DNA of 64,000 bases from Bacteroides sp. Marseille-P3684 (GTDB lineage: Bacteria; Bacteroidota; Bacteroidia; Bacteroidales; Bacteroidaceae): assembly GCF_900291465.1 (NCBI RefSeq), contig NZ_LT985808.1, positions 1,389,814 through 1,453,813 on the forward strand. Direction: 5' to 3'. Every line of letters begins with the position of its first letter. Position 1 is the stretch's first letter. The notes under the pieces are model-generated. The model had not been told where the DNA came from. It worked only from the letters and a program-made list of their open reading frames with translations, and made no database searches. This document shows positions 1-64,000 of the stretch, one piece after another. The translations under genes and the position numbers were made by a program.

Positions 1-228
1 ATGGGGTAATACTCGCAAGGGCTGCTGGCGCATAGCAGACAGCCACATAATGCACAGGGCAATCACAAATGAGAACTTGCGCAAAGCAGGGTATGCTACT
101 TTAATGGGTGAATATCTCGAATGGTACCCAAAATAGGAACCGCCGTATGCGGAACCGCATGTACGGTGGTGTGAGAGGACGGAAAACGAAAGTAGGAAGA
201 AAACTACGTCGTTTTCCTCCTACTCGAT
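1..228 (+). mobile_element. 3' end of a group II intron (copy 1)
   Basis: By eye, bases 1-228 are identical to 21673-21900, the 3' end of the full intron in this window. They hold the end of the maturase gene, a domain V-like hairpin at about 138-171 and a domain VI-like hairpin at about 191-223 with arms GTAGGA..GAAAAC and GTTTTC..TCCTAC. Identity to the second copy stops after CTCGAT at 228, so the intron ends in AT, as expected for the AY 3' end of group II introns. The rest of this copy lies left of the window. It sits 26 bp from the 3' end of the KDG kinase gene, in convergent orientation. Confidence 0.9.
2..136 (+). CDS. group II intron reverse transcriptase/maturase, C-terminal fragment (cut by window edge)
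   Basis: This is the last 44 codons and the stop of the intron-encoded protein; the rest is outside the window. The peptide (starting WGNTRKGCWRIADS and ending EYLEWYPK) is the same as the end of the complete protein at 20402-21808. The NTRKGYWRIADS-type tail is characteristic of maturases of bacterial class C-like introns. Whether this copy is intact cannot be seen. Confidence 0.85.
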   Translation, partial: WGNTRKGCWRIADSHIMHRAITNENLRKAGYATLMGEYLEWYPK

Positions 229-254
229 CCTATTCATTCCGAAGCTGATGACTC

Positions 255-1295
255 TCATCGGCTCACCTCTCCGCTCTCGCCTTTCTCCACGAGCGATTCA
301 ATCTCGGCAGCCTTCATCATGTTATAGTCTCCGGCGATGGTATTCTTCAACGCCGATGCCGCAGCTGCAAAATCCACCCGTTTCTGGTCATCGTCATACA
401 CCGTGTGTGCATAGAGCAGGGCACCCACAAAGGCATCCCCCACACCGATGCAGTCGATGATGTTGTTGATGTCATAGACCCGTGTGAACTTCGTAGTTCC
501 GTTGGAATGAAGGGCACCGGCAAGCGTGTGGTGCTCTGAACTCAGGACATTGCGCAGGGCGATGTAGATGTGCTTGCATCGGGGAACGGATTTGCTGATT
601 TCCTTGCAGAAACTGTCGTAGGCATAGCGGTCGATGCCGTCGGCAGCCGACTTCGAGTCAAAGCCCGGTGCCGGAATGCCCAGAATCTTGGCATATTCCC
701 CTTCGCTGCCAAACAGGATATCGCTGTGCTGCATCAACGGAAGCATCACCTCGCTTGCAGTCTTGCCGTAACGCCACAGGTTCTTGCGGTAGTTGATGTC
801 GCAGCAGATGGTCAGCCCCATCTCGTCAGCCACCTGGATGGCCTCCTCGCATACGGCAGCCAACCCGTCAGTCAGGGAAGCATCAATGCCCGACCAGTGG
901 AAGATGCTGGCTCCCTCGAATACGCTGTGCCAGTCGATCATGCCCGGCTGCAAGTCCGTGAAGGAAGAGCCTTCGCGGTCATAGATTACCTCGGAGTTAC
1001 GCAAGGCTACGGCTTTTTCCATGTAATACGTTCCCAGCCGCTTCCCGCCGCGCAAGATGTTCCGGGTGCCGACATTGTGCGAACGCAGCTCCGTGATGCA
1101 GTTCTCACCCAATGCATTCTCCGGCAAACGGGTGATGTAGTCCACTTCGCCCCCGTAGTTGGCAATCGAAATCGCCACATTGGCTTCACTGCCTCCATAG
1201 TTAGCCAGGAAGACGCGGCTCTGCTGGATACGCAGATTGTCGGGAGGGGTCAGGCGTAGCATGATCTCGCCAAAAGTTACAATTTTCTTACTCAT
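255..1295 (-). CDS. kdgK: 2-dehydro-3-deoxygluconokinase (PfkB family sugar kinase)
   Basis: The 346-residue protein is a ribokinase/PfkB-fold kinase that most likely phosphorylates 2-keto-3-deoxygluconate to KDPG in the cytoplasm, linking uronic acid breakdown to the Entner-Doudoroff route. The N-terminus FGEIMLRLTPP, the NYGGSEANVA substrate-binding segment and the ATP/anion-hole motif GVGDAF (284-289, D287 the likely catalytic base) support this; the family usually has GAGD, so the valine is a mild variant. Length is normal. The start ATG is preceded on the minus strand by a Bacteroides -7 box at 1342-1349. No aldolase or uronate gene is adjacent in this window. The 3' end lies next to a group II intron end. 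A related sugar specificity within PfkB cannot be excluded. Confidence 0.82.
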   Translation of the reverse strand: MSKKIVTFGEIMLRLTPPDNLRIQQSRVFLANYGGSEANVAISIANYGGEVDYITRLPENALGENCITELRSHNVGTRNILRGGKRLGTYYMEKAVALRNSEVIYDREGSSFTDLQPGMIDWHSVFEGASIFHWSGIDASLTDGLAAVCEEAIQVADEMGLTICCDINYRKNLWRYGKTASEVMLPLMQHSDILFGSEGEYAKILGIPAPGFDSKSAADGIDRYAYDSFCKEISKSVPRCKHIYIALRNVLSSEHHTLAGALHSNGTTKFTRVYDINNIIDCIGVGDAFVGALLYAHTVYDDDQKRVDFAAAASALKNTIAGDYNMMKAAEIESLVEKGESGEVSR

Positions 1296-1341
1296 ATTCG
1301 TGTTTGTTTCGTTTGATCGTTTATCACAACCTGTGACCTTG

Positions 1342-1349
1342 CAAAGTTA
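1342..1349 (-). promoter_or_regulatory. Bacteroides -7 promoter box upstream of kdgK
   Basis: The minus strand reads TAACTTTG, matching TAnnTTTG. A TTTTG tract about 23 nt upstream is a weak -33 element. The start of transcription would fall near 1335, leaving a leader of about 40 nt. Confidence 0.6.
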
Positions 1350-1472
1350 CGTAAGAAAACCCGGTCAACAAGCAAAACGAAAGTAATCATAGCATAAAAA
1401 AAGCAGAAGAGAAACATTGTCCTCTTCTGCTGTGCTTTTCTCTCTCTCGATTAATTGTATTTGTCTTTCTTA

Positions 1473-1844
1473 TTAATCCAAATAAACATCAAGCCCTTTA
1501 TTGTGTAAAGTCAAATTTAACAACGTCACATATTTTCTGTATTGTTGCTCGCTCAATGCCGATTTCATCAGCTTCAGGTTGCCCCAGACCGCCTTGCGGA
1601 CCAGTGCCGAACGGGAAGCCTCGTCTTTACTGCGCGCTGCCTGCAACAATTTGTCTGAGAAATATTCGCAAGCCGTGGATACCTCGTCATACTGATTGCT
1701 GTTCAGCTCCAGGTAGTTTGTCAGACGTCCGGCGCTGACTGACCAGTTCCACGCATTACCACTCACATTCGCGATTCTTTCTCCTGCAAAGCTTGTAGCG
1801 CCAACAAATAGAGACGCTACAAAAAGTAATGTAATCCTTTTCAT
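1473..1844 (-). CDS. small secreted protein, Spy/CpxP-like layout
   Basis: The 123-residue protein has a clear signal peptide (MKRITLLFVASLFVGATSFA) and a short, mostly helical, charged mature part. Segments such as LNSNQYDEV and LSEQQYRKYVTLLNLTL resemble the 'L-T/S-x-x-Q-x-x-K/Y' helices of small periplasmic Spy/CpxP-like proteins that are common but poorly studied in Bacteroides. A periplasmic chaperone-like or stress role is inference only. It is a single gene with its own -7 box at 1928-1935 and no operon partner. Confidence 0.65.
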   Translation of the reverse strand: MKRITLLFVASLFVGATSFAGERIANVSGNAWNWSVSAGRLTNYLELNSNQYDEVSTACEYFSDKLLQAARSKDEASRSALVRKAVWGNLKLMKSALSEQQYRKYVTLLNLTLHNKGLDVYLD

Positions 1845-1927
1845 AATCTTTCTCCTTTTTACCTTAAATGTTATTCCTAAAAACTAATTACCTAAATTTT
1901 TCTCTTTTCTCTATCATTTTGACACTG

Positions 1928-1935
1928 CAAAGATA
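1928..1935 (-). promoter_or_regulatory. Bacteroides -7 box for the 1473-1844 gene
   Basis: The minus strand reads TATCTTTG, an exact TAnnTTTG match. It lies 83 bp upstream of the start codon. Confidence 0.6.
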
Positions 1936-2135
1936 TATAGCTTTTCACCACTTCCAATCCTTTTGGTGTTAATAAACGTAAATGTAAATCTAAATCGTCA
2001 CTTATTTGATTTATATCAAGAGAATCTATCATAAAAATGACCGATTCTGCAAATATATGTAAGAATATCGGGTAAAAAGCAAGCATCCTTTGCAAAATTA
2101 GCTTCTTTTCTTCCATATATCGCTGGAGATTTATG

Positions 2136-2143
2136 TATCTTTG
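2136..2143 (+). promoter_or_regulatory. Bacteroides -7 box for the SlyD-like gene
   Basis: TATCTTTG matches TAnnTTTG exactly and lies about 60 bp before the ATG at 2204. The TTTG sequences further upstream are not at ideal spacing. Confidence 0.6.
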
Positions 2144-2203
2144 CCCACCATTAGTATTATCTATTTAACCAATCCTATTTATTAATTGCATATATATAAG
2201 TAT

Positions 2204-2824
2204 ATGGAGAATAACGCAAACAAATACATTACCGTGTCCTACGAGTTGTATGTGGACAATGACGGTAAAGAAGTCATGATGGAAAAAGCTCCGGTGGAGC
2301 ATCCTTTCCAATTTATTTCGGGCATGGGCATCACACTGGAGAGTTTTGAAGCCAACATAGCCAAGCTCGCCCAGGGCGATGCATTCGACTTTGTTATCCC
2401 CGTGGCTGAAGCTTATGGTGAAATCGATCCCGAACACATCCTCGAACTGCCGAAGGACTTCTTCGTAGTGGACGGCAAATTTGACTCCGAGCGTGTGTTT
2501 GCCGGCAACATCCTTCCGATGCTCAACAGCGACGGCAACCGCCTGAACGGGACTGTCGTGGAGGTGAAGGACAATGTAGTCGTGATGGATTTCAACCATC
2601 CGTTTGCCGGCAAGGACCTCCACTTTGTAGGTACTGTGACGGAATCCCGTCCGGCAACAAATGCTGAAATTCAGGAAGTGATCAATATGTTTGCCGGTGA
2701 AGGTTGTGGCGGTGGCTGCGACTGCTGCGGCGGAGGCTGTGGCAGCGATGACTGTGGCGACGATTGCGGCTGCGGTGAGCACGGACACCACCATGACGGT
2801 TGCGGATGTGGCTGCCACTCCTGA
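2204..2824 (+). CDS. slyD: FKBP-type peptidyl-prolyl isomerase, SlyD-like, with metal-binding tail
   Basis: This cytoplasmic prolyl isomerase/chaperone has the SlyD arrangement: an FKBP half-domain (VSYELYVDNDGK, then HPFQFISGMG), the IF (insert-in-flap) chaperone domain, and the returning FKBP strands ending DFNHPFAGKDLHF. It ends in a tail of about 40 residues with 11 cysteines and 5 histidines (CDCCGGGC, HGHHHDGCGCGC), as in SlyD proteins that bind nickel or zinc. I chose the ATG at 2204 (MENNANKY, 206 residues); a TTG at 2186 in frame would add six residues but is unlikely. It is monocistronic, with a -7 box at 2136 and a strong terminator at 2872-2931. Confidence 0.9.
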   Translation: MENNANKYITVSYELYVDNDGKEVMMEKAPVEHPFQFISGMGITLESFEANIAKLAQGDAFDFVIPVAEAYGEIDPEHILELPKDFFVVDGKFDSERVFAGNILPMLNSDGNRLNGTVVEVKDNVVVMDFNHPFAGKDLHFVGTVTESRPATNAEIQEVINMFAGEGCGGGCDCCGGGCGSDDCGDDCGCGEHGHHHDGCGCGCHS

Positions 2825-2871
2825 TGAAACGAAGACATTTGTCCTGAACAACTGAACAGGAACCATCTATG

Positions 2872-2931
2872 GAATCTTCGGAAGGTTCTGCCCCATCTTT
2901 CGAGGTACAGCCCTTCCGAAGATTCTTTTTT
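2872..2931 (+). terminator. rho-independent terminator after slyD
   Basis: GAATCTTCGGAAGG (2872-2885) pairs perfectly with CCTTCCGAAGATTC (2912-2925) and is followed by six Ts. It separates the SlyD gene from the lipoprotein gene starting at 2957. Confidence 0.88.
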
Positions 2932-2956
2932 ATACCTCGTAACAAAACCAAGCACA

Positions 2957-4111
2957 ATGAAAAAGTTTCCTTTACTCTTATTGCTGAGCATGTTCTTCTT
3001 CGTGTCTTGTATCCAAGACGAAGCTCCGAACGCTGAAGCCGACATTGTGAGCTGTGTGCTCGATGGCAATGTGCTGAAACGTCCGCCTCTCATCGAGAAT
3101 GACAAAGTGACCCTCGTGGTCTCTGTAGGCGTGAATGCCGCCAATCTCGCTCCTCAATTTGAACTGACACCGGGTGCCACCATCGAACCGCCCAGCGGGA
3201 CGGCACGCAACTTCACCTTTCCCCAGACTTACACGGTGACCTCGGAAGACAAGAAGTGGAAAAAGACTTATACCGTTACCGTACAGCAAGACCGGAGCAT
3301 CCTGTCCGATTACGACTTTGAAGGGGTAAGTCTTGTCCGGGTAGAGAATCCCGGAAGCTATCCCTATCACTATCATCAGATCGAAGAGGTTGACTCGCAA
3401 GGTTCGACGACCCTGGTATGGGCCAGTGGAAACAGCGGCTTTGTCCTGGCTGCCAAGCTGGACGGTCTGCCCGACGACCCGACGGTGTTCCCGACCTGTT
3501 CCTGGGACGAGGGACGTACCGGCAAATGTGTCAAGCTGGTCACCTGCAGACCGAAGGCCAGTGCTGCCGTAGCGTTGGCACCGATTGCTGCCGGAAACCT
3601 GTTTACCGGAAAGTTCGTGCTGGAAAACATCAATGAACCTGCCGTCTGCACCCACTTTGGTGCCGGTGAAGTGTTCCCCTACAGACCCATCAGCCTCGAA
3701 GGCTATTTCAAGTACAAGGCAGGGGCAACCATGACCGTGGGTACTCCTGAACAGCATAAGCACGACACCGACATGTGGGACATCTACGCCGTGCTCTACG
3801 ATGCCACCAAGGCAACCAATTCCTACCTGGATGGCTATAACATCCTGAGTGACCCGAGCATCGTGCTGCTGGCTCACCTTCCGCGTGAAGAACGTCACGA
3901 AGCCGACGACTGGACCCACTTCTTCATCGAGTTCCAACCGTTTGAGGGAGGAACGGCATTCGACGAGGCGAAAATGAAGAACGGAGATTATAACCTGGCC
4001 ATCGTCATGAGTTCGAGCGAGGAAGGAGCCTACTTCAACGGAGCCGAAGGTAGTACGCTCTATGTCGACGATGTCAAACTGCACTATGAAGAAGAGGAGG
4101 GTAACCAATGA
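2957..4111 (+). CDS. PCMD-type (putative carbohydrate metabolism domain) lipoprotein
   Basis: This is a 384-residue lipoprotein with a lipobox ending at Cys18 (FFFVSC). Residues about 30-110 look like a small Ig-like strand domain (ending KKTYTVTVQ). Residues about 125-380 resemble the PCMD family of Bacteroidetes surface proteins: a jelly-roll-like fold with W-S and FEG motifs and the C-terminal end LYVDDVKLHYE typical of these domains. Carbohydrate binding is the usual guess for the family, but no catalytic residues are evident. The stop overlaps the next start by 4 bp (ATGA), so it is translationally coupled to an outer-membrane barrel protein at 4108. Confidence 0.65.
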   Translation: MKKFPLLLLLSMFFFVSCIQDEAPNAEADIVSCVLDGNVLKRPPLIENDKVTLVVSVGVNAANLAPQFELTPGATIEPPSGTARNFTFPQTYTVTSEDKKWKKTYTVTVQQDRSILSDYDFEGVSLVRVENPGSYPYHYHQIEEVDSQGSTTLVWASGNSGFVLAAKLDGLPDDPTVFPTCSWDEGRTGKCVKLVTCRPKASAAVALAPIAAGNLFTGKFVLENINEPAVCTHFGAGEVFPYRPISLEGYFKYKAGATMTVGTPEQHKHDTDMWDIYAVLYDATKATNSYLDGYNILSDPSIVLLAHLPREERHEADDWTHFFIEFQPFEGGTAFDEAKMKNGDYNLAIVMSSSEEGAYFNGAEGSTLYVDDVKLHYEEEEGNQ

Positions 4112-4872
4112 AAAAGCAATTCATCCTTACAGCCATCGCCTTGTTGCTCTGTCTGGGACAGGCCAAGGCACAACAGTTGTTCCACTACAACCTGAAGGAA
4201 CATCACATCGACTTTGAAGTCAAGGCCGGATTCAGTATCGGCGGCACTTCACCCCTTCCTCTGCCGGAGGAAATCCGCTCCATCGAGAGTTACAACCCGG
4301 GACTGGCGCTGTCGTTGGGTATCCAGGTGACTAAGTGGTTTGACAACCAATGGGGCTTCAGCAGCGGCATCTCGTTCGACAACAAGAAAATGAGTACCGA
4401 GGCACGTGTGAAGAACTACAGCATGGAGCTGATTGACGGAGGCGGACGCATCAAGGGCAACTGGACCGGACTGGTGCAGACTGACGTCACCAATTCCTAC
4501 CTCACCGTGCCCGTCATGGCAGCCTACAAGCTTAGTTCCGTCTGGGACTTGCGTTTCGGTCCCTATGTGGCATACCTCATGGACGGCAAGTTCTCCGGAC
4601 ACGTCTCTGACGGATACCTGCGCGAGAATGACCCGACCGGACAGAAGGTGCCTTTCACCGGCGATGCCACCGCCACCTATGACTTCTCGGACAACCTGCG
4701 CAAGTTCCAGTGGGGACTTCAGGCAGGAGGTTCCTGGAGGGTCAACCGCCACTTCCGGCTCAATGCCGACCTCCAGTGGGGGTTGAACGACATCTTCGAG
4801 AAGGACTTCGAGACCATCACGTTCAGCATGTACAACATCTACCTGAACCTGGGCTTCGGATACGTGTTCTGA
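4108..4872 (+). CDS. outer-membrane beta-barrel protein (porin-like)
   Basis: The 254-residue protein has a signal peptide ending near QAKAQQ and then an alternating hydrophobic pattern typical of an 8-12 strand barrel, finishing with the aromatic strand YNIYLNLGFGYVF, whose terminal phenylalanine is a classic outer-membrane sorting signal. It resembles the outer-membrane beta-barrel (OMP_b-brl / PorT-like) group. It overlaps the upstream lipoprotein gene by 4 bp, which suggests that the lipoprotein and barrel work together at the outer membrane. The specific function is unknown. Confidence 0.7.
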   Translation: MKKQFILTAIALLLCLGQAKAQQLFHYNLKEHHIDFEVKAGFSIGGTSPLPLPEEIRSIESYNPGLALSLGIQVTKWFDNQWGFSSGISFDNKKMSTEARVKNYSMELIDGGGRIKGNWTGLVQTDVTNSYLTVPVMAAYKLSSVWDLRFGPYVAYLMDGKFSGHVSDGYLRENDPTGQKVPFTGDATATYDFSDNLRKFQWGLQAGGSWRVNRHFRLNADLQWGLNDIFEKDFETITFSMYNIYLNLGFGYVF

Positions 4873-4900
4873 GGCACATGCCCAGGGTCAGCCCGGCAGA

Positions 4901-4955
4901 CAAGAGGCACGGAGATGCAGAGTCAGACAAAAAACTCTGCGCCTTCGTGCCTCTT
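4901..4955. terminator. long inverted repeat after the 4108-4872 gene
   Basis: CAAGAGGCACG (4901-4911) pairs with CGTGCCTCTTG (4945-4955), and GCAGAGT (4917-4923) pairs with ACTCTGC. There is no T tract after it, so it may act as a 3' end stabiliser rather than a true terminator. It resembles the hairpins at 7696-7782 and 52087-52165. Confidence 0.55.
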
Positions 4956-4982
4956 GCTGTTGATACTTCCAACTATTCACGC

Positions 4983-4990
4983 TATATTTG
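4983..4990 (+). promoter_or_regulatory. Bacteroides -7 box upstream of aroC
   Basis: TATATTTG is an exact TAnnTTTG match. A TTG (4960-4962) is 20 nt upstream, a partial -33 element. Transcription would begin near 4997, giving a leader of about 115 nt. Confidence 0.62.
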
Positions 4991-5026
4991 GCACGCTTAT
5001 AAATTCAGCACCTGACTCATTCGACT

Positions 5027-5084
5027 TTCGCAGGCTCGCGTCGGGTTGACAAGAAACCAGCCGGTCCGGTGGAATGCCTGCGAA
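5027..5084 (+). other. structured leader of aroC
   Basis: TTCGCAGGC (5027-5035) pairs perfectly with GCCTGCGAA (5076-5084), enclosing about 40 nt with a further GC-rich CCGGTCCGG. It lies between the inferred transcription start and the aroC ATG. Function unknown; no known riboswitch was recognised. Confidence 0.45.
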
Positions 5085-5110
5085 GCTTACGTAACTAATA
5101 CAAACGCATT

Positions 5111-6190
5111 ATGTTCAACAGTACATTTGGGAACCTGCTGCGCCTGACCTCCTTCGGAGAATCGCACGGCCCTGCCGTGGGGGGAGTCCTCGACGGATTT
5201 CCTGCAGGCATCGAGATTGACACCGACTTTGTACAGGCGGAACTGAACCGACGCCGTCCGGGACAAAGCCGCATCACCACCCCACGCAAGGAGCCCGACG
5301 AGGTGGAATTCCTTTCGGGCATCTTCGAAGGACGCTCCACAGGTTGCCCCATCGGATTCATCGTCCGGAATACAAATCAACATTCATCAGACTACGAGAA
5401 CCTGCGCAACCTCTACCGCCCCTCACACGCCGACTACACCTACAGCTGCAAATACGGCATCCGTGACCATCGCGGAGGCGGACGCTCGTCGGCACGGGAA
5501 ACCATCTCCCGCTGTGTGGGCGGAGCACTTGCCAAACTTGCCCTGCGACAGCTGGGCGTGCGCATCACCGCATACACCTCGCAGGTGGGCACCATCGCCC
5601 TCGAACATCCCTACACACACTACGACTTCAGCCTCATCGAGCAGAACATGGTGCGCTGTCCCGACCCGGAGAAGGCAAAGGAGATGGAAGACCTGATTGC
5701 CCGTGTGAAAGGCAAGGGGAACACTGTCGGGGGAGTCATCACCTGTGTGGTGAAGGGCTGTCCCGTCGGACTGGGACAACCGGTCTTCGGCAAACTGCAT
5801 GCCGCGCTGGGTGCTGCCATGCTCGGCATCAATGCCGTGAAGGGATTTGAGTACGGCGAAGGCTTCGGCGGCATGGACCTCCTCGGCTCCCAGCAGAACG
5901 ATATCTTCTACAACAACGACGGACGTATCGACACCCGTACCAACCACTCGGGAGGCATCCAGGGAGGTATCAGCAACGGACAGGACATCTACTTCCGTGT
6001 TGCCTTCAAGCCCGTCGCCACCATCCTCATGGAGCAGGAGACCGTCGACGTCAACGGAAACGATACCCGCGTCACGGCACGCGGACGACACGATGCCTGC
6101 GTCCTGCCCCGTGCCGTACCCGTGGTCGAAGCCATGACTGCCCTGACCCTGCTTGACCATTACCTGATGGACAAGGCGACGCGTCTGTAG
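5111..6190 (+). CDS. aroC: chorismate synthase
   Basis: The last enzyme of the shikimate pathway: it converts 5-enolpyruvylshikimate-3-phosphate to chorismate in the cytoplasm using reduced FMN. The 359-residue length is normal. Signature segments are present: [19 protein letters not shown] near the N-terminus, the [17 protein letters not shown] loop near residues 118-135, and the late [11 protein letters not shown]. The start ATG follows a leader of about 115 nt. It stands alone between a barrel protein and an M20 peptidase, and other aro genes are not in the window. Confidence 0.97.
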
Positions 6191-6314
6191 AACACGGACG
6201 CGGGCAGCCAGGTGCGCACTCAACAGACATTTCAAACCTCAGCGGGAGCTTGCGGGAACTGTCGTCCCACATCCGACGGACAGCCCTGCGGCTCTGCCTA
6301 TAAACATCAAGCTT

Positions 6315-7670
6315 ATGGAAGTTAAAGACTACATCCGGGAAAACGAACCCCGGTTCATGGACGAGTTGTTCAGCCTCATCCGCATCCCCAGCATCAGTGC
6401 CCAGCCGGAGCACAAGGACGACATGCTCGCCTGTGCTCAACGCTGGCGGGAACTCCTGCTCGCTGCCGGAGCTGACGAGGCGATGGTGATGCCCTCACAG
6501 GGCAACCCTCTGGTCTATGCCGAAAAACGTGTCTCGCCCGACGCACCCACCGTGCTCATCTATGCCCACTATGACGTCATGCCGCCCGAACCGCTGGAAC
6601 TCTGGAAGAGCCAGCCTTTCGAACCGGAAATCCGTGACGGACACCTCTTCGCACGCGGTGCCGACGATGACAAGGGACAGTCATTCATCCAGGTGAAGGC
6701 GTTCGAGTACATGGTGCGCGAGGGAGCGTTGAAACACAACGTGAAGTTCATCTTCGAAGGGGAGGAGGAGATAGGCTCGCCGAGTCTGAATGCCTTCCTG
6801 AAGGAGCACAAGGAACTGCTGAAGGCGGACGTCATCCTTGTGTCGGATACCAGCATGCTGGGCGCTGACCTGCCCTCGCTCACCACCGGACTGCGCGGAC
6901 TTGCCTACTGGGAAATCGAGGTCACCGGACCCAACCGAGACCTTCACTCGGGACACTTCGGCGGAGCCGTTGCCAATCCCATTAACGTGCTCTGTTCGAT
7001 GCTCTCTCAGGTAGTCGATGCCGACGGACGCATCACCGTCCCCCACTTCTATGACCGAGTGGAGGAGGTGTCCGATGCCGAACGTCGCATGATCGCCCAG
7101 ATACCTTTTGACGAGGAACGTTACAAGACCGCCATCGGCGTCGACGAGTTGCAGGGTGAAAAAGGCTACTCCACCTTGGAGCGCAACAGCTGCCGTCCGT
7201 CGTTCGATATCTGCGGCATCTGGGGTGGCTACACAGGCGAAGGGTCGAAGACCGTCCTTCCCTCGAAAGCCTATGCCAAGGTGTCCTGCCGGCTCGTTCC
7301 GCATCAACAGCACGAAGAAATCTCCCGGTTGTTTGCAGACTACATCCAGTCCATCGCCCCACGTTCCGTCAAGGTGAAAGTGACCCCGATGCATGGTGGC
7401 GAGGGATACGTCTGCCCCATCGACCTCCCTGCCTACAAGGCTGCCGAGAAAGGGTTTGCCAAGGCTTTCGGCAAGCAACCGCTGGCAGTGCGTCGGGGTG
7501 GAAGCATCCCCATCATCTCGGATTTTGAGCAGATCCTAGGTGTCAAGACCGTCCTGATGGGCTTCGGCTTGGAGAGCAACGCCATCCATTCGCCGAATGA
7601 AAACATCCCCCTGGACATCATCCGCAAGGGCATTGAAGCCGTCGTGGAATTCCACCGTCAAGGTTTCTGA
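6315..7670 (+). CDS. M20 family metallo-dipeptidase
   Basis: This 451-residue cytoplasmic zinc peptidase is of the ArgE/DapE/CNDP type and probably cleaves dipeptides. The metal-binding residues are in place: HYDVMP (first His and Asp), RGADDDKG (bridging Asp), EGEEEIGS (catalytic Glu and metal Glu), then VSDTSM and a late NAIHSPNE histidine. The lid/dimerisation domain starts at about LHSGHFGGAV. Length matches the family. It follows aroC by 124 bp and ends at a terminator at 7696-7782, so it may be read together with aroC or alone. Confidence 0.9.
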   Translation: MEVKDYIRENEPRFMDELFSLIRIPSISAQPEHKDDMLACAQRWRELLLAAGADEAMVMPSQGNPLVYAEKRVSPDAPTVLIYAHYDVMPPEPLELWKSQPFEPEIRDGHLFARGADDDKGQSFIQVKAFEYMVREGALKHNVKFIFEGEEEIGSPSLNAFLKEHKELLKADVILVSDTSMLGADLPSLTTGLRGLAYWEIEVTGPNRDLHSGHFGGAVANPINVLCSMLSQVVDADGRITVPHFYDRVEEVSDAERRMIAQIPFDEERYKTAIGVDELQGEKGYSTLERNSCRPSFDICGIWGGYTGEGSKTVLPSKAYAKVSCRLVPHQQHEEISRLFADYIQSIAPRSVKVKVTPMHGGEGYVCPIDLPAYKAAEKGFAKAFGKQPLAVRRGGSIPIISDFEQILGVKTVLMGFGLESNAIHSPNENIPLDIIRKGIEAVVEFHRQGF

Positions 7671-7695
7671 TGCTCTTCCATTTTCCCGCCTGTCA

Positions 7696-7782
7696 AACGG
7701 AGGCACAAGGACACGGAGCCGGCAGGGGAGAGGTCTTTCCTTTCCTTGCGTTCCGCCCCCCCCCTTGTGCTTCCGTTTTTTT
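7696..7782 (+). terminator. terminator hairpin after the M20 peptidase gene
   Basis: AACGGAGGCACAAGG (7696-7710) pairs with CCTTGTGCTTCCGTT (7763-7777) with one G-U, and a T tract follows. The loop contains a run of nine Cs (7756-7764). From 7783 to 8059 there is no gene: the stretch holds only the leader region of the sigma factor gene, with a degenerate -7 box TACTTTCG at 7892-7899. Confidence 0.7.
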
Positions 7783-8059
7783 TGCTCCGTAATCCGAGCT
7801 TTAGGGCTATTGATTGAGGCAAAAGAGCTTCAAAAAGCTCCGTTATTGGAAATATACCGCCAAAGGGAGTAAGCTTTTCTGATTTTATTTGTACTTTCGC
7901 TACGCTTGTCAGGAATTGTTTGATTTTTATTATGCAACACTAAGTTGAGTGATTCCACAGACAAGGCAAAACTGTGGGGCCCCTTTTGTTGCCCATGGTT
8001 CTATGAAAGTAAGGAGTAACAGTGTTGCGGATTCAAAGGTCTTTATCCTTTTCAATCAA

Positions 8060-8602
8060 ATGGATCACAGCCAATATGATGCACAGACATTCGAAGAACT
8101 TTTCCGGGAGTATTACTCCCGTCTCTATTACTATGCTCTTGACTGGGTGGAGAATGAAGAGGCTGCCAAGGACATTGTCAGTGGACTGTTCGGTGACTTG
8201 TGGAACAGCTTTTCTAGTTGGAATCCCGACAATAGAGAGGCTTATCTTGCACGAGCAGTGCGAAACCGTTGCCTGAACTATTTGAAGCATCGGGCTGTGG
8301 AACGTGATACGTTGGGCAAGTACCTGACTGAAAAACAAAGACTCATCGATACAGACTTGCAGGAGCATGAAGAGTTGATGAAGCGAGTCAAAGGCATTAT
8401 GGATGGACTTCCGGAGCGGACCAGGTTCGTGGTGGAGCAGTGTTACATCGAGGGTAAGAAGTATAGTGAACTAGCAGACTTGATGGAGACCACGCCGGGC
8501 ATGATACACAAACACATCAGCAAGGCTTTAGCAATTTTTAGAAAAGCTTTAGAAGTAAAAAGGGGACGAAAGGGTACCGATACAGTTGTCGGTGAGTCTT
8601 AA
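8060..8602 (+). CDS. ECF RNA polymerase sigma factor (RpoE-like, Bacteroidetes type)
   Basis: The 180-residue protein has sigma region 2 (about 8-75: FEELFREYYSRLYYYALDW, then EEAAKDIVSGLFGDLW) and region 4 (about 120-170: LPERTRFVVEQCYIEGKKYSELAD, ending in a helix-turn-helix). It should direct RNA polymerase to the SusC/SusD operon downstream when released by the FecR protein encoded next to it. I chose the ATG at 8060 (MDHSQYDAQTFEELF) because it begins at the conserved domain; ATGs at 8003 and further upstream would add a non-conserved tail. It is 14 bp from the anti-sigma gene. Confidence 0.88.
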   Translation: MDHSQYDAQTFEELFREYYSRLYYYALDWVENEEAAKDIVSGLFGDLWNSFSSWNPDNREAYLARAVRNRCLNYLKHRAVERDTLGKYLTEKQRLIDTDLQEHEELMKRVKGIMDGLPERTRFVVEQCYIEGKKYSELADLMETTPGMIHKHISKALAIFRKALEVKRGRKGTDTVVGES

Positions 8603-8616
8603 TATAATAAAAGCCT

Positions 8617-9684
8617 ATGGAACACATGAAAGACATAGATGAACTCAGTGAAGAAGAAAAACAGCTGCGTGCATTGGTGCAGATGAACCATCGGCGCGTA
8701 CATGCATCCCGACCGGATGTGGACGAGGCATGGAGCGAGTTCCAGCGGAATCATGCAGGGCGTCAGAAGCCACGCCGGCGATTCTCCTTGTGGCACATGT
8801 CGGCAGCCGCTCTGATTGGTGCGGCAGCCATGTTGGTCGTCGTGTTTCTATTCCCTTCTTTATTTTATAAAGCTGACCGGCAGGCTGCTTCAAGCTTTGT
8901 CGCCTTGCAATACGACCAGACTCCGCAACACGTCAAGTGGGAACAAGACGATGAAACCATGAACCTGGGCGCGGGTGATTCTCTCTCATTCCTTGCGGTG
9001 AAGTCATCTCCGACGATAGCTGCCGATACCCATGTTTCGGAGGTCAAGACACAGCGCCTTTCCACACCGCGTGGCATGGACTTCAAAGTCACGTTGCCTG
9101 ACGGTTCGGAGGTATGGCTCAACGCCGAGAGTACCATCGAGTTTCCTGCTGCGTTCCGTGACGGTTTGCGCCAAGTGTATTTGCAAGGTGAAGCTTACTT
9201 CAAGGTGGCACACTGTGAAGATGCTCCCTTCATTGTCATGTCCGACCGCATGAATGTGCGCGTGTTGGGCACTTCGTTCAATTTCCGTAGCTATGATGCC
9301 GAAGCCCCCCATGTGGCGTTGGTAGAAGGTAAGGTCGAGGTGATGCGTCCGGGAGACACACAGCCCGACGCAATTTTGCAACCAGGAGAGGAAGCATGGT
9401 TGGGAGATGACGGTGCACTTCATGTGCAAGAGGTCGATACGTATGCCATTACGCAGTGGGTTAATGGTTTCTTTTATTTCCACAATGAACCGCTGGTGGA
9501 AGTGCTCCGCGCCTTGGGTCGGTGGTACAACTATGGTGTCATCTTCCACAATACTGATGTCATGCACCAAAAGATACATTTTTCCGCTTTGCGAAATGAC
9601 CATATAGGCGTAGCTATCGAGAGTCTGAACCGTCTGCGCCATGTCTACGTACAGATAGAGGGAGACAATCTGGTGGTTTACTGA
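8617..9684 (+). CDS. FecR-type anti-sigma factor
   Basis: This 355-residue inner-membrane regulator has a cytoplasmic sigma-binding part (1-57), one membrane helix (about 58-82, MSAAALIGAAAMLVVVFLFP), a periplasmic FecR domain (about 140-245, with LPDGSEVWLNAESTIEFP and GEAYFKV) and a C-terminal DUF4974 domain (about 285-355, FYFHNEPLVEVLRALGRWY). It should receive a signal from the N-terminal STN domain of the SusC-like receptor encoded at 9907 and release the sigma factor. Its tight spacing to the sigma gene and position before SusC are typical of this type of cell-surface signalling. Confidence 0.9.
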   Translation: MEHMKDIDELSEEEKQLRALVQMNHRRVHASRPDVDEAWSEFQRNHAGRQKPRRRFSLWHMSAAALIGAAAMLVVVFLFPSLFYKADRQAASSFVALQYDQTPQHVKWEQDDETMNLGAGDSLSFLAVKSSPTIAADTHVSEVKTQRLSTPRGMDFKVTLPDGSEVWLNAESTIEFPAAFRDGLRQVYLQGEAYFKVAHCEDAPFIVMSDRMNVRVLGTSFNFRSYDAEAPHVALVEGKVEVMRPGDTQPDAILQPGEEAWLGDDGALHVQEVDTYAITQWVNGFFYFHNEPLVEVLRALGRWYNYGVIFHNTDVMHQKIHFSALRNDHIGVAIESLNRLRHVYVQIEGDNLVVY

Positions 9685-9708
9685 TTCGTATTGGAGAAAG
9701 AATGCATT

Positions 9709-9747
9709 CATGCCCACACTTGTGAGTCGTTCACGGGTGTGGGCATG
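9709..9747 (+). terminator. hairpin after the anti-sigma gene
   Basis: CATGCCCACAC (9709-9719) pairs perfectly with GTGTGGGCATG (9737-9747). It lacks a proper T tract. It may end the sigma/anti-sigma transcript or partly separate it from the SusC operon. The remaining sequence to 9906 is AT-rich and should contain the sigma-dependent promoter, which I cannot define. Confidence 0.55.
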
Positions 9748-9906
9748 ATGTATTTATGCCTGGACTCCTAGGGAGCAAACAGAAGCCGCCGTATTGGGAT
9801 AATGTGATAAAATATGAACTTTTTAGCGGAAAAGTGGTACCGATTATGAGCTTGCATTGTCTTACAAATGATGATTGATATTATCTAACTAAAAACAATT
9901 AAATCT

Positions 9907-12900
9907 ATGTTAAACTTAAAGAGAAGAGAAATGAACAGGCAAATAGGAAGTTTTCTCCTTTTGTTTGTAACGATTTTTCTGTGGGGGGGGGTAAGTTATG
10001 CCCAACCTAATCCTCGGGAGAGTAGGAAAGTCACCTACCAGTGTACGAACCAGCCACTTCACAAAGCGTTGTCCGAAGTGGAACGTCTCTCAGGTTATTA
10101 CCGTATCCAGTACGTCATGGCCGATGTAGAGCCTTACACTGTGACAGTGAACATGAAAAACCAGACCATCAGTCAAGCGGTGGCTCAACTGCTGAAATCC
10201 ACTCCTTTGAAGTATGAAGTCAGCGAGCGTTTCGTGCAGGTCTACAATCCCGAGGCGCGTCCCAAACAGGACAGTGGGCGTGGCATGGTAACCGGACAGG
10301 TACTCGATGAGCTGGGTGAACCGCTCATTGGTGTGACCGTGCGTGAGCCGGATGGCAAGAACGGTACGGTGACTGATATGGACGGACGTTTTTCGCTTCG
10401 TATGACAAGCGGTTCCGGTCAGTTGCTCTTTTCATATATAGGTAAGAAAGAAGTGGCGATGCACGCTTCACCCCGTCGCCCGCTGACGGTGACGATGGAA
10501 GATGACACTCGCCTGCTCGACGACGTGGTGGTGACCGGTTACCAAGAAATAGATCGGCGTAAACTGGCAAGCTCCATCCTTTCCATAAAAGGTTCCGATC
10601 TTATAGGCGGCGAATATATGTCTGTCGACAAAATGCTACAAGGACGCCTTCCTGGTGTTGCGGTTATGAATATGTCATCTACACCAGGTGCAGCCCCTAA
10701 GATACGAATTCGTGGCTCTTCATCCATAACCGGCAACAGAGAGCCTGTATGGGTTGTAGATGGTATCATTCTAGAAGAACCTGTCAATATCTCAACTGAA
10801 GAATTGAACAGTCCCGACAAAATCAACTTGATAGGTAATGCCATAGGTGCATTAAATCCGGAAGACATTGAACGGGTAGATATCTTGAAAGATGCAAGTG
10901 CTACAGCAATTTATGGAGTAAAAGCAGCTAATGGAGTTATCGTAGTGACTACCAAGCGAGGTAAAAAACAGAAGCCTTCAATTTCATATACGGCAACATT
11001 AGGCATTACAGCTCCTCCCACATACGACAAAATGTTTAGAATGAACTCAGCTGACAGAATCGATATGTCTGTCGAGATGCAAGAGCGAGGTCTCTCGTTC
11101 GGAAGCTACAAACCGTCGGACATAGGATATGAGGGTGCTTTACAACATCTATGGAATAAAGATATCAGCTATAAGGAATTTTTAGATCAAGTAAAAGCTT
11201 TGAAACAGCTTAATACCAATTGGTATGATTTATTGTTTCGCACCGCATTTACTCACCAACATTCGGTTTCAATCACTGGAGGTAATGACCGTAGCGACTA
11301 TTATATGTCTATAGGATATTCCAACAATCAAAGTGTTACCATTAATGAAGGGTTAGAACGTTATAATGTATTGGCAAAAATAAACACGAAAATTAGCAGC
11401 AATCTTTCATTGGGATTGAAAGTAAGTGGTACGCTCTCTAAAGCCAAACATCCGCATACTACTATCGATTTGTACGAGTATGCTTATAACACTTCACGGG
11501 CTATTCCAATGCGAACTTCTTCGGGCGATCTTCACTTCTATGCACACGAATCCGGCTATAATGGGATATTGATGTATAATATTCAAAACGAGCTGATTCA
11601 CAGTGGAAACAATATCGACAAATCATCAATAGACATCACGATGAATCTTGATTGGAAAGTAGCTTCATGGATGAAGTTTTCTTCCGTATTGGGATTAAGT
11701 AGAAGCAATGTCGCACAAGAAACATGGGCTGATGAACAATCTTACTATATATCCTCTATGAGGCAATCGCCTTACGGTGCTACACTACCAAATCCTACTG
11801 AGAACAGTGCCTTCGCAAACCGTTACTGCCTGCTCCCGTATGGCGGGGAACTTATAACGACCAATACTCGACACACCTCATATACTTGGAGAAATAACCT
11901 ATCGTTAATCCACGGTTTCGGGAAGCATGAAGTATCAGGAAGTATTGGACAAGAAGTCCACTCTTCCAAGTACGATGGCCTGCAATCCACCCAATACGGA
12001 TATTTACCTGAAAGAGGAAAGCGATTTGTTGACATTGATCCCACTCTGTGGAAAAGATACGGCATGTTGTTAAAGAACCATCCGGATGTGGTGACAGATA
12101 CTAAAAACAATGTTATTTCCTTCTATGCAACAGCAGCCTACGTATATGACAGTCGTTACATCTTCAACTTCAATATACGTACAGATGGCTCAAACAGATT
12201 CGGGCAGGACAAAAGTGTACGTTTTCTGCCTATATGGTCTGTATCAGGACGATGGAACGTCATTAATGAAGAGTTTATGAGAAATGTCAATTTCCTGAAT
12301 GACTTGGCTGTACGTGCATCTTATGGTATACAAGGTAATGTGCATCCCGACCAAACCCCAAATCTGATAGCTAGCCTAGGAACTTTGGAAACAATGCCAC
12401 AGGAATATGTGTCGACACTATATAAATTACCCAATAACAAATTAACATGGGAAAAGACTCGTTCCTATAACATAGCACTTGACTGGGCATTTTGGAACAA
12501 TCGGATTTACGGTTCACTGGATTTGTACTATAAGAAAGGAATTGATCAAGTAGTTACTAAAAACGTAGCTCCATCGACAGGCGCAACCAACGTTTCCATA
12601 AATGATGGAGATGTGGAGAACAAGGGTTGGGACTTGGCAGTATCTATAGTTCCTGTTCAGACCAAAAACTGGATATGGAGTTTGTCATTTAACACCGGAA
12701 AGAACTATAATAAAGTGCTGAACGCCGGAAATTCGGCTGCGACATGGGAAGATTACGTTGCCGGGACACTTGTCAGCAACGGACAAGCAATAAATAGCTT
12801 CTATTCTTACAAGTTCGATAAACTCGATAGCAATGGTTATCCCACGTTTAAAGATACAAATGAGAAAGATGAAGACGGCAATTCCATTGTTCATTCACAA

Positions 12901-13485
12901 CAGGAGATGTACGATCGGGCATTCATCCTTTCGGGTAAGCGCGAACCCGACTTAAATGGAGGATTTTCTACCTATCTGAAATATAAGAATATAACATTCA
13001 ATTCCTTGTTCTCTTTCAGTTTTGGTAGCAACATCCGTTTGAATGATCTCTATTCATCTTCAGGACAGAATCTGCCTTATCCGGATCAGAACATGTCCAG
13101 CGAATTTGTAAACCGTTGGAGAAATCCGGGAGATGAGGATTTCACTAACATCCCAGTCCTGTCTGACAAGAGTTTGATTATAAGAGATAAAGATATCACT
13201 TATCGCATTGCAGACAACGGTTGGGACATGTACAATAAGAGTGATCTGAGAGTCGTGTCCGGTAACTTCCTGAGATGTCGTTCGATGTCTATACGTTATG
13301 ACCTTAAGTCTGAATGGTTGAAACCAATCTTTCTGAAAGGGGCAAGCATCAGTTTTGATGCAGGCAATGTATTTGTATTGAAAGACAAAGCATTGAAAGG
13401 GCGCGATCCGGAACAGATTGGATTAGGTTCACGCAGCATTCCTCCACAGCGTTCTTATTCTTTTCGGTTTAATATAGTTCTCTAA
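9907..13485 (+). CDS. SusC/RagA-family TonB-linked receptor with N-terminal STN signalling domain
   Basis: The 1192-residue outer-membrane transporter has a signal peptide, an STN domain (about 50-110, receives or relays the signal to FecR), a carboxypeptidase-regulatory-like domain (about 120-195, GQVLDELGEPLIGVTV), a TonB box-like stretch, a plug domain (about 205-335, with RIRGSSSITGNREPVWVVDG and YGVKAANGVIVVTTKRG) and a C-terminal barrel ending RSYSFRFNIVL. With the metzincin and lipoprotein encoded downstream, the substrate is probably a peptide rather than a glycan (inference). The signal-peptide region contains a run of nine Gs at 9983-9991. GC content is high up to about 10560 and clearly lower after it. 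An alternative start is the ATG at 9931 (MNRQIG). Confidence 0.93.
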   Translation: MLNLKRREMNRQIGSFLLLFVTIFLWGGVSYAQPNPRESRKVTYQCTNQPLHKALSEVERLSGYYRIQYVMADVEPYTVTVNMKNQTISQAVAQLLKSTPLKYEVSERFVQVYNPEARPKQDSGRGMVTGQVLDELGEPLIGVTVREPDGKNGTVTDMDGRFSLRMTSGSGQLLFSYIGKKEVAMHASPRRPLTVTMEDDTRLLDDVVVTGYQEIDRRKLASSILSIKGSDLIGGEYMSVDKMLQGRLPGVAVMNMSSTPGAAPKIRIRGSSSITGNREPVWVVDGIILEEPVNISTEELNSPDKINLIGNAIGALNPEDIERVDILKDASATAIYGVKAANGVIVVTTKRGKKQKPSISYTATLGITAPPTYDKMFRMNSADRIDMSVEMQERGLSFGSYKPSDIGYEGALQHLWNKDISYKEFLDQVKALKQLNTNWYDLLFRTAFTHQHSVSITGGNDRSDYYMSIGYSNNQSVTINEGLERYNVLAKINTKISSNLSLGLKVSGTLSKAKHPHTTIDLYEYAYNTSRAIPMRTSSGDLHFYAHESGYNGILMYNIQNELIHSGNNIDKSSIDITMNLDWKVASWMKFSSVLGLSRSNVAQETWADEQSYYISSMRQSPYGATLPNPTENSAFANRYCLLPYGGELITTNTRHTSYTWRNNLSLIHGFGKHEVSGSIGQEVHSSKYDGLQSTQYGYLPERGKRFVDIDPTLWKRYGMLLKNHPDVVTDTKNNVISFYATAAYVYDSRYIFNFNIRTDGSNRFGQDKSVRFLPIWSVSGRWNVINEEFMRNVNFLNDLAVRASYGIQGNVHPDQTPNLIASLGTLETMPQEYVSTLYKLPNNKLTWEKTRSYNIALDWAFWNNRIYGSLDLYYKKGIDQVVTKNVAPSTGATNVSINDGDVENKGWDLAVSIVPVQTKNWIWSLSFNTGKNYNKVLNAGNSAATWEDYVAGTLVSNGQAINSFYSYKFDKLDSNGYPTFKDTNEKDEDGNSIVHSQQEMYDRAFILSGKREPDLNGGFSTYLKYKNITFNSLFSFSFGSNIRLNDLYSSSGQNLPYPDQNMSSEFVNRWRNPGDEDFTNIPVLSDKSLIIRDKDITYRIADNGWDMYNKSDLRVVSGNFLRCRSMSIRYDLKSEWLKPIFLKGASISFDAGNVFVLKDKALKGRDPEQIGLGSRSIPPQRSYSFRFNIVL

Positions 13486-13498
13486 ATAAAGCGATAAA

Positions 13499-14962
13499 AT
13501 GAAAAAGATAATATACATGTCATTTCTTCTTATGTTTGCAGCCTTGTCTGCATGCAGCAATCTCCTTGAAGAAAGCTCACAAGACTTGCTGATCCCCAAA
13601 TCCGTAAAGGACTATAAAGAGTTGTTCTTTGGAGAAGTCATGAAAAACGGTGAAGTGCTTCATCCCTATTTGGAATATATGACAGATGATGTAGCAGATC
13701 AATGTTACTATGGTAGTTTCCCCATACTGATATCCAATGATTGGCGGGAAGCAGTATGGTCTTACTATACTTGGCAGCAAAGTCCTGAGATTGGTAAATC
13801 CAATGAATTTACCGCAGACGTCGCTTGGAGTTCTTATTTTCATAAAATATTGATGACTAATATCATTCTGGATGAAATTCACAATATGAATGGAACAGAA
13901 GAGGAACGTATTGATTTGGCCGGAGAAGCTTACTTCATGCGTGCATTCTCTTATTTTATGCTAGCTAATCTCTATGGGTGTCCTTACGATCCAGCTACTG
14001 CTGACAAGGACTTATGCGTACCCATCAACGATGAAATCAGCCTGTCTGATAAGATGATGCAACGTGCTACCAATGCTGTAGTATATGCAAGAATGGAAAG
14101 TGATGTACTCCATGCCATTCAATGTTTTAAGAAATCTGGAAACAAGAAAAGTATTTTCCGTCCTAACTTGGTAGGTGCCTATCTGTTGGCTTCCCGCATA
14201 TTTCTGTTCCAGAAGAATTATCCACAGACCATATTATATAGCGACTCCGTAATTAGAAATGTTCCCCAAGGACTCAATAGGCTGACGGAAGAAGAGAACA
14301 ACAACATTTTCTTGTCATATTCCAATAAAGAAATAATATTCTCTTACGGTACTACGACTCTAGAATCATATATGCAGACTGATTTTACTTATAAAGGCAA
14401 TCTTACGGCAAGCTCTGACTTGATAGCACTATATGACGAGGCAGATTTACGCCTTTCACATTATTTCCATCACACTAAGGGAAATCAAAGGAAACCAGTT
14501 AAAAAAGAGATCGAATTCTATACTCCAGCCAAATGGAGCAGAACATCTCCTACTGTTTATTCAAATGCCTTTCGTTTATCAGAAGCTTATCTGAATCGCG
14601 CAGAAGCCTATGCCGAACTTGGCAATACGGAAGCAGCCTTAGCGGATATCAATACCCTTCGTGATCATCGGATGAAAGCAGGAACTTCTCAATTGACAGT
14701 CGACAATGATGGAATCGTTGCCGCAGTCCGTAAGGAACGGCGGCGAGAATTGGCCTTCGAAGGATTCCGTTGGTTTGATCTACGCAGATACGGATGTCCA
14801 TCTTTGGAGCATACATATTCATCCTCAGAAACTGAGGGAGCAGGTGATAAGTTTAAATTGGACGACAAAGAACTGTATACATTGCCTATTCCTAAAAGCG
14901 AAAGAGATAGAAATACAATGATAGAAACTTTCAACCGCCCAGTCAATGATCCTATCAAATAG
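13499..14962 (+). CDS. SusD/RagB-family surface lipoprotein
   Basis: The 487-residue lipoprotein (lipobox ending at Cys19, LSAC) is the lid partner of the SusC-like receptor. It has the helical TPR-like N-terminal part (GEAYFMRAFSYFMLANLYGCPY) and the conserved end of SusD proteins (RLSEAYLNRAEAYAELGNTEAALADINTLRDHR, here cited as the segment near residues 355-390, then RRELAFEGFRWFDLRRYG). It starts 13 bp after the SusC gene. Like its downstream neighbours it is AT-rich compared with the surrounding genome. Confidence 0.92.
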   Translation: MKKIIYMSFLLMFAALSACSNLLEESSQDLLIPKSVKDYKELFFGEVMKNGEVLHPYLEYMTDDVADQCYYGSFPILISNDWREAVWSYYTWQQSPEIGKSNEFTADVAWSSYFHKILMTNIILDEIHNMNGTEEERIDLAGEAYFMRAFSYFMLANLYGCPYDPATADKDLCVPINDEISLSDKMMQRATNAVVYARMESDVLHAIQCFKKSGNKKSIFRPNLVGAYLLASRIFLFQKNYPQTILYSDSVIRNVPQGLNRLTEEENNNIFLSYSNKEIIFSYGTTTLESYMQTDFTYKGNLTASSDLIALYDEADLRLSHYFHHTKGNQRKPVKKEIEFYTPAKWSRTSPTVYSNAFRLSEAYLNRAEAYAELGNTEAALADINTLRDHRMKAGTSQLTVDNDGIVAAVRKERRRELAFEGFRWFDLRRYGCPSLEHTYSSSETEGAGDKFKLDDKELYTLPIPKSERDRNTMIETFNRPVNDPIK

Positions 14963-14969
14963 AATTGTT

Positions 14970-15875
14970 ATGAAAAAGATAGTATTACTAATATGCTTGG
15001 TAGCAGGAATTAGTTCCTGCGAGCACGAAGATGCATTAAACATCCCCGATCAAACAGATAAATATGGAGTGTTGCAAGATACTCCTACAGACCCTACCCG
15101 CCACTTCATATACCAATTTTATCAGCAATATGGGACTGTCATCATAACCAATCCGACTGAAGCTGATTACAAATTCAACTTCACTTCGGATAATGGTATA
15201 AAGATTACCTCACCCGAACAAAAAGAGGATGTCATAAATGCCGGTATCGATTTCTTAAGAAAATCATTATTGGATCTGTATCCGGATGATTTCTTGAAGA
15301 AGAATCTGCCTTTCTCAATTATATTGGCTGAACAGATTCGAATGGATGCGTGGGGAGAAACTACTACTTTAAACAGCTATGCGAGTGGTAGTTTTATTGC
15401 TATAAGTAATATAACCTCTGCCTTAAAAAATATGTCGCAAGAAGACTTTGTCAAACTGAGGGGAGATATCAATGCTTACTTTTGGGCTAAATATATGTTG
15501 GAAGTAAGAGAAGTGTTTACTGTCCCAGAGGAATTTTATAAAGCGAGCGAGGCTGTTGTCTCTGACATTTATAGTGGTTACTATTATTTAGGATATGAGT
15601 CTCCTGCTGATACAGACTTTTATCATTATGGATTGATTAGCTATAATACAGATTCTTCCTATATTGACGAAGAAGATCCCGATTCCCCTTATTATTCACT
15701 ATATGCACCTACTAAAGAAATGGACCTGTTGCAGTGGATAAACTTTGTGTTTGAGAAGCCTCAAGACGAGCTTCAGGGTATATTTGATAAGTATCCTATA
15801 ATGAAGAAAAAATATGATATCATAAGAGAAGCTATGCTGGCAAGTGGATTTGATTTATCGCAATTAGAACTATAA
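14970..15875 (+). CDS. lipoprotein related to SusCD-associated zinc metallohydrolases, catalytic motif not seen
   Basis: The 301-residue lipoprotein has a lipobox ending at Cys17 (GISSC). Start ATG 14970 was chosen because it gives the lipobox; the upstream in-frame ATG at 14946 lies inside the SusD gene. The order SusC-SusD-lipoprotein, the text DPTRHFIYQFYQQYGT and DFLRKSLLDLYPDDFLKKNLPFSI resemble the lipoproteins annotated as putative zinc-binding metallopeptidases in such operons. Those have HExxH; at the expected place this protein reads KLRGDINAYFWAKYML, and I find no HExxH anywhere. It may be a non-catalytic peptide-binding member. Family assignment is moderate. Confidence 0.55.
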   Translation: MKKIVLLICLVAGISSCEHEDALNIPDQTDKYGVLQDTPTDPTRHFIYQFYQQYGTVIITNPTEADYKFNFTSDNGIKITSPEQKEDVINAGIDFLRKSLLDLYPDDFLKKNLPFSIILAEQIRMDAWGETTTLNSYASGSFIAISNITSALKNMSQEDFVKLRGDINAYFWAKYMLEVREVFTVPEEFYKASEAVVSDIYSGYYYLGYESPADTDFYHYGLISYNTDSSYIDEEDPDSPYYSLYAPTKEMDLLQWINFVFEKPQDELQGIFDKYPIMKKKYDIIREAMLASGFDLSQLEL

Positions 15876-15891
15876 AATAAAACGATATATT

Positions 15892-18429
15892 ATGAATAAA
15901 TTTTTCAATGTATTATTCTCCGGAATGTTAATTTTAGGTGTAATGACTGCTAACGCTGAGCCTCAAATCTTTAAAAAGAAGAAAAAGAAAAGAGCCGAGA
16001 CAGAACAAGCAGATTCTATCAAGAAAGACAACGTGTCTGACTACAAAAAACTATTGAAGGGGGCTAAAACCATAGAAGGAATGTTCAAAATACATCAGGT
16101 CAAAGATAAATACTATTTTGAAATTCCCAAAAAGCTGATGGCACGGGATTTTATGATTTCATCTAGGGTGTCAAGAACGAGTAATAATAAGGATGTAGCT
16201 GCCGGACAAATGCCTCGCAATCCGGTCGTGGTAACATTCTCTGCTGATGACAAGAAAGTGTACATGCATAAAAAGATGTTACGTAATCTATGTGATACGA
16301 CATCCAATATGTATGCAGCCTTTCAGCGTAACTTCTCTGATCCGATATGGGAAGCCTACAAAATAGAGAGCTTTTCACCTGACTCGTCAGCTTATGTTAT
16401 TGATATGATGTCTCTATTCATTACCGACGTTCCTGAGTTCAGTCCGTTCCGTAACGGGAACATCATGGATGTGCTGGCGAAGAAAAAACCTTTGTCAGGC
16501 AGCTTATCTCCTTCCAAATCCAATATTTTAAGAGTAAAATGCTTCCCTCAGAATATTAATATCAAATCATTGATGAGCTATAATGTCAATGATAATCCAT
16601 TCACAGTGACAATGACGCGCAATATCATTCTTTTGCCGGAAAAAATGATGCGCCCAAGGTATGGCGACTCACGCATTGGATATTTTGACGAGAATAAATA
16701 TCTGTTTACTGAGAAGGAAGATGGCATGCAAGAGTTGTCATACATTAATCGTTGGAATCTACAGCCGAAGCCGGAAGATATAGAAAGGCATAAGCAGGGA
16801 GAATTGGTTGAACCACAAAAGCCAATCATTTATTATGTAGATACGGCTATCCCTGATAAATGGAGAGAATATATTAAAAAAGGTATTGAAGATTGGCAGG
16901 TAGCTTTTGAAGAAATAGGATTCAAAAATGCGATTATGGCCAAAGATTATCCTAAAGATGATCCCAACTTTGATCCGGACGATATTCGTTACAGTTGTTA
17001 TCGCATGATTACCACGCCTGAACAAAACTCAATGGGACCTTCTTGTGTAGATCCTCGTTCCGGAGAAATCATTCAAGGAGACGTTCTCTTCTATTCGAAT
17101 GTAGTGAAATTGCTGCACAACTGGCGTTTTGTACAAACAGCAGCAGTAGATCCTAAGGTACGACAAGCTGTATTTGATGAAGAAACCATGGGAAGTTCCC
17201 TGCGTTATGTGGCGGCACACGAAATTGGACACACCTTGGGATTGATGCATAACTTTGGGGCCTCGTATTCGTATCCTGTAGATTCGTTGCGTTCTGTAAC
17301 TTTCACTCAGAAATATGGTACTACTCCTTCCATTATGGATTATACTCGTTTTAATTATGTAGCTCAGCCCGAAGATAAAGGCGTTTCTTTAATGCCTCCT
17401 CACTTGGGGGTATATGACAAATATGCGATAAAATGGGGCTACAAACCGATATACGAAGCTGCTACTCCAGAGGATGAAAGAAAAGTCCTGCATGCGTGGA
17501 TCAAAGAGAAAGAGAACGATCCGATGTATAAATATGGACCACAGCCTTTCATTAATGAATTAGATCCTTCATGTAAGGCGGAGGATCTTGGTGATGATGC
17601 GGTTAAGGCTGGTAGATACGGCATTAAGAATCTGAAAGTAATTATGAAGCATCTACCAGAGTGGACAAAAGAGGATGACTTCCAATACACTCGGATGGCG
17701 GAAGCCTATCAAGAGATAGTTATGCAAATGCAACGTTACTTATTACATGCTATGGTATCAATCGGCGGTATTTATCTAGATGAGCCCAGACGTGACAACA
17801 TGAAAGCAATAATAAGATTTGTTCCGAAGGAAGAACAAAAAGAAGCTCTCAATTTTGTCTTAGAAACAATGATGGAACTACCGGAATGGATATATGATAA
17901 GAAAATCATTGACTGTATTGGTCCGGTTTATTCACCTAGCACACTTCAGTCTATTATTGTTAGTCGCTTATTTTTCGATTCAATCTCTTCCAGTCTTGTA
18001 TTATTCGAAGAACTGTATCCACAACAGGCCTACCGCTACAGTGATTTTATGGATGACTTCTATAACTTCGTATGGGCAAAGACCAAGCATGGAGCTAAAC
18101 TAAATATGTATGATTGTAACCTGCAAGTGGCTTATGTAGAAAAGTTGTTAGATGCCGGAGGATTATCTAAGCAAAAATCCTCTCTTTTGCCATTCAAGAA
18201 ATTAAATGCGGTTGAGAAACAATTACTGACAGATAATATAGATTGGCAGAAAGCTGGTTTTGAATTGGATACGATGGGGACAATTGAAATGTTGAAGAAT
18301 CCAGTAGTCTATCAGAAGCTTATAGACAGCTATAACTTGATAAAGAGTAGGATTGGAGTTGGAGATGCATTTACCCGAGCCCATTACCGTAGTCTGGAAT
18401 TCAAGATAAGGCAAGCTTTAGAAAAATAA
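15892..18429 (+). CDS. secreted zinc metalloprotease (metzincin, DUF5117/DUF4953 type)
   Basis: The 845-residue protein has a signal peptide (about 1-22), a basic linker with KKKKKKR, an N-terminal DUF5118/DUF5117-like region (about 50-330), and a protease domain with the full metzincin zinc motif HEIGHTLGLMH (H443, E444, H447, H453) followed by a Met-turn candidate PSIMDY. The C-terminal helical half matches the long form of this Bacteroidetes family. It should act in the periplasm or at the surface on peptides supplied by the SusC/SusD pair encoded before it. It is the last gene of the operon; codons are AT-rich as in the three genes before it. Confidence 0.88.
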   Translation: MNKFFNVLFSGMLILGVMTANAEPQIFKKKKKKRAETEQADSIKKDNVSDYKKLLKGAKTIEGMFKIHQVKDKYYFEIPKKLMARDFMISSRVSRTSNNKDVAAGQMPRNPVVVTFSADDKKVYMHKKMLRNLCDTTSNMYAAFQRNFSDPIWEAYKIESFSPDSSAYVIDMMSLFITDVPEFSPFRNGNIMDVLAKKKPLSGSLSPSKSNILRVKCFPQNINIKSLMSYNVNDNPFTVTMTRNIILLPEKMMRPRYGDSRIGYFDENKYLFTEKEDGMQELSYINRWNLQPKPEDIERHKQGELVEPQKPIIYYVDTAIPDKWREYIKKGIEDWQVAFEEIGFKNAIMAKDYPKDDPNFDPDDIRYSCYRMITTPEQNSMGPSCVDPRSGEIIQGDVLFYSNVVKLLHNWRFVQTAAVDPKVRQAVFDEETMGSSLRYVAAHEIGHTLGLMHNFGASYSYPVDSLRSVTFTQKYGTTPSIMDYTRFNYVAQPEDKGVSLMPPHLGVYDKYAIKWGYKPIYEAATPEDERKVLHAWIKEKENDPMYKYGPQPFINELDPSCKAEDLGDDAVKAGRYGIKNLKVIMKHLPEWTKEDDFQYTRMAEAYQEIVMQMQRYLLHAMVSIGGIYLDEPRRDNMKAIIRFVPKEEQKEALNFVLETMMELPEWIYDKKIIDCIGPVYSPSTLQSIIVSRLFFDSISSSLVLFEELYPQQAYRYSDFMDDFYNFVWAKTKHGAKLNMYDCNLQVAYVEKLLDAGGLSKQKSSLLPFKKLNAVEKQLLTDNIDWQKAGFELDTMGTIEMLKNPVVYQKLIDSYNLIKSRIGVGDAFTRAHYRSLEFKIRQALEK

Positions 18430-18593
18430 GCCCCATCCGTCATTTGCAGTGATACTTTTATGAGTACAATTATATTCTATTCCCCCTGTCTTCTAACGAT
18501 ATGTCTTTATTCTTTAGGATATGGCGCAGGAGTGATTATCAGTGTATGAATAACTATGGAATGATGCAATGTTTTTTTGATTTATAGCATTAT

Positions 18594-18630
18594 ATCACTA
18601 GTGTCTCATTCAAATTGGGACACTGGTGAT
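18594..18630 (+). terminator. possible terminator hairpin behind the metalloprotease operon
   Basis: ATCACTAGTGTC (18594-18605) pairs with GACACTGGTGAT (18619-18630) with one mismatch. There is no good T tract. Bases 18430-18593 and 18631-18884 show nothing else I can identify. Confidence 0.4.
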
Positions 18631-18884
18631 TTGCTATAATCTCCTCATACTTTCTCGACGACAGTCACCTCGTGTACTCTTATGGGTAATACCCTCAACC
18701 GCCCCTTCTCCCTTTCATCGTAAGTCGAGCTATCTGTCAAAAAGCAACCAATTCCTCTCATCCGCTGGACGAATTTATCCAAAAACACTATTTGTGCTAA
18801 CTCGCACTTTTCGAAAATCCGATAATCTGGAGACGAAACGTGAATGATTGCAAACGGAATGCCTGAAAGAAGCCTTTGATTTTA

Positions 18885-19016
18885 GAAAACTATACATTTC
18901 ATTTTCGGAAAATAGACAAAACGTGCCCGGAACAATATTGTTTCGCGAGCCAAACAATATAGTTTGAGGCGTCAAACAATATAGTTTCACCTGCCAAACA
19001 CTATTGTTTCGTGCTC
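18885..19016. repeat. 22-nt palindrome array A
   Basis: Four clear units begin at 18929, 18951, 18973 and 18995. Each is a 16-nt dyad such as CAAACAATATAGTTTG or CAAACACTATTGTTTC followed by a 6-nt linker (GCGAGC, AGGCGT, ACCTGC, GTGCTC). In the same phase, 18885-18906 (GAAAACTATACATTTC plus ATTTTC) looks like a degenerate unit. The period and layout are the same as in arrays at 30.8, 44.8 and 53.9 kb. Confidence 0.85.
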
Positions 19017-19195
19017 GGAAGTCAAATCTTTGGAAAATGGAAGCAAAAAGAAGTGAGTTTCACTCTCCCGAAGATGTGCCGTGTCAACAAATCGGAAGGT
19101 AATAAAAAGCATTGGTCAAGAGGGCTGGTGTATCCGGATGTAAGCCTATCCAATTCTAATGTGTGATATGGATACCCTTTTCGTTGAATCTGTAG

Positions 19196-19300
19196 CAAAG
19201 TGTATTTTGCAAATCGCCTGAGAAGGCCCTTCGAATCCACCAAACTGTATTTTGGTGCGAGGAAGGGCACTGTGGAGGGCTTCGTTTGACATTTTGTCAG
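19196..19300. repeat. dispersed repeat, second copy inverted at 44492-44605
   Basis: Bases 19196-19228 match the reverse complement of 44573-44605 at 31 of 33 positions by eye, and 19212-19233 match 44519-44540 directly at 21 of 22. The end, with CGTTTGACATTTTGTCAG, is the reverse complement of a related segment at 44492-44518. The copies are in opposite orientation and each is about 180 nt from a 22-nt palindrome array (A and C). Confidence 0.7.
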
Positions 19301-19526
19301 AAGGATAATTCGGGGTTGTACCTCTTTAAAGTTGGCTCAACCCCGACATTGTGAACGAATGTTCGTCGTGATTGACTATCTCAATAAAGCCTTTGAATGT
19401 GCATTTACTCGTATTTGGAGACGTGCAAATACTCGTATTTAGAGCGAATATTTCGAAATGTATTTGTGTAATTAGTTGTAGGTAAATGTTTTATGCTTGT
19501 TTTTAAGGAGGGGTCTGTTATTGATA

Positions 19527-19799
19527 AAATCAACTTCTACATTATACCTCCTCTTCGAAGACCATTTCCCCTGTAATGAAATATATGAGGATATCTTTGC
19601 TCGTTTATTGCAAAGTCTTTCCGATGGAAAGCTTTTGCAATGGAATGAATTGTAGCTGGACAAGACGATGGATTCCGTCAGTATCCACTCTTTGGCTGTC
19701 AAAAAGATTCAAACGTTCGGCTTTGGACTATTTGTGAGACAATTCCCGGATTTCATACACGAACTGATAATCAATTGCTTCAAGAATGCAATGAAATGA
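19527..19799 (+). pseudogene. decayed gene fragment of unknown family
   Basis: One frame reads through about 90 codons with a single internal stop (TAG 19653-19655), ending at TGA 19797-19799. The translation is protein-like: NEIYEDIFARLLQSLSDGK before the stop and VRQFPDFIHELIINCFKNAM after it. There is no start codon, and just upstream a different frame (MLVFKEGSVIDKINFYIIPP) looks like its continuation, suggesting a frameshift near 19540-19560. It may be the end of a transposase, but I do not recognise the family. Confidence 0.4.
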
Positions 19800-19829
19800 T
19801 AGCCGGAACTTAAAAAACTGCATAAAATG

Positions 19830-19860
19830 TTTGTGCGTAATAAAACTATCTCTATATTTG
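19830..19860 (+). promoter_or_regulatory. near-consensus Bacteroides promoter
   Basis: TTTG (19830-19833), exactly 19 nt, then TATATTTG (19853-19860): the complete -33/-7 consensus. Transcription should start near 19866. No open reading frame follows; a terminator lies 70 nt further on. Confidence 0.75.
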
Positions 19861-19865
19861 CACCA

Positions 19866-19973
19866 AAGACAAAGGGGATTGTGAAATTCCCGAGAATAGA
19901 ATAGTTTAGTTAAGTCTAGTTTAGTTTTTGTGTTGGAAAAGCATCGTAAACATCCGTTTTCGATGCTTTTTTT
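19866..19973 (+). ncRNA. candidate small RNA (about 108 nt)
   Basis: A near-consensus promoter (19830-19860) is followed after about 70 nt by a strong intrinsic terminator (19937-19973), with no plausible coding sequence between. The transcript would contain a repeated element (TAGTTTAGTTAAG then TAGTTTAGTTTTTG) before the terminator hairpin. The alternative is a leader or attenuator whose downstream gene was displaced by the group II intron that begins about 16 nt after the T tract. Confidence 0.5.
19937..19973 (+). terminator. intrinsic terminator, target of the group II intron
   Basis: AAAAGCATCG (19937-19946) pairs perfectly with CGATGCTTTT (19961-19970), and the T tract runs to 19973. 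Class C group II introns insert just behind such hairpins, and the intron begins at about 19990. Confidence 0.85.
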
Positions 19974-19989
19974 AGTACGCTCGGCATGA

Positions 19990-21900
19990 GTGTTGTCTAA
20001 CGGGTGCAAGTCCCGAGTAAGCCCTAATAGCGGGAATTACATAGCCCCAGGCAAGGGTGTTCATCGCGAGGTGAAATCTGAAGGAAGCCGTCGGCAAACA
20101 TCTGGCCTAACGAACAGAAACTTCATACAAGGCATATGACCGTGGGTAAGATTGCTAAACAAATCGAAGCCCTATAGCTATTCGGAACGGTCGGTGTAGA
20201 TGAAGTAGGTATAAGATGGAAAGACAACGCCCTTATCCGAGGAGGTCTCACGGACACTTCGAATAGTTTTTTTTTTTTACGAAAGAAGTGGAGTAAAGCT
20301 TGTCGTGAGAAGTCAGCAGACGCCATAGTAGTGCAGCTGTCGATAGAGTTGCATGAAGGGCAGAACCTAACAATTAAACGATAGTAATTGAAACATACCA
20401 TATGAAGGACAGAATGCAGAAAACATTATCACGTTTTAATGGCTGCCCTCAAAGGAATAGGTCGGAAACCGAAAGATATGGGGGAGTGCAGACCTTTATG
20501 TGGATGTGTGAAGACAACATCGTGGAAGTACCATTCGACAAGGAACACCTTTTCGAGCAAATTCTCAGTCCGTCAAATCTCAACAGAGCCTACAAAACAG
20601 TGGTGAGAAACAAGGGATGTGGTGGTATCGACAAGATGTCGTGCGAGCAATTGCTCCCATGGCTCCTGACCAATAGGGAAATGCTCCTTAGTTCCTTGAT
20701 GGACGGCTCTTACCGTCCGAACCCGGTAAGAAGGGTAGAAATCCCCAAAGACAATGGCAAGATGCGCCTTTTAGGTATCCCCACCGTGATAGACCGATTG
20801 GTGCAACAAGCCATAAACCAAGTGTTGACTCCCATCTATGAGAACCAATTCTCCAAGACAAGCTACGGCTTCCGTCCGAGAAGAGGATGCCATGACGCAC
20901 TACGTGAAGCGCAGAGGATAATCAATGAAGGCTACGTATATGTTGTAGACCTTGACCTTGAACTCTTCTTCGACACGGTGTGCCACAGCAAGCTCATAGA
21001 AATCCTCAGCCGTACCATAAAAGACGGCAGAGTGGTCAGTCTTATACATAAGTATCTCCGTAGCGGTGTAATGAATAAAGGCTTGTTTGAAGCGAGCGAG
21101 GAAGGAACTCCCCAAGGAGGTCCGCTAAGTCCCTTGTTGAGCAACATTATGCTCAATGAACTGGACAAAGAGCTGGAACTCAGAGGCCTCCCTTTTGTGC
21201 GCTATGCGGATGACTCGATGATATTCTGCAGGTCCCGAAGGGCAGCAATGCGAGTGAAGGAGAGCATAACCCGATTTATAGAGAACAATCTATATCTCAA
21301 AGTCAACCAGGAGAAGACCGTAGTGTCGTATGTGCGCGGAGTGAAATATCTCGGCTATTCCTTTAATGTAATGAAAGGTAAATGCCAACTTACGGTACAC
21401 CCGACATCCAAAGCCAAGATGAAGTCAAGACTAAAAGAACTGACAAGTCGCAGCAATGGATGGGGATATTCCAAGAGAAAGCAAAAGCTCAAAGAATACA
21501 TAAGAGGATGGGTCGGCTATTATCATCTTGCCAATATGAAACGTCTTCTACTTACCACTGACGAATGGTTAAGGCGTAGAATACGTATGTGTATATGGAA
21601 AGCATGGAAGAAAGTCAAGACAAAAGTGGCAAACCTCATTAGATGCGGTATCGATAAGTACAAGGCATATGAATGGGGTAATACTCGCAAGGGCTGCTGG
21701 CGCATAGCAGACAGCCACATAATGCACAGGGCAATCACAAATGAGAACTTGCGCAAAGCAGGGTATGCTACTTTAATGGGTGAATATCTCGAATGGTACC
21801 CAAAATAGGAACCGCCGTATGCGGAACCGCATGTACGGTGGTGTGAGAGGACGGAAAACGAAAGTAGGAAGAAAACTACGTCGTTTTCCTCCTACTCGAT
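19990..21900 (+). mobile_element. complete group II intron, class C-like
   Basis: The 5' end is placed near 19990 (GTGTTGTC, resembling the GUGYG start), with structured RNA to 20401, the maturase at 20402-21808, a domain V-like hairpin at 21810-21843 (CCGCCGTATGCGG pairing with CCGCATGTACGGTGG), a domain VI hairpin at 21863-21895 and a 3' end CGAT at 21900. The 3' end is fixed by the loss of identity with copy 1. Insertion behind a terminator and a maturase without an HNH domain fit class C. The exact 5' boundary is uncertain by some bases. Confidence 0.88.
20402..21808 (+). CDS. ltrA: group II intron reverse transcriptase/maturase
   Basis: The 468-residue protein combines a reverse transcriptase (RT blocks: LLGIPTVIDRLVQQAI, VVDLDLELFFDTV with catalytic Asp, EGTPQGGPLSPLLSNI, and RYADDSMIFC with the YADD catalytic pair at 268-271), a thumb/maturase domain (about 330-410, WVGYYHLANM) and the C-terminal WRIADS tail. 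It has no HNH endonuclease domain, so mobility would rely on single-stranded or replication-associated target DNA. It helps the intron RNA fold and splice, then copies it into new sites. All key residues are present, so it is probably active. It lies inside the intron, in domain IV. Confidence 0.95.
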   Translation: MKDRMQKTLSRFNGCPQRNRSETERYGGVQTFMWMCEDNIVEVPFDKEHLFEQILSPSNLNRAYKTVVRNKGCGGIDKMSCEQLLPWLLTNREMLLSSLMDGSYRPNPVRRVEIPKDNGKMRLLGIPTVIDRLVQQAINQVLTPIYENQFSKTSYGFRPRRGCHDALREAQRIINEGYVYVVDLDLELFFDTVCHSKLIEILSRTIKDGRVVSLIHKYLRSGVMNKGLFEASEEGTPQGGPLSPLLSNIMLNELDKELELRGLPFVRYADDSMIFCRSRRAAMRVKESITRFIENNLYLKVNQEKTVVSYVRGVKYLGYSFNVMKGKCQLTVHPTSKAKMKSRLKELTSRSNGWGYSKRKQKLKEYIRGWVGYYHLANMKRLLLTTDEWLRRRIRMCIWKAWKKVKTKVANLIRCGIDKYKAYEWGNTRKGCWRIADSHIMHRAITNENLRKAGYATLMGEYLEWYPK

Positions 21901-21923
21901 TTCGCTTATGCCAAATAAATTCG

Positions 21924-21931
21924 TATTTTTG
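21924..21931 (+). promoter_or_regulatory. Bacteroides -7 box for lysS, next to the intron end
   Basis: TATTTTTG matches TAnnTTTG. The -33 position, 20 nt upstream, falls on TTTC (21900-21903), which is formed across the intron-exon junction. The intron therefore borders, and may have remade, the promoter of the lysS-gpsA-pgi genes. Confidence 0.6.
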
Positions 21932-21954
21932 CCCCAAACAGCTATTAATTCAGC

Positions 21955-22030
21955 TTTCGCAAACCCAAGCTGCAGCGGACAGGCAGTCGGAAGACCGCCC
22001 TCGTCGGTGGCAGGATGGGTGTAAGCGAAA
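21955..22030 (+). other. structured leader of lysS
   Basis: TTTCGC (21955-21960) pairs with GCGAAA (22025-22030), and ACCCA (21963-21967) with TGGGT (22016-22020), closing a stem around a GC-rich core with a further GGCAGTCGG/CCG helix. The element ends 25 nt before the lysS ATG. No known riboswitch class was recognised. Confidence 0.4.
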
Positions 22031-22055
22031 CTTAAATCATTGACAGACAAGAAAG

Positions 22056-23783
22056 ATGAATATTTTAGAACTAAGCGAACAAGAGATTAACAGACGCAAC
22101 AGTCTGAATGAGCTGAGAGCCATGGGCATCGAGCCTTATCCCGCCGCAGAATATGTGGTCAATGCCTACTCGACGGAAATCAAAGAGAACTTTGACGACA
22201 ACGCCGAGCCGCGCAAGGTGTCCATCGCCGGACGTATGATGACCCGCCGCGTCATGGGAAAAGCTTCGTTCATCGAGTTGCAGGATTCCAAGGGCCGTAT
22301 TCAAGTATACATCACCCGCGATGACATCTGTCCGGGTGAGAACAAGGATTTATATACTACTGTCTTCAAACGTCTGCTCGACCTGGGCGACTTCATCGGT
22401 ATCGAGGGCTTCGTGTTCCGTACCCAGATGGGCGAAATCAGCGTGCATGCACAGAAGCTGACCGTCCTGTCGAAGAGCATCAAGCCTCTCCCCATCGTGA
22501 AGTACAAGGACGGGGTGGCTTATGACAAATTCGAAGACCCCGAGCTCCGTTACCGTCAGCGCTATGTGGACCTGGTGGTGAATGACGGCGTGAAGGACAT
22601 CTTCCTGAAACGCAGCAAGGTGTTCAACTCCATGCGCGAATATTTCAACTCCAAGGGATATGTGGAGGTGGAGACACCCATCCTGCAATCCATCCCCGGT
22701 GGTGCGGCAGCTCGTCCGTTCATCACCCACCACAATGCACTCGACATACCTTTATATATGCGTATCGCCAGCGAGCTGTACCTGAAACGCCTCATCGTCG
22801 GTGGATTCGAAGGTGTGTATGAAATCGGCAAGAACTTCCGCAACGAAGGTATGGACCGTACACACAACCCCGAGTTCACCTGCATGGAGATTTATGTGGC
22901 ATACAAGGACTACAACTGGATGATGGAGTTCACCGAGAAGATGATTGAGAAAATCTGTCTGGATGTCAACGGAACGACCGACGTGCAGGTGGGCGAAAAT
23001 ACCATCAGCTTCAAGGCTCCGTTCAAACGTGTCACCATGCTCGACTCCATCAAGGAGTTCACCGGCTATGACCTGACGGGCAAGACGGAGGATGAAATCC
23101 GCGAAATCTGCCTGAAGCTGAACATGGAAATTGACGACACCATGGGCAAGGGCAAGCTCATCGATGAAATCTTCGGCGAGTTCTGCGAGGGCAACTACAT
23201 CCAGCCGACGTTCATCACCGACTATCCCATCGAGATGTCTCCGCTCACCAAGCGTCACCGGAACAACCCCGAGCTGACCGAGCGGTTCGAGCTGATGGTC
23301 AACGGAAAGGAACTCTGCAATGCCTATTCTGAGCTGAATGACCCCATCGACCAGCTGGAGCGCTTCGAGGAACAGATGCGTCTGAGCGAGAAGGGCGACG
23401 ACGAGGCGATGATCATCGACCAGGATTTCGTACGTGCCCTGGAGTACGGCATGCCTCCGACTTCGGGCATGGGCATCGGTATGGACCGCCTCGTGATGCT
23501 GATGACCGGACAGAGCACCATCCAGGAAGTCCTCTTCTTCCCGCAGATGCGTCCGGAAAAGAAAGCCCCCAAAGACCCGGCTGCCAAGTACGTGGCACTC
23601 GGTGTGCCTGAAGAGTGGGTACCGTTGATCCAGAAGGCCGGCTACAACCTCGTTGCCGACATGAAGGATGTCAATCCGCAGAAGCTCCATCAGGACATTT
23701 GCGGCATCAACAAGAAATTCAAACTCAATCTCACCAACCCGTCCGTCGACAACGTGGCAGAGTGGATTGGCAAGATTGAATAA
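22056..23783 (+). CDS. lysS: lysyl-tRNA synthetase (class II)
   Basis: This cytoplasmic enzyme charges tRNA-Lys. The 575-residue protein has the N-terminal OB-fold anticodon-binding domain (about 55-160, [21 protein letters not shown]) and the class II catalytic core with motif 2 ([15 protein letters not shown]) and motif 3 ([15 protein letters not shown]). It carries a C-terminal extension of about 70 residues beyond the usual bacterial end (from about 505: [20 protein letters not shown]), which is usual for Bacteroidetes. It is the first gene of a run with gpsA (10 bp later) and pgi. Confidence 0.97.
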
Positions 23784-23793
23784 CGATAGAGAA

Positions 23794-24795
23794 ATGTCAG
23801 AACTTCCAACCGGTAAAATAGCAATCATTGGCGGGGGCAGCTGGGCTACGGCGCTCGCCAAGATTGTGCTCACCCATGAAGACTCCATCAACTGGTACAT
23901 CCGACGTACCGACCAGATAGAGGACTTCAAGCGGCTGGGACACAATCCTTCGTACCTCACGGGGGTGCATTTTGACGTGAGTCACATCCAGTTTTCATCG
24001 GACATCAACAAGGTCACGCGCGAGTCGGACATCCTCATCTTCGTCACGCCGTCACCCTATCTGAAGGCTCAGCTGAAGAAACTGAAGACCAAGCTCGCCA
24101 ACAAGTTCGTGGTCATTGCCATCAAAGGCATCGTGCCCGACGAGAACATGATCATCTCCACCTATTTCAACCGGGTACTCGACGTACCGATGGAAAACAT
24201 CGCCGTCGTGTCCGGTCCGTGTCATGCCGAGGAGGTGGCACTCGAACGTCTGTCTTATCTCACCATCGGCTGTCGGGACGAAGAGAAAGCGGAGCTGTTT
24301 GCCAAGAAGTTGAACACATTCTACATCAAGACTTCCGTCAGCAACGACGTCGACGGCATCGAGTATGCGTCCGTCCTGAAGAATGTCTATGCCATCGCTG
24401 CCGGCATCTGCACGGGGCTGAAATACGGAGACAACTTCCAGGCGGTCCTGCTGTCGAATGCCATTCAGGAGATGGAACGTTTCCTGTCGGTCATCCACCC
24501 CATCCCGCGTGACATTGACAAGTCGGTCTATCTGGGCGACCTGCTCGTCACCGGCTATTCCAACTTCAGCCGGAACCGGGTCTTCGGTACGATGATCGGA
24601 CGAGGATACTCCGTCAAGACCGCCCAGATTGAAATGGCAATGGTGGCTGAAGGATACTACGGGACAAAGTGCATGAAGGAAATCAACGAACACTTCCATG
24701 TCAATACGCCCATCTTGGACGCGGTCTACAACATTCTCTACAAGCGCGTCCCCCCGATGACGGAAATCAAACTCTTAACCGATTCGTTTAGATAA
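23794..24795 (+). CDS. gpsA: glycerol-3-phosphate dehydrogenase [NAD(P)+]
   Basis: The enzyme reduces dihydroxyacetone phosphate to sn-glycerol-3-phosphate for phospholipid synthesis. The 333-residue protein starts with the nucleotide-binding motif [16 protein letters not shown] and has the catalytic Lys region of the family ([22 protein letters not shown]) and a C-terminal NAD-dependent domain. The start at 23794 (MSELPTGK) is chosen because the open frame upstream overlaps lysS. It lies 10 bp after lysS and 13 bp before pgi, so the three are probably co-transcribed. Confidence 0.95.
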
Positions 24796-24808
24796 AAACA
24801 TTTATAGT

Positions 24809-26155
24809 ATGAAGAACATCTGCTTAAACATCGACAAAGTGGCGAAGTTCGTCTCCAAGGAGGGAATTGCCGCTTACGAGCCTCAGGTGAAAGCCGCCAT
24901 GAAGACGCTCGAAGAAGGAACAGGACTGGGTAACGATTTCTTGGGATGGCTCCACCTTCCGTCGACCATCAGCAAAGAGCACCTTGCCGACCTGAAAGCT
25001 ACGGCACAAGTGCTTCGCGAGAACTGCGAAGTGGTGATTGTGGCAGGCATCGGCGGCAGCTACCTGGGAGCCCGCGCTGTCAATGAAGCTCTCTCCAACA
25101 GCTTCCAGTGGTTGCAGACCAACCACAACGGTCCGGTGATGATTCATGCCGGGCACAACATCAGCGAAGACTATTTGTACGAACTGACCGAATACTTGAA
25201 GGACAAGAAGTTCGGTATCATCAATATCTCCAAGTCGGGAACGACCACCGAGACGGCTCTGGCATTCCGTCTGCTGAAAGAGCAATGCGAACGCCAGCGT
25301 GGCAAGGAGATGGCACGCAAGGTCATTGTTGCCATCACGGATGCCAAGAAGGGCGCCGCCCGTGTGACAGCCGACAAGGAAGGCTACAAGTCATTCATCA
25401 TCCCCGACAACGTAGGCGGACGCTTCTCCGTACTGACTCCGGTGGGTCTGCTTCCCATCGCTACAGCCGGTTATGACATCGAAAAACTGGTGGAGGGAGC
25501 TGCCTCAATGGAGAAGCTGACTGCCTCTGACGTGCCCTTCATGGAGAACCCGTCGGCTGTGTATGCAGCAGTGCGCAATGCCCTGTATGCACAGAATGGC
25601 AAGAAGATTGAAATCCTCGTCAACTACCATCCGAAGTTGCACTATGTCAGCGAATGGTGGAAGCAGCTTTACGGCGAGTCGGAAGGCAAGGACCACAAAG
25701 GCATCTTCCCCGCAGCCGTGGACTTCTCAACCGACCTTCACTCCATGGGCCAATGGATTCAGGAAGGTGAGCGCATCATCTTCGAAACGGTCATCTCCGT
25801 CGAGCAACCGGCATGCCATCTCGAAATCCCGAGCGACGCCGAGAACCTGGACGGCCTGAACTTCCTCGCCGGCAAACGGGTCGATGAAGTGAACAAGATG
25901 GCTGAGCTGGGTACACAGCTTGCACACGTGGATGGTGGAGTGCCCAACATGCGCGTTGCCGTTCCCGAGCTGAACGAGTTCTACCTGGGACAACTCATCT
26001 ACTTCTTCGAGAAGGCTTGCGGTATCAGCGGCTACATCCTGGGTGTCAATCCGTTCAACCAGCCGGGTGTGGAAGCCTACAAGAAGAACATGTTCGCCCT
26101 GCTCAACAAGCCGGGTTACGAAGAAGAGTCTAAGGCCATCCGTGCCCGTCTCTGA
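24809..26155 (+). CDS. pgi: glucose-6-phosphate isomerase
   Basis: The glycolytic enzyme interconverts glucose-6-phosphate and fructose-6-phosphate. At 448 residues it belongs to the shorter bacterial (Bacillus-like) group. Visible signatures are [16 protein letters not shown], the sugar-phosphate site [33 protein letters not shown] and a late [13 protein letters not shown]. It is the third gene after lysS and gpsA. Confidence 0.97.
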
Positions 26156-26253
26156 TGCTTTCGGCTGCCTCACTGGCGGTCTGTAATAGCTAAAGAATAT
26201 TCCATAAGTCGTTAATTCGTGTATTTGTTATGCCGGATTAACGACTTATTTTG

Positions 26254-26261
26254 TAACTTCG
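26254..26261 (+). promoter_or_regulatory. possible variant -7 box before the patatin gene
   Basis: TAACTTCG differs from TAnnTTTG at one position and lies 26 bp before the ATG at 26288. An inverted pair, AAGTCGTTAAT (26206-26216) and ATTAACGACTT (26237-26247), lies just upstream; it may end the pgi transcript or bind a regulator. Confidence 0.4.
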
Positions 26262-26287
26262 GGCTCAAATCAAACGAGTGCAGATTC

Positions 26288-28324
26288 ATGAGAAAGCTAT
26301 GTTACTTGCTCCTGCTGTTGCTGGCAGGCATCCTCACCACACAGGCAGCCCAGCCGCCCCGCAAGAAGGTGGCAGTTGTCCTGAGCGGAGGAGGAGCCAA
26401 GGGAGTGGCACATATCGGCGCGCTGAAGGTCATCGAGGAGGCAGGAATCCCCATCGACTATGTGGTCGGTACCAGCATGGGGTCCATCATCGGCGGACTG
26501 TATGCCATCGGCTATACACCGGCTCAGATGGACAGCCTCGTGCGGATGCAGGACTGGAGCTTCATCCTCTCCGACGCCGTGAACCGCAATGAAGAACTGC
26601 TCATCAAGAAACAACGCTCTGAACAGTATACACTCACCGTTCCCTTCAAGAACAAGCCCAAGGACGCGCTCAAGGGAGGCATCATCTCCGGGCGCAACAT
26701 TGCCCGTCTCTTCTCCGAACTGACGGTGGGCTATCACGACTCCATCGACTTCAACAAGCTTCCTGTCCCGTTTGCCTGCGTAGCCGAAGACCTTGTCGAC
26801 GGCAAGGAGTATGTGTTCCACAGCGGCAAGCTTGCCCTTGCCATGCGCTCCAGCATGTCCATCCCCGGCGTGTTCGAGCCGGTGAAATGGAAAGGGATGG
26901 TGCTGGTCGACGGCGGCATGATCAACAACTATCCGGTGGACGTTGCCAGGCAGATGGGTGCCGACATCATCATCGGTGTCGATGTGCAGGAAGGGCTGGT
27001 CGGTGCCGACAAGCTCAACACGTTGGCCGACATCACGGGGCAAATCATCAACCTGATGGGGGTGGAAAAGTACAATGAGAACGTACAGAACAGCGATGTC
27101 CACATCCATGTCAACGTGAAAGGCTATTCGTCTGCCAGCTTCAACGAGCAGGCCATACAGGTGCTTCTGGAGCGGGGCGAACTGGCAGCACGGCGCAACT
27201 GGGAGAGCCTCCTCGACCTGAAACGCCAGATTGGCATCGCACCGAACTTCGTGCCCAAACCGCATGGTCCCTTCGTCAGCCGTTCACGACGGGCACAGGA
27301 GAAGATTGATGTGGTCCCCGAAATAGACCCGGGCGAAATGCCTGAGAACACCATCAGCGTGGGTGTCCACTTCGACAATGAGTCACAGGCGGCACTGATA
27401 CTGAATACGAACGTCAGCCTGAACAAGAAAAAGACCCACCAGGCATCGCTCACCGTACGTCTCGGTCAGCAGATGTCCGGGCGTCTCGACTATACGGCCC
27501 ATCCGTTTGACCCGAAATGGTACGTCACCCTCAGCTATCAGTTGGACGACAATGATATGGACCTCTACAACGACGGGAGCCAGTTCAGTACCTACTCTTA
27601 CCTGCATCACCTTGCCCAGGTCAACATCTCGCGCAGCTGGAACAGCATCCGCTGTTCGTTGGGCGGACGTTATGAGTACTTCAACTACAAGCACGTTCTG
27701 TTGCCTTCCGGTTTTGACGACGGTACGCTCGACTTGCAGAACCAGCACCTCATCACCTATTACGGGCACATGCAGTTTGACAGCTTCAACCGCCGGACTT
27801 ACCCGACCAAGGGAATCAAATGGAATGTCCTCGCCGAAATCTATACGACCAACGGCGTCAACTTTGACGAGGGTCGTCTGTGTCCCGTCATCAGTGCCTT
27901 CTGGGAGGGAGCTTTCCGGGTGCGCAACCGTTTCACCATCCTGCCATGGATTGGCGGACGTGCCATTCTGAACCGGACCTACAGCTTTGCCATTGCCAAC
28001 ATGATGGGCGGTAACAATCCCGGGCGCTATGTCCCGCAGCAACTTCCCTTTGTCGGTGTCGACTACATGCAGCTTGCCGGTTCCAAGCTTTTCACTGCCG
28101 GCATCCGTTTCCGTCAGCGTATGGGCTCGAACCACTATGTCACCCTGACGGGAAATACCGGTGTACAAAACGACGAATGGCAACACCTGTTCCGCGGGAT
28201 GATGTGGGGAGGCGGCCTGTCCTATGGCTACGACACCTTCCTGGGTCCGATTGAGATTACCTTCAACTATTCCAATGTCACCCATAAAGTGGGTACATAC
28301 GTCAGCCTGGGGTATGAGTTCTAA
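26288..28324 (+). CDS. patatin-like phospholipase with outer-membrane barrel (type Vd autotransporter-like)
   Basis: The 678-residue protein has a signal peptide (about 1-20), a patatin lipase domain (about 27-220) with oxyanion motif SGGGAKG, nucleophile elbow GTSMG and the Asp of DGGMINNYPV, then a short POTRA-like linker and a C-terminal barrel of the BamA/Omp85 type (about 375-678) ending in VGTYVSLGYEF. This order matches PlpD/FplA-type proteins, in which the barrel inserts in the outer membrane and displays or secretes the lipase. All patatin catalytic residues are present, so lipase or phospholipase A activity is likely. The start at 26288 gives the signal peptide; an open frame runs upstream without one. 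Confidence 0.88.
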   Translation: MRKLCYLLLLLLAGILTTQAAQPPRKKVAVVLSGGGAKGVAHIGALKVIEEAGIPIDYVVGTSMGSIIGGLYAIGYTPAQMDSLVRMQDWSFILSDAVNRNEELLIKKQRSEQYTLTVPFKNKPKDALKGGIISGRNIARLFSELTVGYHDSIDFNKLPVPFACVAEDLVDGKEYVFHSGKLALAMRSSMSIPGVFEPVKWKGMVLVDGGMINNYPVDVARQMGADIIIGVDVQEGLVGADKLNTLADITGQIINLMGVEKYNENVQNSDVHIHVNVKGYSSASFNEQAIQVLLERGELAARRNWESLLDLKRQIGIAPNFVPKPHGPFVSRSRRAQEKIDVVPEIDPGEMPENTISVGVHFDNESQAALILNTNVSLNKKKTHQASLTVRLGQQMSGRLDYTAHPFDPKWYVTLSYQLDDNDMDLYNDGSQFSTYSYLHHLAQVNISRSWNSIRCSLGGRYEYFNYKHVLLPSGFDDGTLDLQNQHLITYYGHMQFDSFNRRTYPTKGIKWNVLAEIYTTNGVNFDEGRLCPVISAFWEGAFRVRNRFTILPWIGGRAILNRTYSFAIANMMGGNNPGRYVPQQLPFVGVDYMQLAGSKLFTAGIRFRQRMGSNHYVTLTGNTGVQNDEWQHLFRGMMWGGGLSYGYDTFLGPIEITFNYSNVTHKVGTYVSLGYEF

Positions 28325-28345
28325 TGAGAATAATCACTTGACACT

Positions 28346-29080
28346 ATGTATACAAACGCTATCGAGAACTATCTGAAACAACATTCCTACCATCACATCC
28401 ATCTGAAAGCCGTCCTCTTCGACATGGACGGTGTCCTGTTCAATTCCATGCCCAACCATGCCCGTGCGTGGAACGAGGCGATGAAGCACTACGGGATGCA
28501 TCTCTCCTGTGAGGAAGCCTACCTGCATGAAGGACGGACCGGTGCATCCACCATCAACATTGTCAGCCAACGCGAACGGGGACACGATGCCACGCCGGAA
28601 GAAATCGAACGCATCTATCACACCAAAACCGAAATCTTCAATTCATATCCCAAGGCTGAACGCATGCCGGGAGCCTGGGAAGCCATCCGCCAGATGAAGG
28701 CCGACGGACTGACCATCATGGTTGTTACCGGTTCCGGCCAGGCTTCTCTGCTGGAACGTCTCAACCGGAACTTCCCCGACACCTTCCGTCAGGAACTCAT
28801 GGTGACCGCTTATGATGTAAAGCATGGAAAACCCAGTCCCGAACCCTATCTGATGGCTTTAGAGAAGGCGGGTCTTCATCCCAATGAAGCGATTGTTGTG
28901 GAAAATGCTCCGATGGGGGTACATGCCGGAGTGGCAGCAGGTATCTTTACGGTTGCCGTGAATACCGGTCCGCTCCCTGACCGGGTCTTGCTTGACGAGG
29001 GGGCGAATCTCTTACTTCCTTCCATGCTGGCACTCAGCGAACAGTGGGAGGAGCTTTATAAAGAGCTGGGGGAAGAATAA
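28346..29080 (+). CDS. HAD-family hydrolase (phosphatase / beta-phosphoglucomutase-like)
   Basis: The 244-residue cytoplasmic protein has the four HAD motifs: FDMDGVLFNSMP (nucleophile Asp26 and Asp28), VVTGSGQ (motif II Thr), KHGKPSPEPY (motif III Lys) and VVENAPMGVHAG (motif IV; here E-N rather than D-D/E-D, as in some sugar-phosphate members). The helical cap after motif I places it with beta-phosphoglucomutase and related sugar-phosphate phosphatases. It starts 21 bp after the patatin gene. The substrate cannot be told. Confidence 0.85.
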   Translation: MYTNAIENYLKQHSYHHIHLKAVLFDMDGVLFNSMPNHARAWNEAMKHYGMHLSCEEAYLHEGRTGASTINIVSQRERGHDATPEEIERIYHTKTEIFNSYPKAERMPGAWEAIRQMKADGLTIMVVTGSGQASLLERLNRNFPDTFRQELMVTAYDVKHGKPSPEPYLMALEKAGLHPNEAIVVENAPMGVHAGVAAGIFTVAVNTGPLPDRVLLDEGANLLLPSMLALSEQWEELYKELGEE

Positions 29081-29199
29081 GGTGGAAGTCCGGAAGATGG
29101 ACGATTCTTTCGGATTCCCGGCAGACTGCTCTTTGATTTTATTACAAAATAATAATGTATATTGAAATCTCCGTCATGGGTTATTCAGTCAGATAAGAC

Positions 29200-29207
29200 T
29201 ACCTTTG
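29200..29207 (+). promoter_or_regulatory. Bacteroides -7 box before the DUF4286 gene
   Basis: TACCTTTG matches TAnnTTTG. The leader would be about 90 nt. Nothing else was seen in 29081-29302. Confidence 0.55.
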
Positions 29208-29302
29208 CACCGTTTGACAGATCCTTTTACAGGTATGTGGTGGCTGTTGTCATTCTGTCCTTCTTTCTGTCGTTGACTATCTTTTTTGATATAATATAAG
29301 CC

Positions 29303-29611
29303 ATGATTATTTATAACATTACATTGAACATTGAGCATGCGGTTTTGGCTGATTGCCTCCGTTATTTGAAAGAAGAGTTTATTCCGGCTACGGTTAGCAC
29401 CGGCGAACTGGAAAATCCCCGTCTACATCGCATCCTTTGTGATGAGACAGAAGAAGCTGTCAACTATGCGTTGCAGTTCAGTACCAAGGACATTGCGACC
29501 CTGGAGTTCTGGTTGGAACGGAGAGGAGCGGAGTTGCAGCAAAAGCTGGTCAAGGAGTTTGGACCACAAATCATCGGATTTGCCACACGTCTGGAAGAAA
29601 TAGAACTGTAA
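29303..29611 (+). CDS. DUF4286 family protein
   Basis: The 102-residue protein begins MIIYNITLNIEHAVLADCLRYLKEEFIP and fits the DUF4286 family of Bacteroidetes: small cytoplasmic proteins with a ferredoxin-like alpha/beta pattern and unknown function. No signal peptide or catalytic motif is visible. It ends 4 bp before a 4Fe-4S protein gene, so they are probably co-transcribed. Confidence 0.75.
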   Translation: MIIYNITLNIEHAVLADCLRYLKEEFIPATVSTGELENPRLHRILCDETEEAVNYALQFSTKDIATLEFWLERRGAELQQKLVKEFGPQIIGFATRLEEIEL

Positions 29612-29615
29612 CGTC

Positions 29616-29852
29616 ATGAAAGAATACAGGACAGACGAACTGATTGTGAGTTGGATGCCGGAAAAGTGTCAGCATGCAGGCATTTGTGCCCGGACACTTC
29701 CCCAGGTATTCAAGCCCAAGGAACGTCCGTGGATTGACTTGACTCAGGCGGACACTGAGTTATTGATACAGACTATCGCGAAGTGTCCGTCGGGGGCATT
29801 GACCTGTCGGTTGCGCACAAACAAAGAAACCGGAAAAAATGCGCCCGTGTAA
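29616..29852 (+). CDS. YjdI-type (4Fe-4S) mono-cluster protein
   Basis: The 78-residue protein matches the Fer4_19/YjdI family: WMPEKCQHAGICARTLPQVF supplies two cysteines (19 and 25), and KCPSGALTC a third and a fourth. It probably binds one iron-sulfur cluster and transfers electrons or acts in metal stress. The neighbouring ric gene, for repair of nitric-oxide or oxygen damaged clusters, supports such a role (inference). Confidence 0.82.
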   Translation: MKEYRTDELIVSWMPEKCQHAGICARTLPQVFKPKERPWIDLTQADTELLIQTIAKCPSGALTCRLRTNKETGKNAPV

Positions 29853-29884
29853 CGTATGTGACACTTTTCCCGGAAGCTGTATCC

Positions 29885-29892
29885 TATCTTTG
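29885..29892 (+). promoter_or_regulatory. Bacteroides -7 box before ric
   Basis: TATCTTTG matches TAnnTTTG exactly and lies 34 bp before the ATG, so ric has its own promoter in addition to any read-through from 29616. Confidence 0.6.
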
Positions 29893-29926
29893 CCTTCGTA
29901 ATTAACCAAAGGAAAGGAAAAAGGAT

Positions 29927-30661
29927 ATGGATTATACACAGAAAAGCGTAGGACAAATCGTTGCCGCCGACTTTGCGACGGCTGAAATATTCCGTCGTTT
30001 CGGCATCGACTTCTGCTGCCACGGCGAAGTGAAGTTCACGGAAGCCTGCCGGGCTGCAGGGGTATCCCCCGAAGACGTAATCAAAGCTCTCGAAGCAGGT
30101 GAAGGCGGCAGTTGTGGTTGCGGAAGCGCCGCGCCCAACTTCAATGCCTGGCCGCTCGACCTGCTGATTGACTATGTGCTGAAAATTCATCACCGTACCA
30201 TCCGTCGGGAGGGTCCGCAGACGCTTGACCTCCTTGACAAGGTGGTGAAGGCACACGGTGACCGTCACCCGGAACTGCATGAAGTGCGTGCACTCTTTGC
30301 CGAATCACTCGGTGAACTGGATGCCCATCTGGGTAAGGAAGAAGAAGTGTTGTTCCCCTATGTGCTCGAACTGTTCGAGGCTTCCGAAGCAGGACACCGT
30401 CAGGCTCCTATGCACTGCGGAACGGTGGCAAACCCCATCCGTGTGATGAAGATGGAACATGAGGGCGAAGGTGTGCGTCACGCACGCATTGCCGAACTGA
30501 CCCACAACTATACTGCACCCGAAGATGCTTGCGGAAGCTATCGGCTGGTGCTGGAACGTCTGCGCGACTTTGAACGAGCACTTCACGAACACATTCATAT
30601 AGAAAACAATATCATCTTCCCCCGCAGTGTCGAACTGGAGGCACGTTGCGTGGTCTGGTGA
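29927..30661 (+). CDS. ric: iron-sulfur cluster repair di-iron protein (RIC/ScdA/YtfE)
   Basis: The 244-residue protein has the N-terminal ScdA_N domain (KSVGQIVAADFATAEIFRRFGIDFCCHG, with the paired cysteines, given here as the segment at residues 5-33) and a C-terminal hemerythrin-like four-helix domain with the di-iron histidines and glutamates (HHRTIRREG, HGDRHPELHE, HLGKEEEVLFPY, MEHEGEG, LHEHIHIENNIIFPR). It repairs iron-sulfur clusters damaged by nitric oxide or oxidants. Length and motifs are complete. Confidence 0.93.
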   Translation: MDYTQKSVGQIVAADFATAEIFRRFGIDFCCHGEVKFTEACRAAGVSPEDVIKALEAGEGGSCGCGSAAPNFNAWPLDLLIDYVLKIHHRTIRREGPQTLDLLDKVVKAHGDRHPELHEVRALFAESLGELDAHLGKEEEVLFPYVLELFEASEAGHRQAPMHCGTVANPIRVMKMEHEGEGVRHARIAELTHNYTAPEDACGSYRLVLERLRDFERALHEHIHIENNIIFPRSVELEARCVVW

Positions 30662-30694
30662 AGATGAATGCTTGGGTTAGAGATGTAAATTGGG

Positions 30695-30724
30695 CAGCGC
30701 GTCGGGGTAAAAGCCGACGCGCTG
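30695..30724 (+). terminator. hairpin after ric
   Basis: CAGCGCGTCGG (30695-30705) pairs perfectly with CCGACGCGCTG (30714-30724). Only a short T-rich tail (TGTTTGT) follows, so termination may be partial. Confidence 0.6.
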
Positions 30725-30788
30725 TGTTTGTATCCGGAGGACTGGAGGCACGTGCCTTTGGCGTGATAGACATGTGCCCTGTGTCAAT

Positions 30789-30942
30789 CAGGAGCCTGCC
30801 TTTGACAGACCTAAGTATAATACTTAGGGGGGCAAAGTATAATACTTAGGTAGGCTAAGTATAATACTTAGGTCTATCTATCCCTGGTACGTATCACGTC
30901 CATCACGGGTAAGTATCGCGTTTATCACGGGTAAGTCAGTAA
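30789..30942. repeat. 22-nt palindrome array B
   Basis: Units begin every 22 nt at 30789, 30811, 30833, 30855, 30877, 30899 and 30921. Those at 30811 and 30855 hold the perfect 17-nt palindrome CTAAGTATAATACTTAG, and 30833 is CAAAGTATAATACTTAG. The last three share a different sequence (consensus TATCACGGGTAAGTATC). The first, at 30789, ends in CTTTG and carries the linker ACAGAC. The same phase is kept throughout. Confidence 0.82.
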
Positions 30943-31016
30943 TCCCCGTCGGTAACTGTTGATGAAAAGAACGACAGACGGGAGGTGAGAAGCTTGTGAT
31001 TGCAGGGCAATATCCG

Positions 31017-31024
31017 TATATTTG
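31017..31024 (+). promoter_or_regulatory. Bacteroides -7 box before the 31164 gene
   Basis: TATATTTG matches TAnnTTTG. CTTG (30993-30996), 20 nt upstream, is a close match to the -33 TTTG. Confidence 0.62.
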
Positions 31025-31029
31025 TCGCA

Positions 31030-31160
31030 CATTTTAACTCCAATCAATCTCTTCGGACTCTGATGCTATCGGGGTCTGAAGCAGGAAAGCCCCGTATGTG
31101 CCCGTTAACTTGCCAACCGAACCGTGAGCATGCGGGAGCCGACTAATGAATTAATAAACA
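31030..31160 (+). other. long leader with hairpins, before the 31164 gene
   Basis: The inferred transcript has about 134 nt before the ATG. It contains CGGGG (31070-31074) pairing with CCCCG (31090-31094), GCCCG (31100-31104) possibly pairing with CGGGAGC (31133-31139), and an AT-rich tail before the start. I did not recognise a known riboswitch. Confidence 0.35.
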
Positions 31161-31163
31161 TTT

Positions 31164-32753
31164 ATGATGTACATGAAGAAATGGCTATTGTGCGCCCTCT
31201 TGTTGGGCAGTGGGTTGAATTTCCCCGTACAGGTGCAGGCGTATGAGGCGCCCCGGCGTCCTGAGTATGTAATTGTAGCTTCCTACCGTGTGTCAAATGA
31301 CCCGGAGTGGAGAGACGTCATCGAGGCTTTGAAAAAGAAACACAAGGGGGCGGAAGTCTGCTATTACAAAGAGTCGCCCCGTGAGGCTTTGGGCAACTTG
31401 CGCTGGTATAGTCCGCGCTACGTGGCAGTGGTGGAGAAACCCGAACAGATCGGGCGTGACTTTGTGGTCGACCTCAACCGCATGAGCCGGGAAGTGGACG
31501 ATGACATCTATGCTGACTTCCTGTGTGGCATTATCACGGGATATGACGCACAGGCGGCGTTACGTCTGGTGAACGATACGGAAGAGCCGAAAGTGCTCCG
31601 GACAGCACTGAGCACGGTGAGTGTATTGGGCGACGGACATTGGTTCGACAGTTTTGCTTATATTTCCGATGCGCGTCCCGGTCTGGTGGGTGAGCGTGAG
31701 AAGGGACAGACAAAGCTCACCGAGACCCTGGTAACCGACAGCATCGATAACCGCATGTTCCGCGACATGATACGCAAGGCGCAGGAGTCCGGCAAGCAAC
31801 TCCGTCTGCCGAAAGACTTCTCAGTGAGCAAGCCGAACTTGCTGAAGCGGTTCTGTGACTACTATGCAAAGTATGACCCCGATGTGATTATCACGGCATC
31901 GCATGCTACGGAGAAGAATCTGGAGATGCCTTTCTCCAGCGGTAACCTGATGTGTCGTGACGGCAAGCTCTACGCCGACTTTCCCGATGCACCGACGGAC
32001 CTCACGGAGTCGGGCAAGACACGCGTTTATCTTCCGGTAGGTAACTGCCTCATGGGTAACATCGACAATACGAAGAACAGCATGGCGGTCGCCTTCATGA
32101 ACAGTGCACGCGTGGGTATGCTTGCCGGAGGTTATGTCGTGGAAACCTGGTACGGACGGAACGGATGGGGCGGCTTGTGCTACTTCATGAACAATCCCGG
32201 ACGTTATACCATTCCGGAGGCGTTCTACCTCAACCAGCAGGACATGATGTTCCAGCTCCGTCAGATGGCTCCCGACTTGGTGAACAAGCCGTTCCCCTTT
32301 GCCGGCGATGACCCGATGCATGTGGAGCGTGAATATGCGGCAGTGGCAAAGATGAACGGTGGAAAGATTACGACCGATGCCTTCGGGTTCTTCTATGACC
32401 GTGATGTCGTGGCACTCTATGGTGACCCTGCCTGGGACGTCCGTCTGGCAGAACAACCCAATCCGAACGACTATGAAGTGAGTTGCAAGGTGAAGTCCGA
32501 GGAGTGTGTGGTGACCATCAAGACCGGTCCCAACTACAGCGAAGAGCGTCTGCGTGGTTCGGATTTCCGCTCACAGCACGTAGGCGAACTGCCTTTCAGC
32601 TTCTTCTTCCCGAAACGTCTGCGCAATCCGCGTCTGGCTGAAGGTCAGAACTGGCAGGCGGCAGTCGACGAGAATTTCCTTCTGGTCTATAAGCCCGGCT
32701 TCGAACCGAACAAGAAATACACGATTGTGTTGACTACGGATCCTGTACGCTGA
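31164..32753 (+). CDS. secreted protein with a possible clan CD (gingipain/caspase-like) active site
   Basis: The 529-residue exported protein has a signal peptide (about 4-27, ending VQAYEA). The body has alpha/beta repeats (YVIVASYRVSN, PRYVAVVEKPEQIG), then ITASHATEKN with His247 and VYLPVGNCLMGNIDN with Cys295, spaced and placed like the His-Cys dyad of gingipain/C25 and related clan CD cysteine peptidases. A beta-rich tail of about 90 residues (from KVKSEECVVTIKTGPNY) could be an Ig-like domain. I do not recognise the exact family, and peptidase activity is inference. It is a single gene with its own promoter and a shared terminator at 32807-32849. Confidence 0.55.
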   Translation: MMYMKKWLLCALLLGSGLNFPVQVQAYEAPRRPEYVIVASYRVSNDPEWRDVIEALKKKHKGAEVCYYKESPREALGNLRWYSPRYVAVVEKPEQIGRDFVVDLNRMSREVDDDIYADFLCGIITGYDAQAALRLVNDTEEPKVLRTALSTVSVLGDGHWFDSFAYISDARPGLVGEREKGQTKLTETLVTDSIDNRMFRDMIRKAQESGKQLRLPKDFSVSKPNLLKRFCDYYAKYDPDVIITASHATEKNLEMPFSSGNLMCRDGKLYADFPDAPTDLTESGKTRVYLPVGNCLMGNIDNTKNSMAVAFMNSARVGMLAGGYVVETWYGRNGWGGLCYFMNNPGRYTIPEAFYLNQQDMMFQLRQMAPDLVNKPFPFAGDDPMHVEREYAAVAKMNGGKITTDAFGFFYDRDVVALYGDPAWDVRLAEQPNPNDYEVSCKVKSEECVVTIKTGPNYSEERLRGSDFRSQHVGELPFSFFFPKRLRNPRLAEGQNWQAAVDENFLLVYKPGFEPNKKYTIVLTTDPVR

Positions 32754-32806
32754 TACCGGTCCGTGGTTCATCTGACTTGAAAGGCTGTCTCTTCCCGCAG
32801 CACACA

Positions 32807-32849
32807 CAAAAAAACTCCCCGATGCGCGTTGCACCGGGGAGTTTTTTGT
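32807..32849. terminator. bidirectional terminator
   Basis: AAAAAACTCCCC (32809-32820) pairs with GGGGAGTTTTTT (32836-32847). It has Ts on both sides and so serves the plus-strand gene ending at 32753 and the minus-strand ppiD gene ending at 32872. Confidence 0.9.
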
Positions 32850-32871
32850 ACTATGTGCGTTCCGGAATCGG

Positions 32872-34968
32872 TTAGAAGAACCGGTAACGGAGGTCTTTCA
32901 CGTCAGCTTTCTGATAGAGGTCGTTGATGAAGCGGCTTGCCATGTTCTGGTTCATGGTTGCCAGTGAGTTGGCTTCGCTCTTCTCGTCATAGGTCTCTTC
33001 CAGCTTGGTCTTGTTGTAGGGTTGGAAGATGTAGACACCGCCATTGCCCTTCACCGGTTTGCTGAGCTGACCGACAGCCACTTTGGCAGCAGCTGCGCCC
33101 AAGGTCGGTTCGTTGCTGCGTGTGATGGATACGAATGCCGGAGCAGCGAACGATACGTGTTTCACAGAGTCGGTGCGGATGTCGGCGATAGCCTTGGCTT
33201 CATCAAAGGTCTTTACGGATGCCAGTTTCGCAGTGAGTTGCTCTGCCTTCTTGTCGCGCATGATTTCAGCACGCAGCTCGCCCTGTACCTGTGACACGGG
33301 GAGATAGCCTGCCTTGTTCACACCGGAGAGTGCAACGACCATGAGGTGTTCGTTCTCACGTCCGCAGTTGTACAGCGGGGAAACAGAGTGCTTGTCTGCG
33401 TCGAATACCCAGCGCAGGGCTTCCGTACTTCCCGGAACACCGCCTACCACATGCTCATCGCTTCTGAAGCCTTCACGGCTCAACAGACGGTAGCCATTGT
33501 CTTCGGCATTCTTCACGAAGTCATCGTAATCCTGGTTGCCGGCAAGGAACTGGTTGATTTTGTTGTAAGCCTCGTTGTAGGTCTCGTTGCTGAACTTCAC
33601 GGGAACTTTCACGACAGCCACCTTGTATTTGTCGGTCATGGCTTTGCGGTTGACCACCTGAACTACGGCGTTGAACTGTCCGAGGTCGATGTTCTCCACT
33701 CCATTTACGCCGAGTGTGTTCAGGGCGTTGATGAGTTTGGTCGTGTTGAGGTCGAGCATCTGTCCTTCATACATCTGCGAGCTGATCCATTGCGATTCGC
33801 CGGTCTGGTTGTACTTCTTGGCGAGTTCTGCAAAGTCTGCACCGTTCTTCAGCGCGGTCGTGATGCTGTCAGCCAACTTCTTGGTGGCATCGATGGTAGC
33901 ACCCACAACTTGCAGCTGGCGGAACTCCACAGAGTCGGGAGCAGCCTGCTTGCTGAGGATTTTGAAGGTATTGTAGGAGTCGTCCGTCTGGCTGTAGTAG
34001 GGACCATAGACTTCACCGACCGATGCGGAATCCAGGCGGTTGGCAACGTCGGTGGGGAATGCACGCTTGCTCAGAAGCACGTCCGTGAAAGGAACCGTTG
34101 ACTTCGAGGAACGTACGATGGAAGAATATTCGTTGGAAGCGGCTTTTGCCAGTTCGTTGCTGCTTTCGGTCACTTCAGCTTCCGTAGCCTTGCGGTCGCT
34201 CTCGCTCGGAGTAACCACGTAGTCGATGTACTGGATGTTGCGGGTCTCGGCGAGGTTTCTGAACTGCTCCTTCTTCTGGTTATACAACTCCTTGATTTCA
34301 GAGTCAGAGATGTTGATGGTCGAGTCAGCAATTGAAGAGTAGGGGAGGATGGCAAGCTGGAGGTCTGTCTCATTGACACGTCCGTCGAACGACATTTGTG
34401 CCGAAACAGGGTTGGAGATGAGGGACTTCATGACCAGTGCCTGGTATTTGCTGACAAGCAGGCTCTGCTTCAGATTCTTCTCGACGAAGTTCATGATGAG
34501 TGACACCTGTTCGGGATTGCCTTGTGTGGCAAAAGCCTCCATGATGCCTTTGTCGAACATGCCGGTCTGCGGGTTGACGAACGGGGTGCTGTTGAGCAAG
34601 GGGCTGGTACCGTCCTGAAGCATCTGCTTGATTTCATCATCGGTAACGGTCAGTCCCAGTTTGTCGGCTTCCGTTTCGATGAGTTTGTAGGTCACGTAGG
34701 ATTGCCATACCCCGTCGCGTATCTGGGTCAGCGCGTCGTCTGAGATATGGTTGTTTGTCAAGAGTTCTTGTACGCGGGTGTACTCTTCCACCATGTCCTG
34801 AAACTCTTGTGCGGAGATTTTCTCTCCGTCTACCACACCGGCATCACGCTGATTCTGGTGCGGCTGGAAAATCTTCCAAGCATCTCCGGCAATGAAGGCG
34901 AAGAGTGCAAGGCCGATGACAATGACCAACAGGGGTCCTTTGCTTCTGATCTTTTGTAATGTTGCCAT
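32872..34968 (-). CDS. ppiD: periplasmic peptidyl-prolyl isomerase, PpiD-like
   Basis: The 698-residue protein has an N-terminal membrane anchor (about 12-32, LLVIVIGLALFAFIAGDAW), a SurA_N-like chaperone part (about 45-190), a parvulin-type PpiC domain (about 340-440, VEFRQLQVVGATIDATKKLADSI is its start) and a C-terminal helical region. This is the PpiD plan: an inner-membrane chaperone at the SecYEG exit that helps outer-membrane and secreted proteins. It is the last gene of the coaX-to-ppiD run, with its own possible -7 variant at 35086-35093. Confidence 0.88.
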   Translation of the reverse strand: MATLQKIRSKGPLLVIVIGLALFAFIAGDAWKIFQPHQNQRDAGVVDGEKISAQEFQDMVEEYTRVQELLTNNHISDDALTQIRDGVWQSYVTYKLIETEADKLGLTVTDDEIKQMLQDGTSPLLNSTPFVNPQTGMFDKGIMEAFATQGNPEQVSLIMNFVEKNLKQSLLVSKYQALVMKSLISNPVSAQMSFDGRVNETDLQLAILPYSSIADSTINISDSEIKELYNQKKEQFRNLAETRNIQYIDYVVTPSESDRKATEAEVTESSNELAKAASNEYSSIVRSSKSTVPFTDVLLSKRAFPTDVANRLDSASVGEVYGPYYSQTDDSYNTFKILSKQAAPDSVEFRQLQVVGATIDATKKLADSITTALKNGADFAELAKKYNQTGESQWISSQMYEGQMLDLNTTKLINALNTLGVNGVENIDLGQFNAVVQVVNRKAMTDKYKVAVVKVPVKFSNETYNEAYNKINQFLAGNQDYDDFVKNAEDNGYRLLSREGFRSDEHVVGGVPGSTEALRWVFDADKHSVSPLYNCGRENEHLMVVALSGVNKAGYLPVSQVQGELRAEIMRDKKAEQLTAKLASVKTFDEAKAIADIRTDSVKHVSFAAPAFVSITRSNEPTLGAAAAKVAVGQLSKPVKGNGGVYIFQPYNKTKLEETYDEKSEANSLATMNQNMASRFINDLYQKADVKDLRYRFF

Positions 34969-35085
34969 TTGCTTTTATTTTATTGTTTATTATTCATTTG
35001 CTTCCGTTCAATGGTCGAACGAACCTTTTCCCCGGACGGCATGACGAGGGACACACCCCGGGTTTAAGGTTGTTAATTTAGCGCA

Positions 35086-35093
35086 CGAAGATA
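35086..35093 (-). promoter_or_regulatory. possible variant -7 box for ppiD
   Basis: The minus strand reads TATCTTCG, one change from TAnnTTTG, 118 bp before the ppiD start. A TAnnTTCG variant also occurs upstream of the patatin gene. Confidence 0.4.
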
Positions 35094-35137
35094 CAAAAAA
35101 GGACGATACATAGCCATCAAATACGTAAAAAATTGTG

Positions 35138-36400
35138 CTACTCAACGACTTTCAGGCGTACCAGTTCGATTTTGGTTGTTGTCCGCTTGATGATTTTGAA
35201 CTGATACTTCCCGACGTTGACCGTTTCGTTGAGCTTGGGGAAGCTTTGGTAGACGTGGAGTATCAGTCCGCCGATGGTGAGATAGTCTTCATCTTCAGGC
35301 AGGGAAAGCTCGAACATCTCGTTGACTTTCTCAATCTCCAGGCGTGCCGAGAGGATGTATTCCTGCTCGTTGAGCTGCTTGGCGATGTAGGAAGTCGTGT
35401 CGTGTTCGTCCTCGATGTCTCCGAAGATTTCTTCCACCAGGTCCTCCAGGGAGACGATGCCCGATGTGCCTCCGAACTCGTCGACTACCACTGCCAGGCT
35501 CTTTTTCTGCTGCATGAAGATTTCCATCAGTTTCTGGGCTGCCATGGTCTCGGGGACGATGGGAACCTGCCGGACGTGGGAGGTCCAGTCTTCGGGATGA
35601 CGGAACAGTTCCGACGAATGTATGTAACCCACGATGTTGTCGATGTTCCCCTGGTAGACAATCAGTTTCGAGTGTCCCGACTCGATGAAGTGCAGTTTGA
35701 GGTCGTCGAGACTTGTCGAGGTGTCGACTGCCTGTATCTCCGTGCGGGGGACAATGCAGTCGCGTATCTTGATGTTCGAGAAGTCGAGTGCATTCTGGAA
35801 GATGCGCACTTCCGGGTCCAGATTCTCTTCATCTTCGTTCGCCGGAAGGCTCGACTGGATGAAATAGTCGAGGTCGGTCTTGCCCAGTGCGTTGCGGGTT
35901 GCTGTCCGGTCAATGCGGTTACCTGTTAGCCGGAGCAGTCCGCGTCCGAGCAGCGACAGTACCTTGGCCAGGGGATAGAGCACCACGTAGAGCAGGAACA
36001 TCGGAAGGGCGAAGACGGTCATGGTCCGGTTGGGGTTGATGCGGAACACGGTCTTGGGAAGGAACTCCCCGGTGATGAGCATGACGCATGCCGCTATCAC
36101 GATTTCGATGAGCAGGAGGATGCCGGGATATGCCGTGACCGTCGCCGGCAGCCAGCTTTCGACAGCTTCTGCCACAAGGATGCCGTAGACGACCAGCGAG
36201 AGGTTGTATCCGGTGAGCAGTGCCGTGACGAAGTCGTCAGGGTGACGGTAGTACAAGGCAAGCAGCTTGCTGATGAGGCCCTGTCTGTGTGTGTCGAGCT
36301 GGAAGCGCATCTTGCTGGCCGAGGCGAACGCCGTCTCTACGCCGGAGAAGAATGCCGCGAACACCATTGCCGTCAGGATATAGAGATAGATGGTATGCAT
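35138..36400 (-). CDS. CNNM/CBS-domain membrane transporter (HlyC/CorC family)
   Basis: The 420-residue inner-membrane protein has a DUF21/CNNM domain with about four membrane segments (1-190), a CBS domain pair (about 205-330, DCIVPRTEIQAVDTS and KSLAVVVDEFGGTSGIVSLED is the conserved part near 300) and a C-terminal CorC_HlyC domain. Such proteins are linked to magnesium or cobalt efflux. I use the ATG at 36400 (MHTIYLYIL); the longer frame upstream overlaps lptC and carries no domain. It starts 5 bp after the lptC stop. Confidence 0.88.
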   Translation of the reverse strand: MHTIYLYILTAMVFAAFFSGVETAFASASKMRFQLDTHRQGLISKLLALYYRHPDDFVTALLTGYNLSLVVYGILVAEAVESWLPATVTAYPGILLLIEIVIAACVMLITGEFLPKTVFRINPNRTMTVFALPMFLLYVVLYPLAKVLSLLGRGLLRLTGNRIDRTATRNALGKTDLDYFIQSSLPANEDEENLDPEVRIFQNALDFSNIKIRDCIVPRTEIQAVDTSTSLDDLKLHFIESGHSKLIVYQGNIDNIVGYIHSSELFRHPEDWTSHVRQVPIVPETMAAQKLMEIFMQQKKSLAVVVDEFGGTSGIVSLEDLVEEIFGDIEDEHDTTSYIAKQLNEQEYILSARLEIEKVNEMFELSLPEDEDYLTIGGLILHVYQSFPKLNETVNVGKYQFKIIKRTTTKIELVRLKVVE

Positions 36401-36405
36401 GGCGG

Positions 36406-37029
36406 TCAGGAATGGATGGAATCTGTGCGCACCGAGTCTTGCGGAGCGTCCTCCACGGGGAAGATACCGGCGGTGTTGTGGATGATGTAGTCGGTGAACT
36501 GCTGGTTGGAGGTGAAGCCGTAGCCCGTCAGGATTTTGTCTATCTGCTGGATACGGATGAAGCGGTCGGAGTAGACCTGCTCCTTCGCCTGGTCCCAGAA
36601 CAGCTGTTCGGTGTTGAACTTCTCGCCTTTGATGTTCATGATGTCCACATGTCCGCGCAGGTCCCACAGCTTGAGTTTGTCGTAATAGTAGGCGGTGTCT
36701 GCCTTTACCTTGGCATCGATGCGCATCAGGTTGTCATATTTCTCCAGGTAGACGCCCTTCTCGAACGCCCATTTGCTGGTGTCGAGCCTGTCGTACACAT
36801 CCCATTGCTCGGCAATGATTTTGTATCGGATGACTCCGGAGTCTGAGATGAGGGTCGAAACGCCAGTGCTGGTCATCATCGGACGCACGATGGAGTCGTT
36901 GACGGCAGGAGCCAGTGCCTTCTCGCCGTTGGAGCATGCCGCAAAAAAACAGGCGGCGAGCACGAGGCCTGCCACCAGGGTGAGTCCGCTATTTAAAAGG
37001 GTGCTATGTGTCGTTTTCGTCATAATCAT
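36406..37029 (-). CDS. lptC: LPS export ABC transporter periplasmic protein LptC
   Basis: The 207-residue protein has an N-terminal membrane segment or lipobox (LVLAACFFAAC) and the LptC/OstA-like beta-jellyroll pattern (GVIRYKIIAEQWDVYDR, YYDKLKLWDLRGHVDI, TEQLFWDQAKEQVYSDRFIRI). It carries lipopolysaccharide from the LptBFG transporter to LptA across the periplasm. The order coaX - barrel - TPR - lptC - CNNM - ppiD ties several envelope-assembly functions together. Confidence 0.9.
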   Translation of the reverse strand: MIMTKTTHSTLLNSGLTLVAGLVLAACFFAACSNGEKALAPAVNDSIVRPMMTSTGVSTLISDSGVIRYKIIAEQWDVYDRLDTSKWAFEKGVYLEKYDNLMRIDAKVKADTAYYYDKLKLWDLRGHVDIMNIKGEKFNTEQLFWDQAKEQVYSDRFIRIQQIDKILTGYGFTSNQQFTDYIIHNTAGIFPVEDAPQDSVRTDSIHS

Positions 37030-37055
37030 TGATTGGGAACGTCGGGGAGAGAAGG

Positions 37056-37817
37056 TCAGGGATGCAGGGTGACTCCAGTCGTCTGTACGATAGGCTCATA
37101 ATCGTCCACGCCGCCGGCGCGGAATGTCGCGTTCACACGTGCCAGTGTCTCGTCCCATATCGGACGGTTGATGTCGCATGCGATGGCAGAACTCTCCCGG
37201 ATGAGCTTTACAGCTTTATGATAATCGTTGATGAAAGTCGGTTTGAACGTCGGGTTGTCCCGAAGGATTTTCAGGTTGACATCCATCCATGTCAGCAGCA
37301 GGTAGCACGAGGGAGTATCCTCCACACTTGCCACAGCCTCCTGTACCAGCCGGTAAGCCGTCTCCAGGTCGAGGGCGTCGCCCGCATAGTTGGCATAGTC
37401 ATAGGCTTTGGCTGCCAGCAGATGGTCTTTGCGCACGGTGGTCCGCACGAAGTGTTGCAGCTGGTCCCGGTATACAATACCCTGATCGTAGAGGTGCATG
37501 AGCTCTTCCAGATACAGGCTGTGACGTTTGGTATTCCGTTCGTTCCGGAGCAGTTCATGCAGGATTTTCACTCCGTCGCTGTAGAGGCAGGCTTGCGAAC
37601 CGGGAGAGAGTGTGAATGCCTCCTTCCACGGCGTATAGGCCTTCCGGTATTCGCCCTTGCGCACATGTTCCCTCATGATGCCCACGTTGAGAAGGCACTT
37701 GATGCTGTCTTTGCCATGACCGAACCGCGAACTTCCGCCGGTGTTCTGTTGGGCGAAAGCCGGGAGGACCAGGAGCGACAGCAACAAACCGAGGGTGATG
37801 AGCGCCGTGCGTCGCAT
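37056..37817 (-). CDS. exported TPR-like helical protein
   Basis: The 253-residue protein has a signal peptide (MRRTALITLGLLLSLLVLPA FAQ) followed by helical pairs that look like tetratricopeptide repeats (REHVRKGEYRKAYTPWKEAF, AKAYDYANYAGDALDLETAY). Its place between the outer-membrane protein gene (15 bp upstream) and lptC suggests a periplasmic scaffold for envelope assembly. No enzyme motif is visible. Confidence 0.7.
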   Translation of the reverse strand: MRRTALITLGLLLSLLVLPAFAQQNTGGSSRFGHGKDSIKCLLNVGIMREHVRKGEYRKAYTPWKEAFTLSPGSQACLYSDGVKILHELLRNERNTKRHSLYLEELMHLYDQGIVYRDQLQHFVRTTVRKDHLLAAKAYDYANYAGDALDLETAYRLVQEAVASVEDTPSCYLLLTWMDVNLKILRDNPTFKPTFINDYHKAVKLIRESSAIACDINRPIWDETLARVNATFRAGGVDDYEPIVQTTGVTLHP

Positions 37818-37832
37818 AGTGTTCTCTGTGTT

Positions 37833-39170
37833 TTATTGTACGAGCATCTTGCGGAACCAGTCTTCGTTGAAGGTGAATCCTATGTTGATGCGCAGGTAGT
37901 TTTCCTTGATGAGGCTGCTGCCTTTCGGGCTGACGTTGATGTATTGCGCCGTGATGGACAGCAACGAACGGTTGTTGTAGTGGTTCATGATGGGGATTGC
38001 CACACCGCCTTCCACGCCGAACTCGCGCATGTCGGAGTTCTTCACCTGGATGTAGGGGGTGGAGTAGTAGGCACCCACACGGTAACGCAGACGCTGGAAG
38101 AAGCCTCGTCCCACGGGGTTGGGCACATATTCCGCTCCGACAGAGATGCGCGAGAGGTTGTTGAACTTCCACTGTTCGTAGTCGTTCTCGCTGTTCCCCG
38201 TGTCGAACTCGCTGTTCTGCTGGGTCTGGAAGTGAGGGAACTTCACACCGCTCCACTGTTGCAGGCTGTAGTCGGCGCCGATAGTCAGTCGGTTATCATA
38301 GACATAGGTCAGACCCACACCGATTTTCTGCGGCAGTTCGAACGCGCTGCCGATGGTGTCGATGTGTTGCTGCATGACTGTCGACGAGCTGGTCATCTGC
38401 TGTATCTTGTAGGCACTGCTGCCTATTTCGTGTCCCAACGAGTAGGTGGCACCCAGTGTTAGGGCATGTTTCTCCTTCAGGTTGAACGAGTACTGCACAC
38501 CGAAGTCCAGCTTGTAGCTGTTGATGTCTGCCTGGTAGTTGCGGACGTTGCTCCACGCCGAACTGTTGCTGTAGGTGTTGGTGATGGTGTGCGTGTAGTC
38601 TCCGTAGAGGTAGGAGAAGTTGGCACCGATGGAGAAGTTCTTGAACAGCTCCACGCCGACACCGATGAATGCCTGATGCAGTCCGCCGTCGCCCGAGAAA
38701 CTCTCGTAGGAGGTCGTGCTCGTGCCGGTCTGTCCACCGTCGGTGTTGGGCACTTCACGTCCGTCGCTGCTGAAGCTGTAGTTGATGTTCGAGAAAGGGA
38801 GAAGCCCCACGGTGATTCCGATGTGCTTGCGCAGGCGGAATTGCAGGGCGATGTAGTCGAGGCTGGAGTTCTTGGCATTCATGCTGAGGTCGCCGTTACT
38901 GAAGTTGGCGTTTTGCAGACTGATGCCGGCATCAAACAGGAATGTGATGGAGTCGATGGCAGAATAGGATGCCGGGTTTCCCACGTTGATGAGTTTGTTT
39001 CGCAGACCGTAGGATATGCCTCCCATACCGCGGTTGGCTGTGGTACTCTGGTCGGAGAGTAGTCCGAAACCGTATCGCGTATAAGGTGAGTTTACTCCGT
39101 TTTGCGCCAGGGCAACGCCTCCTATCATCAAGAACAACAGCGCAAAGATTATCTTTTCACATCTTATCAT
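37833..39170 (-). CDS. outer-membrane beta-barrel protein (OmpP1/FadL-like pattern)
   Basis: The 445-residue protein has a signal peptide (ending ALAQNG), an N-terminal NSPYTRYGFGLLSD segment typical of a Bacteroidetes outer-membrane family, and repeated amphipathic strands with a C-terminal strand INIGFTFNEDWF. It is probably a 12-14 strand barrel; transport of hydrophobic compounds is a guess from the FadL-like pattern. It overlaps the coaX gene by 14 bp, so translation is coupled. Confidence 0.72.
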   Translation of the reverse strand: MIRCEKIIFALLFLMIGGVALAQNGVNSPYTRYGFGLLSDQSTTANRGMGGISYGLRNKLINVGNPASYSAIDSITFLFDAGISLQNANFSNGDLSMNAKNSSLDYIALQFRLRKHIGITVGLLPFSNINYSFSSDGREVPNTDGGQTGTSTTSYESFSGDGGLHQAFIGVGVELFKNFSIGANFSYLYGDYTHTITNTYSNSSAWSNVRNYQADINSYKLDFGVQYSFNLKEKHALTLGATYSLGHEIGSSAYKIQQMTSSSTVMQQHIDTIGSAFELPQKIGVGLTYVYDNRLTIGADYSLQQWSGVKFPHFQTQQNSEFDTGNSENDYEQWKFNNLSRISVGAEYVPNPVGRGFFQRLRYRVGAYYSTPYIQVKNSDMREFGVEGGVAIPIMNHYNNRSLLSITAQYINVSPKGSSLIKENYLRINIGFTFNEDWFRKMLVQ

Positions 39171-39885
39171 TGTAGTCTAGTATTCTGTTTAAGCCTTTTA
39201 GAACTAAAAATTTATCTGCAAAGATGATATTTTTTAGGTTTGTATCAAAAGAAAATTCATCGCCTCCGGTTAAAAAAACCAAAAGGTCAGGATATTTCTT
39301 CTGCATCTGTAGGATGTATCCCGTAATCTCCAGTTCAATGCCGTGTATGACTCCGGCACGGATGGCAGTCTCGGTGCTGTAGCCGAATTCGGGGATGTCG
39401 CCGTCGGGGTTGATGACCGGCAGTTTGTCGCAATAGGCACTCAGCGCCTTGATGCGTGTATATTTTCCCAGCGAGATGTTGCCGCCGTGATAGCATCCGT
39501 TGTGGTCGATGAATTCATACGTTAGTGCGGTTCCGGCATCCACCACGAGTATGTCTCTTCCGGGAAAGCGGGTGTATGCACCGACGACGGCTGCGATGCG
39601 GTCTGAACCGAGCGTCTTGGGTGTCCGGTATAGGTTGGTGATGGGCAGGGGAGTCTTGTAGTCCAGCTTGAGGAGGGGGAAATCCAGCCGTTTGAGTTGT
39701 GAGCTGATGATGTCGTTCATGTGTATGACCGACGAGAGGATTCCTTTGCGGATGGCATATCGCTCACAGATATTGTCCAGCTTTTCAAGCGCATGGTTGG
39801 TGTCGTAGACCATGTCTATCATCTCGTTTTGATGAAAGACAGCCAGCTTGGCAGCAGAGTTTCCTATATCTATAATAAGGTTCAC
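39157..39885 (-). CDS. coaX: type III pantothenate kinase
   Basis: The 242-residue enzyme phosphorylates pantothenate in the first step of coenzyme A synthesis. It has the ASKHA signatures: IDIGNSAAKLAVF at the start, GSDRIAAVVGA, VVDAGTALTYEFID and GGNISLGKYTR, followed by FLTGGDE. It has the usual length and is the first gene of the minus-strand operon; its stop overlaps the next gene by 14 bp. Confidence 0.95.
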   Translation of the reverse strand: MNLIIDIGNSAAKLAVFHQNEMIDMVYDTNHALEKLDNICERYAIRKGILSSVIHMNDIISSQLKRLDFPLLKLDYKTPLPITNLYRTPKTLGSDRIAAVVGAYTRFPGRDILVVDAGTALTYEFIDHNGCYHGGNISLGKYTRIKALSAYCDKLPVINPDGDIPEFGYSTETAIRAGVIHGIELEITGYILQMQKKYPDLLVFLTGGDEFSFDTNLKNIIFADKFLVLKGLNRILDYNDKM

Positions 39886-39916
39886 GTTTATTTTCTCATT
39901 TCTTGATTTGAGGCTG

Positions 39917-39924
39917 CAAAGTAA
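39917..39924 (-). promoter_or_regulatory. -7 box of the coaX operon
   Basis: The minus strand reads TTACTTTG, one difference from TAnnTTTG, 32 bp before the coaX ATG. Confidence 0.45.
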
Positions 39925-40009
39925 TAGAAAATCTATGGGAGTGTGAAGAAATGGCCGTTTTTTCTACATCCCGTCTGCAATAATTTCGTCATTTTTTCGT
40001 GCCACTTCT

Positions 40010-40201
40010 TCATGCACTTTTATTCAAGCGTCCATTTAACAGCTTACAGATATCTTTTCCTTTCATGGTCAGATTATAGGCAGGAAGGCTTTCGATTGAG
40101 CCAGCCACCTTGAGATTGAATGCCATTACACGCTGTACAAGACCGGGTGATGTCTTCAACTTATGCGTCAAGGGCTTTGCCTTTGTTAGACTTGGATAAT
40201 C
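40010..40201 (-). pseudogene. gene fragment without start, family unknown
   Basis: On the minus strand a frame of about 63 codons ends at TGA (40010-40012). Its translation is protein-like (DYPSLTKAKPLTHKLKTSP, VMAFNLKVAGSIESLPAY), but it has no start of its own, and upstream it runs out of frame into the end of the nuclease gene at 40207. It looks like the 3' remnant of a lost gene. Confidence 0.35.
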
Positions 40202-40206
40202 AAAGC

Positions 40207-40947
40207 TTACGAAATGTATTTTTTCAGTTTTTCACTGATGACTTTCAAATCGGATTCGATATTTCGTTTAAGTTTTTTGGTAGTTCCAAAATCTGAATAA
40301 TGGAGGACAATAATGTTAATGCCATGTTTAGGTAATACATCGATACGTCTTTGATCGTAAATACGACGTTGTTTATCCCTGGATACTCCGCTTACAGTCA
40401 TTTTCTTATCGAAAAGAGGAACCGAAGAGTTGTGTTGATACTCGTGATATTCCACAACTAACTTCAACTCTTCGTAATATGCATCAACTGGCAATCTATG
40501 TCCTGTGTCACCAACTAGAAAATCAAATTTGTGCTGCCTTGATGCCTTCTGATGAAGTATTTTATCGCATAGGTCAATGATGTAGAATTCATCTGAACTT
40601 CCCCTTCGATGGGTGCCTGATGAAGTTTGTCTTTTGATAGTTATCTCTGATTTATCATCAACCGGTTTAGCAGAATTTGTGGAAGAAATATCCACAAAGA
40701 ACCAATATCTATTAGAATCTTTACGTTCAACCCATACATAAGGTATTAAGTCCAACATATTATTGTCATCAAGCTTGCGAAGGTACTTCCTAAGAGGTGA
40801 CCCATCCCGATGATTAGAGGGGAAAATCCCTTTATCCATGAAAGAGCTCATTAAAGACTTGGCTTTTACCTTTTTGGGACTAGAAGGTAAACTGAAGTAC
40901 TCTTTAAGAGCTTCATTTATCTTTTTAGCTATGTCTTGTTTATCCAT
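40207..40947 (-). CDS. predicted endonuclease, Vsr/PD-(D/E)xK-like
   Basis: The 246-residue protein has an N-terminal helical part (1-85) with a basic KKVKAKSLMSSF stretch and a C-terminal nuclease-like domain: FDFLVGDTGHRLPVDAYY, LKLVVEYHEYQH, then SRDKQRRIYDQRRIDVLPKH and INIIVLHYSDF. The spacing of Asp, Glu and the basic residues resembles very-short-patch-repair-like nucleases and small restriction enzymes. No methyltransferase is nearby, so a solitary defence or mobile-element nuclease is possible. It lies in the decayed accessory zone. I do not know the exact family. Confidence 0.5.
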   Translation of the reverse strand: MDKQDIAKKINEALKEYFSLPSSPKKVKAKSLMSSFMDKGIFPSNHRDGSPLRKYLRKLDDNNMLDLIPYVWVERKDSNRYWFFVDISSTNSAKPVDDKSEITIKRQTSSGTHRRGSSDEFYIIDLCDKILHQKASRQHKFDFLVGDTGHRLPVDAYYEELKLVVEYHEYQHNSSVPLFDKKMTVSGVSRDKQRRIYDQRRIDVLPKHGINIIVLHYSDFGTTKKLKRNIESDLKVISEKLKKYIS

Positions 40948-41036
40948 ATCTTATAAATTTTTATGTGTTATGATATTCCATTCTTAGGATAACATTATAG
41001 TATAGAATCCTTCTCATCTTTAGCTAATTCTGAAAC

Positions 41037-41052
41037 GATAATGTTTGGCAGC
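41037..41052. repeat. 16-nt direct repeat, left copy
   Basis: GATAATGTTTGGCAGC occurs here and, identical, at 43292-43307. On the minus strand each copy lies about 40 nt after the stop codon of an immunity-like open frame (41096 and 43347). It may be a cassette boundary. Confidence 0.6.
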
Positions 41053-41095
41053 TAACCAACCTTTTCAGAGAATGTTAAGCCGCTTGTAAATCGTT

Positions 41096-41305
41096 TTACA
41101 AAACCTCTAAATCATTTATTTTTATCTTATGTTCATTGGGGAAGCAAGAAAGCGAAAGAGTCAAATCACTTTGCTCTTCTTTCTCACTCCATAGAGGAAT
41201 ATATATATCTATCTGTTTATCGGAAATTTGATAGGATAATGCCAAATCAAACGCTTTTGCAGGTAGTGGTATAATAGTAACTTTCTCATATTCATTCCGC
41301 CTTCT
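41096..41305 (-). pseudogene. 3' part of an immunity-like gene, truncated
   Basis: A minus-strand frame of about 69 codons ends at TAA (41096-41098) and has clear protein character (FDLALSYQISDKQIDIYIPL, LSLSCFPNEHKIKINDLEVL), but it is blocked upstream by a TAG at 41306-41308, only 14 bp from the end of the AAA ATPase gene. The 5' half has been lost at that join. The acidic, AT-rich style is like small immunity proteins. Confidence 0.45.
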
Positions 41306-41321
41306 CTAATCCCGTCGCACC

Positions 41322-42578
41322 TTAAAGTTCCAGTGAATTTTCCTTCAGCAAGAAGTCGTAAATGCTGATGGTCGTAATCCCGGATTCATCCCTCGTCACG
41401 GGGCTTTCTTCTCCGGTGACGATAATCTTTTTGAAGGAATCGTCCACTCGCAACAGAGATGCCCGTTCCTGCCTTATCTTTTCGTCGGATTCCATCCGGT
41501 AGGCCGACTGTATGTAATAACGCCTGCTCCCCAAGTTGCAGACAAAATCGACTTCAAGGCTGGAACGGTGCTGCTTCCCGTCCTCGCCTCTATGGATGAC
41601 AGGGACAACGCCCACATCCACATTGAAGCCACGCATCCGCAGCTCGTTGTAAACCATGTTCTCCATCAGATGGCTCTTCTCCGATTGGCGAAAGTTGATA
41701 CGTGCGTTGCGCAATCCCAAGTCCATGAAGTAATACTTATAGGGGGAATTGATGTAGCGTTTTCCTTTGATGTCGTAGCGGGTGGACTTCTCTATCAGAA
41801 AAGCATCGCAGAGGTAGTCAATGTAATTCTTGACGGTATCGCCGGACAGGGGCGATTTCTTCTCGCTTTGGAACGTGTTGGCCAGCTTGTTCGGATTGGT
41901 CAGCGCACCGATGCCCGAAGCCATGATGTTGATGAGTTCCTCCAGATCGTCGTCCTTGCGTATCTCGTAACGGTCTTTGATGTCCTTGAGGTAGGTCTCG
42001 TCGAACAGGGATTTCAGGAAGCGCACCTTCTGTTCTTCCGTTTGGTAGGACAGAATCTGCGGCAGCCCGCCGTACATCATGTATTCGTTGAACCCCGCCT
42101 GCACCGTTCCGGGATAGGCGGACATATATTCGCTGAAACTCAACGGGTACATTTTCACCTCGAAGCCACGTCCCCGGAATTCCGTGATGATGTCTTTGGA
42201 CAGAAACTTCGCATTGCTGCCCGTCACATAAATATCCGCATTGCGTATTCGTAGAAAGCCGTTCAACACGTCTTCAAACTGGTCGAGCATCTGCACCTCG
42301 TCCAGCAGGATATAATACATGTCCCCGTCCGTGATGCGGCTCTCCACGTAGGCATAAAGGTTGTCCGGATTTCTTAGGACGCGGTTCTTGTAATCCTCCA
42401 AATCCACTTGGATAATATGGTCCGGGGCGATACCGTTGCTTTCCAGATACGAGATGAATATCTCAAAGAGCAGGTATGACTTGCCACACCTGCGCATCCC
42501 GGTTATAATCTTAATCATGCCGTTGTTCCGCAAGGAAATGAGTTCATTCAGGTATTTTCTTCGTTCTATATGTTCCAT
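41322..42578 (-). CDS. AAA ATPase with DUF4143 domain
   Basis: The 418-residue protein has an AAA_14-like ATPase domain with Walker A GMRRCGKS (27-34), Walker B YILLDEVQML and sensor TGSNAKFL, then a C-terminal DUF4143 domain (about 200-400) with a nuclease-like LEVDFVC segment. Family members are common in gut bacteria, their role is unsettled, and they often move between genomes. I use the ATG at 42578 (MEHIERRKYL), not the TTG at 42602. A -7 box (42622-42629) and two palindromes (42594-42608, 42672-42685) around the promoter suggest autoregulation. Confidence 0.85.
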   Translation of the reverse strand: MEHIERRKYLNELISLRNNGMIKIITGMRRCGKSYLLFEIFISYLESNGIAPDHIIQVDLEDYKNRVLRNPDNLYAYVESRITDGDMYYILLDEVQMLDQFEDVLNGFLRIRNADIYVTGSNAKFLSKDIITEFRGRGFEVKMYPLSFSEYMSAYPGTVQAGFNEYMMYGGLPQILSYQTEEQKVRFLKSLFDETYLKDIKDRYEIRKDDDLEELINIMASGIGALTNPNKLANTFQSEKKSPLSGDTVKNYIDYLCDAFLIEKSTRYDIKGKRYINSPYKYYFMDLGLRNARINFRQSEKSHLMENMVYNELRMRGFNVDVGVVPVIHRGEDGKQHRSSLEVDFVCNLGSRRYYIQSAYRMESDEKIRQERASLLRVDDSFKKIIVTGEESPVTRDESGITTISIYDFLLKENSLEL

Positions 42579-42593
42579 GCTAATCGAGATTTG

Positions 42594-42685
42594 TGTCACC
42601 AAGTGACAGAGTTCCCGATTACAAAGATAGGGGTTCTTTCTTTAAATCCGGCAAACGCTACTCGGAAAAAGTGTCATTGGTGACA
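42594..42685 (-). promoter_or_regulatory. promoter of the AAA ATPase gene with two operator-like palindromes
   Basis: The minus strand -7 box TATCTTTG is at 42622-42629, with TTTG at 42652-42655 (22 nt apart). The palindrome TGTCACCAAGTGACA (42594-42608) lies just downstream of the likely start, and a second copy, TGTCATTGGTGACA (42672-42685), lies upstream. They look like paired sites for one repressor. Confidence 0.6.
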
Positions 42686-42827
42686 GTTTTCCCGAATAGA
42701 GCATCCGTCATTATCCCAATGTGCCACAATCACAATCTCAGTTTGCTCATTCCGGCGGAATCCGCCGCCATCCCCGCCAACTCGTCTTCGCAAGTCTGGC
42801 AACCTAGCGGGACGGGTTGTGGAGGCT

Positions 42828-42896
42828 TTAACCCAAGGGGGGCTCGGTCGTGTCCTCGTTGTCCTCGCTGCCGCCGTTGTCGTTGCTGCTCTCCAT
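42828..42896 (-). CDS. very small acidic peptide next to the HU-like gene
   Basis: A 22-codon frame starting at ATG 42894-42896 encodes an acidic, asparagine- and glycine-rich peptide (MESSNDNGGSEDNEDTTEPP). It follows the HU-like pseudogene by about 11 bp, a place where small peptides are often encoded in Bacteroides. Whether it is still expressed is unknown. Confidence 0.35.
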   Translation of the reverse strand: MESSNDNGGSEDNEDTTEPPLG

Positions 42897-42907
42897 GTTT
42901 TGTCCAG

Positions 42908-43259
42908 TCACACGAAGTCCGCTTTTTGCATGGCGGCTTTCATTTCGTTGGCGGGTTGGAAGTTGATGTTCACCCGCTTCACGTTGTGGACGGTGAGGTC
43001 TTCCTTGCGCTCGGCGCCCTCGGTGTTGAGGGTGACGTTGAACGTGCCTCAGTCGCCTAGCTTCACGCTCTTGCCGTCCAGCAGCAGGCGTTACACCACC
43101 TTGCGAACTGGCGTATCGCCATCGTCGCCTCATCGGCTATCAGCATAGCCACTTCGTTCTCGTCCACCATCTTCGTGGTGTACTGCACGGGATACCATTT
43201 CTTCGCCTCGTTGGGCTTGAGTGGGTTGGTGCGTTGCACCGGTTTCAAAAAATACTCAT
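42908..43259 (-). pseudogene. HU-family DNA-binding protein, broken
   Basis: Reading several frames gives a clear HU-like protein: KPNEAKKWYPVQYTTK, VVQRLLLDGKSVKLGD, GTFNVTLNTEGAE and VKRVNINFQPANEMKAAMQK. It carries at least four lesions: a missing T in the T6 tract at about 43245-43250 just after the ATG, a frameshift near 43105-43120, CAA changed to TAA (43091-43093) and TGG changed to TGA (43049-43051, inside GDWGTF). It cannot make a full protein. Confidence 0.8.
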
Positions 43260-43291
43260 GTCTTTTAAGTTTTTAGGTTGTTAATTATTAT

Positions 43292-43307
43292 GATAATGTT
43301 TGGCAGC
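43292..43307. repeat. 16-nt direct repeat, right copy
   Basis: GATAATGTTTGGCAGC, identical to 41037-41052 and 2,255 bp away. It lies 40 nt after the stop (on the minus strand) of the 43347-43784 gene. A partial match, GATAATGTT, also lies just before that gene at 43796-43804. Confidence 0.6.
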
Positions 43308-43346
43308 GTTCCGCTTATTCAGTCGGTAGTGCTGTTTGTTATCAAA

Positions 43347-43784
43347 TTATTGATTCATATAGGGTGACTCAAATTCTTCAATTTTTAGCTGTGTATTTAT
43401 ATTGCCTATAGATATTGGAGATTCATAAGAAACAAAATACATATAGTAATCATATCCAAAATGAAATTCCAATTTGTTTGAACGCAGTTTGCACCATAAT
43501 TTTTCACGCAGTATATCACGAATCAAAGGTTCTATATATACACATTGAATCTTATCTCCATTATGATAATCCAAGTTCTTATAGTTTTCCAAATCAGTTA
43601 TTTTGTAATCCCGAATATCAAATAACACAGAAACATCCTTGAATAACTTGATAAATTCATTTTCGGTATATAAATAATCCTCTTCCGTCACCAAAGAACC
43701 AATATCATAAAAACTAATCCATTCATTGTTACCCGGTAACGGTGATATATATTTATTAACCCTATATGAATAATATTTTTTCAT
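43347..43784 (-). CDS. hypothetical protein, immunity-like
   Basis: The 145-residue protein has no signal peptide, is AT-rich in coding sequence and rich in Tyr, Asn and Ile (NEWISFYDIGSLVTEEDYLY, LEFHFGYDYYMYFVSYESPI). Small, low-GC, acidic cytoplasmic proteins like this are typical of immunity genes against interbacterial toxins, but I recognise no named family. The 16-nt sequence after its stop is the same as after the truncated frame at 41096. Confidence 0.5.
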   Translation of the reverse strand: MKKYYSYRVNKYISPLPGNNEWISFYDIGSLVTEEDYLYTENEFIKLFKDVSVLFDIRDYKITDLENYKNLDYHNGDKIQCVYIEPLIRDILREKLWCKLRSNKLEFHFGYDYYMYFVSYESPISIGNINTQLKIEEFESPYMNQ

Positions 43785-43870
43785 TTTCTCAATTTGATAA
43801 TGTTATACTATCAGCCGATTTGGCTGTTATTTTCTTCAAGTTGATATTTAGCAATATAGCAATAGAAATA

Positions 43871-44347
43871 TTAAATTGTCATGGCTTTACTTTTTAATTT
43901 GATATCCTTTATAATTCCGGGTACGTGCCTCAAGGCATCGGATAATGGTTTGTCCTGCTCTATCCCCATTTTACTGAAATCGACCACCACCGCTTCGTCT
44001 TGGCGATAAATCCAATTGCTTTCGACGACAACCTCTTTCAGTGTTTCATTTCTGAGCTCCATATAGTATGAACCATTTGTTTTCTGGAGTGCTACGTGGA
44101 GAGGTTTGAAGGAGACGTGGCTAAAGGAAAGTCTGAAATTGCTTTTCCATGAAATGCTGTCCAATCTGAAGTGTCCATTTTTATCTGTAAGGGCAAACGG
44201 ACTGTCGCCTCCCTCTATCCGTACGAAAACATGCTCGATGGCTGTTGAATCTGTCGAGTCCAGTACGATTCCTTAGACGACTTGTCCCATAGCCGGTGTG
44301 ACGGTGAGGAAAAGCAAACAGATGATATGTGTTGTGATTTTTCTCAT
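43871..44347 (-). pseudogene. truncated outer-membrane receptor gene, carboxypeptidase-regulatory-like domain
   Basis: Reading from ATG 44347 gives a signal peptide (MRKITTHIICLLFLTVTPAMG), then a TAA stop at codon 25 (44273-44275). The frame continues open through a regulatory-like domain (GIVLDSTDSTAIEHVFVRIE, LSFSHVSFKPLHVAL) and the start of a TonB plug (DKPLSDALRHVPGI), and ends at 43871. The plug and barrel that normally follow are missing. It is the 5' remnant of a TonB-linked or related outer-membrane protein gene. Confidence 0.7.
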
Positions 44348-44491
44348 TCTCTACTTTTTGACGTCTGCAAGGTATACATATTTATTTCATAAATCAATGA
44401 TTTACGAATATATTTTCGACGATGGACGACAAGTGGTTTTCGATGCTTGAAGCGATTGCAAACTTTTCGGTTTTCTCCTGTCAAGGGATGA

Positions 44492-44605
44492 AATGACAAA
44501 GTGTCAAAACGTCAAACGAATCGCCTGAGAATGCCCTTCGTTGCACCCGACGGCGAGCTTGTGCGTAAAAACGGCCTTTTCAAGCGATTTGCAAAATACA
44601 CTTTG
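44492..44605. repeat. dispersed repeat, inverted copy of 19196-19300
   Basis: Contains TGACAAAGTGTCAAAACG, then AATCGCCTGAGAATGCCC, and at its end the reverse complement of the same motif (GGCCTTTTCAAGCGATTTGC), so it can also fold into a long hairpin. It matches the repeat at 19.2 kb in opposite orientation and precedes array C by about 185 nt. No gene was seen in 44348-45145. Confidence 0.7.
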
Positions 44606-44791
44606 CTTGAAAATAGGGCTGTCAGATGTCGTTTTTGAGGAATTTGTGGTACTTTGGAAGGTGTACTGTTAAAGCGGAGGCGAATAAACTGTGCAAAATA
44701 ACAGTTCTAAAAATGAAGTGTCCGCGCTTCTTTTGGAACGCAGATGTCTGGAATTTTTCTTTGCTGTTCTCTTTTCTTTACATCGACGGAC

Positions 44792-44901
44792 GAAACAATA
44801 TTGTTTCATCGGTCAAACAATATTGTTTCAAGAGTCAAACACTTGTGTTTGGAAGCTCAAACAATATTGTTTCGCGCATGAAAAAGAAGTGTTTGAGGTT
44901 A
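44792..44901. repeat. 22-nt palindrome array C
   Basis: Five units begin at 44792, 44814, 44836, 44858 and 44880. Cores include GAAACAATATTGTTTC (twice as [C/G]AAACAATATTGTTTC), CAAACACTTGTGTTTG and the degenerate GAAAAAGAAGTGTTTG, with linkers ATCGGT, AAGAGT, GAAGCT, GCGCAT and AGGTTA. The layout equals array A. Confidence 0.85.
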
Positions 44902-45145
44902 ATAAATATAAAACGAATAGGCGTTGTAGAAGTTTCTTGTTAATCGGATTTAGCTTTTGCCCGCTGGAAGGAGGAGTTTTTCAAAAGTACGCGTTAGCTG
45001 AAAACGACGAATCGGGAAATTGTGTCAGGGAAACGGCTTGTTTGCCTCTCAGATTGTCAATGGGTGAGGAGGGGGTTGCCTGTTCTGTCCCGATGGGGGC
45101 TGCCGTGTCTGTGCTGATATGCAAAACGAGTTTTACTATTAATCT

Positions 45146-45181
45146 TTTATCGTTACCTTTGTCTTCAAATAAAACGATAAA
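45146..45181 (+). promoter_or_regulatory. fic promoter inside an inverted repeat
   Basis: The -7 box TACCTTTG (45154-45161) lies between TTTATCGTT (45146-45154) and AACGATAAA (45173-45181), a perfect 9-nt inverted repeat. A protein bound there would cover the -7 box and transcription start. The fic ATG is 54 nt downstream. Confidence 0.55.
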
Positions 45182-45234
45182 CAAAGGCAAACTGCTTGTT
45201 CCCATCAAGGAAGAGCCAGGTAAGTGACACCCGT

Positions 45235-45789
45235 ATGACAACAAAAGAAATAGACGAACAGTCTTTGACAAAGGCATATCGCCTTTTTGAATCAGGCGAT
45301 ATAAACACGATACCGGTTGGTACGACGGCAGGACTCCAGCAGATACACCGCTATCTGTTTGACGGTTTATATCCTTTTGCCGGCATTATCCGGGACAAGA
45401 ATATTGCCAAAGGAGGTTTCCGCTTTGCCAATTCGCTCTATCTCAAGGCGGCTCTCGCGGCAGTAGAGAAGCTGCCCGAAGACACCTTTGAGCAGATTAT
45501 CGGGAAATATGTCGAGATGAACGTATGTCATCCTTTCATGGAAGGCAACGGACGTTCCATGCGTATCTGGCTGGACATGATGCTGAAACGCTCGCTCGGC
45601 AAGGTCGTCAACTGGCAGTATGTGGACAAGGACCAATATCTCTCGGCTATGGAGCGTTCTCCAATAAACGATCTCGAAATACGCTATCTGCTCTCGCAGA
45701 ACCTGACTTCTGACACGGAGAACCGTGAAGTGATATGCAGGGGTATTGAGCAGAGCTATTATTATGAGGGGTATGAGAAGGAAAAATGA
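45235..45789 (+). CDS. fic: Fic-domain protein (probable AMP transferase, class III)
   Basis: The 184-residue protein has the full Fic motif [12 protein letters not shown] (99-110) with catalytic His99 and the flap region near [11 protein letters not shown]. The C-terminus has SYYYEG (174-179), matching the S/T-x-x-x-E-G/N inhibitory helix of class III Fic proteins, which blocks ATP until removed. Such proteins add AMP to hydroxyl groups of target proteins; the target here is unknown. The start at 45235 ([11 protein letters not shown]) is preferred to an in-frame upstream ATG at 45196. It is alone, with no antitoxin gene beside it, consistent with built-in inhibition. Confidence 0.88.
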
Positions 45790-45842
45790 ACTTTTGATGA
45801 GTAACTGTGTCGATGATGGTACGGTATTTCCTCCAAAACCCT

Positions 45843-45850
45843 TACCTTTG
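45843..45850 (+). promoter_or_regulatory. Bacteroides -7 box for the Lnb-domain gene
   Basis: TACCTTTG matches TAnnTTTG and lies 32 bp before the ATG at 45883. Confidence 0.6.
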
Positions 45851-45882
45851 CACCGTCCATCCAAGAACCGGAAACCACAGAA

Positions 45883-47061
45883 ATGAAAAAGCTATATATT
45901 CTCCTTGTCCTCCTGCTGGGAATGACACAGATGACATCGGTGCGTGCTGCCGAGGCAGACTCCGTGCGCATCAGCCTGATGACCTGCTCTCCCGGTAGTG
46001 AGATTTATGCCCTCTTCGGCCATACGGCAATCCGGGTGGAAGTGCCTTCCCGGAAGATTGACTGGGTGTATAATTATGGTATGTTCAGCTTCAATACGCC
46101 CAACTTCATCCTGCGCTTCGTCACGGGAGAGACCGACTATCAGCTGGGCATCATCCCTTATCCTTATTTTGAGGCGGAATATGCCGGACGCGGGTCCTAC
46201 GTCGTGCAGCAGGAACTGAATCTCCTGCCGGACGAGAAGGCGCGTCTGGTGGAAATACTGGAAACGAACTACCTCCCCGAGAATCGTACCTACCGTTACA
46301 ACTATTTCTACGACAACTGCACCACCCGTGCCCGCGACAAGATTGAAGAGAGCATCCGTGGCAAGGTGGTCTATCCCGTGGCACGCGATGCCGCGACCTT
46401 CCGTCAGATTGTCCACCGTTTCACCGACGGACATGCGTGGGACGAGTTCGGCATCGACCTCTGTCTGGGGGCTGAAGCCGACCGCGCCATCGATACCCGT
46501 GCCCAGATGTTCGCCCCGTTTGTCATGATGGATGAGGCGGAAGGAGCCGTGATCCGTTCAGCGGACGGCAGCGAGCGTCGGTTGGTGAAGTCGACCGTCC
46601 GTGTGGTCGACCCCGAGCCACTTCAACCGGAAAAGGGATTTCCGTTGTCACCTATTGCCTGCTCGCTGCTGGTGCTGGCACTGACGCTCGTCCTCTCATG
46701 GATGGAGTGGAAAAAGGGGGCGCGGCTGTGGCTGTTTGACGCGGTACTGTTCGCCTTCCAGGGGTTGGCAGGCTGCATCGTGGCGTTCCTGTTCTTCTTC
46801 TCACTGCACCCCACGGTGGGGTCGAACTGGTTGCTGGCCATCCTTAATCCCATTCCGCTGGTCTACCTGCCGTGGATGATTTATAAGTCCGTCAAGGGGC
46901 GGAAAGACCTCTATCATGTAGGAAATGCTGTTGTATTAACACTTTTTATAGTGTTCTGGTGGCTTATACCCCAAAAAATAACGTTAGTAATCGTACCTTT
47001 GGCGCTGAGTTTGTTGGTACGTTCCGTGACACGACTCCTCGTAACAAGTAAGAAAGCATGA
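45883..47061 (+). CDS. Lnb/DUF4105-domain membrane protein
   Basis: The 392-residue protein has a signal peptide (about 1-22), an Lnb N-terminal periplasmic (DUF4105) domain (about 27-210) with LFGHTAIRV and YNYFYDNCTTRARD, whose His and Cys are the likely catalytic pair, and about four to five membrane helices (about 255-385). Proteins with this domain in Bacteroides have been linked to N-acylation of lipoproteins, which would fit a genome so rich in surface lipoproteins; I treat that as likely but not certain for this copy. It overlaps the next gene by 4 bp (ATGA). Confidence 0.8.
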   Translation: MKKLYILLVLLLGMTQMTSVRAAEADSVRISLMTCSPGSEIYALFGHTAIRVEVPSRKIDWVYNYGMFSFNTPNFILRFVTGETDYQLGIIPYPYFEAEYAGRGSYVVQQELNLLPDEKARLVEILETNYLPENRTYRYNYFYDNCTTRARDKIEESIRGKVVYPVARDAATFRQIVHRFTDGHAWDEFGIDLCLGAEADRAIDTRAQMFAPFVMMDEAEGAVIRSADGSERRLVKSTVRVVDPEPLQPEKGFPLSPIACSLLVLALTLVLSWMEWKKGARLWLFDAVLFAFQGLAGCIVAFLFFFSLHPTVGSNWLLAILNPIPLVYLPWMIYKSVKGRKDLYHVGNAVVLTLFIVFWWLIPQKITLVIVPLALSLLVRSVTRLLVTSKKA

Positions 47062-48632
47062 AAGGACGCATATTAACCTCACTAGTGGCGGCATTGGCGC
47101 TGGCAAGTTTGCAGGCGCAGACCCTCTCTTCGGCTCCGAAGTTGGTGGTCGGTATCACCATCGACCAGTTCCGTACGGACTACATGGAGGCGTTCTCTGC
47201 ACTCTACGGGGAGAAGGGCTTCAAGCGTCTACTCAAGGAGGGGCGTGTCTACACCAACGGCGGATACACTTTCAAGCCTGTCGACCGTTCGTCGGCTGTC
47301 GCAGCCATCTATTCCGGCACTACACCTTATTATAATGGCATCATTGCCAACAGCTGGCTGGACCGCGAGACCCTGCGTGTGATGGCATCGGTCGACGACA
47401 AGAACTTCATGGGCATGTACACCGCCGAGAACTCTTCGCCGCGCAAGCTGCTCTCCTCGACCGTAGCCGACGAGCTGAAGGTTGCCACTCAGGGAAAAGC
47501 CCTGGTGTACGCCATCAGTCCTTTCCGCGATGCAGCCATTTTCGGCGCAGGACATGCCGGCGACGGTGCCTTCTGGATTAATGACGACACCGGGAAGTGG
47601 GCAGGCTCCACGTTCTATGGTTCGTTCCCGACATGGGTGATGTCCTACAACGACCGTCAGGCACTCGACTCGCGCATCTCCGGGCTGGACTGGGAGACGT
47701 TGCAGAACCGGGCGCTCTACACCTACTTCTCGCCCGAGCAGCCCCGCGGGTTCAAACATTCCTTTTCAGATTACAAGAAATACCGTCAGTTCAAGACCTC
47801 CGGTCTCGTCAATGAGGAAGTCAACCGCCTGGTGGAGCGTTGCCTGCAGAGCACGACCCTCGGCATGGACAATGTGCCCGACCTCCTTTCGGTGACCTAC
47901 TATGCCGGAAACTATGAACACAAGTCGACCACGGAATATCCCGTGGAGATTCAGGATACGTACGTCCGTCTCGACCGTGAGATAGGCAACCTCATCGACA
48001 TGGTCGACAAGCGGGTGGGGCTGCGCAACGCCCTCTTCTTCATCACTTCGACGGGGTACAACGACCCCGAGAAGATGGACCTGGCTGCCTATCGCATCCC
48101 TACGGGCGACTTCTATATGGACCGTTGCACTGCCCTGCTCAACATGTACCTCATGGCAACCTACGGACAGGGAAAATACGTGCAGGCGTACAACGGGCTG
48201 AACATCTATTTCGACCATAAGCTCATCGAACAGAAGCAGCTGAGTCTGCCCGAGGTGCTCAACAAGTCTGCCGAGTTTCTCGTGCAGGTCAGTGGCGTGA
48301 AGGCTGCCTACACTGCCCATCAGCTGGCACTCAACGCCAATACGCCCGAACGGCTTCTGCTGCGCAACGCGTTCAACATCGACGCGTCCGGTGACATCCT
48401 GCTGGAGCTTGCCCCCGGCTGGAAACACGTGAGCGAGGACCCGCTGGTCGACAGCCACTACACGTCCGCATCCCTGATTAATTTCCCCATCATATTCTTC
48501 GGTCACTCCGTGAAGCCGGAGATTATCCCGGTGCCTGCCACAGTGGACTGCATTGCACCCACGGTGACACACTTCGTGCGCATCCGTGCCCCTAACGCAT
48601 GCCGCTCAACTCTCTTGGGCGGAATCCGCTAA
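47058..48632 (+). CDS. alkaline-phosphatase-superfamily protein, probably inactive
   Basis: The 524-residue secreted protein (signal peptide ending ASLQAQ) has the PafA-like start PKLVVGITIDQFRTDYM. At the nucleophile region, where relatives read like YTAPGHTCVYTG, it has DRSSAVAAIYSG, so the nucleophile threonine is not in place. The late Asp-His metal ligands (TADHG in relatives) are replaced by ITSTGYNDP, and the earlier Asp of the D-x-x-x-H pair reads TYYAGNYEH. The fold is probably kept but phosphatase or diesterase activity lost. It is translationally coupled to the Lnb-domain protein, so it may be a binding partner in the periplasm. Confidence 0.75.
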   Translation: MKGRILTSLVAALALASLQAQTLSSAPKLVVGITIDQFRTDYMEAFSALYGEKGFKRLLKEGRVYTNGGYTFKPVDRSSAVAAIYSGTTPYYNGIIANSWLDRETLRVMASVDDKNFMGMYTAENSSPRKLLSSTVADELKVATQGKALVYAISPFRDAAIFGAGHAGDGAFWINDDTGKWAGSTFYGSFPTWVMSYNDRQALDSRISGLDWETLQNRALYTYFSPEQPRGFKHSFSDYKKYRQFKTSGLVNEEVNRLVERCLQSTTLGMDNVPDLLSVTYYAGNYEHKSTTEYPVEIQDTYVRLDREIGNLIDMVDKRVGLRNALFFITSTGYNDPEKMDLAAYRIPTGDFYMDRCTALLNMYLMATYGQGKYVQAYNGLNIYFDHKLIEQKQLSLPEVLNKSAEFLVQVSGVKAAYTAHQLALNANTPERLLLRNAFNIDASGDILLELAPGWKHVSEDPLVDSHYTSASLINFPIIFFGHSVKPEIIPVPATVDCIAPTVTHFVRIRAPNACRSTLLGGIR

Positions 48633-48676
48633 ATCTTTTACCGTCTGAAAATTGCCGTAAAGTCGGCTCTTTCAAT

Positions 48677-48684
48677 TAACTTTG
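48677..48684 (+). promoter_or_regulatory. Bacteroides -7 box for secA
   Basis: TAACTTTG matches TAnnTTTG and is 74 bp before the secA ATG. Confidence 0.6.
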
Positions 48685-48758
48685 CACGCTGTTGGCGGAC
48701 GGCGTGTCAACACACTTATTCTATACTCACATAAGCAAATAATAAAAACAATACGATA

Positions 48759-52061
<3,303 letters not shown>

Positions 52062-52086
52062 TCCGGTGACGAGTCGATAATACATG

Positions 52087-52165
52087 ACGAGGGGACAAGC
52101 AGACAAGTGGACAAGGAGAATGTGACAGACACGCTCCTTGTCTCCTTGCTCGCTTGTCCCCTCGT
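52087..52165. terminator. long hairpin after secA
   Basis: ACGAGGGGACAAGC (52087-52100) pairs perfectly with GCTTGTCCCCTCGT (52152-52165), and the inner part (GACAAGGAG with CTCCTTGTC) continues the stem to about 32 bp with a few mismatches. It lacks a T tract on the plus strand. It is similar in style to 4901-4955 and 7696-7782. Confidence 0.6.
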
Positions 52166-52190
52166 TGGCAAATAAACCTCTTCAGAATCA

Positions 52191-53192
52191 ATGAAACATT
52201 TACTCCTGGGACTTCTGGCATGTGTGGGCTTCAGTGCCTGCGCCAGCATAGATGTGATGTCGGTCGACACCCTGATGCCCTCCGACGTGAGTTTTGCACC
52301 CGGTGTGAGACGGGTGGCGGTGCTCAACAACATGTTTCCTGCGGAGGCTCCGGCAGACGGTAAGCTTCCGCTGAACACCCCGGTGCCGCTCGACGGCAAG
52401 GTGCTTGCCGAGGAACTGGCCGGGCAGCTCGCCAACGCCGGGTATTTTGAGACGGTGATGATCAGTGATTCGCTCTTCCGTCCGGCAAAACCGGAAGGAC
52501 AGGTACTCTTCTCGCCCCGGGAAGTGGAACAGCTGACGTCCGACCTGCAGGTGGACCTGCTGCTGACGGTCGATGACGCCTCGCTGGTGCCCGGTGCGAC
52601 CGAGATGTATACCCCGTACAGCGAGGAGGAACGGGTAGCTGTCTTCACGGGAGCACTCTCTCTGGAGACACGTGTATACCTGCCGGGACGCGACCGTCCG
52701 TTCCAACGCTTCATCGACCGTGACACGCTCTACTGGGAGTTGGACGGACTGACCCGTCAGCAAATCGAGGAAGACGCCACACGGCATCTGGCAGAACGCC
52801 CCGTGGGTCACCTCGTCCCCCTGTGGCAGACAGTGAACCGGTACTTCTACCGGGGAGGAAGCGTCAACATGCGCGATGCCGCCGTCTGCCTGCAGGAAGG
52901 CGACTGGGACCTGGCCGCCGAGAGCTGGAAGCTCGACTTCGACCTGCGCAAGGGAAAGGCGAAGATGCGTGCAGCCTTCAACCTGGCACTCTACAGCGAA
53001 ATGAAAGGCGACCTTCCGGCTGCCCTGCGCTACCTCGACGAAGCCCGCAACGCCTTGCGCGGCAAGAAGGAGGGGACGGACTACCGGACATCGGAAGACG
53101 GACGGCTGATAGAGGCATACGCCGACGAACTGCGTCGTGCAGCCTTGGCGCGGCAGAAACTCGACCTGCAGATGAAGCGTTTCAACGAGTAG
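52191..53192 (+). CDS. DUF6340-like lipoprotein with TPR tail
   Basis: The 333-residue lipoprotein has a lipobox ending at Cys17 (GFSAC). The N-terminal two thirds match the DUF6340 pattern of Bacteroidetes (GVRRVAVLNNM, LADELAGQLANAGYFETV-like segment, LLLTVDDASLVPG), and the last third is helical and TPR-like (LQEGDWDLAAESWK, SEMKGDLPAALRYLDEARNAL). The function is unknown; lipoprotein location at the outer membrane is likely. Confidence 0.75.
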   Translation: MKHLLLGLLACVGFSACASIDVMSVDTLMPSDVSFAPGVRRVAVLNNMFPAEAPADGKLPLNTPVPLDGKVLAEELAGQLANAGYFETVMISDSLFRPAKPEGQVLFSPREVEQLTSDLQVDLLLTVDDASLVPGATEMYTPYSEEERVAVFTGALSLETRVYLPGRDRPFQRFIDRDTLYWELDGLTRQQIEEDATRHLAERPVGHLVPLWQTVNRYFYRGGSVNMRDAAVCLQEGDWDLAAESWKLDFDLRKGKAKMRAAFNLALYSEMKGDLPAALRYLDEARNALRGKKEGTDYRTSEDGRLIEAYADELRRAALARQKLDLQMKRFNE

Positions 53193-53238
53193 AATGTAAA
53201 AATTCATGCTTCATGGTGGTCGGAATGATTGTTTTTTG

Positions 53239-53246
53239 TACTTTTG
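53239..53246 (+). promoter_or_regulatory. Bacteroides -7 box for the 53280 gene
   Basis: TACTTTTG matches TAnnTTTG, 33 bp before the ATG. Confidence 0.55.
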
Positions 53247-53279
53247 AGTGCTTTTAGCAATCATCAAATCAATAACGTC

Positions 53280-53723
53280 ATGAAACTCAGTTCACAGTCA
53301 CAAAACAACGTCGAAGAAGCCATCAAGGCTGCCTTGTCGCGCTACCGGGCTGCCGGCGACGGGCAGTCGGCAATCACGGACATTCACCTGCAACCCAACT
53401 TTGACACGGGGGAGCTCGTCATCATGGACGATGATGACAACCGCCTGGCATGCACCGAGGTCGGTGAATGGTCGGAAGACGGGTCGTATGAAGAGGCGGA
53501 GGCGCCCCTGCGCAACGTCTTGAAGCGCCTGAAGGAGAAAGGTGCGCTGGACGAGGTGGCACTGATGAAGCCCTATTCGTTCACCTTGGTCGATGGTGAC
53601 AAGGAGACCGTTGCCGAGCTGTTGCTGGTCGATGACGACACGCTGTTGCTCAATGACGACGAACTGTTGAAAGGCCTGGATGCCGAGCTGGATGCCTTCC
53701 TGAAGGACCTGCTGGAAAAATAG
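53280..53723 (+). CDS. acidic hypothetical protein
   Basis: The 147-residue cytoplasmic protein starts MKLSSQSQNNVEEAIKAAL and is strongly acidic (GELVIMDDDDNRLACTEVGE, LLLVDDDTLLLNDDELLKGL). No membrane segment, signal peptide or catalytic motif is visible. The start at 53280 fits the promoter at 53239; an in-frame upstream ATG would lie inside the promoter. The family was not recognised. It is the last plus-strand gene before the convergent xylan operon. Confidence 0.6.
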   Translation: MKLSSQSQNNVEEAIKAALSRYRAAGDGQSAITDIHLQPNFDTGELVIMDDDDNRLACTEVGEWSEDGSYEEAEAPLRNVLKRLKEKGALDEVALMKPYSFTLVDGDKETVAELLLVDDDTLLLNDDELLKGLDAELDAFLKDLLEK

Positions 53724-53890
53724 ACTGCCCAGGCTCTCAGCTGATTATTGCTTATTCTTTCAAATATGCCGATGGCGCGGACGATGCAGCACGATGCTTG
53801 CATGTTCCGCGCCATTTTTGTTTGAAGGCGTGTCTAATCCTGTGTGTTTACTAACCTGTTGCTCCTTCCGTTATCAGGGCTTTGTTCAGG

Positions 53891-54463
53891 CAAACACCGT
53901 TGTCCGACGGATGGAACACAAGAGTTCGATTTGTCAAATGCATTAGTTTGACTCACCAAACACAAGCGTTTGACCTGACAAACATAGTAGTTTGATAGAC
54001 CAAAGTATAATACTTAGGTAGGCAAAGTATAATACTTAGGTAGGCAAAGTATAATACTTAGGTAGGCAAAGTATAATACTTAGGTAGGCAAAGTATAATA
54101 CTTAGGTAGGCAAAGTATAATACTTAGGTAGGCAAAGTATAATACTTAGGTAGGCAAAGTATAATACTTAGGTAGACAAAGTATAATACTTAGGTAGGCA
54201 AAGTATAATACTTAGGTAGGCAAAGTATAATACTTAGGTAGGCAAAGTATAATACTTAGGTAGACAAAGTATAATACTTAGGTAGACAAAGTATAATACT
54301 TAGGTAGACAAAGTATAATACTTAGGTAGGCAAAGTATAATACTTAGGTAGACAAAGTATAATACTTAGATATATCAAACTAATTACTTTGACAGGTCAA
54401 ACGCTTGTGTTTATCCGGTCAAAGACCTGTGTTTGCCCGGTCAAACGCGAATGTCCGGAGGGC
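53891..54463. repeat. 22-nt palindrome array D (about 25 units)
   Basis: Seventeen nearly identical units run from 54001 at exactly 22-nt steps to the last start at 54353 (that unit is 23 nt). Each has the core CAAAGTATAATACTTAG, with the 13-nt palindrome AAGTATAATACTT, and the linker GTAGG or GTAGA. Diverged units in the same phase lie before (53891, 53913, 53935, 53957, 53979, such as CAAACATAGTAGTTTG) and after (54376, 54398, 54420, and perhaps 54442, such as CAAACGCTTGTGTTTA). Five of the units end in GTAGA instead of GTAGG. The array fills the space between convergent genes. Confidence 0.92.
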
Positions 54464-54534
54464 TTTTCATGGAAAAGAGACAGGCTGAAGCTGTCTGTGT
54501 CGGGGGACGGGATGCCTTCCGTCCGCTGAAAGGC

Positions 54535-54575
54535 AAAAAGAAAGGGAACCGGAACGGAATCCGGCTCCCTCTCAA
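54535..54575 (-). terminator. terminator of the xylan operon
   Basis: On the minus strand GGGAGCCGG pairs with CCGGTTCCC and is followed by TTTCTTTTT. It lies just after the xyn10 stop (54593). Confidence 0.75.
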
Positions 54576-54592
54576 GAAACATACTCAGAAGA

Positions 54593-56815
54593 TCACTCTG
54601 CGGCTTCTCCCGGAGCGTAAGGAACCACAATTACCTCCCCGGCAAGGCCGTTGGCAAAGCCTCCGTATGCCGGCTTGCGGTTGTAGTTGAGGTCCCACAG
54701 ACCTACCGGTGAGTTGGCACGCCAACCCGAATTGGCAGGACTGTCGGTCATACACCACTGGGTGATGCCGTATTGTTGAGAAACGGGAATAATCTCGAAA
54801 TACTTCTCGATGATGAACTGGTAGTAGTCTGCCATGCGCAGTGCCTGTTCGTAGGTGACCTCTTCGGTCGGGATGTCCTGTCCGTCCAGTCCGACCAGTC
54901 CCATGTCGAGCTCGGAAATCTTCACGAGCTTGCCCGAGGCTGCCATGATTTCAAACATCTTCACCACATGTTCCTCCTTGCTGCGCTGGGTGTTCTCATC
55001 CATGTAGCAGCTGACGTGCATCTGCGAACCGATGCCGTCGATCTTGGTGACGCCGTCGGCTTCCCAACGGTTGATCCACTCGACGAGGCTCTTCACCTTG
55101 GCGTTGTCGTCCCAGTCGGACTCCAGGTTGTAGTCGTTGATGAAGAGCTTCAGGTCAGCGGCGTTGCCTCCGTGTTCGGCAAAGTGTTCACGTGCCAGGC
55201 GGACAACGGTACGGACGTAGTCGATGTCGCCCAGGTAGTCCTGCCAGTAGAAGTTGTTGGCTGCGTCGCTTGCCGACACGTTGCTTGCCGACTGCAGGTC
55301 GTAGATGCCGTCGCCGTCATAGTCTGCACCGGAGATGGCTTCGTTGACAGCATCCCAAGCGGTGACGTATCCGCCGGTGGCTTCCATCATGCCGTTGATC
55401 CAGTTGTCCATTGCCCAGGTGAGGGTATCCTTCTTCTCTTCGGGAGTCATCTCGACAATTTGGTCACCCGTGCCGCCGTATCCCTGTCCGTCGTCGGAGA
55501 GACGGAACGAGTGCTCGCCTTCGAATATCTGCCAGCCGGCATCAAGGCCGTCTTCGAAGTCACCTCCGTTGATGAGGTTGGTCGTCGAGCCTTCCGCCAT
55601 GATGCTCACGTTGTCCAAGTAGATGTCCCCCACAATCGTACCGATGTTGAGGGTGAACTTGTCATAGGTGTTGTCCTTGTCCACGGTGAAGGAACCCGAG
55701 ATGGAGGTCCACTCCGTTCCTACATTCCAGCCTGCGGGATATTGCTGGTCGCTTGTGGTGCTCGACTGGATGAAGGGAGACAGGGTGTAGGCTTCCGTTG
55801 CCTTTGCCATCGCCTTGAAGTTGTAGGTCACGCCAGTCTGGAAAGGAGTGGCAACCTTGTAGAACACCTGTGCATTGTAGTTGTTCTCCTTCATCGTCGG
55901 GTTGCTCATGATGAGACAGTGTCCGCCATCGCTGGCAACTTCAGGAGTGTACGAGTGTGTCACCTTCAGCCACTTCAGGCGGATTTCACCTTCATACGTT
56001 CCCGGTTGGAAGACGACGAAGGCTGAGGTGATGTCGGGACAGCCGGGGTACTCGATGGTGACTTCCGACCAGTCTTCGCCGAAGCTGACCTGCTTGTCCT
56101 GCAAGGCTCCCCAGTTTCCGAACTGTACGTTCATGGTGCCCTCGCTGCTGCCCTTGACGCAGATGGTCACGCTGTAGTCGTCGCCCGGCACGGCGGTGAT
56201 GCCGTCGGCAACGAAGTACTGGTACCACTCACCCGGATAGCGGCTGATGAGCGACTCGCCGTCAAATTCAGGCGTGTATCCCATCACGTAGAAGGGGAAG
56301 GAGGTGTAGGTCGAGTAGTCCTCGTATTTCACTTCCTCCTCGACGGGTTCTACCGGGGGAGCCGGGATGATGGTCGAGGCAATCAGGCTGTTGAGGTACT
56401 TGTTGTTCTGCTGCGAGTGCCAGGCGAGCGTGTGTCCGTAGATGGTGATGCCGGCTTCGCGTGCATTCTCGACAAAGTCGCCCACGGTGGTGAAGTTCAT
56501 CGTTCCGTCATCGGAGACACAGGAGGCATACTTCATCTCGTTGCCGGCGGTCATCTCGTCGAAGTTGGAGGTGATGAGTTCGTAGACTACGCCCTTCTTG
56601 TTGAAGTCGGTGGCAGCGATGGCGCCTCCCAGGTGGAAGTTGGGGTGTGCAGCGCGGTCGATGTACGTCTTCAGCGGTTCGTAATTGCTCAGATACTCGT
56701 ATTGAGCCACACTCTCCGGCTTTGCCACGTCGAACGGCTCCAGCTTGTAGTCCGCACACGCTGTCACGGCAGCCGCCAGGGCAAGTGTTGGAAATAATTT
56801 GATGTATCGTTTCAT
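54593..56815 (-). CDS. xyn10C: GH10 endo-1,4-beta-xylanase with inserted carbohydrate-binding modules
   Basis: The 740-residue lipoprotein (lipobox ending at Cys20) is a surface endo-xylanase. The GH10 barrel is split: its first part runs about 55-150 (MKYASCV, TLAWHSQQNNKYLN), an insert of about 300 residues holds two CBM4/9-like jelly rolls (about 155-295 and 300-450, the second with GDIYLDNVSIMAEG), and the barrel resumes from about 455. The acid/base is Glu492 (WDAVNEA) and the nucleophile Glu635 (ISELDM). This insert is a hallmark of the Xyn10 enzyme of the core Bacteroidetes xylan cluster. It is the last gene after xusE, so it cuts xylan for the SusC/SusD pairs encoded before it. Confidence 0.93.
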   Translation of the reverse strand: MKRYIKLFPTLALAAAVTACADYKLEPFDVAKPESVAQYEYLSNYEPLKTYIDRAAHPNFHLGGAIAATDFNKKGVVYELITSNFDEMTAGNEMKYASCVSDDGTMNFTTVGDFVENAREAGITIYGHTLAWHSQQNNKYLNSLIASTIIPAPPVEPVEEEVKYEDYSTYTSFPFYVMGYTPEFDGESLISRYPGEWYQYFVADGITAVPGDDYSVTICVKGSSEGTMNVQFGNWGALQDKQVSFGEDWSEVTIEYPGCPDITSAFVVFQPGTYEGEIRLKWLKVTHSYTPEVASDGGHCLIMSNPTMKENNYNAQVFYKVATPFQTGVTYNFKAMAKATEAYTLSPFIQSSTTSDQQYPAGWNVGTEWTSISGSFTVDKDNTYDKFTLNIGTIVGDIYLDNVSIMAEGSTTNLINGGDFEDGLDAGWQIFEGEHSFRLSDDGQGYGGTGDQIVEMTPEEKKDTLTWAMDNWINGMMEATGGYVTAWDAVNEAISGADYDGDGIYDLQSASNVSASDAANNFYWQDYLGDIDYVRTVVRLAREHFAEHGGNAADLKLFINDYNLESDWDDNAKVKSLVEWINRWEADGVTKIDGIGSQMHVSCYMDENTQRSKEEHVVKMFEIMAASGKLVKISELDMGLVGLDGQDIPTEEVTYEQALRMADYYQFIIEKYFEIIPVSQQYGITQWCMTDSPANSGWRANSPVGLWDLNYNRKPAYGGFANGLAGEVIVVPYAPGEAAE

Positions 56816-56854
56816 AGTCTGTTTTCTGCTTGGTAAGTTCCATTACTTGAGTTC

Positions 56855-57868
56855 CTATTGTTTGGTCACGGTGAACCACTCGCCCTTCACCTGACGGTCG
56901 CGCATCACGAGGGTATCCCGGGTGGCATACTTCGTGTCTCCCAGGTCGACGGTATAGTCGAGGTAGATGACGTCGCGGTCTCTGTTGTTGAACGAGTTCT
57001 TTTCTCCGTGAGGCACATATTCGCCGGTACCGCTGACGGTGCATCCCTCGGTGTCGGTGCTGAGCGTACACTTGTTGTTCTCGTCAAACTTCAGGATGAG
57101 GTTGCAGGTCTTGTTGCCCAGTCCCAGTGACCATGCGGCTTCGGTGAGCGAGCGGGTGGTGAACTCCACGGTCTGGTCGTCCACGACTGTTGCTCCATGA
57201 CGTACCACGGTCGTGGTGGTTCCGTCGGCGGTAATCTGGTCGACTCCACGGCGCAGCAGGATGCCGTCCCACGGATTGACGTACTTCACGGCGTAGAGCA
57301 CGAAGTTCTTGGGTTGCTCTACCCAGTCGGACGTGATGCGCGGGTCAGGATTGTCCACGTTGGGCTGTCCCTGCAGGATGGAGTCGGCGTTCTGCACGTC
57401 GGTCATGCGCAAGGGGATGACGTAGTTGGTCAGGAGCGACTTCGGGTCGGCGAAGAAGGCGTCGGTGAACTGCACCTCCACGCCGCCGCTGATTTCACCC
57501 TTGGGGATGACAATCTGGTCGGCTGCCAGCTGGTAGTAGCCGGCAGGCATCGGTTCCACTTTTTCGCCCGTGCTGAAGTAGAGATCGTCGCAGAGCGAGT
57601 TGTCCACCTCGATGTCGATGATGCGGTTGGCTCCGTTCTCATACACACCGCCCAGGACAGCCTTGATTTTACACTTGTGCTCGTTGTCGAGGTCGTTGTT
57701 ATACTCCTCATCGTTGCCCAGTGTCAGGGTACGTACCGGGAACTGGTAGGCGAAGTAGACGGTAGAGTAGTCGTAGTCGGGGAACGACCAGTCTCCGTTC
57801 TCACACGCCGGGAAGAGGGTCAGTGCTGCCAAAGCAAGTATAGATGTCAGTCTTTTCATAATCTTCAT
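56855..57868 (-). CDS. xusE: xylan-cluster surface glycan-binding lipoprotein (XusE-like)
   Basis: The 337-residue lipoprotein (lipobox ending at Cys22) has a DUF1735-like N-terminal domain (VYFAYQFPVRTLTLG and a VVIPKG-like strand) and a C-terminal domain that closes with YVPHGEKNSFNNRDRD. Proteins at this place in xylan loci bind xylan at the cell surface and pass it to the SusC/SusD machine. It lies between the second SusD and the xylanase with short gaps (36 and 39 bp), so all are one operon. Confidence 0.85.
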   Translation of the reverse strand: MKIMKRLTSILALAALTLFPACENGDWSFPDYDYSTVYFAYQFPVRTLTLGNDEEYNNDLDNEHKCKIKAVLGGVYENGANRIIDIEVDNSLCDDLYFSTGEKVEPMPAGYYQLAADQIVIPKGEISGGVEVQFTDAFFADPKSLLTNYVIPLRMTDVQNADSILQGQPNVDNPDPRITSDWVEQPKNFVLYAVKYVNPWDGILLRRGVDQITADGTTTTVVRHGATVVDDQTVEFTTRSLTEAAWSLGLGNKTCNLILKFDENNKCTLSTDTEGCTVSGTGEYVPHGEKNSFNNRDRDVIYLDYTVDLGDTKYATRDTLVMRDRQVKGEWFTVTKQ

Positions 57869-57904
57869 GAGTTAAGTTTGATGTGTTAGTTCAACGTTTC
57901 TGTG

Positions 57905-59680
57905 TTACCAGCCCTTGTTCTGCTCCAGTGCGTCGTACTTCAGCGTCTCGGAGTAGGGGATGGGACCAAAGTTCATGTAGTCACGGTAGCTGCGTGCCTC
58001 GACTTCAAACGGAGTGTAGACACCGCGGCTGATGCGGATACCCATGGCGGGCTCGTTGATGTCGAGCTGCCAGCGGCGTACGTCCCAGAAGCGGAAGCCC
58101 TCGAAGCAGAGCTCCAGGCGGCGTTCGTTGCGGATGAGCTCGCGCATCTTGTCCTTGTCGCCCTTGATGCTCTCCAGGTAGGCGTCGCCGTTGTCGGTTC
58201 CCACGCCGGCACGCTGACGGATGGCCTTCACGACATCGTAAGCGGAGAAGCCGTATTCACCGGTTCCCTGCGGACCGTATGCCTCGTTGGCGGCTTCGGC
58301 ATAGTTGAGGAAGATTTCGGTGTAGCGGACGCGGGGCACGTAGTGTGTCTGGCCGTTGTGGCTACCGCTGGCGTTGAGCACGACATCTTCACGCAGGTGT
58401 TTGCGGAGGTAGTATCCGGTACGGGTGGAGTGGCCCTGTTCGCGGTTCAGACCGTCGTTGTTCGAGGTGTTGTCGACGCTGGTGTCGATGACAGTGTTGT
58501 TGTTGCCCATGGTGCTGCCGTTGTACACGATGTAGAGGCTCAGACGCGGGTCGCGGTTCGCGTACGGGTTCTGGTCGTCATAGCCGCTGTTGGGGTCGTC
58601 GATGGGGTAGCCGTTCGCCATGGGGAAGGCATCCACGAGGTTCTGCGTCGGGTTGATTTGTCCGCCTCCCAGGATACTGGGCGGGAACTGGTTAAGCTCC
58701 AGGCTGTAGTCATTGGTGGTCTTGCCCTGACGCCAGAGCATCTCCTGCGGATTTTCGCCTGCACCCAGTCCGTCGATTTCCGAACTGTTCTTGTACCAGG
58801 TGTTGCCGGTTGCCGACAATCCCGACACGCCGCCGATGAGGTTGAGCAGTTCGCCGTTGTAGCGTGCGGCGTCTGCCCAGGTTACGGTTGTGCCCGAGGC
58901 GAAGGCAGGGCTGGCAGCCAGCAGGGCAGCCTTGGCACGGAATGCCATGGCGATGCGTCCACTCATGCGGGTCTTGAACTCGTTGCCGAAGACACGGTTG
59001 AAGTCATAGAACGAGACGCCCATCTTCTGATAGTACTCCGGCATCTCTTCGTCAGACGACAGGGTCTGATAGTCGAGCGGCAGGATTTCTAAGGCGGCGG
59101 CAACGTCGTCATAGATGGCCTGGATACACTCGTCGAAGGTGTTGCGCGGGCGGTTGAAGTCGCTCGTGACAGTCTCCATCTCGTTGACTACGGGGACGCC
59201 CAGCAGACGTCCATCGTCAGTCCAGCCGGCATGTGCCTGGAGGAGGTAGAACATGTTCATGGCGCGCAGACCGTAGGCTTCTCCCTTGAGGCGGTTGCGG
59301 AACAGGCGGTTTATGGTGGAGTCCTTGGCAAAGCTGGTTTGTTCCACTTCGCTCAGGAACATGTTGATGTACTGGATGGCAGCCTTGCAGCCGTCCCACT
59401 GGTTCACGGGGTTGTTGTTCGCCGTCCATGAGCCGGTCGCCATCAGCAGGTAGGTGTTGTCCGTCTGGTTGGTCACGGCATCGTCGGTAGCGACGTCATT
59501 GAACGATTGTGCGTTGTAGGGGTTGCGCGTATAGGCATTGGCCAGGATACCCTCGGCAAACTGAGGGTCTGTCCGTCCGTCTTCCAGTTGCTTGATGTTC
59601 TCAACGGCAGGGGTGAACAGATCGTCGCATCCGGCTGTCAGGGCGGCAACCGCCAAGCATATGAATAATGTCTTTTTCAT
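57905..59680 (-). CDS. xusD: SusD-like xylan-binding lipoprotein (second pair)
   Basis: The 591-residue lipoprotein (lipobox ending at Cys18) has the RagB/SusD plan: helical repeats with AYGLRAMNMFYLLQAHAGW and the C-terminal segment RYTEIFLNYAEAANEAYG, then RNERRLELCFEGFRFWDVRR. It caps the XusC channel and binds xylo-oligosaccharides. It starts 20 bp after xusC. Confidence 0.92.
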   Translation of the reverse strand: MKKTLFICLAVAALTAGCDDLFTPAVENIKQLEDGRTDPQFAEGILANAYTRNPYNAQSFNDVATDDAVTNQTDNTYLLMATGSWTANNNPVNQWDGCKAAIQYINMFLSEVEQTSFAKDSTINRLFRNRLKGEAYGLRAMNMFYLLQAHAGWTDDGRLLGVPVVNEMETVTSDFNRPRNTFDECIQAIYDDVAAALEILPLDYQTLSSDEEMPEYYQKMGVSFYDFNRVFGNEFKTRMSGRIAMAFRAKAALLAASPAFASGTTVTWADAARYNGELLNLIGGVSGLSATGNTWYKNSSEIDGLGAGENPQEMLWRQGKTTNDYSLELNQFPPSILGGGQINPTQNLVDAFPMANGYPIDDPNSGYDDQNPYANRDPRLSLYIVYNGSTMGNNNTVIDTSVDNTSNNDGLNREQGHSTRTGYYLRKHLREDVVLNASGSHNGQTHYVPRVRYTEIFLNYAEAANEAYGPQGTGEYGFSAYDVVKAIRQRAGVGTDNGDAYLESIKGDKDKMRELIRNERRLELCFEGFRFWDVRRWQLDINEPAMGIRISRGVYTPFEVEARSYRDYMNFGPIPYSETLKYDALEQNKGW

Positions 59681-59700
59681 GAATCTAAGTGATTAATCAG

Positions 59701-62544
59701 TTAAAAACCAATTTTGAAACCGATGTTGTAGAAGCGGTTCTGCGGGGCGGCACTCGTGTTCAGTTCCAAGAGCTTGCGTTCCTTGGCAATGGTGAACACG
59801 TTGCTGGCGTATGCATAGACCGACAGGCTGCGTACCACCGAGCCATGGAAGAGTGAGCTGGGCAGGTCATAGGTCAGCTGGAGCTTCGAAAGGTTGAAGC
59901 GGTCGTTCTTGTACATCCAGAAGTCCGAGTTGCGGAAGTTGTGCGTGTTGTTCTGGGTGGTCAGACGCGGATAAGTGGCTGTCGATGCCGTTTCCGGTGT
60001 CCAGCGTCCACGCACCACTTCGGAGTACTTGCGGTCACCATATACCCAGTAGTATTCGCTGCTCTTCATGGCTGCTGCGCCGAAATAGCCGCTGCCGGCT
60101 GCGAAGAGGGTGAAGTTCTTCCATTTCACGGTAAAGTTGAGACCCAGGGTGAAGGGGGAGCCCCACACTTCGCCCAGATAGACTTCGTCCTTGTCGTCGA
60201 TGACGCCGTCGCTGTTCTGGTCGACGTACTTCAGGTCACCCGGCTTCACTTCGCCAAAGGTCGATTCGGGGGAGTTGGCGATGTCGGCTTCGTCCTTGTA
60301 GAAGCCGTCGGTCACGTAGCCCCAGATACCGTCGGTCGGTTTGCCCTCGCGGTAGCGGTAAGCCTCGTCATACATCTCATCGACCTTGGTGTTTTCGCTG
60401 GTGTAGTAGGTTCCCGTCAGGCCGACGCTCAGGTCCACCTCACCGAACTTCTTGTTGTAGTTGACGGCAAAGTCGAAACCGGTGCGCGAGCTGTTGTTGT
60501 AGTTGACGTAGGGAATCAGCGTAGTATTCTCAGGCCAGTAGGAGAAGAAGTAGCTGGGGAAGGCGTTGCGTGCCTGTACGGGCAGACCTTCCACGCTGTT
60601 CATGAAGAACGATGCGTCGAACGACACCATCTTGTTCCACAACGAGCCGCGCAGACCGACGCTGACTTCCTTCCGTTGGATGAAGTCCAGGTTCGGGTTG
60701 GCACCACGGCGCGATTCGGTAGCTTTGCTTTGGTTACCGTCAGCCCATCCCCACCAGGAACCGTTGGACGAGTCGTAGGTTGACTCATACATGTAGTAAT
60801 CGGTGAGGTCGAGGTCGGTGTTCAGGATGGAGGCGGAAGCCGTCAGCATCAAGTCATCCACCACGGGCGAGTCGTTCAGGAAGTTCTCCTTTGACAGACG
60901 CCAACCCAGGGTGAGCGAGGGCGAGAAGGCGTTGCGGTTGTTTTTCGGCAGACGGGCGGAGTGCACCAGTGCGCCGCCGAAGCTGGCGTAGTACTTGTTC
61001 TGGTAGTTATAGTCGAGCTGGAGACCGAGGTTGACATTGCTGGTCTTGTGATAGACGGCAGTCTCGCCCCGTTGCCATCCGGCTGCGATGAGGCTGGCAG
61101 CCACGTTGTGGTTGTCGCCGAAGCGGTTCTGGTAGTCGAACTGTGCCGAGAAGGTCATCGTCTGGCGGTCGTAGCTGTCAGCGACGTGCTGCGTTCCGTC
61201 GTGGGTGTCCTGTCCGTACTGGGTCAGTCCGATGATGACATCCTTGCCGTTGACGTTACCCCACTGCGGCTCGTAGGTGGCGTAGCTGTTGCCGTAGTAG
61301 TGGTTGTAGGTCGTGGCGTAGTCGATGGCGTACATCGTCTTGAACGAAAGTCCCTTCAGCACCATCGAGAGGTCGACGTTCACACCTAGGTCGAACTGGT
61401 ACTGGCGGCTGGTGTAGGTGTTCGTACCTGCCACGAGGAGGTTGGCAAGCTCGTTGGTCTGGTCGAGCGACGTACCGCCCAGGAGGTACTTGCCGTCGAT
61501 GAGGTACATCGACGAGTTGACATAGTCCCATGCCGTCTTGTCGTTGGGCATCAGCATGTCAATGGGGATAAGCGGGGTGATGCGGTTGGGGCGGAGCGAG
61601 CCGGCTGCCGTCCAGAAGTTGCCGCGTGCCCCCTGTCCGTCATAGAACGTGGCGTTGGCGTCGGCGTAAGCCTGTACGTATTCGCCCAGGTCAACATCGA
61701 TGTTACCACGGACGCTGAAGCGGGTGGTGTGGTCGTTGTCCGCCTCGCCGAACTTCACGAGCGAACCGATGTTGTAGAAGTTGATATTCGTGTAGAAGCG
61801 GGCGCGTTGCGAGCCGCCGGAGATTTCTGCCGTCACGTCCGACTCGTTGTAGGCCTTCTTCAGGTACTCGTCCGAGTAGAGGTTCACGTCCGGGTAACGG
61901 AAAGGATTGGTCTTGTTTGCCGTGTGATAGATCTGGGTGTCCGTGTAGGTCGGGTCCAGTCCGTCGTTGAGGCGTGCCTCGTTGTAGAGTGTCATGTATT
62001 CGGCTGCACCCAGGTACTCCGGATAGCTGACGGGCACGTGGAAGCCCGTGTTGCCCCGCACGTCGATGCGGGTCTTGCCTGCCTGCCCCCGTTTGGTGGT
62101 GATGTAGATCACACCGTCGGCGGCACGGCTTCCGTAGAGGACCACAGCCTGTGCACCTTTGAGGAAGGAGATTTGTGCGATTTCAGACGGCAACACGTTG
62201 TTGGCGTCGCGGGGTACACCATCCACCAGCACGAGATAGCTGTCCATGCCCCAGAGGTTGCTGCCGTTCCATCCGCCGACGTAGCTCTGCATGTCTGCCA
62301 AGCTGTTGCTGCCGATGTAGTTCTTCTCCATCAGCTTCTCCACGTTGACGAACGAGACACCTCCCAGCAAGTCGTTCTGGTTGACTTTTCGATAGGCCAC
62401 TTGCACCTGCTCACCCTCGGCGTTGGCGGTCAGTGAGTCGAGCTGGGCGACCGGTGCGGCGGTCTCGGCTTCCTGAGCCTGCGCGTACATGAAGGCGGCG
62501 GCAAAGGTCATACATAAAACAGGTCTTATTTGTATGTGTTTCAT
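59701..62544 (-). CDS. xusC: SusC-like TonB-linked xylan transporter (second pair)
   Basis: The 947-residue outer-membrane receptor has a signal peptide (ending MYAQAQ) and goes almost directly into the plug domain (about 60-155, ADMQSYVGGWNGSNLWGMDS, YGSRAADGVIYITTKRG), then a barrel ending YNIGFKIGF. It lacks the carboxypeptidase-regulatory domain that most SusC proteins have in front of the plug, which is why it is short; the same is seen in the second SusC of the core xylan cluster. It should import xylo-oligosaccharides with the neighbouring SusD. Confidence 0.92.
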   Translation of the reverse strand: MKHIQIRPVLCMTFAAAFMYAQAQEAETAAPVAQLDSLTANAEGEQVQVAYRKVNQNDLLGGVSFVNVEKLMEKNYIGSNSLADMQSYVGGWNGSNLWGMDSYLVLVDGVPRDANNVLPSEIAQISFLKGAQAVVLYGSRAADGVIYITTKRGQAGKTRIDVRGNTGFHVPVSYPEYLGAAEYMTLYNEARLNDGLDPTYTDTQIYHTANKTNPFRYPDVNLYSDEYLKKAYNESDVTAEISGGSQRARFYTNINFYNIGSLVKFGEADNDHTTRFSVRGNIDVDLGEYVQAYADANATFYDGQGARGNFWTAAGSLRPNRITPLIPIDMLMPNDKTAWDYVNSSMYLIDGKYLLGGTSLDQTNELANLLVAGTNTYTSRQYQFDLGVNVDLSMVLKGLSFKTMYAIDYATTYNHYYGNSYATYEPQWGNVNGKDVIIGLTQYGQDTHDGTQHVADSYDRQTMTFSAQFDYQNRFGDNHNVAASLIAAGWQRGETAVYHKTSNVNLGLQLDYNYQNKYYASFGGALVHSARLPKNNRNAFSPSLTLGWRLSKENFLNDSPVVDDLMLTASASILNTDLDLTDYYMYESTYDSSNGSWWGWADGNQSKATESRRGANPNLDFIQRKEVSVGLRGSLWNKMVSFDASFFMNSVEGLPVQARNAFPSYFFSYWPENTTLIPYVNYNNSSRTGFDFAVNYNKKFGEVDLSVGLTGTYYTSENTKVDEMYDEAYRYREGKPTDGIWGYVTDGFYKDEADIANSPESTFGEVKPGDLKYVDQNSDGVIDDKDEVYLGEVWGSPFTLGLNFTVKWKNFTLFAAGSGYFGAAAMKSSEYYWVYGDRKYSEVVRGRWTPETASTATYPRLTTQNNTHNFRNSDFWMYKNDRFNLSKLQLTYDLPSSLFHGSVVRSLSVYAYASNVFTIAKERKLLELNTSAAPQNRFYNIGFKIGF

Positions 62545-62578
62545 CTTCTTTGTGTTTTTAGTCGTTCATACTCACCGA

Positions 62579-64000
62579 TTACCATCCGGGGTTCTGGTAG
62601 AACTCGGGATAGATGGTCACGTCGTTGGTCTTCAGAGGCATCCAGTAGTGCTTCTCCGAGAGGTTGCGTCGCAGGATTTCTTCCTCGCGCCAGTTGGCCA
62701 CGCGGCTCTGCGTCGGGTCGTCGGTGTTCAGCTCTACACGGTCGAACTCCTGTGAGGTCTTGATGTTGTAGGGGTAGACGGTGAGGAGCAGCCAGCGGCG
62801 CAGGTCGTTGAAGCGGAAGCCCTCGTAGGCGAGTTCCACGGCACGTTCGCGGCGTACTTCGCTGTTGAAGTCGTCGAGGTTGCCGGTGTACTTGCTGTTG
62901 ACGTCAGCCACGCCGGCACGTTCGCGGATGCGGTTGATGGCGTCGACTGCTGTCAGGCTGAAGCCCGGAGCCGAGCTGGTTGCCGAACCGTAGCCGTTGG
63001 CGGCAGCTTCGGCGTACATCAGGTAGACGTCTGCCAGACGCATCCAGCTGATCTGGATGGTCAGGGCGTCGCCGTAGTCACGGATGCCCTGGTCGTAGTA
63101 GTTGACTGCGAGCGGAGTGAACTTGCGCAGCAGGTAACCCGTACGGCTCTCGTTCACCTCGTCGCGGTAGTTGCCGCCGGTGTAGAGGTTGGCATACTGG
63201 ATTTTCTGTTTGTCGCGCTGGTCGGCACTCAGGGCACTCAGGTTCTCGATGGTCTGCACGCCGTCATAGATGAAGTCGTTGTAGAAGCGGGGGTCACGGT
63301 CGCGCCACGGATATTCGGGGTCGAAGCCCGAGTCGGGGTCGTCGAGCGGAAGTCCGTTAGCCATACCGAAGTAGTTCACATAGTTGGCTGTCGGCGTGAA
63401 CAGCGTGGAGTTCGTTTCTCCCGACTGGTTGGAACCGACAAACTGAGGACCGAGGCTCCATCCCGAACCCATCCACCAGTCGTACATCGGGCTCTGGAAG
63501 ATGGCTTCCGTCGAACCGGGGTTCATGGCGTTCTGCTGATAGGTGTAGAAGATGTCCGAGTAGTGGTCGAAGTCTACGAGGGCGTACTGTGTCTGTCCGC
63601 TCTCCACCAGCTCCAGCAGCTCGGCAAAGGTGTCGGCTGCCTTCTTGCAGTAGTCGGCGTTGTAGGTGCGGCTGCCCTGGGACTCGTAGTTCATCAGCGG
63701 ACTGCCTGCCCAGAGGTAGTTCTTGCCGAGGAATGCCAGTGCCATGATTTTGTTGATGCGTTGCTGGTTGTTGCCCAACGTGGCAGCTCCGGCGGTCGTT
63801 TTGTCCCAGTCGATGGGGAGCAGGTCGGCTGCCCGACGCAGGTCTTCGGCAATGAGGTCAGCACACTCTTGGTAGCTCAGACGCGGATTGCTCAGCGGTT
63901 CGGATGCCGACAGCACGGTGTCGATGTAAGGCATGCCGCCGAAGTACTCGATGAGCATCAGGTGGAACCAGCCACGGAAGAAGTAGAGCTGTCCCTCGAT
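62579..64000 (-). CDS. xusB: SusD-like xylan-binding lipoprotein (first pair), start outside window
   Basis: The frame is open to the right edge, continuing 14 codons past the methionine at 63958 (IEGQLYFFRGWFHL), so the start and lipobox are beyond 64000. It has the SusD C-terminal segments (WMRLADVYLMYAEAAANGYG, RRERAVELAYEGFRFNDLRR) and ends 34 bp before xusC. With xusC, xusD, xusE and xyn10 it makes the xusB-E-xyn10 order known from Bacteroides ovatus and Prevotella; xusA is expected next, to the right. Confidence 0.9.
   Translation of the reverse strand: MEGQLYFFRGWFHLMLIEYFGGMPYIDTVLSASEPLSNPRLSYQECADLIAEDLRRAADLLPIDWDKTTAGAATLGNNQQRINKIMALAFLGKNYLWAGSPLMNYESQGSRTYNADYCKKAADTFAELLELVESGQTQYALVDFDHYSDIFYTYQQNAMNPGSTEAIFQSPMYDWWMGSGWSLGPQFVGSNQSGETNSTLFTPTANYVNYFGMANGLPLDDPDSGFDPEYPWRDRDPRFYNDFIYDGVQTIENLSALSADQRDKQKIQYANLYTGGNYRDEVNESRTGYLLRKFTPLAVNYYDQGIRDYGDALTIQISWMRLADVYLMYAEAAANGYGSATSSAPGFSLTAVDAINRIRERAGVADVNSKYTGNLDDFNSEVRRERAVELAYEGFRFNDLRRWLLLTVYPYNIKTSQEFDRVELNTDDPTQSRVANWREEEILRRNLSEKHYWMPLKTNDVTIYPEFYQNPGW

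Follow-up and report, generated by a model that had tools for sequence, protein, structure and literature searches.

Evenly spaced palindromic arrays of 22-bp pitch in a Bacteroides genome suggest an undescribed chromosome-organising system

The palindromic array at positions 53892–54456 of the window, by which we mean the whole 64,000-nucleotide stretch of DNA that was analysed, belongs to a family of at least 154 elements with a 22-bp pitch in the 3.7-Mb host genome. We observe a 22-bp pitch, dyad-symmetric units, a mostly intergenic location (66 elements examined), an even spacing of about 20 kb, a gradient of element type along the way from origin to terminus and, in related genera, arrays of identical pitch but different letters. 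The arrays suggest an undescribed chromosome-organising system, in which they would serve as sites bound by a putative protein while their letters turn over between species. We favour this reading with somewhat less than even confidence.

The original prediction described an array of about 25 units, 17 of them at exact 22-nt steps, with diverged units in the same phase on both sides. We count about 26 unit positions, and the array is the longest among the class B1 elements read. Its centre (54002–54375, no strand assigned, like both arms) holds 17 units AAAGTATAATACTT separated by 8-bp linkers, mostly AGGTAGGC or AGGTAGAC; their starts run from 54002 to 54354 in exact 22-bp steps (98% match, period 22, 16.8 copies). 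The left arm (53892–54001) comprises five diverged units of AAACACAAGCGTTT type that start at 53892, 53914, 53936, 53958 and 53980, in phase with the centre, and is partly an inverted copy of the right arm. In the right arm (54377–54456), four diverged units start at 54377, 54399, 54421 and 54443, with a phase offset of +1 base, and run in the opposite orientation to those on the left. The flanks are mutual inverted copies, as shown by a local alignment (40 columns) between the left arm and the reverse-complemented right arm. The array as a whole is a mosaic of A-like and B units. The proposed plan of a 16-nt core plus 6-nt linker stands as to its 22-bp period, whereas, counted strictly, AAAC..GTTT units follow a 14+8 plan and AAGTATNATACTT units a 13+9 plan; 16+6 differs from 14+8 because it includes the flanking C and G. 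Near-constant spacers are found inside the expanded array alone: in class A, 126 distinct linkers occur among 201 (64 loci). With linkers of 8–9 nt, against unique spacers of about 25–40 nt, the array is indeed unlike CRISPR.

Three further arrays had been announced in the window and were found, each with period 22, at 18931–19010, 30811–30873 and 44793–44873. The first lies in a class A element on the plus strand (18720–19310), a frame of about 570 bp with conserved left and right ends around a four-unit array (unit starts 18930, 18952, 18974 and 18996; conserved right end 19197–19299). The second is a class B2 element (30768–30913, no strand assigned), one of 27 aligned copies, with three AAGTATNATACTT cores starting at 30812, 30834 and 30856 between GC-rich flanks in 22-bp phase. 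The third is again of class A, in reverse orientation on the minus strand (44480–45060; unit starts 44793, 44815, 44837 and 44859; conserved right end 44502–44604). Random sequence does not yield such arrays: the pattern AAACN6GTTTN8AAACN6GTTT, with at most three mismatches, occurs 15 times in the window compared to a mean of 0.30 in dinucleotide shuffles, and 0 of 100 shuffles reached 15. At the gathering threshold, Rfam gave five matches in the window, none on an array; at E<=1 over eight loci, the sole match over an array was MIR5274, with 27 bits against a cut-off of 100. Elsewhere in the window, group II intron parts (Rfam D1–D4, Intron_gpII) lie at 138–228, 20060–20361 and 21810–21900, with an ORF at 20402–21808 between the latter two and a second copy of the intron's 3' part at the window start. 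A match to the Bacteroides sRNA BTnc049 (19869–19975) sits just before the group II intron, about 560 bp past the class A element.

Genome-wide, the family divides into 65 class A, 28 class C, 14 class B1 and 34 class B2 elements (at least 141 typed) and 13 unsequenced frames. Class A mostly carries four AAACN6GTTT units (19% GC) inside a frame of about 570 bp with conserved ends; allowing one mismatch to the AAAC/GTTT ends, we counted four consecutive units in 44 of 64 loci, five in 13, three in six and six in one. Class C combines class-A-like frame ends with a GC-rich middle array of CGTACCGACGCGTCCGCACCAC type, also at 22-bp pitch; 14-mers of CAATTGTCAATTGT or CAATTGACAATTGA type, often 21 bp apart, adjoin class C frames (L337, L338, L339, L340). 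Class B1 has a AAGTATNATACTT centre of variable length with mostly AAAC..GTTT-type arms on one or both sides. Class B2 consists of three AAGTATNATACTT cores with GC-rich flanks in phase. Its 12 core positions are invariant in 81 of 81 aligned units, in contrast to a variable central base and diverged linkers; the 27 aligned copies came from a pattern with one mismatch over two units, and the other seven, found by the model outside the alignment from which it was built, all keep three intact cores at 22 bp. The number three is partly a matter of definition, since B2 was defined by three cores and the absence of AAAC..GTTT arms (704402, with four cores and GC-type flanks, was counted as B1). Frame ends are thus common to A and C, and a unit type to A and B1, whereas frames and B2 have the pitch alone in common. 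Within this genome, different palindromes occur in one and the same layout, as had been predicted: AAACN6GTTT, AAGTATNATACTT and GC-rich CGTACCGACGCGTCCG arrays all have a 22-bp pitch.

The figure of 154 is a lower bound because the searches scored the best 150 of 1082 frame candidates and the best 150 of 474 B-core candidates, and the spacing could change once missed elements are included. Among the 150 frame matches, 36 of the same places on the opposite strand and two weak extras (3464070, 3119211) were excluded, which left 112 places. That all 112 right-end matches are class A was ruled out, as class C elements and ends without an array are among them. Six places with no array or a partial match were dropped (460646, 965203, 1840521, 2926983, 3475918, 3563936); of the 106 frames left, 13 are unsequenced, 1261155 was assigned to class C by eye, and 671254 and 2199442 were classed individually. 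The B model search gave 129 matches that merged into 34 B2 and 14 B1 elements, with 1278667 excluded for its single core. Class A statistics refer to 64 loci chosen by the analyst, without L087, which holds N and a duplication.

The exact class A pair has 219 matches in the host genome and none in 14 same-genus genomes; among 101 genomes searched it is present in two, namely the host and one genome with a single match, and a genome contig scan for one class A pair returned no match. BLAST of the class A element of the window against 151 genomes of the family, the host included, gave just short matches in five others; the four of these that were examined looked like coding DNA and had no arrays. 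Judged by SecA, the closest of 80 loci listed belong to Bacteroides gallinarum, a Bacteroidaceae MAG and Bacteroides ndongoniae (82–83% identity). Nevertheless, other genera of the family have 22-bp units of their own, so that the idea of a layout kept under changing letters holds across genera as well. Blindly picked stretches of 20 further family genomes (318 kb), scanned for repeat lags with a score >=18 after removal of simple repeats, gave nine segments at lag 22, compared to a total of one at 15 other lags (13 to 35, not multiples of three). Part of these segments may be coding, because six of the nine lie under open frames of >=100 aa, three of them under frames of 664–855 aa. In stretches of six relatives (792 kb), some on contigs picked via weak matches and those of G019 and G022 picked blind, 14 segments appeared at lag 22 and seven over the other 15 lags; the stretches of G001 and G006 had no lag-22 array at the strict threshold. 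SecA neighbourhoods of named genomes held six lag-22 arrays in 833 kb of Bacteroidales versus one in 689 kb of other Bacteroidota, among them CCGTTTCCTAAGGAGGAAACGG in B. ndongoniae, while other families of the order gave two at lag 22 in 314 kb and an equal number at lag 23. Over the first three sets, 29 lag-22 arrays of relatives were collected; their dyad was significant in 12 at p<=0.02 and in 14 at p<=0.05, and an open frame of >=100 aa covered 12 of them and crossed none of the other 17.

Stronger than these scans of stretches are pair checks over whole genomes, which cover three other genera. Pairs of AACTNACGTNAGTT at 22 bp occur 107 times in G017 and in none of five other genomes, AAAGCTATGCTTT pairs 13 times forward and 11 times reverse in G019 and in none of five others, and TGACACCGA pairs 98 and 72 times in G022 and in neither of two others; backward controls for all three gave 0. 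In G022, a single contig, the 75 plus-strand loci are evenly spaced too, with two pairs closer than 8 kb versus 14.9 expected under uniform and 13.8 under jittered placement (0/3000), and all of these loci share sequence. Palindromic arrays with another pitch are also seen in relatives, at 21 (L148, L261, L262, L199, L202) and 23 (L149, L151), and in G011 (L129/L156) two different 22-bp arrays, of GTACTGCAGTAC and CAAACTATATAGGTTTG type, adjoin.

Along the host chromosome, the median gap between the at least 154 elements is 20.6 kb, and only 12 pairs are closer than 8 kb where 49.5 are expected (jitter 30–120 kb; 0/3000 as low). Split by type, A and C have no pair below 8 kb (5.5 expected; 2/3000 jitters), and frames and B1 have one (8.0 expected; 0/3000). 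Frames and B2 have one pair below 5 kb (6.4 expected; 17/3000), but their avoidance is not significant beyond that distance (9 vs 10.3 below 8 kb, 11 vs 12.9 below 10 kb). Avoidance is thus strong where two types have frame ends (A, C) or arm units (A, B1) in common and weak for frames and B2, and a general mutual avoidance of sequence-unrelated types was not upheld.

Element type also changes with chromosomal position. The GC skew, from 409 kb of sampled sequence, changes sign at about 0.55–0.6 Mb (origin) and about 2.4 Mb (terminus). Measured from the skew-defined origin, C lies at a median distance of 0.28 Mb, A at 0.91 Mb and B2 at 1.41 Mb (Kruskal-Wallis 7e-13), and A lies closer to the origin than B2 in both the right (P 0.0012) and the left arm (P 0.0008), with P values that ignore spatial clustering. 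Medians of the right and left arms match (A 0.90/0.91, B2 1.41/1.40 Mb), and moving the assumed origin and terminus by as much as 75 kb had little effect, as determined before two elements were added. Class C lies mostly on one arm (24/28; C closer than A in the left arm, P 0.055). When the axis was rotated over all positions, an equally strong separation arose in 11% of cases for C and B2 and in 5.5% for A and B2. Hence, the A-to-B2 gradient holds in each arm, while its fix on the origin–terminus axis itself is weak (rotation 0.05–0.11). No strand bias of the frames was seen, as judged from a superseded origin estimate of 0.3 Mb. The sole Bac_DnaA match (G000:C1:2947344-2947829, L126) is about 0.5 Mb away from the terminus and remote from the origin, both as defined by skew; dnaA (2.947 Mb) does not coincide with the skew minimum. 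According to a Hi-C study of gut bacteria, the origin is not systematically located at dnaA (PMC10197239), and this seems to be the case in the host genome as well.

In the reading that we favour, a predicted dimeric DNA-binding protein would occupy three to many palindromes per site, side by side. As 22 bp is about two helical turns, the bound dimers would lie on one face of the duplex, and a compact complex about every 20 kb may anchor, insulate or space the chromosome, acting as a domain border, an anchor or a supercoil barrier. Protein and sites would co-evolve fast, such that new letters would come in under an unchanged pitch and spacing. In matS/MatP and other macrodomain systems, palindromic protein sites are concentrated in one chromosome domain, with which the position of B2 towards the terminus may be compared (median about 1.4 Mb from the origin in both arms, but axis rotation 0.05–0.11); here, the sites are phased arrays rather than single sites, come in several types chromosome-wide and have letters that differ from species to species. 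In plasmid iterons and ParR/TubR-type centromere arrays, dimers are bound side by side on phased repeats; in contrast, the present arrays are spread about every 20 kb over the chromosome instead of lying at one site. We count against the organising-site reading the weak avoidance between frames and B2, the axis rotation of 5.5–11%, the mostly one-armed class C, the covariation of unit positions 6 and 9 described below, the limited palindromy and open-frame overlap of the relatives' arrays, and the absence of such arrays from the G001 and G006 stretches.

The main rival, which we regard as possible though rather unlikely, holds that the arrays are non-autonomous mobile or REP/MITE-like extragenic repeats, in lineage-own families copied by a putative transposase; the pitch would then stem from the way an enzyme makes or binds the units, and the spacing from target immunity or from recombination loss of close homologues. 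Homology-based exclusion of this kind is a live alternative because strong avoidance is found only between types that share sequence parts. A dispersed, multi-copy and lineage-restricted distribution, frames with conserved ends and the small number of elements in divergent gene pairs fit this explanation, too. On the other hand, class A copies have little sequence in common beyond short motifs, which is not what a recent burst would leave, and neither unrelated letters at the same pitch in several genera nor the origin-distance gradient of type are easily explained by mobility; some avoidance between frames and B2 is, moreover, seen below 5 kb. REP/BIME and REPIN-RAYT systems comprise many intergenic palindromic units, mosaics with linkers, a preference for gene 3' ends and lineage-specific letters, and REP/BIME units are GC-rich, 35–40 nt long and able to form stable stem-loops. 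The present elements resemble them as dispersed intergenic palindromic units in mosaic arrays (61 of 66 lie outside ORFs of >=80 aa), but differ in their fixed 22-bp pitch, even spacing, position-linked types, cores of 13–14 bp and class A units of low GC content. Since no PF01797 protein was found in the host genome (RAYT, Y1 transposase; 0 matches by a search that was positive in 5 of 14 control genomes, E. coli included), we rejected an identity with REPIN/RAYT. With MITEs the elements share short length, lack of coding, the conserved ends of class A frames and the inverted arms of the B1 array.

Word searches of the open-access literature, which provide weak evidence of absence, turned up no earlier description of this plan, and the attempt to assign the arrays to a described repeat family therefore gave no candidate. 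One partial likeness is BrickBuilt of Porphyromonas gingivalis, a bacterium of the same order as our host. BrickBuilt is a 23-nt minisatellite within a MITE, with 19 copies in one strain (PMC4596501; PMC5771137), and likewise places tandem units of comparable length, with a leader and a tail, between genes, in many copies and in a restricted lineage. As far as the relevant parts of its description go, its unit AGAYCATARTATCCTCTCRTRTG has neither a spacer nor the 14+8 dyad plan, unlike the period of 22 with dyad and linker seen here, its ends resemble IS5-family inverted repeats, and even spacing or positional typing are not reported (PMC4596501).

A transcription-linked role at gene ends, as for BIMEs, in which the arrays would act as supercoil buffers, gyrase sites, terminators or operators of a global regulator, appears unlikely. 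Using an ORF heuristic rather than gene calls, midpoints fall outside any ORF of >=80 aa for 25 of 28 class A and 36 of 38 class B elements. Class B prefers convergent genes (20/38, background 17/95) and is rare between divergent ones (4/38, background 29/95), as such a role would have it. Yet class A lies mostly in tandem gene pairs (17/28), and both even spacing and a change of type with chromosome position speak against it.

That RNA or cruciform hairpins are the functional form is very improbable. Single strands do fold better than shuffles (z -11.9 for the B1 array, -3.1 for the B2 and -2.2 for the class A element of the window), but the strong fold of the B1 array is expected because any palindrome array folds. 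Arm-to-arm pairing in B2 amounts to 72.1% of cells versus 72.3% in shuffles, and changes on both sides affect 98 cells versus 114.5 in shuffles, i.e. there is no compensatory excess; pairing covariation was not found in B2, local dyads included, and the right ends of 31 class A elements gave no consensus RNA structure. In class A units, position pair 6–9 covaries (0.838 vs 0.605), which two discrete unit alleles can explain, and pair 5–10 does not. Because B2 is symmetric without pairing covariation, dimeric protein sites on duplex DNA are favoured over RNA, and we rejected RNA or cruciforms as the main functional form. Plain slippage without function, named in the original prediction as a possible refutation, may fit the 17 almost identical central units of the B1 array but deserves hardly any credence for the family, with its at least 154 dispersed, evenly spaced elements and 34 B2 elements that keep three intact cores while linkers diverge.

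Going beyond protein-bound organising sites as such, we tentatively consider that Bacteroidaceae-type chromosomes might carry a distributed positional code, in which evenly spaced, 22-bp-pitched arrays of a putative protein are typed by origin distance (C close to the origin, A along the arms, B2 on the terminus side) and read by fast-evolving dimers, and which might organise chromosomes in which known condensins have not been found. The Hi-C study found no homologue of known condensins in its two Bacteroidetes, Bacteroides caecimuris and Muribaculum intestinale; a secondary-diagonal signal of arm alignment was nonetheless seen in B. caecimuris, for which its authors propose either distant homologues or new processes still to be found (PMC10197239). 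In related bacteria, evenly spaced and position-typed arrays offer a concrete candidate for one component of such a process, and one that can be tested. If their letters turn over between species while pitch and spacing stay, the arrays would represent a bacterial case of rapid co-evolution between a chromosomal protein and its own sites.
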